From NCBI GenBank assembly GCA_016765035.1, contig JAESQS010000138.1, positions 1-44,493 on the forward strand: a stretch of DNA of 44,493 nucleotides. Reading direction: 5' to 3'. Shown here in pieces: positions 1-44,493 of this stretch (position 1 is its first letter; every line of letters starts with the position of its first letter). Under the pieces are notes generated by a model, which did not search any database, was not told the origin of the DNA, and worked only from the letters and a program-made list of their open reading frames with translations. The position numbers and the translations under genes are program-made. Origin of the DNA: Kordiimonadaceae bacterium (GTDB lineage: Bacteria; Pseudomonadota; Alphaproteobacteria; Sphingomonadales; Kordiimonadaceae).

Positions 1-699
1 TTAACGCTTACCTCTTTGGAAATTATCCTTGGCATTGATAATGTGGTTTTTGTGGCGTTGCTGGTGGGGCACCTGCCCGATAAAGAACGCGAAAAAGCAC
101 GGGTCATTGGTCTTGCTCTGGCGCTTGTTATGCGCATCGTGTTGCTGCTTGGTGTGGCTTGGATCATCTCGCTAGATGGGCACGACCTATTCGCTATTGC
201 GGGGCATGGCTTTAGCGGCAAGGAATTGCTGCTGTTACTGGGTGGGGGTTTTTTACTGTATAAAGGCACTAACAGTATCCATGATGAAGTTACCGGTGAT
301 TATATGGATGACTGCAAACAATACTCAGGCGGTATGATGGCCGTGATTGCACAAGTAGTGTTCATTGACATTATCTTCTCTTTCGACTCGGTTATGACAG
401 CCGTTGGTTTGACGCAGGATGTGTATGTTATTATTGCGGCAATGATAGTTGCCATGGCTGTCATGTTGTTTTCCTCAAGCTATATAGCCACTTTCATCGA
501 ACGTTTCCCTACGCTGAAAATACTGGCACTTTCTTTCATTATGCTCATAGGTATTTTCCTTGTGGCTGAAGGGTTTGGCGTGCATGTGCCGAAAGGGTAT
601 ATTTATTTTGCGATGGCTTTTTCGTTGGGTGTCGAGGTTTTAAATCTGATGTCCCGCCGGAGAAAGCAGTTAAAAGCCGCAAAGCAGCAAGCCAAATAA
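1..699 (+). CDS. TerC family integral membrane protein (5' truncated by window edge)
   Basis: Frame 1 is open from base 1 (LTLTSLEIILGIDNVVFVALL...), typical TerC N-terminal motif; multiple TM segments; the listed ATG-like start at 16 is internal. Confidence 0.9.
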   Translation, partial: LTLTSLEIILGIDNVVFVALLVGHLPDKEREKARVIGLALALVMRIVLLLGVAWIISLDGHDLFAIAGHGFSGKELLLLLGGGFLLYKGTNSIHDEVTGDYMDDCKQYSGGMMAVIAQVVFIDIIFSFDSVMTAVGLTQDVYVIIAAMIVAMAVMLFSSSYIATFIERFPTLKILALSFIMLIGIFLVAEGFGVHVPKGYIYFAMAFSLGVEVLNLMSRRRKQLKAAKQQAK

Positions 700-742
700 A
701 CCACGGCTTTCTGTGAAATTTAGGGCAGAATCGTACAATTAG

Positions 743-776
743 GGCAGGGAACAGGTGAGTGTTCCCTGCCTTTTTA
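743..776 (+). terminator. Rho-independent terminator downstream of terC
   Basis: Perfect 11-bp stem GGCAGGGAACA / TGTTCCCTGCC, 6-nt loop, followed by TTTTTATT. Confidence 0.9.
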
Positions 777-904
777 TTCTTTGGCGGCGTTTTTGCGAAA
801 TTAGATTTTCCTGAAAGTATAGCTGGGAACCTATCTGTGCTTGGGCTTGCTCTTTTCCTCTTATAAATCCCTCAAATATAGGCGGACCTTCAAGGGTTTT
901 GGAG

Positions 905-961
905 CAGAGAGTAAGCGCGGCGTGTGACGGTGATGCATAGTAAGCCGGATACGCTCTAATG
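905..961 (+). repeat. Half copy of REP/MITE-like intergenic element (3' half, ends ...TAAGCCGGATACGCTCTAA)
   Basis: Positions 919-960 match 24161-24203 in about 34 of 42 positions by hand alignment (GGCGTG..CGGTGATGC.TAGTAA...); CAGAGAGTAAGC is the exact reverse complement of GCTTACTCTCTG at 7755-7766. Confidence 0.65.
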
Positions 962-1064
962 TGGCAGTCTGCACGCCAATAAGGACAGTATAGTGTTTCA
1001 GCTTTTGTTAAACCTCCCCCGGTATACTTGCAGGTCTGGATTTCAGTTATGCTAAGGGGTCATT

Positions 1065-1598
1065 GTGCAAAGCACAGACTTACAATCGCTTTCCATAATA
1101 CTTGCCATGTCTAATCTCCAAGTGGCAGAAGGGCTGAAGTCTGCGCTGGTGCAGTCTCAGGTGGCGCGGGTCTTTGCTGCAACTGATAACCAGCAGGCGG
1201 TTACCCAACTTGGCCGGCAATTTTATAATATGATTTTGATTGAAGAAGGCTTCCCCAACTTGGGTGGGGCTGACTTCTGCCGTTTTTTGCGGATGACTGA
1301 TGGACCACTCGCTGTCGCACCTATCATTTACGGTATTATACGTGCAGAAAAAGCACGTATATTCGCGGCCAGAGATGCCGGGGCCTCTAAAATTGTCTTG
1401 ATGCCACTTTCCCCCACCATTTTGCTTGCGACAGTACAGGCAACGATTAAGGAAAGGCGGCCTTTTGTGCAAACCTTTGGATATAGGGGGCCCGACAGGC
1501 GAACTACGGGCAACCACCCCTTCTTTGGGCCGGAAAAGCGTGTTGAACAGCAAGGCTGGGTATCCCTTGAGGCGCAGAACCGGCACCTCGGTTTGTAA
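1065..1598 (+). CDS. Response-regulator receiver-like protein (CheY-like fold, degenerate) with C-terminal GPDRR motif
   Basis: 177 aa; ILIEEGFPNLGGADFCRFLR resembles receiver beta3-alpha3; C-terminal GYRGPDRRT. Confidence 0.7.
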   Translation: MQSTDLQSLSIILAMSNLQVAEGLKSALVQSQVARVFAATDNQQAVTQLGRQFYNMILIEEGFPNLGGADFCRFLRMTDGPLAVAPIIYGIIRAEKARIFAARDAGASKIVLMPLSPTILLATVQATIKERRPFVQTFGYRGPDRRTTGNHPFFGPEKRVEQQGWVSLEAQNRHLGL

Positions 1599-1860
1599 AG
1601 CCTGCGGGCTCATATTAGTTTCTTCAAATAAACAGGCGCTTTATAAAGGCTGGATTCCGGGCTCGACAGTGGCCTCTGGCACTGATAAAAGTGCCGCCAT
1701 GACAAAGCTGCATTCGAACAATTGGCAATTTACTGCCAGCATTATACGAATTACTGGCCCGGCGCTGCAGTAGCGACCGGGGTTTTTAGTTTGTCAATTT
1801 TATCCAGAATATAGCCGCTGCAAATTTGTGTTGCAGCCGATGAAGAACGAGACTTAAAAA

Positions 1861-4665
1861 ATGTCTGCTGACGAAAATAAGCGCGATTACCGCGACACTG
1901 TCTTTCTACCAAAAACCGATTTCCCTATGCGGGCAGGCTTGCCAAAGCGGGAACCTGAGTTCCTAGCGAAATGGGCAAAAGAGGATATTTACCAAACTCT
2001 ACGTACTGAGAGCGTAGGCAAGGAAAAATTTGTCCTGCATGATGGCCCTCCTTATGCAAATGGCAATATCCATATTGGCCATGCCATGAATAAAATCCTG
2101 AAAGACGTGATTGTTAAATCACAGCAAATGCAGGGTAAAGATGCGCCTTATGTGCCGGGGTGGGACTGTCACGGTTTGCCGATTGAATGGAAAATAGAAG
2201 AAAAATACCGCAAAAAGAAGAAAAATAAAGACGATGTAGACCCCGTGGAATTCCGCAAGGAATGCCGTGAGTTTGCGGCTCAGTGGATCGGCGTGCAGAA
2301 AGATGAATTCCGTCGTCTTGGTATTTTTGGTGATTGGGATAACCCTTATCTGACTATGGACTTTGCTGCCGAAGCAACAATTGTTGAAGAGTTGTTGAAA
2401 TTTTCGACAGACGGCTCCCTCTATCGTGGGTCTAAGCCTGTGATGTGGTCTCCGGTTGAAAAAACGGCGCTTGCCGAAGCCGAAGTAGAATATCATGACC
2501 ACACCAGTGTGCAGATAGATGTGGCCTTTGAGGTAGTAAGCACCACGGCGGATGTTTTGGACAAAGCGCGGGTTGTTATCTGGACCACAACACCGTGGAC
2601 CATACCGGCAAACAGAGCTGTTTGTTATGGCCCTGACGTAGATTATATGGTGTTGGAAGTCACTGACGTTAGCGAGAGTGCATTGGCATTGGTTGGCGAG
2701 CGTTTTGCTGTTGCCGAAGCTTTGGTCAGTTCCTTCACTGAACGGGCTGGGGTGGAAACTTATAAAACTGTGGCTACCTTCAAGGGCTCTGTTCTGGAAG
2801 GTACTATTTTGGCGCACCCATGGCGCGGCCATGCTGATGCAGATGCTTTTTATGATTTTGATGTGCCTATGCTGCCGGGCGGCCATGTCACGACCGAAAC
2901 TGGTACGGGCTTTGTGCATACAGCCCCCGGGCACGGTGATGACGATTATCAAGTGGCCCATGTTGAGTTTGGCATAAAGGTGCCAGCAACAGTGAATGAA
3001 GGCGGTTGTTATTATGACACTGTTGGGCTTGTCGCTGGCCAGCATGTTTACAAGGTTGCTGACACGGTTACTGATTTATTGTCAGGCGTAAACGCGCTGA
3101 AAGGCAAAGGCAAACTAACGCACAGCTATCCGCACAGTTGGCGGTCAAAAGCACCGCTTATTTTCCGTAACACCCCGCAGTGGTTTATCTCAATGGAGAA
3201 AACCGGCTTGCGGGAGAAGGCCATGAAAGCCATTGAGGAAACCAACTGGTACCCGGCTGTTTCTAAAAACCGCATTAGCGCCATGGTTGGGGATCGTCCT
3301 GATTGGATTATCTCGCGTCAGCGTGCGTGGGGTGTGCCAATTACCGTATTTGTGAATAAAGAAACTGATGAAGTGCTACAGGATGCTGCTGTGAACCAGC
3401 GTATTATTGCGGCTGTCCAAGCGGGCGGCGCAGACGCATGGGTGGCTGTGCCTGCACAGGAATTGCTGGGTAGTGCGTATAACGTAGAGGATTACGAACA
3501 AATCCATGACATTCTGGATGTATGGTTTGACAGTGGCTGTACACACGCTTTTGTATGTGAAAAGCGCGATGATTTGCAGTCCCCTGCGGACCTTTATCTT
3601 GAAGGGTCTGATCAGCATCGAGGTTGGTTCCAGTCTAGCTTGCTTGAAAGCTGCGGCACGCGGGGGCGGGCACCTTATAAGGCCGTTCTAACACATGGTT
3701 TCACGATGGATGGTGCGGGCAAAAAAATGTCCAAATCACTTGGCAATACTGTAGCGCCGCAAACAATCATCCAGCAGTATGGCGCTGATATTTTGCGCCT
3801 GTGGACTGTGGCTGTGGACTATATGGAAGATGTGCGCATCGGCGATGAAATCATCAAAGGTCAAGCCGATGCTTACCGCAAAATTAGAAATACACTGCGG
3901 TATCTGTTGGGCAACCTAGAGGGCTTCTCTCCAGAAGAACGATTGCCAGAGGCCGAGATGCCTGAGTTGGAACAATGGATATTGCACAGGCTTTCTGAGC
4001 TTGATGAAATGATGAGAAGCAAATCAAATACCTATGATTTTAATCCTGTATTTCGGGATCTGTATCAGTTCTGCATCATGGATTTATCTGTGTTTTATTT
4101 TGATATTCGTAAAGACGCGCTTTATTGCGACGACCCTTCTGATCCGCGCCGCCGGGCTGCGCGCACTGTTTTGGATGCGGTGTTTAACCGTTTGGTCTTA
4201 TGGTTCGCGCCAATTCTTGCCTTCACTGCTGAGGAAGTTTGGCTTTCTCGCAACGGACAGGATGCTGAAAGTGTGCACCGCCAAGTGTGGCCAGAAACAC
4301 CAGATACATGGCGTAATGAGGCGCTGGCAGAAAAATGGGCAAAAATTCGTGACGTGCGCGGCACGGTTAATGCAGCCATTGAACTGTTGCGGCGTGACAA
4401 AACTATTGGTTCCAGTTTGCAGGCGAATGCTGCTGTCACAGTTGCTGATCAAGCCGTATTAGACGCCTTTAAAGGACAGGATGCTGCAGAAATTTTCATA
4501 ACATCGGGCGCAAGCCTGACGTTGGGCAGTGCTCAGAAAGCGGTAATTACAGTTGCTGCTGGTGATAAATGCGAACGCTGCTGGGTGGTTTCCCCTGAAG
4601 TGGTAACCCATGGGGATTTGTGTAATCGCTGTGAAAGCGCTGTTGCAAACCATGATGCAGCCTAG
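1861..4665 (+). CDS. ileS: Isoleucyl-tRNA synthetase
   Basis: 934 aa; HIGH motif ([15 protein letters not shown]), KMSKS ([12 protein letters not shown]), C-terminal zinc-binding CERCW...CNRC. Confidence 0.98.
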
Positions 4666-4668
4666 TCC

Positions 4669-5214
4669 ATGACATATGGGCCCTATTTCCGTTTGGGTTT
4701 ACTGATCAGCAGCTTTTTACTGGTTGCTGATCAGGTGACTAAATGGTGGATAGTTTACAGGCTTGACCTGCCAGCGCTGAGTACTATTGACCTGTTGCCA
4801 TTCCTGAGTTTTACTATGGTGTGGAATAAGGGCATTTCTATGGGCCTGCCAGTGGGCGAGGCGCTTGGCAAATGGGGCATTGTGGCACTAACAGCGGGTA
4901 TCAGCTTGTGGCTTTTAAACTGGATACGAACGGCAGAGCGCAAGCTGGAAGCTGTGGCGCTTTCAATTGTGCTGGGCGGAGCCGTTGGTAACATCATTGA
5001 CCGCTTTATTCACGGCGCTGTGGTAGACTTTATTCACCTACATGCAGGGGGCTATGACTTTTATGTTTTCAACCTTGCGGACAGTGCGGTAACAGTGGGT
5101 GTGATACTCTTGTTGATTGATGGCTTGCGGGATGACGCGAAAGGCCCTAAAAAAGCCCCAAAGGGTGTAGAGGTTGACGGGCAACCAAATGGTGCCCCTA
5201 AAGGAGAAGAGTGA
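4669..5214 (+). CDS. lspA: Lipoprotein signal peptidase (prolipoprotein signal peptidase II)
   Basis: Four TM helices; conserved GAVGNIIDRFIHGAVVDFI and FNLADSAVTVG motifs; immediately after ileS. Confidence 0.95.
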   Translation: MTYGPYFRLGLLISSFLLVADQVTKWWIVYRLDLPALSTIDLLPFLSFTMVWNKGISMGLPVGEALGKWGIVALTAGISLWLLNWIRTAERKLEAVALSIVLGGAVGNIIDRFIHGAVVDFIHLHAGGYDFYVFNLADSAVTVGVILLLIDGLRDDAKGPKKAPKGVEVDGQPNGAPKGEE

Positions 5215-5649
5215 ATGACGCTCAAGTCTGTATCAATTTTGCTTGTGGCAAGTGTTTGTCTTGTAGCCTGCGGTGGAAATGGAAAGCTTGTCCCGGATGA
5301 GTTTGAAGCTGTGAACCGCGCGCCGCTTGTAGTGCCATCTGAGGCAGAACTTACCCCGCCGCGCCCCGGTGAGCCACGGGCGCAGGAAATTAATCCTGGC
5401 AGGCAGGCTTTTGAAGCCTTGTTCCCGGGCAAAGAATTGAAAGAGCAAGAGCCCTTGAGCAAAAGCGAAATAGAGCTTGTGCGCCGTATGGCAAGTGCAG
5501 GCCCTGATATTCGCTCGGTTAGCAACGACGTGAATAATGACCTTGTGGTGAAAAAATCCTTGATGCTGACGGAGCTTCTTGAAGCGGGTGATCGTCAGTT
5601 TCGCCCCGATAATGTCTCAATCACACGGGTTTCTAGCAGTAGTAACTAG
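5215..5649 (+). CDS. DUF3035 family lipoprotein (BamF-like)
   Basis: Lipobox LVAC; VPDEFEAVNRAPLVVPSEAELTPPRPG typical of DUF3035; abuts lspA stop. Confidence 0.85.
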   Translation: MTLKSVSILLVASVCLVACGGNGKLVPDEFEAVNRAPLVVPSEAELTPPRPGEPRAQEINPGRQAFEALFPGKELKEQEPLSKSEIELVRRMASAGPDIRSVSNDVNNDLVVKKSLMLTELLEAGDRQFRPDNVSITRVSSSSN

Positions 5650-5676
5650 AGGCCCTCTCAAAAATAAACAGTGATC

Positions 5677-5716
5677 AAGTCGCTTGGCCCATGGGTTTAA
5701 AGCGGCTTTTTTATTT
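5677..5716 (+). terminator. Rho-independent terminator after ileS-lspA-DUF3035 operon
   Basis: Stem AAGTCGCTT / AAGCGGCTT (one G-U pair) followed by TTTTTTATTT. Confidence 0.75.
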
Positions 5717-5787
5717 CTTGGTTCAGAGCCTTTATTCTCGCTACCAAGCTTGCTAGGGTTAGGCTCAGTTCACTCTAGGGGAAACAA

Positions 5788-7707
5788 ATGACCACACAGG
5801 CTAGGCAGAGTTTACCCAAACAGGCGGGCATCATTCGGATGCTGTCAGACAGAACCATCAACCGAATCGCTGCGGGTGAAGTTGTCGAACGCCCGGCAAG
5901 CGCCGTAAAAGAGCTCGTCGAAAACTCTATAGATGCAGGTGCGAGCCAAATTGATGTGGTGATGCGCGAAGGCGGACGGGCACTTATTCAGGTTACCGAT
6001 GACGGCTGTGGCATGGATGCTGATGAGCTTACGTTGGCCGTTGAACGCCATGCGACATCAAAATTGAGTGACGAAGATCTTGTTAATATCGCTTCTTTGG
6101 GGTTTAGGGGCGAAGCGCTGGCGTCTATTGGCTCAGTGGCACGTTTGTCAGTTGTATCCCGTGCGAAGGGCGCAGAGGATGCATGGGAAGTGCGCGTAGA
6201 AGGCGGCACCAAATATGATGTAGAACCAGCGGCTCATACCGCAGGCACTCGCATTGAAGTGCGCGATTTATTTTACGCCACACCTGCCCGGCTGAAATTT
6301 ATGAAAACAGCCCGCACGGAATATGGTCAGGCGGGGGACGTGATGAAGCGCCTTGCCATGGCGCATCCTGATATCGCCTTCACGCTTTCAGATGGCGACC
6401 GCACCACTTTTCGGGCCTCGCCGGTTGGAAACCTAGCAGGCGATGCGCGGCTTGAACGGCTTGGGGCTATTTTGGGGCGCGAGTTTCGCGACAATGCCAT
6501 TGAAATTGATGCCGAACGGGAAGGGCTTAAGCTTACTGGCTTTGCTGGCTTGCCGACCTATAGCCGTGGCAACGCACAGCAGCAATATTTGTTTGTGAAT
6601 GGCCGCCCGGTGAAGGACCGCTTGTTGGTTGGGGCTGTTAGGGGGGCGTATCAGGATTACCTCGCACGAGACCGTCACCCAGTGCTGGCGCTATTTCTTG
6701 AAGTGCCTGCTGATTTTGTAGATGTGAATGTGCATCCTGCCAAAGCCGAAGTGCGCTTTAAAGAGGCAGGACTTGTGCGCGGCCTTATTGTTTCGGCGCT
6801 GCGGCATGGGCTAAGCATGGCGGGCCACCGGGCTTCAACAACAGTTGCAGGGGCGGCCCTTGGTGCCATGCGGCCTGAAGGGGCCGGTGCAGCCCTGCCG
6901 TGGGGCCGCACTCATGAGCGCCCAACATTGCCTGCGGGCTTTGCAGAGACTGTTAACCAGATTTATGGACCAGCAGGGCAGCGCCCCCAAGGCTTTGGGG
7001 AACATGCGCAAATGGGTTTTGACCCCGGTGGCGATATTAGTGCCCCAAGTGCACGCGCAGAGGAAGTGCCGCAGGGGCCGTATGGCCAGCAGTCCCCATA
7101 TGGCGCTCCTCCCGTGAAAGAGGAGCATTTCCCCCTTGGCACTGCGCGCGGACAGTTACATGCCACGTATATCATCAGCCAAACCAGTGACGGCATTATC
7201 ATTGTCGACCAGCACGCAGCCCATGAACGCCTTGTTTATGAACGCATGAAAAAGCAGATAGCAGAAACCGGCGTGGCCCGGCAGGCGCTGTTGCTGCCAG
7301 AAGTGGTGGAGCTGGAAGATGCACCGTGTGAACGCCTCTTGAAACGCATAGAAGAGCTGGGCGAGCTTGGTTTGATAATTGAGCCTTTTGGTGACGGGGC
7401 AGTGGTGGTACGGGAAGTACCTGCCATGCTTGGTAAGCTGGATGTGAAAGGCCTTGTACGAGATTTGGCGGATGAATTGACAGAGCTGGATGAAGCGCTT
7501 TCCCTTAAAGAACGCCTTGAGCATGTCTCTGGTACGATGGCTTGCCACGGTAGTGTGCGCGCGGGTCGGCGTTTGACAGCAGACGAAATGAACGCGCTGT
7601 TACGGGAAATGGAAGCTACGCCCCATTCTGGCCAATGTAACCATGGTCGCCCTACCTATGTAGAGCTTAAACTTGCGGATATTGAAAAACTGTTTGGCCG
7701 CCGGTGA
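5788..7707 (+). CDS. mutL: DNA mismatch repair protein MutL
   Basis: 639 aa; [40 protein letters not shown] motifs; C-terminal dimerisation domain. Confidence 0.97.
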
Positions 7708-7716
7708 TGCATATTT

Positions 7717-7816
7717 GCGCGTATCCGATTTTAGAGCATTTCCACCCACTCCCCGCTTACTCTCTGGCCCAACCACCCCACAGTATATCTTAGAGTGTGG
7801 TTGGATATGCTTTAGG
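7717..7816. repeat. REP/MITE-like intergenic element copy (internally shortened 3' arm)
   Basis: GCGTATCCGATTTTAGAGCATTTCCACCCACTCCCC...GGCCCAACCACCCCACAG aligns with 24076-24135; stem CCAACCAC/GTGGTTGG; ends ATATGCTTTAGGG like 24836-24847. Lies between convergent mutL and patatin genes. Confidence 0.65.
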
Positions 7817-7831
7817 GAGTTGAGCGTAAAT

Positions 7832-10192
7832 TTATGATGCACCATAACTGTTGCGTAGGTGGGCATATAAATCTTTACTTTTTTTCATGTGGGGCTCTTC
7901 GCCATCCAGAATTTTCAAGACAAGCTTGCTTTTGAATTTTTCGCAGTCAAAGTCATCAGGAACATTTTCAGGGCTAGCGGCATTCAGGATAAAATCTGTT
8001 AGTCGGTGGGCAGCATGGATGCGCCCTAGCAGATAATCATTCTCTCGGGCTTTACGGCTGAAAAATGCCCCAAACTTGAATAGTCTTCGACCTTTTAGTT
8101 CTGTCTCCCGAGGTGTCATCTGCCCGGCATCTAGAGGGCTAATCCTGTCAACACGGACTTCGTCCATTTCTAAAAGGTCTGTCTGGCCTGTCATTGGTAA
8201 TGTTAAAATGTCGTAAAATGCATAGCCTATATATGCTCTAAATAGCGTGAGCTTTAGCTCTTCGTGGTTCAGACCAGAAAGTGTAAGGGCAAAATAATCA
8301 TCTGTTATAAAATCATAGTCTTCCAGCTGCATTTTTTCGCCAATAGTCTCTAGTAAAGAGCCAATTATTTCGTTTGGCAGTACGCTTTTGTCAGGCCATG
8401 TTTGATGAATGGCTTCTGTATATAGATCTGGTTTCCAGCAGGTGCGGTAAATCTCAAGGTTATTATAGATTTGCTGTTTGGTTAGCTTATAGAATATGTC
8501 GGGCACAGTGTTGCCGGGGCGCTGCATAAAGTTGTTCAATTTTTTCACAGAGAAACGCAGCCTTTTAACTCTGAAATCTACATCAAAAGTCCGTAGAAAT
8601 TTAATGTAGGTCTGCTGTTCTTTCGGAGTTTGACTACTGACTGCACTCAGGATGTTTTTGTCTGTTGCCCACTGGTTTATCATGCTTAATGTCTGGCCGA
8701 ATTTCAGGCGGTGCCCATCCTGCAAGGCTATATCTAAGAGTAGCTGTGCGAGTTTATCCAAGATTTTCTGGGTTTTGTCTTGCAAGTAGATGCCGTAAGT
8801 GAAGCCCGCCTTTTCCTGAGCCATTCTGTGCGCTCGTTCCCGCCAACTGGCCAGCATGGCGGTTTCAATGGTTTGAGAGTCATCCAGCGTGAGGATGGAA
8901 TCGATCATGCGCTGCACATCTATTGCAGCAGTTTCAAAAATACTCTCCATCCGCCGGGCATGTTTGTTCGCTTCAGCAATGGCGCGCAAGTCGTCATGGA
9001 TGGGCTCATTTCGCGGTATCTCAGCCAAAGCAGATAGGATGTTGCGGAAAAATCCCGGAATTTCCTTTGGCGCATTTTTAAACATGTCTGTGGGGTCATC
9101 GGGGCATGGGTCGACATAGATTACGCGCCGGTCAATTTCCCGGTGAGCCGAGCGGCTGTAAATGGCTTCCAGCGCTTTACCAAAAGGTTTGTTGTTGGTG
9201 ACGCCGCCATCAATGAAAGACATGGTCTCAAGCTTGTCAGCCGCGGCTAACTGGTACGGAAAATTCTTTTGAAAGAAAGCCTTTTTTGCCGGCCATGCCA
9301 GCCCAATTTTTTTAAGGTATGTTTCCAAATCTCGAAACCGGATAGGCGGGAAGGCACCGGGGAAAGAGGATGTCGCCCGTGCTGCAAAGGAAAGGCCGGG
9401 GATGTTATCGTCATCAAAATCACTCTGTAAGCCTTGGCCTTCTGCGTCATTATAAGAGAAGTTGAGCGAAACTTTATGCTGTCGTTCCAGAATTTTTTCT
9501 GGGTCATGCAGGCGTAGCCATCGTGGTTGGCCGTAAAAATTGGTTAAGCTGACAAACAGGTCCAGTCTGTGGCTGGGAGGCATCAGGCTTTTGCCCGGTT
9601 CAGGCTTGCCCATACCGTGGCAGGCATTCACCATCCAACTCAACATGCGCTCGCCCGAGAAGGGTGGCTGAAACCATTTGGATCGTAAAAAACGTGTTAG
9701 TTTGCGCTTGCTTTCTGCGTCGATATTTTCGCCGCTATAGATGCGTTTTCGGAAAAACCAGATGAAAGGATACAGATAAAATTTGCTGAAACGGTCAGCA
9801 ATTGTGTCTTTCTCCATCAATTCTTCTACATCGCCCAAATTCATCCACATGTCGCGCAGCGCCCCAAAGTCAAGGTCGTGCGCCAGTGCCCGAGCGAGGT
9901 AAATACCGTTTAGGCCGCCAGCGGATGTGCCTGAAATAACATCAACAACAACTCGAATATCAATATTTTGTTCCAGTTCTTGCAGAAGGTCAAAATAGAG
10001 AGATTCAGTATCCGTGTCATAGGGACGGCGGGGGGCGGCTTTTTCAAATGTTTCGCGGTTTCCTTCTCGACTTTGAAAAGCACGGGACGCACGTACAAGC
10101 TTTAGTATTTCGTGGGTGATGCCGTTCATATAAACCGCGAGGGATGCCCCACCATAACAAACCAGCGCTAGCCTAACTTCAAGTTCGCGCAT
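7832..10192 (-). CDS. Patatin-like phospholipase domain protein (large, 786 aa)
   Basis: N-terminal GGASLAVYMNGITHE oxyanion region, GTSAGG (GxSxG) nucleophile, FIDGGVTNNKP (DGG). Confidence 0.88.
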   Translation of the reverse strand: MRELEVRLALVCYGGASLAVYMNGITHEILKLVRASRAFQSREGNRETFEKAAPRRPYDTDTESLYFDLLQELEQNIDIRVVVDVISGTSAGGLNGIYLARALAHDLDFGALRDMWMNLGDVEELMEKDTIADRFSKFYLYPFIWFFRKRIYSGENIDAESKRKLTRFLRSKWFQPPFSGERMLSWMVNACHGMGKPEPGKSLMPPSHRLDLFVSLTNFYGQPRWLRLHDPEKILERQHKVSLNFSYNDAEGQGLQSDFDDDNIPGLSFAARATSSFPGAFPPIRFRDLETYLKKIGLAWPAKKAFFQKNFPYQLAAADKLETMSFIDGGVTNNKPFGKALEAIYSRSAHREIDRRVIYVDPCPDDPTDMFKNAPKEIPGFFRNILSALAEIPRNEPIHDDLRAIAEANKHARRMESIFETAAIDVQRMIDSILTLDDSQTIETAMLASWRERAHRMAQEKAGFTYGIYLQDKTQKILDKLAQLLLDIALQDGHRLKFGQTLSMINQWATDKNILSAVSSQTPKEQQTYIKFLRTFDVDFRVKRLRFSVKKLNNFMQRPGNTVPDIFYKLTKQQIYNNLEIYRTCWKPDLYTEAIHQTWPDKSVLPNEIIGSLLETIGEKMQLEDYDFITDDYFALTLSGLNHEELKLTLFRAYIGYAFYDILTLPMTGQTDLLEMDEVRVDRISPLDAGQMTPRETELKGRRLFKFGAFFSRKARENDYLLGRIHAAHRLTDFILNAASPENVPDDFDCEKFKSKLVLKILDGEEPHMKKSKDLYAHLRNSYGAS

Positions 10193-10446
10193 TCTGGTTG
10201 ATCCTGCTTGTTAATGTTAAACGGTTCTTAAGCACTTAGGAGTGTTGCAGTTTTTTACCGGGTAACCAACTGCATTCTGGAACCTTTCCCTTAAATATAT
10301 ATGAAATCTTTCTCACATAATATCCGAGAAAAGAGGAATGATTTTTCACCATGCCTGCTTATGGAGGATAAAATGTTGCTTTGAGGATGCTGTAAAGTGG
10401 ATACGCGCTAGAATATCATACGGGCATGTATGTTTATTATAAGGGT

Positions 10447-10474
10447 GAGGGTACAAAGCTGGCTTTGTACCCTC
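10447..10474. other. Perfect 13-bp inverted repeat (hairpin) in non-coding region
   Basis: GAGGGTACAAAGC-TG-GCTTTGTACCCTC. Confidence 0.8.
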
Positions 10475-10726
10475 GGTGGGCGGGAAACCCGGAATGTTAG
10501 TCAAGTCTGGTGCTGCTTGAAGCTGCACCTAATGTAGGGCTATGCCAATTAACAGCGCCTACAAGAATGATACGAACCATGGAGTACATATCCTTCGTAC
10601 AATTAAACACATCTGTTTTAGCTAGGCCCATAACCGCCAACGCTTTTGCGAAGGCCCCATCATAGATGCGGCATATAGGGTGATATTTAAAGAAGTAGGC
10701 GCAACGGGGGCGGTAAGAATGATAAA

Positions 10727-11287
10727 TTAAGTATTTGATTTATATGATAAAAATACGATTCTTTGCCGTCCCTGTGTCCGTTCGTCAACTTGCACAATTA
10801 CCGAGGGAAGTACCAAGGGGTCATCTGTTGCCAACTCGCAAATGATAGTGCCATCTGCGGCGAGCCACTCCTTGTCCACTATGTTTTGCAGCGTCGGCTC
10901 CACAAGGCCTTCTCTGTAGGGTGGGTCCATAAAAATAAACGCATAAGGCGATGTGGCAAGAGGCAAGGCAGGGGCGCTTATGCGCAAAATGTTTGTGGCA
11001 GCATTTGCACTGAGCGTATCAATATTTTCCCTGAGAACAGCAAGGGAAGTGGGGGATTTTTCCACAAAAGTCACATGGCTTGCGCCGCGAGACAGGGCTT
11101 CTAGCCCCAACGCGCCGGTGCCAGCAAATATATCGGCCACGCGGGCGTCTTGCATATCCGCATATCGGTGGTGATTTACCATGGAAAACACGCGCTCGCG
11201 CATACGGTCGGTTGTGGGGCGTACTGATAGCCCCTCAGGAACTGCTAATCGCCGGCCTTTATGAATGCCAGCGATTATGCGGCTCAT
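10727..11287 (-). CDS. rsmD: 16S rRNA (guanine(966)-N(2))-methyltransferase RsmD
   Basis: MSRIIAGIHKGRRLAVPEG..RPTTDRMRERVFSM; DPPY motif (FMDPPYREG). Confidence 0.95.
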   Translation of the reverse strand: MSRIIAGIHKGRRLAVPEGLSVRPTTDRMRERVFSMVNHHRYADMQDARVADIFAGTGALGLEALSRGASHVTFVEKSPTSLAVLRENIDTLSANAATNILRISAPALPLATSPYAFIFMDPPYREGLVEPTLQNIVDKEWLAADGTIICELATDDPLVLPSVIVQVDERTQGRQRIVFLSYKSNT

Positions 11288-12603
11288 CTACTGCGCCCTT
11301 TTGGACCGCGCCCTTTTGGGTCGGACCGGTTTGAACCGGACGCTTTGCCTGATGCCGGACCACTGCGGGGCTTGCCAGTTTGCTTAGTGTCGGCCCGCTT
11401 CATTTGTGGCTTATTAGCATTAGCCTCAGCCCTGCCTTCTGGTTTCCCCTCAGGCTTACCCTCTGGATTACCTTTAGCGCGCCCTTGAGGTCTTCTGTCG
11501 GTTTTACTGCTGCTTGCACCGCGGCGCTCATCGCCTTTTTTGCCGCTGCGGCTTTGTGATTTCCGGTCTTGCCATTCGCTGGTATCATTGCCTGTTTTAT
11601 TTTCAGCCCAATTGCGCGAGCGTTCGTTCCGCTTACCGCCAGTTTGGCCGCGTTTATCGTCGCGGGGGTCCTTTTTGCTACGATCGCCAGGCCTGCTGGT
11701 GGCAGGTGCGCCTTCATCGCCTTTTTGGAAGACTTCAAACTTGCGTTTACGCGAGGCACCCAATTTTACTTTGGTTGGTTTTTTTGCCTTGGCCCATTTG
11801 CTGGGGTCGCGCTGTACTTCTGGCGTGCCCACACCTTGCGGCGCGTCTTTAAAGTAGCCAGCCAGCACTTCATATAGTTGTTTTTCACCAACAGAAACGA
11901 CATTGCCTGCATCAAGCGTGCCTAGGGAGAAAGGCCCGTAATGGGTACGGATAAGCCGGTTTACTGATAATTCCATATGCTCCATTACGCGGCGAACCTC
12001 ACGGTTTTTGCCTTCGCGAATAGCAACTGAAATCCAAGCGTTAGCCCCTGTTTGGCGCTCTAGGCTTGCTTCAATGGAGCCATAATGTACGCCATCGATA
12101 GTGACGCCGTCTTTTAGTTTTTCCAACGATTTTTCGTTTACGCGGCCATGCACGCGCACGCGGTATTTGCGCACAATACTGTTGACGGGCAGTTCAAGCC
12201 AGCGGGCAAGCTCTCCGTCATTTGTCAGCAGCAGCAGCCCTTCCGTATTCATATCAAGGCGACCAACTGAAATAACCCGCCCCATATGGTCTGGTACATT
12301 ATCGAAAACAGTTGGTCTTCCCTCCGGGTCCCGGTGGGTTGTCAGGGTGCCGCGTTTTTTGTGAAGACGCCAAAGCTTGGTTTGGGTAACTTCGGTGATG
12401 GGCTCTCCGTCTACAGTGATGCCTTGCAGGCTTGTCACAAGCGTTGCCGGGGTATCAAGCAGTTTACCGTGAATGCGAATACGTCCGCCTTCAATCATGC
12501 GCTCAACTTCACGGCGGGAGGCGATGCCTGCACGGGCGAGAACCTTGGCGATACGCTCGCCTTTGGTCTCGGTATTCTCTGGGGTATTTTCTATTTCAGT
12601 CAT
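11284..12603 (-). CDS. Pseudouridine synthase (RluB/RsuA family) with long basic low-complexity C-terminal tail
   Basis: S4 domain (RIAKVLARAGIASRREVERMIEGGRIRIHGK), catalytic GRLDMNTEGLLLLTNDGELA; start placed at MTEIENTPENTETK (12603) rather than ORF-track 12639; 4-bp overlap with rsmD. Confidence 0.92.
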   Translation of the reverse strand: MTEIENTPENTETKGERIAKVLARAGIASRREVERMIEGGRIRIHGKLLDTPATLVTSLQGITVDGEPITEVTQTKLWRLHKKRGTLTTHRDPEGRPTVFDNVPDHMGRVISVGRLDMNTEGLLLLTNDGELARWLELPVNSIVRKYRVRVHGRVNEKSLEKLKDGVTIDGVHYGSIEASLERQTGANAWISVAIREGKNREVRRVMEHMELSVNRLIRTHYGPFSLGTLDAGNVVSVGEKQLYEVLAGYFKDAPQGVGTPEVQRDPSKWAKAKKPTKVKLGASRKRKFEVFQKGDEGAPATSRPGDRSKKDPRDDKRGQTGGKRNERSRNWAENKTGNDTSEWQDRKSQSRSGKKGDERRGASSSKTDRRPQGRAKGNPEGKPEGKPEGRAEANANKPQMKRADTKQTGKPRSGPASGKASGSNRSDPKGRGPKGRSR

Positions 12604-12696
12604 GGCGCGCACCATAGGCCCGAAGGCGGTGTCGCGCAACTATTACACTCGCTGTTTTTCTTGACGCTTCTAAGTGACTGGTTTATCCCAGAATTC

Positions 12697-13149
12697 ATGA
12701 TTGAAAAGTTCCCCCATATGCATCAGGCGCTGGATGAAGCACGGTTGGCCGCTGAGAAAGGCGAAGTGCCTATTGGCGCTGTTATCACGGGGCCTGATGG
12801 GCAGGTGCTGGCAGCGGCCGGGAACAGAGTAGTTGGCCCAAAGGACCCAACAGGCCATGCGGAACTGATCGCTATCAGGCAAGCGGCCAAAAAATTAGGG
12901 TCGGAGAGGCTGGTTGATTGCAACCTTTATGTAACGCTTGAGCCATGTGCTATGTGCGCGCAAGCCATTGCTTTTGCCCGTATTGCACGGGTGTATTATG
13001 GGGCAGATGACCCAAAGGGTGGCGGCATTACAGTAGGCGCTCGCATATATAGCCAACCAACCACACACCACAAGCCAGAAGTTTATGGCGGCATTCTGGA
13101 AAATGAAGCGGCGCAAATGCTTAGAGACTTTTTTAAATCACGCCGTTAA
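12697..13149 (+). CDS. tadA: tRNA-specific adenosine deaminase
   Basis: HAELIAIRQA and PCAMCAQAI zinc-deaminase motifs; true start near 12697/12718, not the ORF-track 12286 start, which overlaps rluB antisense. Confidence 0.93.
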   Translation: MIEKFPHMHQALDEARLAAEKGEVPIGAVITGPDGQVLAAAGNRVVGPKDPTGHAELIAIRQAAKKLGSERLVDCNLYVTLEPCAMCAQAIAFARIARVYYGADDPKGGGITVGARIYSQPTTHHKPEVYGGILENEAAQMLRDFFKSRR

Positions 13150-13158
13150 AGTCTCTCT

Positions 13159-14454
13159 ATGAACGAAGATATAACAGCACAGATACTCACTTATGCTACC
13201 GAAGCATGGGCATGGTTTCAAACACAGTTTCTCGAGCCTGAACGGTTGGTCGAACTGGTGGTCATCGGGATTGCAATATTTCTTGCCAAGCTGACCAGCA
13301 ATTTCATTCATCGTGGCATTATGAAAGCCTTTGGCGCCCATGCCGCTGTACAGAAAGCTGACCGTCGCTTTTTGCATCCGATATTGTCAGCGGCAATTGC
13401 CATCATGCTTATTTGGACAGGCATATTCCTTCTTCAGCCGTTTATGGCTACCTACTTGTTATCGGTTGCCTCAAGCCTATTAACGGCGTGGTTGTTCATT
13501 CGCCTTGCTGTTGGCTTATTGCCAAACCGTGAGTTTGCGCGCTTCATTGCCAGCGCAGCATGGGGGTTGGCTGCGTTGAATATTATGGGGCTATTGGACC
13601 CCATTATAACAGTGCTTGATTCAGCCAAACTGCCCCTCGGTGAAATTGAACTTAGTTTACTGTCGCTAATCACAGGCATTCTATCGTTTGGATTTTTGAT
13701 ATGGGGCGCGTTTGCCCTGTCAGGCCTTCTGGAACGCCAGTTAAAAGGTATGGATGCTATACCGCCAACAGTGCGGGCACTGCTGACCAAAGTGGCAAAA
13801 ATTGTTCTTGTTTCTCTTGCGTTTCTGATCTCTCTGAATGCCACCGGCATTGACCTTACGGCCCTAGCTGTCTTTGGGGGCGCGCTGGGTGTTGGTATTG
13901 GTTTTGGTTTGCAGAAAGTGGTCGGGAATTTTATTTCCGGCATCATTTTGTTGATCGACAGGTCGATCAAACCCGGTGATGTGATTGAAACCAGTGGCAC
14001 ATACGGCACGATTAACCGACTGGGTGCGCGGTATACCAGTGTGATTACCCGTGACGGTACTGAGTATCTTATTCCGAATGAAGATATGATCACGCAGCCC
14101 GTGGTTAACTGGTCTCATAGCCACAGCATGGTGCGGCGGCGCATTCCCGTGCAGGTGGCGTATGAAAGTGATATTCATAAAGCGATGGACCTTATGGTTG
14201 CTGCGGCCGCTGAAGAAAAACGCGTGCTGGCAGACCCTGCACCCCGCACCTTGATGCGGGCTTTTGGGGAAAATGGTGTGGATTTGGAACTGCGCATGTG
14301 GATTAATGACCCGCAGCACGGGGTTTCTAACATTGCAAGTAATGTGATGCTTAGGATTTGGGATAAATTCCATAAAGAGGGCATTGAATTCCCGTATCCA
14401 CAGCGTGTGGTGCATGTGAAAAATTCTACTGGGAACGTAAATCCTATTCTGTAG
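13159..14454 (+). CDS. Mechanosensitive ion channel family protein (MscS-like)
   Basis: 431 aa; TM helices then FGGALGVGIGFGLQKVVGNFISGIILLIDRSIKPGDVIE. Confidence 0.95.
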   Translation: MNEDITAQILTYATEAWAWFQTQFLEPERLVELVVIGIAIFLAKLTSNFIHRGIMKAFGAHAAVQKADRRFLHPILSAAIAIMLIWTGIFLLQPFMATYLLSVASSLLTAWLFIRLAVGLLPNREFARFIASAAWGLAALNIMGLLDPIITVLDSAKLPLGEIELSLLSLITGILSFGFLIWGAFALSGLLERQLKGMDAIPPTVRALLTKVAKIVLVSLAFLISLNATGIDLTALAVFGGALGVGIGFGLQKVVGNFISGIILLIDRSIKPGDVIETSGTYGTINRLGARYTSVITRDGTEYLIPNEDMITQPVVNWSHSHSMVRRRIPVQVAYESDIHKAMDLMVAAAAEEKRVLADPAPRTLMRAFGENGVDLELRMWINDPQHGVSNIASNVMLRIWDKFHKEGIEFPYPQRVVHVKNSTGNVNPIL

Positions 14455-14472
14455 CTAACAAGTGATTTTGAC

Positions 14473-14575
14473 AAATAATAAAGGGGTGTGGTGCCCGATC
14501 GATCAGGGAGATAATTTTAACAAAAATAATAAAGGGGTGTGGTGCCCGATCGATCAGGGAGATAATTTTAACAAA
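14473..14575. repeat. 51-bp perfect tandem duplication (2 copies)
   Basis: AAATAATAAAGGGGTGTGGTGCCCGATCGATCAGGGAGATAATTTTAACAA at 14473-14523 and again at 14524-14574. Confidence 0.97.
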
Positions 14576-14589
14576 GAGGGGAATTTATT

Positions 14590-15012
14590 ATGTCTTTAGT
14601 AAGATTTATTGCACTGACGCTAGCAGCCTTCATTGCATATGCTGTTTTGTATATCATTGGCGTGGAAATATTTGCAGACCAATATAGTTCCATAACGGAG
14701 CATATGGTGCCGGAAGACCAAATCGCGATGGCATCATTATCATACCATTTGGTGCAAACGATCATTTTTGTCTGGTTGTTTGATAAGGCAGTTGGCTCAA
14801 GTAACCTGAAAGATGGCGCTGTTTTTGGCGCTATGATTGGCCTGTACTTAATGGCTTCGGATTCAATATGGTTTATAAGCATCAAAGGTTTCCCACAAGA
14901 TGCACAGATGGTTCAGGCCCTTATGAATGTTGTAATTGGTGCTTTGGTGGGTGTGTTGCTGGCTAAATTATACGGGGTTAGGCGCGGCGAAGATAGCGCT
15001 GACGAAGCCTAA
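14590..15012 (+). CDS. Small hypothetical membrane protein
   Basis: 140 aa with about four hydrophobic segments; GAGGGG Shine-Dalgarno upstream of ATG. Confidence 0.75.
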   Translation: MSLVRFIALTLAAFIAYAVLYIIGVEIFADQYSSITEHMVPEDQIAMASLSYHLVQTIIFVWLFDKAVGSSNLKDGAVFGAMIGLYLMASDSIWFISIKGFPQDAQMVQALMNVVIGALVGVLLAKLYGVRRGEDSADEA

Positions 15013-15029
15013 CTATTTGATATTTTTTC

Positions 15030-15063
15030 AGCGGTGGCCAAGGTGTTGGCCGTCGCTTTTTTA
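15030..15063 (+). terminator. Rho-independent terminator
   Basis: Stem AGCGGTGGCC / GGCCGTCGCT (two wobble pairs) followed by TTTTTTA. Confidence 0.8.
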
Positions 15064-15199
15064 TGGTGTGTAACGACTGGTACTCCGCCCCCTGTGCAGG
15101 GCCGTTACTTCTTGAATGACGCGCCGTTTTCAGGAGAAAAGGGCCCGTGAAAAACCACAAGCGGTTTTACTGGGAGACACCTGTTGAAAAGGGGCTTGT

Positions 15200-15961
15200 T
15201 TAGGGAAATACTTGAATGTTGAGGCCCGCCAGAAGCACCTGTTGCTGGTCACTGCTTATTTTCATGGCGCGAAAGTTGGATAGGGTGCTGAGCTGTAGGC
15301 CACCTACATTGGCAGCGCGCAAATCGGTGCCTTCAAAATTGGCTTTGTCGGTTTCTGCCCCGGATATGTTTGTGCCTGTCATATCAGTATTTTTAAAGTC
15401 ACAGCCTCTCAGTTGGCTTTCACGCAAGCTACAGTCGGTGATTTTGCATCCTTCAAACGACAACCCTTGAAAATCGGCATAGTCAAAATTGGATTTATGA
15501 AGGGTAATATCTGTATTTGAGAGGCGCGAGCTTCCACCCACGCTGTTGCTAAAGGTCGCATTTTCAAAGTTGGTGCCTTGGGCGGTGCAGTCTTCAAATA
15601 ACGCGCCAAACAAGATTGTTGAGCGAAAACTGGATGTAGACAGGTTGCAGCGTTTGAAACGTGCGCCCTGCATATGCGCATAGGTGAAATTAGCACCTGT
15701 GCCACTATCGCCATCAAAAAATACGCAGTCTAAAAATTCGGCTGATTGCAAGTTGCCGCGTGTGAAGCTGCAGTTTTTAAAGGTGCAATTTTCAAAGCAT
15801 GCGCCTTCGAAATTTGTTTCTGCAAAGTTGGCTTGTGTAAAGCGGCAGTTTCTGAAAAGAGCATTTTCCAGACACAAGCCATCCCAATAGACACGGCCAA
15901 AACTTACGTCAGTGATGGGTGTTTCGTTTTCAGCGCACTCTATAACCGTAGTGTCGTCCAT
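15200..15961 (-). CDS. Pentapeptide-repeat protein
   Basis: Continuous A(N/D/E)(F/L)xx-type repeats: TQANFAETNFEGACFENCTFKNCSFTRGNLQSAEFLDCVF etc. Confidence 0.92.
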   Translation of the reverse strand: MDDTTVIECAENETPITDVSFGRVYWDGLCLENALFRNCRFTQANFAETNFEGACFENCTFKNCSFTRGNLQSAEFLDCVFFDGDSGTGANFTYAHMQGARFKRCNLSTSSFRSTILFGALFEDCTAQGTNFENATFSNSVGGSSRLSNTDITLHKSNFDYADFQGLSFEGCKITDCSLRESQLRGCDFKNTDMTGTNISGAETDKANFEGTDLRAANVGGLQLSTLSNFRAMKISSDQQQVLLAGLNIQVFP

Positions 15962-16010
15962 TGAGGCCTATTCTTTCGCTTGTGTTTGTTGGTTCGTTGC
16001 AAGGGCCTTT

Positions 16011-16877
16011 TTATTGGGCGTCCATGAAAATACGATATTGTTCTACTAATCGTTTTACTGTTGGGCCGGGTTTGCCATTTCCAATGGGGGCATCATCAAA
16101 TGCGATAATGGGTTGTGCACAACAGCTACTGCTTGTCAGGAACATCTCAGTAGCGCCTTTTGCCTCTTTGACCGTAAAGGCGCGTTCTTCAATGGGCATT
16201 TGCATGTCTCTGGCTAGGCGTATAATGGCAGAGCGGGTAATGCCCGGCAGGATATTGTCATCTGTCGAGCGGGTTACAAGCGTGCCCTCCGGGGTCACAA
16301 TCCACACATTGGTGCTGCTGCCTTCTGTGACTAAGCCATCGCTGTCCACAAGGATTGCTTCAAAGCTGCCCTTTTCGCGAGCGGCTTGTTTAGCCAGTAT
16401 GTTTGGCAGCAAAGAAATGGATTTTATATCACAGCGGCTCCAACGCGTGTCAGGCTGGCTAGATGCTTTTACGCCGCTTTTTACACGCGCATTAATGGCT
16501 GCAAAATCCAGCCTGCGGCATGTGATGATAAGGCTAGGCTTGATATTTTCAGGGAAAGCATGGTCGCGTTTAGCCGCCCCGCGCGACACTTGCATGTAAA
16601 TCATGGCGCTGTTGGTGCGGTTTCGGCGTACCACTTCTTTGATAACCTGTGTTAAAGCCGCGTCTCCCATTGGGGCGGAGATGCGCAGTTCACTAAGAGA
16701 GCGCCGCAAACGTGCCAAGTGCGGCACAAGGTCAATGATTTTGCCGTCATACACAGTGATGCCTTCATAAGCACCATCAGAAAATTGGTTGCCTCTGTCT
16801 TCAATATGCACAGTGGCATAGGCAATAGGTAGGTAAGCACCATTCACATACGCGATGCGGGACACGGCATTCTCCAA
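16011..16877 (-). CDS. D-amino-acid transaminase (class IV PLP aminotransferase)
   Basis: AYVNGAYLPIAYATVHIEDRGNQFSDGAYEGITVYDGKI; LPNILAKQAA; TEGSSTNVWIV. Confidence 0.9.
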   Translation of the reverse strand: MENAVSRIAYVNGAYLPIAYATVHIEDRGNQFSDGAYEGITVYDGKIIDLVPHLARLRRSLSELRISAPMGDAALTQVIKEVVRRNRTNSAMIYMQVSRGAAKRDHAFPENIKPSLIITCRRLDFAAINARVKSGVKASSQPDTRWSRCDIKSISLLPNILAKQAAREKGSFEAILVDSDGLVTEGSSTNVWIVTPEGTLVTRSTDDNILPGITRSAIIRLARDMQMPIEERAFTVKEAKGATEMFLTSSSCCAQPIIAFDDAPIGNGKPGPTVKRLVEQYRIFMDAQ

Positions 16878-16893
16878 AATTACCAGTCTGGCC

Positions 16894-18109
16894 CTAAGGG
16901 GTGGTTTGAGGGCCGACGGTGGAATTTACGGGTTTGATATAGATCATCAATAGCAGCGCTGGAACGACAATCAAGAAAGTTGTTATTGTAAGGGCCAAAA
17001 GCCCCAAAGAAATAAGCGGTGCCAAAGCGGCCGTTGCAAGGGCGATGATGGCTGTAATCGATAATATCATAAGCGCAGAGGCGCGGTCGTCATCATCGAC
17101 AGCGGCTTTTAAGGCACTGACAAAACAAGGCCCCGCGCGCAAGCCAACACCGGTGTTTAATACCCAGAACATGGCAACCAAATGCTGCGGCTTATTAGGG
17201 CCCCATAGGGCATAGGCTATTAGGATGAGCGTCGCACCAACACAAACAAGCGTGCCAAGCATAATGATAGTCTCAGCGCCCCATTTTTTAACCAAACTGC
17301 CGGTGGTGTTGGCAGCCACAAAGAAGGTTGCAACACCAACCATTTGCATCAAGATAAAGTCTTCAATAGTGCCGCCCATGGTTTCGATGATCACAGCCGG
17401 GGCTGTGAAGACAAAAGCAATTAAGCCGCCAACAGTTAAGGCATGGCCCATGGCATAGCGAATGTAAGTTGTGTTTTTAAGCAGCGCGAGATAGCTGCCT
17501 TGGCCTGTTTGTTTTTTGGTGCCAACGCTTGGAATAAGTTTGGGCCGCAAGATAACAATCACGCATACTATGCTCACAAGAATGGCGGTTATTGTGAAGG
17601 TGGATTCCCAGCCATAAGCTGAATAGAGCCATAGGCCCATAATGGGGGCCAATCCCGGCACGAGTGCTTCAATACTGCCCATGGCGCTGATGGCGCGCAT
17701 GGCCCCAAGTTCGGAAAACAAGCCGCGGATAAGGCCCGGCGCGAGTACAGCGGCCCCGGATGCAGCCGCCCCTTGCAGGAAGCGCAGGCTGATAAGCCAC
17801 CAAATTGTGGGCGAAAAATATACAGGCGAAAGAGAAAACAGCGTAGGCAAACAAGGACCATATAAACAGGCGCCGGCGGCCATAATGGGCTGCGAGGCTG
17901 CCAAACAAGAGCATACCCAACGTTGACCCAAACACAAAAGCGGCCAGAACCAGTTGGGCCGTGGCGATTGTCGTGCCGAATATGAGGGGCATTTCGGGCA
18001 CAGAAGGCAGCACAAGGTCAATGCCAGCAAGGCCAAGTGCCGTGCCGGAGATGATGGTCGCGCAGGCGAAAAGTGCTTCGCTGCGCGGCATTAGTGTTGT
18101 GTTGCTCAT
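16894..18109 (-). pseudogene. Bcr/CflA-type MFS drug transporter, disrupted by a frameshift near 17814-17818
   Basis: N-terminus in ORF 17669..18109 (MSNTTLMPRSEALFACATIISGTALGLAGIDLVLPSVPEM...HYGRRRLFIWSLFAYAVFSFACIF); remainder in the other frame (SPTIWWLISLRFLQGAAASGAAVLAPG...). Confidence 0.8.
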
Positions 18110-18238
18110 GGTTTGTCCGGTTCCAGACCGTCGTCGAAGGGTTTATTGTTTTTAATAATTGAATTTAGGCATTCGTTTTTATTATAGCAACCAAGTTGGT
18201 TTAAGCTGTGTTTTGGATCACTCTTTGGTTGTGTTATA

Positions 18239-19129
18239 CTACAAAGTCTTCTCTACCATGCAGGTGTGAAATATTTTAACACTTTCTACGACTGCTTCAG
18301 GGGCTTCGACTTGTGGGTAGTGGCCAATGGTGGGCAACCGGATCAGTTTGGCTGTCGGGACCAGCTTTTCAAAACCGTCCGCCGCGTGGGCACCAGATAT
18401 TGGGTCCTCTTGCCCGCATATTAGCATCAGAGGCAGTTTAGCATCGGCCAGTGCGCCCACCCAGCGACGCGCGTTTTTTTTGCGGTCTTCGATATAGCCA
18501 ATGCGGCGGGCAAGGGCTGCTCTGCCGTTTACACCTTTCACGGCGGGCCAGAATTCTTCCAGTCTCTCCTTGTTAGAGCGGGTATGCGGCCCAAAGACTG
18601 CGGCAAAGCTTTTGAGGAATTTACTGCGCTTTACAAACCGGGCAAGTAGCGGCCCCAGAGGGCTTGCCAGTAAGGTTTGCAGGGGCACAGGCCTGTGCAA
18701 ACTAGGGATAAGCCCCCCATTCAGAAAAATACAGCTTTTGATTTTGAAGGATAAGCTGCTTTCGTTATGGCGCGCGAGTAATTCCTGCGCGACAGTATCG
18801 CCAACATCGTGTGCTAAAATATGCACTTCTCTAATTTCACGGTGCTGCATCAATGCTTCAAGCATATCTGCTTGGTCTTGAATGCTGCATTTTTTCTGGC
18901 GCGCATTCAAGGATTGCCCGTAATCCAAAAGGTCTGGGATAACCATATGGAACCGATCGACTAAATAACGGGAAATCCAGCACCAGTCCCACCCGCTGGT
19001 AGGGAAGCCGTGGAGCATCAACAAGACTTGCCCTTTACCGCCGCGCTGGTAAAAAACATTATGGTCCCGCCATTCAAAATATTTCCCGCATTGACGCCAT
19101 TTGTCAAAGGAGATGGGTGCTTTGTCCAT
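18239..19129 (-). CDS. Alpha/beta hydrolase (haloalkane dehalogenase/epoxide hydrolase-like)
   Basis: LMLHGFPTSGWDW, HILAHDVGDTVAQELLAR nucleophile elbow, GHYPQVEAPE. Confidence 0.88.
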   Translation of the reverse strand: MDKAPISFDKWRQCGKYFEWRDHNVFYQRGGKGQVLLMLHGFPTSGWDWCWISRYLVDRFHMVIPDLLDYGQSLNARQKKCSIQDQADMLEALMQHREIREVHILAHDVGDTVAQELLARHNESSLSFKIKSCIFLNGGLIPSLHRPVPLQTLLASPLGPLLARFVKRSKFLKSFAAVFGPHTRSNKERLEEFWPAVKGVNGRAALARRIGYIEDRKKNARRWVGALADAKLPLMLICGQEDPISGAHAADGFEKLVPTAKLIRLPTIGHYPQVEAPEAVVESVKIFHTCMVEKTL

Positions 19130-19451
19130 AAAGGCTTTGCCTGTCTCACATCTGTAGTCTTTAGCCCGTCTTTACCGTAAACACCTGTAGGGTTAAATAC
19201 GGAGTCGCGAGCTCTTAATCATTAACTAGGGCGGCAAGCCCCTAATGGCAACTATGGCATGAAAATATAGGGTGTTGAAATGCAGATGGAAGCGCATGTC
19301 TCCTGCTGCATTAGCTCCCTTGTGCTCATCACCTCTTGATGAGGCAGGAATATCTTTTCTTTTCATTCCACAGCAAATGAGACAAGTTGTATTTGATGAA
19401 ATGGGGGTTGAGAGGCTCCGGTTACTTAAGGCAGCTTGAGGGATAACAAGG

Positions 19452-22058
19452 ATGCGGCTTTTTTCAATAGCAATTGGTTTTTGGCTGGTGTGGACGGCCA
19501 CAGTGTCAGTGGTAGCTGAACCGCTCGATTATTTTTTGGTTAAAGGCACGCAGTATGACCAAACTATTTTAAAACCTTCCGAAGTTTTTGGCCATGATAT
19601 TGGTGACCAGCCGTTGCGGCATGATCTTTTAGTTACCTACATGCGGCAACTGGCTGCCATAAGCCCCCGCATGACGGTTGATACTATTGGTTATAGCCAT
19701 GAAAATCGCCCCATATTGTTTGCGGTTATTACATCCCCTAAAAATCATGCCCGCCTTGATGATATTAAAGCCGCCCATGTGTTGCGGAGCGACCCACAGT
19801 ATACGGGTAAAATTGATGACAAATTGCCAGTGGTAACATGGCTGAATTATGGCGTGCACGGTGCTGAGGCCAGTGGCATGGATGCCGTGGTGCCAACGCT
19901 GTATCATTTGGCTGCGGCGCAAGATGCAGCCACTAAAAGCCAGTTGGAAAACAGCGTTATTTTGATAACAGCGGTGTTCAATCCAGACGGCCACGCCCGA
20001 CGGGCCAATTGGGTAACAGGGTATGGAGGCAGCCTGCGTGCTGAAGATGCCAACCATGAAATACATCATCAGGCATGGCCGGGCGGCAGGACCAACCATT
20101 ATTGGTTTGACCTGAACCGGCAGTGGCTGTTGCAGACCCAGCCTGAAAGCAAGGCGTGGTTGAAAAAATGGCACGAATGGAAACCACAGGTAACCGCTGA
20201 TTTCCATGAAATGGGGTCTAATACCAGCTATTATTTCCATCCGGGTGTGCCAACACGCAAGCATCCGCTTATTCCAGCTAAAGGCCGTGAACTGCTGGTG
20301 GAAATGGCAGGTTTTCACAGCAAATGGCTTGATAGTGAAGGGAAGCTGTATTTTAGCGAAGAAGGTTTTGACAATTATTATGTGGGCAAAGGATCCACCT
20401 ATCCACAAATCAATGGCTCATTGGGTATTTTGTTTGAAGCCGGGGGGCAAATGGGTGTGGCCCGTAAAGGCCCGCTTGGGGTTAAAACCTATGCTGAAAA
20501 TATTCAAACCCATTTTGGCACCAGTTTATCAACCATTGAAGGCGCGACTGCACTGCGCGGAAAGCTACAGGCGTATCAGCGGTCATTCTACCGGGATTCT
20601 ATCAAGCAGGCTAAGTCAGATAGTGTGAAAGCCTATGTGTTCAGAGCGCCAGATGACCCCGCCCGTATGGATATGTTTCTTGACTTATTAAGCCGTCATA
20701 AAGTGAAAGCTTTCCGAGTGGATGGTGCGCTTAAGGTTGGCAAAAAAACTTATGGCACAGAGAGCTATATTGTGCCGATGTTACAAACGCAGTACCGCAT
20801 GGCAAAAGCCATTTTTGGCCGCATTACGGACTTTCCGGATAAAGTATTTTATGATGTGTCAGGCTGGACATTACCGCTGGCATACGGGCTTGATTATGCG
20901 CCTGTGAAAGCAAAAGTTCACAGTAAATTGGGCAAGCAGGTGTCCGCTACCGGGTTTCAGCCCTTAACGCCGGATGCCTCTGATTATGGCTATATGTTCC
21001 GTTGGTCAGATTATTATGCGCCTCGGGCATTGGCAGCTTTGTTGCAGCGCGGTGTGATGGCCCGTGTGGCACTAGAGGAAACCACCATTCAAACAACCCG
21101 TGGGCCTGTAAAAATGGATCGTGGGGCCATCATTGTACAAAAACACCTGCAAACAGTGGACAGCGCCTATATCGATGCCTTTGTAAAATCCTTGGCTGCT
21201 GAAAATGGCCTGACAGTGCACGCCCTTACATCAGGCCACACCCTTAATACAGGTGCTGAGATTGGGGGCCGTTTTAGTGTCGTTGATTTAGCAGCGCCCA
21301 AGCCTTTGTTGGTGACGGGCGAGGGCATGAGCCCTTATGACGTAGGCGAAATATGGCATTTGCTTGATTATAAAATGCGGATGCCAGTAACGCTGGTGCG
21401 CAAAGACCGGCTAAGAAAAGTGAATTTGTCAAATTACACCCACCTGATTTTAGGCGGTGGGCGCAACGTTGCTCTCAGTGAAAAAATGCAGGCTACAGTG
21501 AAGGCTTGGGTGAAGGCTGGCGGTACTCTTGTGGCTGAAAGGCAGGGGGCAAAATGGGTTTTTGACACACTGTATGGCAGTGACAAAAAGAAAACTAAAG
21601 CGCCCACTTTCGGGGAAAGTAAGCGACTGTCCTATGCAGGTAAAGGACAGAGGGACGCAGAGCATATCATTGGCGGGGCGTTGTTTGAAAGCACAGTTGA
21701 TACTAGTCACCCGATGGCCTTTGGTCTTGTGCACAACAAGGTGGCCACTAACCGAAACATAGTTTTTAAACTGCCTAAACCAAATGACCCCTACGCGCAG
21801 GTTGCCCTCTATACTGATACGCCTGTTTTATCGGGCTATGCATCACCTGAACGTGCAGCAGATATTAAAGGCTCGGCGATGATGACAGCAGAACGTAAAG
21901 GCAAAGGGTCTGTCATTCTGTTTGCCGATAACCCCAATTTTCGTGGCACCTATTTGGGTTCAGAAAAGCTGTTTATCAACAGCTTATTTTTCTCAAAAGC
22001 GTTTAGGCCAGCGCGTAAAGCAGGGGATGAGGCAGAGAGTGCCGCTGTGGAAGAATAG
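19452..22058 (+). CDS. M14 family zinc carboxypeptidase-like protein, exported
   Basis: Signal peptide; NYGVHGAEASGMDAV (HxxE zinc motif), FNPDGHARRANW, TADFHEMGSN, and C-terminal beta/alpha domain. Confidence 0.88.
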   Translation: MRLFSIAIGFWLVWTATVSVVAEPLDYFLVKGTQYDQTILKPSEVFGHDIGDQPLRHDLLVTYMRQLAAISPRMTVDTIGYSHENRPILFAVITSPKNHARLDDIKAAHVLRSDPQYTGKIDDKLPVVTWLNYGVHGAEASGMDAVVPTLYHLAAAQDAATKSQLENSVILITAVFNPDGHARRANWVTGYGGSLRAEDANHEIHHQAWPGGRTNHYWFDLNRQWLLQTQPESKAWLKKWHEWKPQVTADFHEMGSNTSYYFHPGVPTRKHPLIPAKGRELLVEMAGFHSKWLDSEGKLYFSEEGFDNYYVGKGSTYPQINGSLGILFEAGGQMGVARKGPLGVKTYAENIQTHFGTSLSTIEGATALRGKLQAYQRSFYRDSIKQAKSDSVKAYVFRAPDDPARMDMFLDLLSRHKVKAFRVDGALKVGKKTYGTESYIVPMLQTQYRMAKAIFGRITDFPDKVFYDVSGWTLPLAYGLDYAPVKAKVHSKLGKQVSATGFQPLTPDASDYGYMFRWSDYYAPRALAALLQRGVMARVALEETTIQTTRGPVKMDRGAIIVQKHLQTVDSAYIDAFVKSLAAENGLTVHALTSGHTLNTGAEIGGRFSVVDLAAPKPLLVTGEGMSPYDVGEIWHLLDYKMRMPVTLVRKDRLRKVNLSNYTHLILGGGRNVALSEKMQATVKAWVKAGGTLVAERQGAKWVFDTLYGSDKKKTKAPTFGESKRLSYAGKGQRDAEHIIGGALFESTVDTSHPMAFGLVHNKVATNRNIVFKLPKPNDPYAQVALYTDTPVLSGYASPERAADIKGSAMMTAERKGKGSVILFADNPNFRGTYLGSEKLFINSLFFSKAFRPARKAGDEAESAAVEE

Positions 22059-22088
22059 GCCTGCGCCAGCCACATAGGCCTAGTTTTT

Positions 22089-22511
22089 CTACGTTCGAAT
22101 GAGCTCGATCTGGTACCCATCTGGGTCTTTGATAAAGGCAATAATATCAGTTTCCTGCTTCCCCTTTGGGGGGAAAGCCATTGGGCCGGGGGCACGTGTG
22201 ATTTGTATGCCTTGGTCTTCTATCATTTTACAAGTTGCGTAAATGTCCGTGACCGCTAGGGCTAGGTGCCCGAATGCGGTGCCGTGTGTTTGCTCGGATG
22301 GGTCCCAATTATGGGTAAGCTCAATGGCAGTATGGGCATTTTCATCACCATAGCCAATGAAGGCCAAGGTGAAACGGTTTTCACTATAGTCTTCTCGGCG
22401 CAAGAGGTTCATACCCAAAATTTCCGTATAAAAGGCCAGTGATTTTTCAAGGTCAGTTACGCGGATCATTGTGTGCAAAATCCGGTGCGGCTTTAGGTTT
22501 AGCTTGCTCAT
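22089..22511 (-). CDS. gloA: Lactoylglutathione lyase (glyoxalase I)
   Basis: HTMIRVTDLEKSLAFYTEILGMNLLRREDYSENRFTLAFIGYGDE...IELTHNWD; KDPDGYQIELI. Confidence 0.92.
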   Translation of the reverse strand: MSKLNLKPHRILHTMIRVTDLEKSLAFYTEILGMNLLRREDYSENRFTLAFIGYGDENAHTAIELTHNWDPSEQTHGTAFGHLALAVTDIYATCKMIEDQGIQITRAPGPMAFPPKGKQETDIIAFIKDPDGYQIELIRT

Positions 22512-22617
22512 GCTGTTCTCGTTTACGGTTTCTGGATAGCGAGGAAGGGGATGGTGCCAAACACAAGGCTTGGCACCAATTGGAGTGGCCGGTGATACAT
22601 ATAAACTGCATAGGCTT

Positions 22618-23244
22618 CTAGCTGAAGAAGGGTGAGCCCATATCGCGGCTTGCTTCTTCGGTTACGGCTGCGTCAAAAATACGTGTTGTATAGGCAGCAT
22701 TCATGGTCCGTGTCTCTGTTGGGAAATAGTCGAGAGCGAATTTTTTGGCGTTTTTAAGAGTATCGAATGCATAGATGCCACCAGCAGAGTTGCTATGCAG
22801 GCCACTGAGCCATGTTTTGGAAAGGATGCCTGCCTGTTCTTTTAGGGCAGGGTTGATATCCTGCCATGGCAGATCCTCAAACGGAACGCTGATTTGCACT
22901 TCCGTATAAACATAAGCGCCGGGCTTAATGTCCAGTTTTTCACCAAAGTGAACAGACTTCATATCGCGGCTGGCTTCTTCAACAATTTCAGCGCTAAATA
23001 TGCGTGTGGTTTGTGCCACGCCAAATTTTTCTGCTTCGCCGGGGAAATATGCGGTCACAAAACTCTGTGCGTTTTCAATGGTGTCGAACGTGTATAGACC
23101 ACCAAGTGAGTTAGTCTCAATACCAGACAGCCACGTTTTATTTAAGATACCGGGTTGTTGCTTCAAGCTAGTATTTACTTGTTTCCACGGTGCGTCATTG
23201 AAGGGTTTATTGATCTGCAGTTCTGTGTAAACGAAGGCTTTCAT
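22618..23244 (-). CDS. YdhR-like (dimeric alpha/beta barrel, putative monooxygenase) protein with internal duplication
   Basis: Two homologous halves (FVYTELQINKPFNDAPWKQVN... / YVYTEVQISVPFEDLPWQDIN..., each with GILxKTWLSG and EEASRDM). Confidence 0.7.
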   Translation of the reverse strand: MKAFVYTELQINKPFNDAPWKQVNTSLKQQPGILNKTWLSGIETNSLGGLYTFDTIENAQSFVTAYFPGEAEKFGVAQTTRIFSAEIVEEASRDMKSVHFGEKLDIKPGAYVYTEVQISVPFEDLPWQDINPALKEQAGILSKTWLSGLHSNSAGGIYAFDTLKNAKKFALDYFPTETRTMNAAYTTRIFDAAVTEEASRDMGSPFFS

Positions 23245-23304
23245 TTTCTTTCTTTCTATTTCTGCTGCCGCATAGGCATTGACTTTTTCGGCGTAAACAA
23301 CAAT

Positions 23305-23318
23305 ATAACGATCGTTAT
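23305..23318. promoter_or_regulatory. Putative TetR operator site 1
   Basis: Perfect 14-bp palindrome ATAACGATCGTTAT in divergent promoter region. Confidence 0.75.
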
Positions 23319-23333
23319 TAATTGTTATTTATG

Positions 23334-23345
23334 TAACGGTCGCTA
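23334..23345. promoter_or_regulatory. Putative TetR operator site 2 (imperfect)
   Basis: TAACGGTCGCTA, imperfect match to TAACGATCGTTA. Confidence 0.6.
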
Positions 23346-23363
23346 TATTGTCAACCAATTAAA

Positions 23364-23375
23364 TAACGATCGTTA
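23364..23375. promoter_or_regulatory. Putative TetR operator site 3
   Basis: Perfect 12-bp palindrome TAACGATCGTTA, 20 bp upstream of the tetR ATG. Confidence 0.75.
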
Positions 23376-23395
23376 CATTTATCTAGGACCCGCCA

Positions 23396-24004
23396 ATGAC
23401 TAAAACAGAGAAAAAACCAGCAGGATGGAAGCGGGAAGAAACTCGCAAACGTATGCTGGAGGCGGTTGGCCGCAGTTTCCGGCAGCATGGGTTCGCGGGT
23501 GTTGGAGTGGATGCTATTGCAAAAGAAGCAGGTGTGACCTCTGGTGCATTTTATTCGCACTTAGGATCAAAAGATGCTGCATTTGAACTGGCAGTCGAAG
23601 CTGGGCTTAATGAAGTAATAGACGCAGTGCCAATTTTCCAAACTGAAAATGGGGATGGATGGGTGCAAGCTTTTGCTGACTATTATTTGGGCGCTGCTCA
23701 CCGTGATGACTTAGAAACCGGATGCGCCATGACCACATTGACACCAGAGATTGCCCGACAAAGCAGCTCGTTGAACGTCCTGTATGAACGCAAGATGCAA
23801 ACCATTGCGGATCTTATCGCCAAAGGGTTGGTGGGCGATGATACGAGTACGATGAACCGGGCATGGGCGATGCTATCAATTTTCACAGGGGGATTGAACC
23901 GGTCGAGAGCCATTGCCAGTAATAGCGTGTCAGAGCATGTGGCGAGTACTGTTAAGGAAACAGTTGTTCTCATAGCAGGTGACATCGCTGATTTAAGAAG
24001 CTGA
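23396..24004 (+). CDS. TetR/AcrR family transcriptional regulator
   Basis: KRMLEAVGRSFRQHGFAGVGVDAIAKEAGVTSGAFYSHLGSKDAAFELAV helix-turn-helix. Confidence 0.94.
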   Translation: MTKTEKKPAGWKREETRKRMLEAVGRSFRQHGFAGVGVDAIAKEAGVTSGAFYSHLGSKDAAFELAVEAGLNEVIDAVPIFQTENGDGWVQAFADYYLGAAHRDDLETGCAMTTLTPEIARQSSSLNVLYERKMQTIADLIAKGLVGDDTSTMNRAWAMLSIFTGGLNRSRAIASNSVSEHVASTVKETVVLIAGDIADLRS

Positions 24005-24072
24005 TACAACTTTAATGGTTTAGGGTGCTTTTATTAAGCTCCCTGGATTAGGGTGGGATCATCAATTGCGAC

Positions 24073-24203
24073 TAGAGCATATCTGGTTTAATTAGAGTCA
24101 CTTCCGCCCACGCCCCCTACCCAACCACCCCACAGTGTATCCTAGCGGGTGGTTGGGTAGGGGGCGTGGGCCGGTGATGCCTAGTAAACCAAATATGCCC
24201 TAA
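24073..24203. repeat. REP/MITE-like palindromic element, best full copy
   Basis: 24-bp perfect stem CCCACGCCCCCTACCCAACCACCC (24107-24130) / GGGTGGTTGGGTAGGGGGCGTGGG (24147-24170), 16-nt loop; outer inverted repeats TAGAGCATATCTGGTTTA (24073-24090) / TAAACCAAATATGCCCTA (24185-24202), 16 of 18 pairs match. Confidence 0.88.
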
Positions 24204-24215
24204 TAAGGGGATAGC

Positions 24216-24830
24216 GTGCAAATGGACTTTCATCTTTGGCCTACTATAAAAATGCCGCTTTTGTTGGCGTTGATGTTGCCTGTTGTTGTCGCGTGCAGTG
24301 AAAATGCAGATACGCCTGCACCTGAAGTAAAACCAGTTACCAAAATAGCGGAAATATATTTTCGGTATGGCACTGAAGCGGCTGCCCGCAGCAGCGGTGC
24401 GTGGAATGAAGCCAGCTATAGGGCATTGATGAATAGCGAAACCGTCAGTAAAGGCGCACGCTGTGTGCAGGATAGGGTTGTTTCGCAGGGGCGTGGTCTA
24501 TACCGGGAAACGCGCTTACAATCTTTATTGCTCAAGCATTTGTTTCCTGCGGATTTAAGCACATATAGTGCCTTTGTAGATGATGCTGTGGTCCATAATA
24601 CAGCGCTTGTTAGGCTTAAAAAACTGGGCTTTGCAAGTTATGAAGCGGCCATCAAAAGCAACAATATGATCGTGCGCTCCCTCTTAACGGAATATACCCA
24701 TTACGCACGGTTTCGTAATATGCACGATGTTTCAAAGGGAGTTCAGGCTTCCAATGTGGTGATAAACAGCTGCGCACCAGATGCTATCACCAACATGTTA
24801 GGGGGAGTGGGCGGAAATGACCCTACTTAA
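24216..24830 (+). CDS. Hypothetical lipoprotein
   Basis: N-terminal signal with lipobox-like VVVAC-S; 204 aa; start may be internal (MPLLLALMLPVVVAC). Confidence 0.65.
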   Translation: MQMDFHLWPTIKMPLLLALMLPVVVACSENADTPAPEVKPVTKIAEIYFRYGTEAAARSSGAWNEASYRALMNSETVSKGARCVQDRVVSQGRGLYRETRLQSLLLKHLFPADLSTYSAFVDDAVVHNTALVRLKKLGFASYEAAIKSNNMIVRSLLTEYTHYARFRNMHDVSKGVQASNVVINSCAPDAITNMLGGVGGNDPT

Positions 24831-24848
24831 ACCAAATATGTTTTAGGG
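24799..24848 (-). repeat. Half copy of REP/MITE-like element overlapping the 3' end of the lipoprotein CDS
   Basis: TAGGGGGAGTGGGCGGAAATGACCCTACTTAAACCAAATATGTTTTA matches the reverse complement of 24073-24119 in about 40 of 47 positions by hand alignment. Confidence 0.75.
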
Positions 24849-24856
24849 TACTGGCG

Positions 24857-25801
24857 TTAAAGGACGGCGGCTTCGTCCGATTTATAAGTGCCAGTTTCTT
24901 CGCGCAACCAGTCAATGAAGTCCTGTACTTGTTCGTTCTTCAATTTTTCCTCTGGGCAGACAATATAGTGGGCAAAATCCACAGGCACAGCTTGGCCAAA
25001 AGGCGTCACTAGGCGGCCTGCCTTTATATCATCGGCAGCAATAACAGAACGTGCGAGCGCAACACCGCGCCCTGCAACGGCGGCTTCAATGGCCAACGCA
25101 TTGTTATTGAAATGCAATGCTGCAACGCCGTCTGGCTGTTGCACACCGGCAGCTTTTAGCCACATGGACCAATTTGGCGCGCTGTCATCTTCAATGAAAC
25201 TGTCATCATGAATAAGGATATGCTGCAAAACTTCGCACGCCGTTTTGCATGTTTTGCCCTCCTTCATCAGAGTTGGGGAGCAAACAGGAATAATGGTTTC
25301 CCGCAGTAACTCTTCGCTATAGTGGTTGGCATAATTTCCGTTGCCGTAGCGAATGGCAATGTCTGTGTCTTCAATTTTAAAGTCTGTCACATTCAGCGTG
25401 GCTTCAATTTTGACCACAGCATTTGGCCTGCGCGCATAAAACCCGGCAATGCGCGGCACAAGCCATTTACTTGCAAACGAGGGGGACACACTCAGTTTCA
25501 ACACATTGGAGGATTTAGCATCTGTCAATATATCGACAGATTCTTCCATATGCTCAAATGCCTGCTTTAGCGGGGCGAGAGAAAGCTGGGCTGTTTCTGT
25601 CAGCACAAGTGACCGATTGGTGCGACGGAAAAGCTCAACTCCCAGAAAATCTTCGAGCGATCTAATTTGCTGGCTAATGGCAGCAGGCGTGACGGAAAGG
25701 TCATCTGCCGCCAGTTTGAAGCTCATGTGGCGGGCGGCCGCATCAAATGCTCTCAGTGCATTGAGGGGTAAAAGAGATCGTTTCATTTGTGCTCCCGCCA
25801 T
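24857..25801 (-). CDS. LysR-family transcriptional regulator (GcvA-like)
   Basis: LPLNALRAFDAAARHMSFKLAADDLSVTPAAISQQIRSLEDFLGVELFRRTNRSLVLTE. Confidence 0.92.
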   Translation of the reverse strand: MAGAQMKRSLLPLNALRAFDAAARHMSFKLAADDLSVTPAAISQQIRSLEDFLGVELFRRTNRSLVLTETAQLSLAPLKQAFEHMEESVDILTDAKSSNVLKLSVSPSFASKWLVPRIAGFYARRPNAVVKIEATLNVTDFKIEDTDIAIRYGNGNYANHYSEELLRETIIPVCSPTLMKEGKTCKTACEVLQHILIHDDSFIEDDSAPNWSMWLKAAGVQQPDGVAALHFNNNALAIEAAVAGRGVALARSVIAADDIKAGRLVTPFGQAVPVDFAHYIVCPEEKLKNEQVQDFIDWLREETGTYKSDEAAVL

Positions 25802-26021
25802 GATGTTAATTGCTTTAACATTAGAAAAACTTATTAATATTCTCCTAACATGGGTATCGTTTAGGAGGGTATTTATCTAATGTCAAATTGCGATTTATTG
25901 AATATGGGGAACACATAGCGAATTTAAAGGCTTTTTATCCCGTAGACAGAATAGACCTATTTTCAGTTAAGTTTAGATAAGCAATAAATAGCGCGCTGAA
26001 AATAAAGGCAGCGGCAAATAC

Positions 26022-26774
26022 TTATTTGCTAGACAGTATGCGGGTGTTTTCAGTCAGGCTTAGGTGAATGCCGCATTCAGCCTTTGCTTGGCCCCGCCAG
26101 CGGCCTGCGCGGTCACTTTCGCCTTCTTGCACGCGGTCTGTGCAGGGCATGCAGCCGATGGAGGCAAAACCCTCTGCCACTAGCGGATGCCGGGGCAAAT
26201 TGTTTTCTTCCAGATAGGCGGTAACGTCTTCTTTAGTCCAGAAGGCCAGCGGGTTTATTTTTACGCGACCATCAGCGGCCTCAAAGTGTGGCAGCAAGGA
26301 CCGAACGCCGCCTTGAAACCGCTTGCGACCCGAAGCCCAAGCTTCGAAGCCATCTAGCACTTTGTCTAGGGGCCGTACTTTTCTAAAATAGCAGCATTTG
26401 TTGGTGTCTTTGGTCCAAAGGGCACCTTTGGGGTCTTCTGCCTGCAATTCATTTGCATCCGGCAGAATAGTCCGCACATCAGTTAAGCCGAAATCTTCAC
26501 TTAACCGGTCTCTGAACCGTTTTGTTTCACCAAATAACTTGCCAGTATCAAGGAATAAAACAGGGATGTCTTTCGAAACCCGTGAAGCAATATGTAACAG
26601 CACAGCAGATTCTGAACCAAAGGAAGAAACAAGAGCGAACTGGTCCCCGAAATATTTCAGGGCCCCTTCTATCACTTGCTCAGGACTAGCGTCTGCATAC
26701 CGACTGTCGAGATAATCAACAGTCTGTAGCGGGTCAAATAGCCCTTTTTCCTCTGGCGCAGTTTGTGCGGTCAT
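26022..26774 (-). CDS. cysH: Phosphoadenylyl/adenylyl-sulfate reductase
   Basis: LVSSFGSESAVLLHIA, CCYFRKVRPLDKVL, NPLAFWTKEDV, FASIGCMPCT...CGIH (Fe-S cysteines CC...CxxC present). Confidence 0.93.
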   Translation of the reverse strand: MTAQTAPEEKGLFDPLQTVDYLDSRYADASPEQVIEGALKYFGDQFALVSSFGSESAVLLHIASRVSKDIPVLFLDTGKLFGETKRFRDRLSEDFGLTDVRTILPDANELQAEDPKGALWTKDTNKCCYFRKVRPLDKVLDGFEAWASGRKRFQGGVRSLLPHFEAADGRVKINPLAFWTKEDVTAYLEENNLPRHPLVAEGFASIGCMPCTDRVQEGESDRAGRWRGQAKAECGIHLSLTENTRILSSK

Positions 26775-27301
26775 GAGGCTTTCCTTGCCCCTTGTATTGT
26801 ACCTTCAGAGGCCCTTGCCGTATGGCGTGTGTGGGCTACTGATTTTGTGCCGCGATAGTCGGTTTGGTAAAATAGTTGGAACCGTTCTAGGGCTGTTTCA
26901 AACGCAGCAACACGTTCTTCAGCAACATCAGCCGTATCAAAGCCTGCGCGCATTAAAAATGTAGCTTGGTCAGGGATCACATGGCCTGTGGCACGAATTT
27001 CACCGTTAAAGCCCAGGTCTTTGCGAAGCCGTACAGCAATGGAGAAGCCGCGACCATCTGTGAAGGCTGGAAAATCAATAACAACAAAGGCCAGTTTGTT
27101 CACAAGCGGTGCAAGGTCGTTGTAATCAGTATCCGTGCCAAGAATGACACCAACACTGCCAGCATCGGCGAAAAACGCTTCGCTTTCCTCTGTGAAACGC
27201 GCGAGCGGCACAGCCACGCTTGCGCCTGCGGTGGTGGTTTCATCAGCTGCTAAAGCAGTCCATTCACCAGCTACAGTGCCATTTAAACTAAGCAACGTCA
27301 T
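26771..27301 (-). CDS. DUF934 family protein (sulfate assimilation cluster)
   Basis: DFPAFTDGRGFSIAVRLRKDLGFNGEIRATGHVIPDQATFLMRAGFDTADV; start at MTLLSLNGT rather than ORF-track 27391. Confidence 0.9.
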   Translation of the reverse strand: MTLLSLNGTVAGEWTALAADETTTAGASVAVPLARFTEESEAFFADAGSVGVILGTDTDYNDLAPLVNKLAFVVIDFPAFTDGRGFSIAVRLRKDLGFNGEIRATGHVIPDQATFLMRAGFDTADVAEERVAAFETALERFQLFYQTDYRGTKSVAHTRHTARASEGTIQGARKAS

Positions 27302-28957
27302 AGACTGCCTCCTTGAATACTTGTGCGCCAACACGGCGGTAGGTGGCGAGGAATTCTTCGCCTTCTTCGCGTTCACCCAAATAGACAGCAACTACTTTTT
27401 CAAGAGCATCTACAATGGCATGTTCGTCAAAGCCCGGTCCAAGGATAGCAGCTTTGGACGCGTCTTCTGCGCCGGAACCACCAAGCAAAAGCTGGTAACT
27501 TTCTTCGCCTTTACGGTCCACACCCAAAATGCCGATATGGCCAGCATGGTGGTGCCCACATGAGTTAATGCAGCCAGACATTTTAACTTTTAGAGGGCCA
27601 ATGTCTTGCAGGCGCTTCATATCGTCAAAGCGCTTGGTGATCGCCTGCGCAATGGGGATAGAGCGGCATTAGCAAGCGCACAATAATCCAGACCCGGGCA
27701 CACAATCATATCGGTCAGCAAGCCAACGTTGGCAGTGCCAAGTCCGGCTTCGTCAAGGTCTGTCCAGATGGCGGGCAGGTCTTTTTTGGCGACATGTGGC
27801 AAAATCAAATTCTGCTCGTGGCTGATACGCAATTCGCTATGGCTATATTCATCAGCCAGCGCGGCAACCAAATCCATTTGCTCAGCCGTTGCATCCCCGG
27901 CGATACCGCCATGTGGCTTCAGGCTGATGGTTACATTCACATGGCCCGGCACCTTGTGCGGGTTGGTGTTATTGGTAATCCATGAGGCAAAAATGAAGTT
28001 TTTCGCAGCAAGCGTATTCACGCCTTCGTCTTCGTCGGCCAACACAGGAAGCGGTGGCGGCGAGAAGAATGCAGTAATGCGGGCAATTTCTTCTGCGGGC
28101 ACATCAATAGGGATATGTTTAATCTTCGCCCATTCTTCCTCAACCTGACGCGTAAACTCTTCTGTGCCAGTTGCCTCAACCAGAATTTTAATCCGGGCTT
28201 TATATTTATTGTCGCGGCGGCCGTGCTCGTTATAAACGCGCAAAATGGCTTCCATATAGCTAAGGAAGTCAGCTTCTGGCAGAAACTCACGAACGGTTTT
28301 TCCGATAACTGGCGTACGGCCCATGCCGCCACCAACAAGAACTTCAAAACCAATGGCACCAGCGTCATTGGTTTTTAAAATCAAGCCAATGTCGTGCCAT
28401 TTTACAGCGGCCCGGTCAGTGCCTGCGGCTGTGATAGCAAACTTAAACTTACGCGGCAAAAAGCTAAATTCCGGGTGGAAGCTAGACCACTGGCGCAGCA
28501 ATTCAGCATACGGGCGTGGATCTGCAACTTCATCAGCTGTCGCACCGGCAAACTGGTCTGTAGTTACATTGCGAATACAGTTGCCTGATGTTTGGATGGC
28601 GTGCATTTCTACTTCTGCAAGCTCTTCCAATATGTCTGGTGTTTCGCTTAGTTTTGGCCAGTTATACTGGATATTCTGCCGTGTGGTGAAGTGGCCATAG
28701 CCTTTGTCATACCGACGGGCGATATGGGCAAGACGGCGCATCTGGTCAGCAGACACCGTGCCATATGGCACTGCAACACGCAGCATATAGGCGTGCAATT
28801 GCAGGTATAGGCCGTTCATCAAACGCAGCGGGCGAAATTCTTCTTCCGTCAGTTCGCCTTTTACCCGGCGCTCTACTTGGTCACGGAATTCGTCAACGCG
28901 GGATTTTACCAGCGCATGGTCGTAATCATCATAGGCGTACATTAAAGTGCCTCCCAA
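27288..28957 (-). pseudogene. cysI: Nitrite/sulfite reductase (CysI-like), split by a single-base frameshift near 27665
   Basis: N-terminal part ORF 27617..28957 (RRLAHIARRYDKGYGHFTTRQNIQYNWPKL...CPGLDYCALA), C-terminal part ORF 27288..27620 (MKRLQDIGPLKVKMSGCINSCGHHH...). Confidence 0.88.
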
Positions 28958-29262
28958 TCAGTAGAAACTTGGTATCCCAGATCAGCGCGTACGCTTGGGC
29001 CTTTTGCTTGCATCACATGCTTCATGTGCGCCGGGTAGGGGGCACCGTCGGTGACAACTGCGCCAATAAGCTCACAGCCAGCGACGGTATTATCCGCAAC
29101 GCTTTCGTTTGCTTTGGCAAGGAGGGCATCAGCAGCTTCATTTTCTGCATAGGCACCGTCGTTAGGTGCCGCACTCCAGCCATTGCCGGTGAAAAACACC
29201 ACACGTCCATCACCAAGGTTATTGGCGAGGATCATTTGAGGCCCTTTAATTTTTTTAGCCAT
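28942..29262 (-). CDS. DUF2849 family protein
   Basis: 106 aa, MILANNLGDGRVVFFTGNGW..., located between cysI and cysG as is usual for this family. Confidence 0.82.
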   Translation of the reverse strand: MAKKIKGPQMILANNLGDGRVVFFTGNGWSAAPNDGAYAENEAADALLAKANESVADNTVAGCELIGAVVTDGAPYPAHMKHVMQAKGPSVRADLGYQVSTDWEAL

Positions 29263-29276
29263 GCCTGACTACTCCT

Positions 29277-30695
29277 TTACGCGATCGCTGACTGGGTCAG
29301 CGCATCAAACTCTGTTGGTGCAAGGTCGATGGCGTTTCTGACAACGTCACCGATCAATAAGAGTGCCGGGCTTTTTACAGCATTTTCTGTAACAAGCTGC
29401 GGCAATGTTTCTAAGGTGCCGTAAAAACAGCGTTCGTTGGCGCGGGTACCATTTTCAACAACAGCAACAAGGGTTGAACCCTTGACGCCATGTTCCATTA
29501 GGCCCGCAGAAATTTTTGGGGCGCTTTTAACCCCCATATAAACTGCCAGTGTTTGCTCTTTGCCTGCCAGTCGCGCCCAATCCTTAAAAGTGCCGTCTTG
29601 CAGGTGGCCTGTCACAAGTGTCAGGCTGTTGCTATGCTCGCGGTCTGTCATAGGGATTTGCGCACTGGCTGCAATGCCTTGGAAGGCGCTAATGCCGGGG
29701 ATAACTTCAGTATGGATATCGTGGGCGCGCAGTTGGTTCAGTTCTTCGCCAGCACGTGCAAGTAAAAGCGGATCACCGCCCTTAAGGCGTACAACACGTT
29801 TGCCTGCCAGGGCTTCTTCCACGATCAGCGCATTGATGCCATCTTGGCCTACACCGTGGTTGCCTTCGCGTTTGCCAACATAGATAAGCTGTGCGTCCCT
29901 GCGGCCAAGAGCCAATACATCGCGGCTCACAAGCCGGTCATAGATAATTACATCAGCTTGCTGCAAGGCCCGGTGGGCTTTAATTGTCAGCAAGTCTGGG
30001 TCGCCGGGGCCAGCCCCTACTATTTGTACTTGGCCAGATGTTGCGCCTACGCGGTGGTTTTTCGCGGCCTCTATAATAAGCTGTTCAACCTCTGCTTCTG
30101 CAAAATCAGCATATTTACCCGCGTTGTCATAAAGACGGTCCCAAAACAGGCGGCGGCGTGTGCTTTCAGGAATAATGCTTCTAACCCGGTTGCGCACGGT
30201 ACCAGCGGCTGCTGCGAGCGTGCCGAGCGATGGCGGGGTTATTTGCTCAAGGCTGTTTCTTAACCGGCGCACAAACACAGGCGCATTACCGCCGGATGAA
30301 AAGGCTACTTGAAGTGGCCCCCGTGTGAATTGTGCTGGGGTGATGAAATTGCTCTTTGAAGGCGTATCAACCACATTTACGGGTAGCTTGCGGGCATTGG
30401 CAAGGCGCAAGGCGCGTTCTTCGGTTAAGTCATCGTCTGTGGAGATATAGACTAATGTTTTGTCAGCCAAGTCGTCTTCGCAGAAGGGGCGATCATGCGC
30501 CCGAATTTCGTTTTGACCAATTACAACGTCGCTAAGGCCTGCTTCATCGAGTGATTTGCTGGCATTTGCGCTGACAACAGTGATACGCGCGCCTGTGTCG
30601 AGGAATAGGGCAGCTTTGGCCATGGCACCAGCGTTTGCACCCACAATAAGGATGTGGTGTTTCTCGGCTGTTAAAAAAACAGGTATGTTTGCCAT
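29277..30695 (-). CDS. cysG: Siroheme synthase (uroporphyrin-III C-methyltransferase / precorrin-2 dehydrogenase / ferrochelatase)
   Basis: NAD-binding N-terminus; VQIVGAGPGDPDLLTIKAHRALQQADVIIYDRLVS and VVRLKGGDPLLLARAGEE. Confidence 0.95.
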   Translation of the reverse strand: MANIPVFLTAEKHHILIVGANAGAMAKAALFLDTGARITVVSANASKSLDEAGLSDVVIGQNEIRAHDRPFCEDDLADKTLVYISTDDDLTEERALRLANARKLPVNVVDTPSKSNFITPAQFTRGPLQVAFSSGGNAPVFVRRLRNSLEQITPPSLGTLAAAAGTVRNRVRSIIPESTRRRLFWDRLYDNAGKYADFAEAEVEQLIIEAAKNHRVGATSGQVQIVGAGPGDPDLLTIKAHRALQQADVIIYDRLVSRDVLALGRRDAQLIYVGKREGNHGVGQDGINALIVEEALAGKRVVRLKGGDPLLLARAGEELNQLRAHDIHTEVIPGISAFQGIAASAQIPMTDREHSNSLTLVTGHLQDGTFKDWARLAGKEQTLAVYMGVKSAPKISAGLMEHGVKGSTLVAVVENGTRANERCFYGTLETLPQLVTENAVKSPALLLIGDVVRNAIDLAPTEFDALTQSAIA

Positions 30696-31207
30696 GGCTA
30701 AAAGTCTCCAAACTCATTATTCGAGGGTGGTTCTATTTTCTTCGGTAGCTTTAAAGTGCAGCGGTAAAGAAAGTCAAACTAACCAACACTACTAAAAATA
30801 GGGATGATAGGCTTCTGCAACAAACGAGAAGATTTTACCTTTCACAGTAGATAAATTTTCCATAAAATGGTCTTTTAAGAAAATAATACAGTATAAATTT
30901 CTAAATATATTTATTATTATGGTATAATTTTACATGAAATTATATTTTAACAGAAAAATGAATATGCAGTTTCGGGGCTAGGTGAAATATCAGAAATTTA
31001 GGTGCTTTTGGATAGAAAATCTAATCATCAGCTTTGTTTTGAGGGTTTGTAGAATATTCACGTATAGTTGCGTGCCTTGTGTGGCGTACCTTTCTGCAGT
31101 CGAGGAAACTTACTGCCTTTCAGGATGAGAAACTATATGGCTTGTTGTGCTATTGCCATGTTCTTGGCACGCGGGTACATAGGAATTTGGGGTGGGAGCA
31201 CACAGAA

Positions 31208-31912
31208 ATGGACGATCTGATTGAATTGGAGGCTAGTTGGGGTTTAGCCTTGGCCCCAGAATTTACCAAGGACTATATGCAGCAGCTCAAAGCATTTTTG
31301 CACGGGGAACTTGCAGTAGGTAAAACCATATTCCCAAAAAATAGCGAGTATTTTGCAGCACTGAATCGGACGCCAGTGGATGAGGTGAAGGTGGTTATAT
31401 TGGGGCAGGATCCCTACCACGGTCCCGGTCAGGCACATGGCTTATGCTTTTCAGTGCAGCCCGGCGTGCCTGCGCCTCCGTCGCTTGTGAATATTTATAA
31501 AGAAATGGAAGATGACCTTGGCATTGTACGCGCCCATCATGGGTGTTTACATGCATGGGCAGACCAAGGCGTGCTGTTGTTGAACGCTGTATTGACGGTA
31601 GAGGCGCATAATGCGGCTTCGCATCAGGGGCGCGGGTGGGAAGCTTTCACTGATGCCATCATTGCTGAGCTTAATGAAAAGCATGAAAATCTGGTGTTTA
31701 TATTGTGGGGTGGTTATGCGCAAAAGAAGGGCGCGAAAATTGATGGTACGAAGCATTTGGTGTTGAAATCACCGCACCCCTCGCCCTTATCATCTTACCG
31801 TGGCTTTTTTGGTAGCAAACCCTTTTCCCAAACAAATGCCTATCTGGAAGCAAAGGGCAAAGCGCCCATTGTGTGGCAACTGCCTTCAGCCGGCGGTGGC
31901 CTATTGTTATAA
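31208..31912 (+). CDS. ung: Uracil-DNA glycosylase
   Basis: [52 protein letters not shown]; start at [11 protein letters not shown] (31208) more plausible than ORF-track 31079. Confidence 0.95.
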
Positions 31913-31927
31913 TAAGGCGCTGATAGC

Positions 31928-31999
31928 CTGCCCACACCCTGCTTACTTTATATGACCAACCACCCCACAGTGTAATCTATCGGGTGGTTGGGTAAAATT
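31928..31999. repeat. REP/MITE-like element copy (core hairpin) between convergent ung and M20 genes
   Basis: CCAACCACCC (31956-31965) / GGGTGGTTGG (31982-31991) with 16-nt loop CACAGTGTAATCTATC, close to the loop CACAGTGTATCCTAGC at 24131-24146. Confidence 0.75.
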
Positions 32000-32001
32000 A
32001 T

Positions 32002-33399
32002 CTAGCTGGCGATGGCTTTTAGCAGCACATACCAATGCTCAAAATTATCATACAGTGCCACTACTGGCAGGCGTTCGTTTAGGCCATGGGCAAAACGGTC
32101 ACTGCTTTTGATATAAATGCCGTTCACGCCATAACTAGGAATGCCAGCCGCCCTAAAATGCATTCCATCTGTTCCGCCAGAGGACATGCTCGGAATAATT
32201 TTCAGGTTGGGGTATTTTGCATCTACGGCCTGTTGGACCGCAGCGAGTATATCGGCGCGCAGTGGTGATGCATCAGATTCGACGGGGTCGGAAATCATTT
32301 CAAACTCGACAGCCTCATTACCCACTATTTTTTTCAAAGTATTTTCGGTGTTTTGTACACCTTCTCCCGGGAAAACCCGGCAGTTAACTGTGGCAGTGGC
32401 AGATTGTGGCAATGCATTTTCAGCATGTCCGGCACTCAGCATGGTGGCGACACACGTTGTACCAATGGTGCCAACATAGTCGCTGCTAGTCCGTAAGGTT
32501 TTTATTGCGTCTTGGTCCTTGGGGTTTTTGGCGAAGGCGGTCATGGCTTTGCCCATTGCGCCTGGTGTGGTGGGGCCAGTGCCTTCAAAGAAAGCCTTGG
32601 TTAGCTCGTTTTGCCGAACAGGAAAACGGTATGCCTGAATTTTACGAAGGGCATCAGCAAGGTCGTAAATAGCATTGTCATCACGGGGGCGGCTGCTGTG
32701 GCCACCGGGATTGCGCACTGTAAGTGTATATGTAACGTAAGTTTTTTCTGCTGCTTGCATACCGTAAGCTGGCGGTGTGCTGCCGTCTTCTGGTAAAAGG
32801 CCGCCACCGGCATCTGAATTGAGCATGAACTCACTGTCTGTAAGGGCGCGGAATTCAGACACCAGCGCTTTGGTAGAGGCCATGCTGGTTTCTTCATCCC
32901 CCGAGAAGGCAATGATAAGGTCCCGGTTTGGCACCCAGCCTTCGGCTTTTAGGCGTAGAAAGACAGTGGTAACAGCCGTTAAGCCTGCTTTATTATCAAG
33001 CGTGCCGCGGCCAATGTAAAACCCGTCTTTTTCAATCAGTTTGTAGGGGTCTTCTGTCCAGTCTTTGCGCAAGGCATCGACTACATCCATATGGGCTGAA
33101 ATGCTAATGGGTTTTTTGCCAGAAGAGCCATCTCCACGGTAGCGCACAACAAGCGCCCCTGTTTTGCCGATGGGGAGTGTATGCACATCTTCTGCTGCAA
33201 ATCCGCCACTGATGAATTTTTTAGAGAGATAGTCCATCAGCAAAGGCACTTGCTCATGGCCTTTTGCCGTACGCATCTCAACTGCTGTGCGGTATATTTC
33301 AAAGCCGACTTGGCCAAATGGCATGTTTATGTCAGCAGCTAATGTAGGTGCGGTGGCCGCGCTTAACAGCGCCGCGCCAGTGATGAGTTGTTTAAGCAT
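32002..33399 (-). CDS. M20/M25/M40 family metallopeptidase, exported
   Basis: ISISAHMDVVDA, GRGTLDNKAGLTA, SGDEETS, SGGTDGMHFRAAGIPSYGVNG. Confidence 0.93.
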   Translation of the reverse strand: MLKQLITGAALLSAATAPTLAADINMPFGQVGFEIYRTAVEMRTAKGHEQVPLLMDYLSKKFISGGFAAEDVHTLPIGKTGALVVRYRGDGSSGKKPISISAHMDVVDALRKDWTEDPYKLIEKDGFYIGRGTLDNKAGLTAVTTVFLRLKAEGWVPNRDLIIAFSGDEETSMASTKALVSEFRALTDSEFMLNSDAGGGLLPEDGSTPPAYGMQAAEKTYVTYTLTVRNPGGHSSRPRDDNAIYDLADALRKIQAYRFPVRQNELTKAFFEGTGPTTPGAMGKAMTAFAKNPKDQDAIKTLRTSSDYVGTIGTTCVATMLSAGHAENALPQSATATVNCRVFPGEGVQNTENTLKKIVGNEAVEFEMISDPVESDASPLRADILAAVQQAVDAKYPNLKIIPSMSSGGTDGMHFRAAGIPSYGVNGIYIKSSDRFAHGLNERLPVVALYDNFEHWYVLLKAIAS

Positions 33400-33502
33400 T
33401 CTATCCCCCGTGACAGAGTTTGGTGAAAGTGAGATGGATATTATTCAAGCCAACTTTGTCAAAGCCCGACCTGTTGTGTAATTCTATTTTTGCGTGCAGG
33501 AT

Positions 33503-34012
33503 TTATGTCGCTCCGTCAAGCCATTTATACATGACGTGAACACCCACATACCCCAATTCAGCGTGGTTAAAGGCGCGGGGGATGGTACCAACGATGGTAA
33601 AACCCATTTTTTGCCAAAGAGACACTGCACCTTTGTTGCTTTCCACCACGGCATTATATTGCATGGCCTTGAAGCCGAGGGCCTGTGCCTGTTCCTGCGA
33701 ATGCTCACACATCATAGTGGCGATGCCGCGTCCTTGGGCCTTTGGGCTAACCATATAACCGCCGTTGGCTATATGGTCACCGGGGCCTTCTCTGTTTTTC
33801 GCGAGTTTGTACGTGCCCACGATCACTCCGTCTTCCCCATCACCATCTACTGCGACAAATGTCTTGGCTGACCTACGCATCCACATAGAAAGCGCGTCTG
33901 TATAGCTTATGTCACGGTCAATAGAATAGGTTGTGCCAGCAGAAACAATCTCTCGAAAGAACGGCCATATGTGCTGAAAATCTTCAGTCTTCGCTTCACG
34001 GATTACTATCAT
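33503..34012 (-). CDS. GNAT family N-acetyltransferase
   Basis: GGYMVSPKAQGRGIATMMCEHSQEQAQALGFKAMQYNAVVESNKGAVSLWQKMGF. Confidence 0.93.
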   Translation of the reverse strand: MIVIREAKTEDFQHIWPFFREIVSAGTTYSIDRDISYTDALSMWMRRSAKTFVAVDGDGEDGVIVGTYKLAKNREGPGDHIANGGYMVSPKAQGRGIATMMCEHSQEQAQALGFKAMQYNAVVESNKGAVSLWQKMGFTIVGTIPRAFNHAELGYVGVHVMYKWLDGAT

Positions 34013-34033
34013 ACGCCCTCTGTATTCAGATTA

Positions 34034-34130
34034 GGTAGCATTCGGTTTAATATGCGCCACAGCCCTCTACCCACCCTCAGACTTGTACTCTAGGGGAGGG
34101 AGTGTGGGCCAGTTGAGGCATGGAAGTTTT
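34034..34130. repeat. Diverged REP/MITE-like element copy
   Basis: TAGCATTCGGTTTAATATGCGCCACAGCCCTCTACCCACC...GAGGGAGTGTGGGCCAGTTGAGGCATGG parallels the 24073-24182 layout; stem CCACAGCCCTC (34057-34067) / GAGGGAGTGTGG (34096-34107). Confidence 0.5.
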
Positions 34131-34135
34131 CCAGT

Positions 34136-36235
34136 TTAGGGGTCTGACAGTTTTTTCAGGCTGTAAACCATTTGCAGTGCATCTGTATAGGCACGCTGTT
34201 TTAGGTTTGCAGCAGCGGAATGACCGCCTTCTGTGTTTTCATAATAGAGGACAGGCTTGCCCATATCAGCCATTTTTGCGGCCATTTTACGGGCGTGCCC
34301 AGGGTGAACTCTGTCGTCTTTTGTGGATGTATAGAAAAACACTTCTGGATAATCCGTATCATCCTTGATGTTTTGGTATGGTGAATAGGCGCGGATATAG
34401 GCGCGTTCTTCGGCTATATCCGGGTTGCCATATTCGCCCATCCATGAGGCCCCTGCAAGTAGGGTGTGATAGCGCATCATATCTAACAACGGTACAGCGC
34501 AAATAACCGCACCAAATAAGTCAGGGCGCTGTGTGGTCATAACGCCCACGAGCAACCCCCCGTTTGAACCGCCACGTATGCCCAAGTGTTTGGTACTTGT
34601 GAGGCCTGTTTCAATCAGGTGTTCAGCAACTGAGATAAAGTCATCATAAGCGCGCTGCCTGTTTTCCTTGAGGGCTGACTGGTGCCAATCTGGCCCAAAT
34701 TCACCCCCACCACGGATGTTGGCAATAGCATAAGCGCCGCCACTTTCCAGCCACAGCTTGCTAAACCCCTGCATGTAGCTGGGGGCAAGTGAAATTTCAA
34801 AGCCGCCATACCCATACAGCATGGTCGGGGTTTTACCGTTCATTTCAGTATTTTTTTGGCGGATTAGGAAATAGGGCACCATCGTGCCATCTTTGCTTTT
34901 ACTGAATTTTTGCTCGGTCACAAGCCCTGCGGCATCAAAGCGGGCAGGTAGTGATTGCAGCAGAATGGGCTCTTTGCCCCGGCTAACGCTGTAAAGCATG
35001 TCTGGTTGCAGAAAGCTTTCATAATTGAAGAAAGCATTATCGCTCCATTCGTCAGCGCTGACAGTGGAAATATTACCGTTTTGCGGCATAGTAATTTCCG
35101 AAATAATCCAGTCTTTACGCGGGAGAGTAGCTGCAAACAGCTTGCTTTTTACATCGTCAAGCACGCTGATAAAAATACGGCTCATGCCGATTGAAACAGT
35201 ATCGATCGCAAGGCGGCCTGTAGGCGCAAAAATACTGTTGATACTGCGCTCTGGCGTGCCGCCAATAGCATCTTCAACTTGCAAAGAGACAAGGGAACCT
35301 GACACATAGGTTTTGCCGCCTACATTCCAGTCCGCGCGTAATTGCATCACAATATGGCCAGCGAATATGCCTTGGAAATTGACCGCTAGCGGAATTTGAA
35401 GCGGACGCATTTCAGCGTCTTGCCCTTCGCCTTCCATTATGAAGACGATTTCGGTGAAAAAATCAGGGTAGCGGATAAAGCCAACATGATTGCCATCGGG
35501 CCTGTGGCTGGCAAACGGGAAGTTACCCATCTGTTTTACGTCACCCTCAGAAAGCAAGCGGGCATGTTCAATCGGTTCGCCACGTTTCCATAGCTTTACC
35601 TGATTAGGGTAACCGCTGTCTGTCAGGGTGTCTTCGCCAAAATCGGTGGCAATAAGTACAGTGTTTGTATCTACCCATACAAGGGTTTGTTTGGCTTCTT
35701 TTGTTTCAAAGCCGCCGCCAACAAAGCGTTTCATTATGGTGTCGAATTCGCGCACAACAACAGCGTCACCGCCGCCTCTGGATAAGGAGACCAAGCAGCT
35801 ACCAAAATCAGGTGGCAAGCATTCTCGGCCTTTATAGACCCAGTTTTCACCTTCATCGGCGGCAAGCTTGTCGATATCCAGTATATTTACCCAGCGGGGC
35901 GTGTCGCTTGAATAAGATTTAAGGCTGGCACGGCGCCATAGGCCCCGCACATGCGTTGCATCCTGCCAAAAGTTATGGACAGCGCCACCAAGCAGTTTCC
36001 CATATGGGATTTTGTCGCTGGCATTATAGTCTTTCAGGGCGCCTTCCTGCAGGGCCGAAAATCGAGCATCCGTTTCTAGGAGGCCAAGCGAATGTTTGTT
36101 ACGCTCTTCAACCCATTCGAGGGCTTTTTTGCCTTCCACTTCTTCGAGCCAGAGGAATTTATCTGTGTCTGACGCGTTGCTTGGCGCAACACTTGCGGTG
36201 ACTGCCATTAATACTCCTGCAATACCCTGTTTCAT
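34136..36235 (-). CDS. Prolyl oligopeptidase family (S9A-like) serine peptidase, exported
   Basis: GYGGFEISLAPSYM, NIRGGGEFGPDWHQSALKENRQRAYDDFI, GIRGGSNGGLLVG (GxSxGG), KDDRVHPGHARKMA, GGHS. Confidence 0.94.
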   Translation of the reverse strand: MKQGIAGVLMAVTASVAPSNASDTDKFLWLEEVEGKKALEWVEERNKHSLGLLETDARFSALQEGALKDYNASDKIPYGKLLGGAVHNFWQDATHVRGLWRRASLKSYSSDTPRWVNILDIDKLAADEGENWVYKGRECLPPDFGSCLVSLSRGGGDAVVVREFDTIMKRFVGGGFETKEAKQTLVWVDTNTVLIATDFGEDTLTDSGYPNQVKLWKRGEPIEHARLLSEGDVKQMGNFPFASHRPDGNHVGFIRYPDFFTEIVFIMEGEGQDAEMRPLQIPLAVNFQGIFAGHIVMQLRADWNVGGKTYVSGSLVSLQVEDAIGGTPERSINSIFAPTGRLAIDTVSIGMSRIFISVLDDVKSKLFAATLPRKDWIISEITMPQNGNISTVSADEWSDNAFFNYESFLQPDMLYSVSRGKEPILLQSLPARFDAAGLVTEQKFSKSKDGTMVPYFLIRQKNTEMNGKTPTMLYGYGGFEISLAPSYMQGFSKLWLESGGAYAIANIRGGGEFGPDWHQSALKENRQRAYDDFISVAEHLIETGLTSTKHLGIRGGSNGGLLVGVMTTQRPDLFGAVICAVPLLDMMRYHTLLAGASWMGEYGNPDIAEERAYIRAYSPYQNIKDDTDYPEVFFYTSTKDDRVHPGHARKMAAKMADMGKPVLYYENTEGGHSAAANLKQRAYTDALQMVYSLKKLSDP

Positions 36236-36350
36236 TTTGTATCCCCCACTTGTTAGTAGTTGTATACCAATTTTCCAGTGTAAGAGGGCCTGCCCTTCCA
36301 GAATATTAGGGAGCCGTCTCTATACGGAACCTATCAATTTCAAAGGTCTT

Positions 36351-37115
36351 TTAAAAGGTATCTTTTAGTTTACGGATTTGACTGAAAATAGCGGGTAAGG
36401 GCCCGCCAATCATACCAAGTGTGTTTTGAATTTCTTCACTCATAGGCCGGAGGAACGGATTGGTTTGTTTTTCCTGGCCTAATGTAGACGGGACGGTGGG
36501 TTTATTGTTCAGGCGCAACTGTTTCACAGCTTTCATCCGCTCTATCAGCGCTATATTATTGGGCTCTAAAGTTAGGGCAAAGGCCCCATTTGCGGCTGTA
36601 TATTCATGGGCGCAGTGGTTTAGCGTGTCATCGGGCAATGCCATTAAGGTGGAAAGGGACTGCCACATTTGGGCGTGCGTGCCTTCAAATGTCCGGCCAC
36701 ATCCCATCGAGAATAGAGTGTCTCCGCTGAAAAGTGCCTTGGCGGTGGGGAAGTGATAGGCAATATGGCCGCTTGTATGGCCCGGTACAAAATAGACATC
36801 AGCGGCGACATTGCCGAGATGAACTTGGTCCCCATCCCCTACGGCAATGTCGATGCCGGGAATTCTTTCTCTGTCTATGGCAGCGCCGACAACAGTGGCA
36901 CCGTAACGCGCTTTTAGAGCAAGGTTCGCCCCAGTATGGTCTAAGTGATGGTGGGTATTGAAAATATGGGTGAGGCGCCAGCCACGGGCACCCAGTTCTG
37001 CAACGACTTCGTCTTCAACAGCAGGGTCTACGATGGCAGTGTCCCCTGAAACGGGATCATGGATCAGATAGAGGTAATTATCCTCTAGTACCGGAATTTG
37101 AACAATTTCTAACAT
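36351..37115 (-). CDS. gloB: Hydroxyacylglutathione hydrolase (glyoxalase II)
   Basis: NTHHHLDHTGAN metal motif, PGHTSGHIAYHF, FSGDTLFSMGCGRTFEG. Confidence 0.96.
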   Translation of the reverse strand: MLEIVQIPVLEDNYLYLIHDPVSGDTAIVDPAVEDEVVAELGARGWRLTHIFNTHHHLDHTGANLALKARYGATVVGAAIDRERIPGIDIAVGDGDQVHLGNVAADVYFVPGHTSGHIAYHFPTAKALFSGDTLFSMGCGRTFEGTHAQMWQSLSTLMALPDDTLNHCAHEYTAANGAFALTLEPNNIALIERMKAVKQLRLNNKPTVPSTLGQEKQTNPFLRPMSEEIQNTLGMIGGPLPAIFSQIRKLKDTF

Positions 37116-37395
37116 AAGGCCCTATAGGGTGTATTTCCATCTTCATGGAGTATTTACATTTGTCAGCAGAGTATCACACAGCTTCTTGTTTAGGCTAGGG
37201 CTGTAAAAAATCAGGCAGTGCTCTGCTGGGGTTTTACGGCGTAAATTGGTGGGAATATTATGGAAACCAGTCAGAGGCTTTATAGTAGTTTCTAGCATTA
37301 CTTTATATATTGTGCAGATGCAGAATAGGCGCGGAACAGGGACTGCGTACTATTATACTAATATCATTATGAATGAGAAGTAAGGGGACACTACC

Positions 37396-39120
37396 ATGCG
37401 GATTTTACCTATCCTAGCGACGGCAACAGCTTTGTTTTTAGGGGGCTGTGCGGAAGATAAAAAACCGACCGACCATTATGATACGATCATACGAGGCGGC
37501 ACAGTTTATGATGGTCTTGGTGGGGCTCCTTATGTGGCTGATGTTGCCATTGATGGCGACCGTATTGCCAAAATTGGGGATCTGTCGCTGGCAGCGGCGG
37601 ATACCGTCGTGGATGCAACAGGCAAAGCGGTAAGCCCTGGCTTTATCAATATGCTTTCATGGGCAGTGAGCAGCTTGTTGCATGATGGGCGCGGCCTTTC
37701 CGATGTAAAGCAAGGTGTAACGCTTGAAGTATTTGGAGAAGGTGATTCATGGGGTCCCCTCTCGGATTATACGAGGTCCGTTATTGCTGAAATAACATAT
37801 CGGGATAAAACATATGAGCCACAGTGGCAAACCCTTGGACAGTATTTGGAGCATTTGGAAAGTAATGGCATCTCGCCAAATGTTGCATCTTTCATTGGGG
37901 CTTCAACCGTAAGGAAGAACCAAATTGGCTCGGCTAACCGGGCCCCTACGGCAACAGAACTGGAAGCGATGAAGGCTGAAGTGCGGGTTGCCATGGAAGA
38001 AGGCGCTCTAGGGCTAGGTAGTTCGCTTATTTACGCCCCTGCGTTTTATTCTAAAACCGATGAGCTGGTGTCTTTGGCTCAAGTGGTTGGCGAATATAAT
38101 GGCATGTATATTTCCCATTTACGCAGCGAAGGAAACACATTTCTGGAAGCCTTGGAGGAACTGATTACAATTGCACGAGAAGGCGGTGTTGCTGCGGAAG
38201 TGTACCATTTGAAAGCCAGTGGGAAGAAAAACTGGCACAAAATGGACTTAGCCATCGAGCGGATAGAAAAGGCACGGGCTGAAGGTTTGGCTATTACAGC
38301 AGATATGTACAGCTATCAGGCCGGGTCTACGGGATTAGATGCTGCAATGCCGCCGTGGGTGCAAGAAGGTGGCTATGATGCATGGGCAGAGCGCTTGAAG
38401 GACCCTGTCATTCGCGCAAAAGTTAAAAAAGAAATGCAAACAGCGACCAATGAATGGGAAAACCTGTTGTTGGCAGCAGGGCCTGAGGGCATGCTTTTAT
38501 CTGGTTTTAAAAACCCGGATTTGAGGCACCTTGTTGGCAAGCGGTTGTCGGACATTGCTACAGAGCGCGGGCAAGACCCTGAGGATGTAGCGATAGACCT
38601 TGTTATTGAAGATGGCAGCAGAGTGGGGACCATTTATTTTTTAATGTCCGAAGAAAATATACATAAAAAAGCCAAGCTACCGTGGGTGTCGTTTGGGTCG
38701 GATTCTAAGGCCTTAGACCCAGCGCTAGATAGGCCGTTTGGTAACCCTCATCCCCGTGCTTATGGCAATTTTTCTCGGGTGATTGGCCCCTTCGTTAGGG
38801 ATGAAAAACTGATGCCGATGCAGGAAGCCATTAGAAAACTTTCACATTTACCGGCAACAAACTTGAAACTACGGGAACGCGGCAGCCTGCAAACAGGGTA
38901 TTATGCGGACGTTGTTGTGTTTGACCCAGCAACTGTACAAGACCACGCAACATTCGCCGAACCACATGCGCTGGCGTCGGGCGTAAACCATGTATGGGTA
39001 AATGGCAGGCAAGTGCTGAAAGACGGTGAACATACTGGTGCTACGCCGGGGCGTGTTGTGCGGGGACCGGGTTGGGTAGGATGGGCAAAAGACGCGCCAG
39101 TATTAGCTGCCGCTGAATAA
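37396..39120 (+). CDS. Amidohydrolase (D-aminoacylase-like subfamily) lipoprotein
   Basis: Lipobox FLGGC; DTIIRGGTVYDGLGGAPYVADVAIDGDRIAKIG; AVSPGFINMLSW; YISHLRSEGN; GYYADVVVFDP. Confidence 0.88.
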   Translation: MRILPILATATALFLGGCAEDKKPTDHYDTIIRGGTVYDGLGGAPYVADVAIDGDRIAKIGDLSLAAADTVVDATGKAVSPGFINMLSWAVSSLLHDGRGLSDVKQGVTLEVFGEGDSWGPLSDYTRSVIAEITYRDKTYEPQWQTLGQYLEHLESNGISPNVASFIGASTVRKNQIGSANRAPTATELEAMKAEVRVAMEEGALGLGSSLIYAPAFYSKTDELVSLAQVVGEYNGMYISHLRSEGNTFLEALEELITIAREGGVAAEVYHLKASGKKNWHKMDLAIERIEKARAEGLAITADMYSYQAGSTGLDAAMPPWVQEGGYDAWAERLKDPVIRAKVKKEMQTATNEWENLLLAAGPEGMLLSGFKNPDLRHLVGKRLSDIATERGQDPEDVAIDLVIEDGSRVGTIYFLMSEENIHKKAKLPWVSFGSDSKALDPALDRPFGNPHPRAYGNFSRVIGPFVRDEKLMPMQEAIRKLSHLPATNLKLRERGSLQTGYYADVVVFDPATVQDHATFAEPHALASGVNHVWVNGRQVLKDGEHTGATPGRVVRGPGWVGWAKDAPVLAAAE

Positions 39121-39894
39121 CCAAGCACCTACTTTAAGGGATACTTCTGTATTCGGGCCTATTTCTCCTTTGGGGGCGATAGGCCATATCCATTCTTTGG
39201 CTGGCTCTCCGGGCAAGAGGTGCGGCGCGGCGCTTACTATCGTTACTGTGTCAGCTCCTGAGCCTATGTCTGAACCTATGTCTGTGGTTTCTTGGCGCTC
39301 ATAATCCGAGATGAGAACAATGGGGCACTTTGCCTGCCGCAGCATCTTCATATGGGCAAGCTGAAGGACGGCTGTTAATTTTATTTCAATATCCCCATCA
39401 GGGGGGCTGCCTGCAAAAGATAGAGGAAGCTGTGACAGCATGTTGCAGCTAATAATCATGCCCCAATCCCCAGCGGGTATAGGCGCTATTGCTGGCGGCG
39501 TAACAGGGTTGCCTGTGGAATTGCCCCAAAATTTTTCCAGAAAGCCTGTTGCGTCAAAACATTGAAATCTAATGTTTTTAAAAGGCCGGCATTTCATGCG
39601 ACTTGCCAATGGATAAACTGCATCTATAAGCGTTGCGCCTGCGGGGTGTGCATTGAGCGCTGCCAGCGGTACATCAAGACATAAGCCCGCACCTAAAAGC
39701 AGAATAGGTTTTTCAGGGTCGGCTAAAGCTAGCTGTGCTTTGATGAAATCCTGCGTGTTTGTAAGGTGGTGTGCCCACGCACCTTTATGCCGTTTGCGCC
39801 GCCCCGCAATACCCGCAACTTCAGCCGCCAAACCCGCCTGCCGCCCATAGGGGCAACAGCGACTTGATATTGATGTTAAAAACTCATGTAGCAT
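39103..39894 (-). CDS. Hypothetical protein, possibly class I SAM-methyltransferase-like
   Basis: Rossmann-like PEKPILLLGAGLCLDVPLAAL...ATLIDAVYPLA; 18-bp 3' overlap with the convergent amidohydrolase. Confidence 0.65.
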   Translation of the reverse strand: MLHEFLTSISSRCCPYGRQAGLAAEVAGIAGRRKRHKGAWAHHLTNTQDFIKAQLALADPEKPILLLGAGLCLDVPLAALNAHPAGATLIDAVYPLASRMKCRPFKNIRFQCFDATGFLEKFWGNSTGNPVTPPAIAPIPAGDWGMIISCNMLSQLPLSFAGSPPDGDIEIKLTAVLQLAHMKMLRQAKCPIVLISDYERQETTDIGSDIGSGADTVTIVSAAPHLLPGEPAKEWIWPIAPKGEIGPNTEVSLKVGAWLFSGS

Positions 39895-39993
39895 TCAGTC
39901 TAAGCTTTCTTTATGGCATTCAGGATATAATTAAGTATATTCGCCTAACAGTCATTTATTTTATCCATAAGAGTAGAAATTCCGAGGCGTTAG

Positions 39994-40611
39994 ATGAAAA
40001 AAGTTTTACATGTTGGGTGCGGTCAGGCGACGTTAAAAAACCTGCCATTGGGGTTTCAGGATGGGAGTTGGGAGGAAATTCGTTTGGACATCAGTCCAGA
40101 GGCAAACCCTGATATTGTAGGCACGATGCAAGATATGCCAGAAGTTGAATCCGGCTCAATGGATGCACTATATTCTTCACATAATGTCGAGCATGTATAT
40201 TTTCATGAAGTTGTTGGGGTATTGCAGGAATTTAAACGTGTTTTAAAGCCTGAGGGTTTTTGTGTTGTCACTTGTCCTGATATTCAATTGGTTGCACAAA
40301 AAATTGTGGCTCACGGAATTGACTACCCACTCTATAATTCTCCTGCAGGGCCTATCACGGCCAATGATATCTTATATGGTCACAGCGATTCCATTAAACA
40401 TGGCGACCATTTTATGGCACATAAAACTGGTTTTGACCTTAAGGGGTTGGCCCAGCGATTTGAAAAAGCAGGGTATCCTCTTTTCAAAGGTAAGCGCAAT
40501 GACTCTCAAATTTCTCTGTGGTTTATTGGCTTTAAAGCCGGGATGGATGATGATTTAGCCAATCAGATGTTTCAGACATATACACGGCTATCAGGTAGAC
40601 CTGTTCTTTAG
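39994..40611 (+). CDS. Class I SAM-dependent methyltransferase-like protein
   Basis: KVLHVGCGQATLKNLP...IRLDISPEANPDIVGTMQDMPEVESGSMDALYSSHNVEHVYFHEV...FKRVLKPEGFCVVTCPD. Confidence 0.85.
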   Translation: MKKVLHVGCGQATLKNLPLGFQDGSWEEIRLDISPEANPDIVGTMQDMPEVESGSMDALYSSHNVEHVYFHEVVGVLQEFKRVLKPEGFCVVTCPDIQLVAQKIVAHGIDYPLYNSPAGPITANDILYGHSDSIKHGDHFMAHKTGFDLKGLAQRFEKAGYPLFKGKRNDSQISLWFIGFKAGMDDDLANQMFQTYTRLSGRPVL

Positions 40612-40641
40612 CTAAGCCTACATAAAGGCAAATGGGCTTAG
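40612..40641. terminator. Putative short bidirectional terminator hairpin between convergent genes
   Basis: CTAAGCC / GGCTTAG with 16-nt spacer; overlaps the stop region of the GlcD-like gene; weak T tract. Confidence 0.35.
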
Positions 40642-41999
40642 AATATTTTGCCGGGGTTCATAATGCCTTTTGGGTCAAGGGCATTTTTGATTGTCTGCAT
40701 CAGGGGAATGGCGCTGGCTTTTTCCTGCTGTAGGAATTCCCTTTTCCCAAGGCCAATACCATGCTCGCCTGTGCAAGTGCCGCCCAACTTTAAGGCGCGT
40801 TCAACCATTGCTACATTGAGCGCTGTGGCCTTGTTGGCTTCAGCGGGGTTTTCTTCGTCTACAAGAATGATCGTATGGAAATTACCATCCCCCACATGGC
40901 CAAGAATTGTAGCTAGAAGGCCAGATTGTTCAATGTCTTTTCGGGTTTCCATCATGCAAGTTGCTAGCTCAGAAATTGGTACGCAAATATCTGTAGTGAT
41001 GGTTGACTTTGTTGGGGCTAGTGCCTTTGTGGCATATAAAATATTGTGTCGGGCGTGCCACAGCGCATTGATGGCTTCCTGCGTATTGGCAAATTCAATG
41101 TCTGAGCCACCCATATCAAGAGCAATTTCTTCAAAGCTACGAATTTGATCCGCAACGGAAAGGCTAGACCCTGAAAATTCCAAAAATAAGGTGGGTGCTT
41201 CGGGGTAAGTTGTTTTTGAGTGTGCATTAACTGCCTGAATAGATAGCTCGTCCATTAATTCGATGCGGGAGATCGGCAACCCCATTTGTATTGTCGTGAT
41301 AGCAGTGTCCACGGCGGCTTTTAGACTAGGGAACCGGCACACACCGGCCGAAAGCATCTCAGGGATGCCGTGCACCCGCAGGCTTATTTCCGTGGTAATG
41401 CCTAAGGTGCCTTCGCTGCCTGCAAAAAGGTGGGTCAGGTCATATCCTGCGGCGGATTTTCTGGCGCGGGTGCCTGTTTCAATAATGTCGCCATTGGCGG
41501 TTACAACTTTCAGGGATAGCAATTGTTCGCGCATGGTGCCGTACCGAACGGCATTGGTGCCTGAGGCCCGTGTCGCAACCATGCCGCCAAGGGTGCAATT
41601 CGCGCCAGGGTCAATGGGGAAAAACAGGCCTTGGTCGCGCAGGTGGCGGTTGAGGTCTTCTCGTGTAATGCCAGCTTCAACACGCACATCCATGTCCGCG
41701 CAGTTTACTTGAAGGACCCGGTTCATATGGCTCATATCAACAGTTAGGCCGCCGCGTGTGGGAATAATCTGGCCTTCTAGGGATGTGCCTGCCCCATAAG
41801 CGATGATGGGCATGGTGTTGGCAGCACATATTTTTACAGCTAATGCAACATCGTCTGTGGTGTGTGCAAACAAGACGGCATCGGGGCTTTTTCCAGTGTG
41901 TGAGCTTTCGTCGTGCCCATGGGTTTTACGCAAGGCAGCAGATAGGGAAAGCTTGTCACCAAAAGCATCGGCTAGCTGTTTTATGGCCGTTTTATACAT
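40638..41999 (-). CDS. FAD-binding oxidase (GlcD / D-lactate dehydrogenase family)
   Basis: PIIAYGAGTSLEGQIIPTRGGLTVDMSHMNRVL; GANCTLGGMVATRASGTNAVRYGTMREQ; GHVGDGNFH; GTCTGEHGIGLGKREFL. Start MYKTAIKQL favoured. Confidence 0.93.
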   Translation of the reverse strand: MYKTAIKQLADAFGDKLSLSAALRKTHGHDESSHTGKSPDAVLFAHTTDDVALAVKICAANTMPIIAYGAGTSLEGQIIPTRGGLTVDMSHMNRVLQVNCADMDVRVEAGITREDLNRHLRDQGLFFPIDPGANCTLGGMVATRASGTNAVRYGTMREQLLSLKVVTANGDIIETGTRARKSAAGYDLTHLFAGSEGTLGITTEISLRVHGIPEMLSAGVCRFPSLKAAVDTAITTIQMGLPISRIELMDELSIQAVNAHSKTTYPEAPTLFLEFSGSSLSVADQIRSFEEIALDMGGSDIEFANTQEAINALWHARHNILYATKALAPTKSTITTDICVPISELATCMMETRKDIEQSGLLATILGHVGDGNFHTIILVDEENPAEANKATALNVAMVERALKLGGTCTGEHGIGLGKREFLQQEKASAIPLMQTIKNALDPKGIMNPGKIF

Positions 42000-42183
42000 A
42001 AAGTCCTCAGTTAGGGCGTGGGGCACATGGATAGATAACCTACAAGGCTGACAGGTAAAAAGCGAGATTGGAGGTGCAGAAAAACAGTATTATACAGCAA
42101 TTAACTGCAATTATTAACGCCCCATCAACTCTTGTCCGCTATGAAGGAATTGGGTTCAATAGTAGATACAGGTAGTTGATGGA

Positions 42184-44493
42184 ATGTTAGAAAAAATCTA
42201 CCTGAATATTATGTGGCAGCATGATTACCGGCTGTTGCTTTTTGCGCTAGTCATCTGCTTAATTTCATCTTCCGCCGCCGTTTCATTGCAATATAGGGCT
42301 CGTAATTCGCAAGAACACGAGCGGGATAGCTGGATTTTTCTTTCTGCGGGCGCCATAGGGCTGGGAGGATGGGTAACCCAGTTTATTTCCGTGCTCGCTT
42401 ACGATATAGGCACACCTGTTTCTTATAGTTTTATATATATCGTGGCGGCTTTGGCCCTCGCTATTTTGGCTGCCGTTTTCAGCTATAGAATCGCGACCTA
42501 TAACCGCACGAAGCGTGTGCGCAGTGTAGCGGGGTTGGTGATGGGCACGGGCTTTACCGGGTGCCATTTTTTCCTTCTTCAGGCCATCAATATACAGGGC
42601 AGTGTTTCAGTTTCTTTGGATTATGCCGTGCTTTCTACAGTGGTGGGCGTAGGGCTTGCTGTGGCGTCCCTTGTTGCCATGAATAAAACGCAGGATGTTG
42701 TACGCTACTGTACTGCCGCAGGGTTATTAACAGCGTCTGCGTGTAGTGTGCATTTTTTAGCGGCGGCTGGCTTGACCGTAAAAATTGATCCCTTGGCTGT
42801 TATACCCGAAAATGTTTTTTCAGAAGCGTATCTGGTTGTTGGCATGTCCTTCCTAACTTTATTCTATTTGGGCTTTAGCCTTTCGAGGGTGTTTGCCCGC
42901 GAAAAAGGTGATGGCCCCTTGTTAGAAACTGTACGCCTAAGAAGCCTCGCAGATGCTGCTCTTGAGGGGATCATCGTGATGGATGCAGGCGGGCATATCG
43001 TAAATGCCAACCATAGTTTTTTGAAGTTAACGGGGAAAAAAATACAGAAATTGCGGGGCACTCATATCAAAAAGTACTTCCCCTGTTTTGCCGATGAGCA
43101 CAATATTAGCAGTTTGGCAGAAAAGGCATCGCACTTTGAAGACGCCACGCTGCTTATTGGTGATCAAACGGAAATTCCGGCGGAATTATTTTTTCGGCAA
43201 GCGCAAGTGGATGGTGAAACGTTACAGGTTCTTGTCGTCCGGGATTTACGCGAACAAAAGGCGGCCGAGCAGCAGATTAAATATTTGTCAAATTATGACC
43301 AATTAACGGGCTTGGCAAATAGGCAGGTGATGATGGGCCATCTTAGCAATGCTGTGGCTGTTGCACGGCGTGAGCAGAATAAGGTTGCTGTTTTATATGT
43401 AGATATCGATGACTTTAAAGGGATCAACGCTCTTTCAGGTCAACAAAGCGGCGATGAAATCCTTAGTATAATGGCGACACGGCTAAAAAGTTGTGTTGCT
43501 GAAAAAGATATTGTTGCGCGCATCGGCGCTGATCAATTTTGTATTATTCAAGAGCAGCTGGAAAAGGTGGAAGAAGCAGGTGTGCTGGTGGATAAAGTGT
43601 GTGATGCGATTGATACACCCTTTGTTTTGGGAGATAAAAAAGTGTCCGCAACCATCAGTGTCGGTATCGCAGCAACCCCAACAGATACAGAAGACCCCCG
43701 TGATTTATTGGGCTATGCCGAAGTGGCAATGAAGCACGCAAAGTCTACAGCAGGGAATAGTTACCGTTTTTATGAAGAGGCACTGGATCGCACTTTACTC
43801 TTGCGGCGACAGCTAAAAAATGACCTTGTGGGTGCCTTGCGCCGGAACGAGATAAGTGTTGTGTATCAGCCGCAATTTGGTGCCCTCAAGAATGAAGTCG
43901 TAGGGTTTGAAGCCTTGGTGCGCTGGCAGCACCCTCAACGTGGCGCCATTAGCCCCGCAGAATCTATCCCCCTTGCTGAAGAAAGTGGTTTTATTCTTGA
44001 GCTTGGCAAGTGGATACTGGAAGAGGCCTGCCGTGAAGCTGCCACATGGAAAAAGCACATAAATATAGCGGTTAATATGTCGCCGGTGCAGTTTCGGCAG
44101 GGCGGCTTGCCAGAGATTGTGGCAGATGCCCTCCGAAACAACAGTCTAGCGCCAGAGCGTTTAGAGATAGAAATTACCGAAGGTGTGTTGATTGACGATG
44201 TTGACCATGCGCTCAGAGTTTTGACAAAACTGAAGGAAAGCGGCACCAAGCTGGCCATGGATGACTTTGGTACAGGCTATTCGTCGCTAAGCTATTTGCA
44301 GCGGTTTCCGTTTGATAAGTTGAAAATTGATCAGTCTTTCATTGCCAGCTTGCATGAAAGTGAGCAGTCCTTGGGAATTGTCCGGGGGATGATTGGTTTG
44401 GCTCACGGTCTTAATGTACCGATCATCGCCGAAGGTGTTGAAACCGAAGTGCAATTTTCCATGTTGAAGGTGGAAGGCTGTGATGAAATTCAA
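42184..44493 (+). CDS. MHYT-like sensor / PAS / degenerate GGDEF / EAL signalling protein (3' truncated by window edge)
   Basis: Open from ATG 42184 through 44493 in one frame (770 codons), not in the ORF track; PAS EGIIVMDAGGHIVNANHSFLKLTGK; YDQLTGLANR...RIGADQF; FEALVRWQHP, EITEG, DDFGTGYSSL, KIDQSFI, AEGVE. Confidence 0.9.
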   Translation, partial: MLEKIYLNIMWQHDYRLLLFALVICLISSSAAVSLQYRARNSQEHERDSWIFLSAGAIGLGGWVTQFISVLAYDIGTPVSYSFIYIVAALALAILAAVFSYRIATYNRTKRVRSVAGLVMGTGFTGCHFFLLQAINIQGSVSVSLDYAVLSTVVGVGLAVASLVAMNKTQDVVRYCTAAGLLTASACSVHFLAAAGLTVKIDPLAVIPENVFSEAYLVVGMSFLTLFYLGFSLSRVFAREKGDGPLLETVRLRSLADAALEGIIVMDAGGHIVNANHSFLKLTGKKIQKLRGTHIKKYFPCFADEHNISSLAEKASHFEDATLLIGDQTEIPAELFFRQAQVDGETLQVLVVRDLREQKAAEQQIKYLSNYDQLTGLANRQVMMGHLSNAVAVARREQNKVAVLYVDIDDFKGINALSGQQSGDEILSIMATRLKSCVAEKDIVARIGADQFCIIQEQLEKVEEAGVLVDKVCDAIDTPFVLGDKKVSATISVGIAATPTDTEDPRDLLGYAEVAMKHAKSTAGNSYRFYEEALDRTLLLRRQLKNDLVGALRRNEISVVYQPQFGALKNEVVGFEALVRWQHPQRGAISPAESIPLAEESGFILELGKWILEEACREAATWKKHINIAVNMSPVQFRQGGLPEIVADALRNNSLAPERLEIEITEGVLIDDVDHALRVLTKLKESGTKLAMDDFGTGYSSLSYLQRFPFDKLKIDQSFIASLHESEQSLGIVRGMIGLAHGLNVPIIAEGVETEVQFSMLKVEGCDEIQ

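Follow-up and report, generated by a model that had tools for sequence, protein, structure and literature searches.

A palindromic MITE of a Kordiimonadaceae genome and its hairpin core, patchily distributed across Alphaproteobacteria

What is the palindromic element at positions 24073–24202 of the 44,493-nucleotide stretch of Kordiimonadaceae DNA analysed here (the window), what moves it, and how do its two arms stay matched? Its central palindrome (24106–24171) consists of two perfectly complementary arms of 25 bp around a 16-nt loop, and an outer inverted repeat of 18 bp gives the element a total length of 130 bp (Table 1). The first-pass annotation of this DNA had described a perfect 24-bp stem with a 16-nt loop, bracketed by an outer inverted repeat and ending at 24203: the loop and the bracketing repeat stand as described, whereas the stem measures 25 bp by arm complementarity and the right repeat ends at 24202. 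No Rfam family matched at gathering score anywhere in the window; all matches obtained were sub-threshold, most of them to unrelated microRNA models.

Table 1. Coordinates of the element, its parts and its relatives in the window.
Feature	Position	Strand	Support
Complete MITE copy of the short-arm (130-bp) type, terminal repeats present at both ends	24073..24202	.	nhmmer E 1e-31
Left terminal inverted repeat, TAGAGCATATCTGGTTTA; TA is the presumed target duplication	24073..24090	+	
Right terminal inverted repeat (TAAACCAAATATGCCCTA on the + strand)	24185..24202	-	
Left arm of the perfect 25-bp core stem	24106..24130	+	inverted-repeat pair I3
16-nt loop, CACAGTGTATCCTAGC, including the class-wide TATCCT	24131..24146	+	
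Right arm of the core stem, rich in G and conforming to a four-tract G-quadruplex motif	24147..24171	+	
Match to the class-wide core covariance model R1	24101..24176	+	78.5 bits
Degenerate long-arm copy between the convergent mutL and patatin-like genes	7717..7826	+	nhmmer E 1e-19
Degenerate copy (core 31956–31994) between the convergent UDG and M20-peptidase genes	31906..32001	+	nhmmer E 2e-14
Right half of a long-arm copy, including terminal repeat 941–958	887..958	+	nhmmer E 3e-11; inverted-repeat pair I5
Right-end remnant overlapping the 3' end of ORF 24216–24830	24800..24845	+	nhmmer E 3e-5

The element occupies well over a hundred places in the host genome, a draft assembly of 3.36 Mb that is 76% complete (G000) and in which the window is contig 55. 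A DNA search of this assembly scored 40 of 188 candidate places and a covariance model found about 50 distinct scorable hairpins, while the outer terminal repeat occurs 235 times at three or fewer mismatches, against six times for a reversed-pattern control. Stem, loop and outer repeats all align across 29 host-genome copies. The family is thus dispersed genome-wide, as had been proposed from the window, with copies outside it that share the conserved core, the loop and the outer repeats in addition to a GC-rich stem. Elements with both ends are mainly about 130, 141–142 or 152 bp long, corresponding to short, mixed and long inner arms, and have the form of non-autonomous miniature inverted-repeat transposable elements (MITEs): short, non-coding, with terminal inverted repeats and present in many copies. 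Several host contigs begin or end inside a copy, and the repeat probably fragments the assembly.

The ends of full elements read TA/GAGC...GCTC/TA, with TA, itself inside the search pattern, at 26 of 28 and 28 of 28 ends, respectively. A pyrimidine precedes the element in 25 of 28 cases and a purine follows it in 25 of 28, which defines a YTAR target; since this preference lies outside the search pattern, it provides independent evidence of the target. From the ends and the target preference together, a TA target duplication is presumed. An exact empty orthologous site showing the insertion footprint was not recovered.

Relatives elsewhere in the window were searched with an nhmmer profile made of full-length copies from the rest of the genome only, the copy at 24073–24202 being left out. 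Five window sites were found, all with E-values of 3e-5 or below; the reversed window gave no match. The profile recovered all four relatives that had been noticed near 905–961 (half), 7717–7816, 24799–24848 (half) and 31928–31999. A further proposed relative, at 34034–34130, was not confirmed: it scored E>10 with the profile and gave no match to the class-wide covariance model with filters off, and, if it is related, any kinship is too decayed for proof. The earlier description, by which every copy is intergenic or lies at a gene end, is accurate only because gene ends are included, as the remnant at 24800–24845 shows. The last codons and the stop region of ORF 24216–24830, whose 204-aa product is without Pfam match, come from this remnant. 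In a relative (G008), the gap orthologous to the copy at 31906–32001 is about 50 bp shorter and carries no hairpin; this is a presence/absence difference across a divergence too great for a footprint. Two other features of the window were observed: the GNAT acetyltransferase gene at 33503–34012, between the M20 and S9 peptidase genes, is apparently absent from the matching gap in some sister genomes (G008, G014), and a 51-bp unit (AAATAATAAAGGGGTGTGGTGCCC...) unrelated to the hairpin family is perfectly duplicated in tandem at 14473–14574.

The hairpin core extends far beyond the host. The exact host-genome loop did not occur in a species-level genome collection, from which records very close to the host genome may be missing. 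A looser pattern composed of ACCACC, TATCCT and GGTGGYYGGG with gaps yielded at least 98 stretches, against about two estimated by chance. Apart from a few labelled no more precisely than Proteobacteria and a single one labelled Bacillus, the matches listed bear the names of alphaproteobacteria (Sphingomonas, Novosphingobium, Sphingobium, Hephaestia, Minwuia, IMCC3096, Pelagibius, Hellea and others). The record under the latter name, Bacillus sp. 2B10 (L044, RPSH01000012.1), has the hairpin in DNA of 69.7% GC and is probably mislabelled or contaminated. The arms are conserved beyond the pattern positions too (GGCCCRCTCCCCC; alignment A1). The core module has arms of about 25–40 bp or more, with a median of 33 in 129 hairpins outside the window, and a loop of about 14–20 nt containing TATCCT. 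Model R1 was positive in 24 of 290 genomes of the class, often at high copy, and gave one borderline match outside the class in a 299-genome sample of the phylum; the 19 sister genomes hold 0–10 hairpins, against about 45–50 in the host. Given these counts, the distribution of the core across the class is patchy. The core is older than the MITE of the host genome, since it usually occurs without the ends of that MITE.

Two explanations of this distribution were discarded. Spread by phages or plasmids found no echo in the records, of which none from a phage and only three from plasmids match. SbcD cuts long palindromes, and its loss would be a conceivable cause of the patchiness; full matches to SbcD were obtained in three of 54 genomes, two of them hairpin-positive (including the high-copy G224) and one negative, and are therefore not discriminating. 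The rarity of SbcD matches (TIGR00619) above the curated cut-off, three among the 54 alphaproteobacterial genomes tested, is an observation in its own right, and tolerance of long palindromes may be unusually high in this class.

The surroundings of the hairpin vary from lineage to lineage. The terminal repeats of the host genome are missing around the hairpin in most other lineages, as they are in the sister genomes, where none of them is present as an element. In a genome of another family (G112), the core lies in the middle of a 396-bp repeat with ends TAGAGCACTTTCCGACCATATGG, present in four copies (L245–L247, L249) that are 88–92% identical, and the same genome also has the hairpin in shorter elements ending TAGAGCG. 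Minwuia-like genomes and G340 show other, weaker outer repeats; outside G000 and G112, terminal repeats accompanied by target duplications could not be clearly made out. Comparison of these bodies indicates that the core is housed in at least two unrelated MITEs, whose only common feature is a TA/GAGC-type end. A different arrangement was seen at one locus of G020 (L312, contig C6, 285000–296500), where four hairpins lie in about 9 kb with extra half-hairpin units in a BIME-like mosaic.

The first-pass annotation had entertained a REP/BIME-type repeat mobilised by RAYT. An enzyme of this Y1/HUH type would work on the hairpins in single-stranded form. The high copy number of intergenic palindromes close to the 3' ends of genes and the mosaic clusters of G020 would fit such a repeat, and Y1 transposases are present in 8 of the 17 hairpin-positive genomes tested. 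However, a search for PF01797 was negative in the host draft (76% complete), in G126 and G303, and in G224 and G082, which are complete and carry the hairpin at high copy; stems of 25–40 bp or more are far from the 8–9 bp of CGTC REPs, the loop dimensions are likewise wrong, and no GTAG or CGTC tag exists in the consensus of alignment A1. We therefore rejected a REP/RAYT origin, which we consider very unlikely.

Searches of the 76%-complete draft for the PF13586 and Y1 families found no cognate transposase with matching ends. The only PF13586 (IS5-type) match of the host genome is a 3' transposase fragment at the start of contig C174 (L039, 1–384), which was dismissed as the parent, its end reading TGTCCACAGACCC followed by TAG and not GAGCGTATCC. 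We take the TA/GAGC ends at YTAR sites to resemble those of the IS427 and IS1031 groups of the IS5 family, and the element is most likely moved in trans by a DDE transposase of this type. Elements of the IS427 group in Paracoccus mostly make 2-bp duplications (PMC3281130). The cognate enzyme would be flanked by TAGAGCRTATCYGGTTTA.

The near-perfect pairing of the arms raises the question of how it is upheld. Changes on both sides were found at 10 of 28 stem pairs, with a covariation score of 0.192, against 0.072 for shuffled alignments and at most 0.034 for slid controls; alignment columns 24–29 and 52–61 are constrained by the search pattern, while pairs 2/79, 5/76, 10/71 and 12/69 escape this constraint. 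Covariation of this kind is usually taken as a mark of selection on RNA. Yet G-U combinations number 34 against 48 A-C on the transcript strand in tandem-gene contexts, so that G-U is not in excess, and on this count RNA-level selection on the stem was rejected. It is further disfavoured by two observations. Where copies disagree with one another, the left and right arms of each copy still agree, and of six pairs of orthologous sites compared between related genomes, three (L099/L101, L074/L223 and L090/L122) have the loop or the entire element in opposite orientations. Inner-arm types are mixed in many host-genome copies, indicating that homogenisation is incomplete. Polymerase template switching between inverted repeats yields both arm homogenisation and spacer inversion (PMC8604942). 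The symmetry thus appears to be upheld on DNA, by template switching at replication, and not by an RNA function.

Neither the conserved loop nor the invariant C/G tracts are accounted for by template switching; a binding protein, a structure formed by the DNA or recent shared ancestry may lie behind them. The hairpin could be bound by a DNA-binding protein conserved in Alphaproteobacteria, or form a structure such as a cruciform or G-quadruplex, and be spread and kept because it organises DNA between convergent genes. Loop and tracts are conserved class-wide with the covarying pairs mostly between the tracts, a four-tract G-quadruplex motif occurs on one arm in 41 of 46 aligned cores, and the two-fold symmetry combined with random orientation would suit such a site; but the hairpin is missing from most members of the class, sister species included, and the search pattern (ACCACC, TATCCT, GGTGGYYGGG) itself imposes part of the conservation. 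On balance, we find this explanation improbable.

Gene context was determined with a codon-model gene caller. Host-genome copies lie between convergent genes in 34 cases, tandem genes in 17 and divergent genes in 3, while all intergenic regions of the same loci, copies included, number 55, 95 and 44, respectively; these loci were chosen for holding copies, so that only the relative bias is meaningful. The earlier statement that the copies lie mostly 3' of genes is upheld. The bias is weaker in other genomes, with 22 convergent, 54 tandem and 10 divergent copies against 65, 239 and 100 regions. This location, together with very stable stems and strong covariation, would be expected of a functional 3'-end element, either a bidirectional terminator or an mRNA-stabilising hairpin under RNA selection. 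An intrinsic terminator, and with it the function in transcription end suggested in the first pass, was ruled out by the scarcity of T-runs: TTTT lies within 12 nt of the stem at 0 of 48 ends in the host genome and 3 of 257 elsewhere, which is rarer than background. A conserved gene association was equally rejected, both neighbours being homologous in close relatives only. In addition, the orientation of the loop relative to the gene is random (7:4, 30:24, 6:6), the element is patchy among sister species and, as described above, G-U is not favoured over A-C. A functional 3'-end element is thus unlikely, and we read the location as tolerance of insertions at gene 3' ends, with a mild benefit possible.

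Taken together, a MITE that carries an older hairpin module, is mobilised in trans by an IS5-type enzyme, is kept symmetrical by template switching and survives at gene 3' ends is the reading we hold to be reasonably probable. A MITE of 130–152 bp with 18-bp terminal repeats would insert at YTAR sites with a presumed TA duplication, an IS5-family DDE transposase acting in trans on its ends. Its centre bears the older module, with arms of about 33–40 bp and a TATCCT loop, which we regard as a passenger of successive vehicles because it is found inside different end sequences. At replication, the polymerase would switch template between the arms, leaving them near perfect and flipping the loop, with no need for RNA-level selection. 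Copies would survive chiefly where an insertion disrupts no coding sequence and no promoter, at the 3' ends of genes and above all in the gaps of convergent pairs; we infer purifying selection as the cause of this location. A bolder extension, which we find rather doubtful, is that the core is a minimal selfish DNA unit of Alphaproteobacteria that repeatedly enters unrelated MITEs and multiplies with them to high copy, while template switching preserves its symmetry and inverts its loop; if true, the hairpin would be a parasite of transposable elements. The family offers a natural replicated experiment on the persistence of long perfect palindromes in bacteria, and its many independent copies with arm homogenisation and loop inversion make the rate of template switching measurable by strain comparison. 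It also carries a warning that compensatory changes in a hairpin do not prove a functional RNA, and the occurrence of a class-wide core in different MITE ends turns the role of the conserved loop and C/G tracts into a testable question.

Among known systems, we take the closest in form to be the MITEs with TA targets (ERIC, NEMIS/Correia, RUP and Nezha): they are likewise non-coding, palindromic and foldable elements of 100–170 bp, intergenic and at high copy, with terminal inverted repeats and TA ends. To our knowledge, the sequences of the terminal repeat and of the core are unlike theirs and, in contrast to them, the hairpin described here is class-wide, lies inside unrelated MITE ends and has far more perfect arms. 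The IS427 and IS1031 groups of the IS5 family presumably share its TA/GAG-type ends, but no transposase was found with the ends of this element. The presumed TA duplication would also have a parallel in the 2-bp duplications of most Paracoccus IS427 elements (PMC3281130). GTAG and CGTC REPs are tagged palindromes of 20–40 bp (PMC3733652). The CGTC-tagged REPs resemble the present family as high-copy palindromes found mainly in Alphaproteobacteria, apparently without a dedicated transposase, but have stems of 8–9 bp, loops of 4–5 nt, a CGTC tag and a CCA tail (PMC3733652), whereas this core has stems of 25–40 bp, loops of about 14–20 nt and no tag. BIMEs and REPINs of Enterobacteria and Pseudomonas form mosaics of palindromic units near gene 3' ends, as seen in G020, yet the host draft yielded no RAYT, and the present family differs in size and sequence. 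A full-text literature search with core strings gave only unrelated papers among the matches listed, subscription papers being mostly outside its reach. The element is a MITE in form, and what sets it apart is a class-wide core carried in several vehicles, together with the inversions of its loop.
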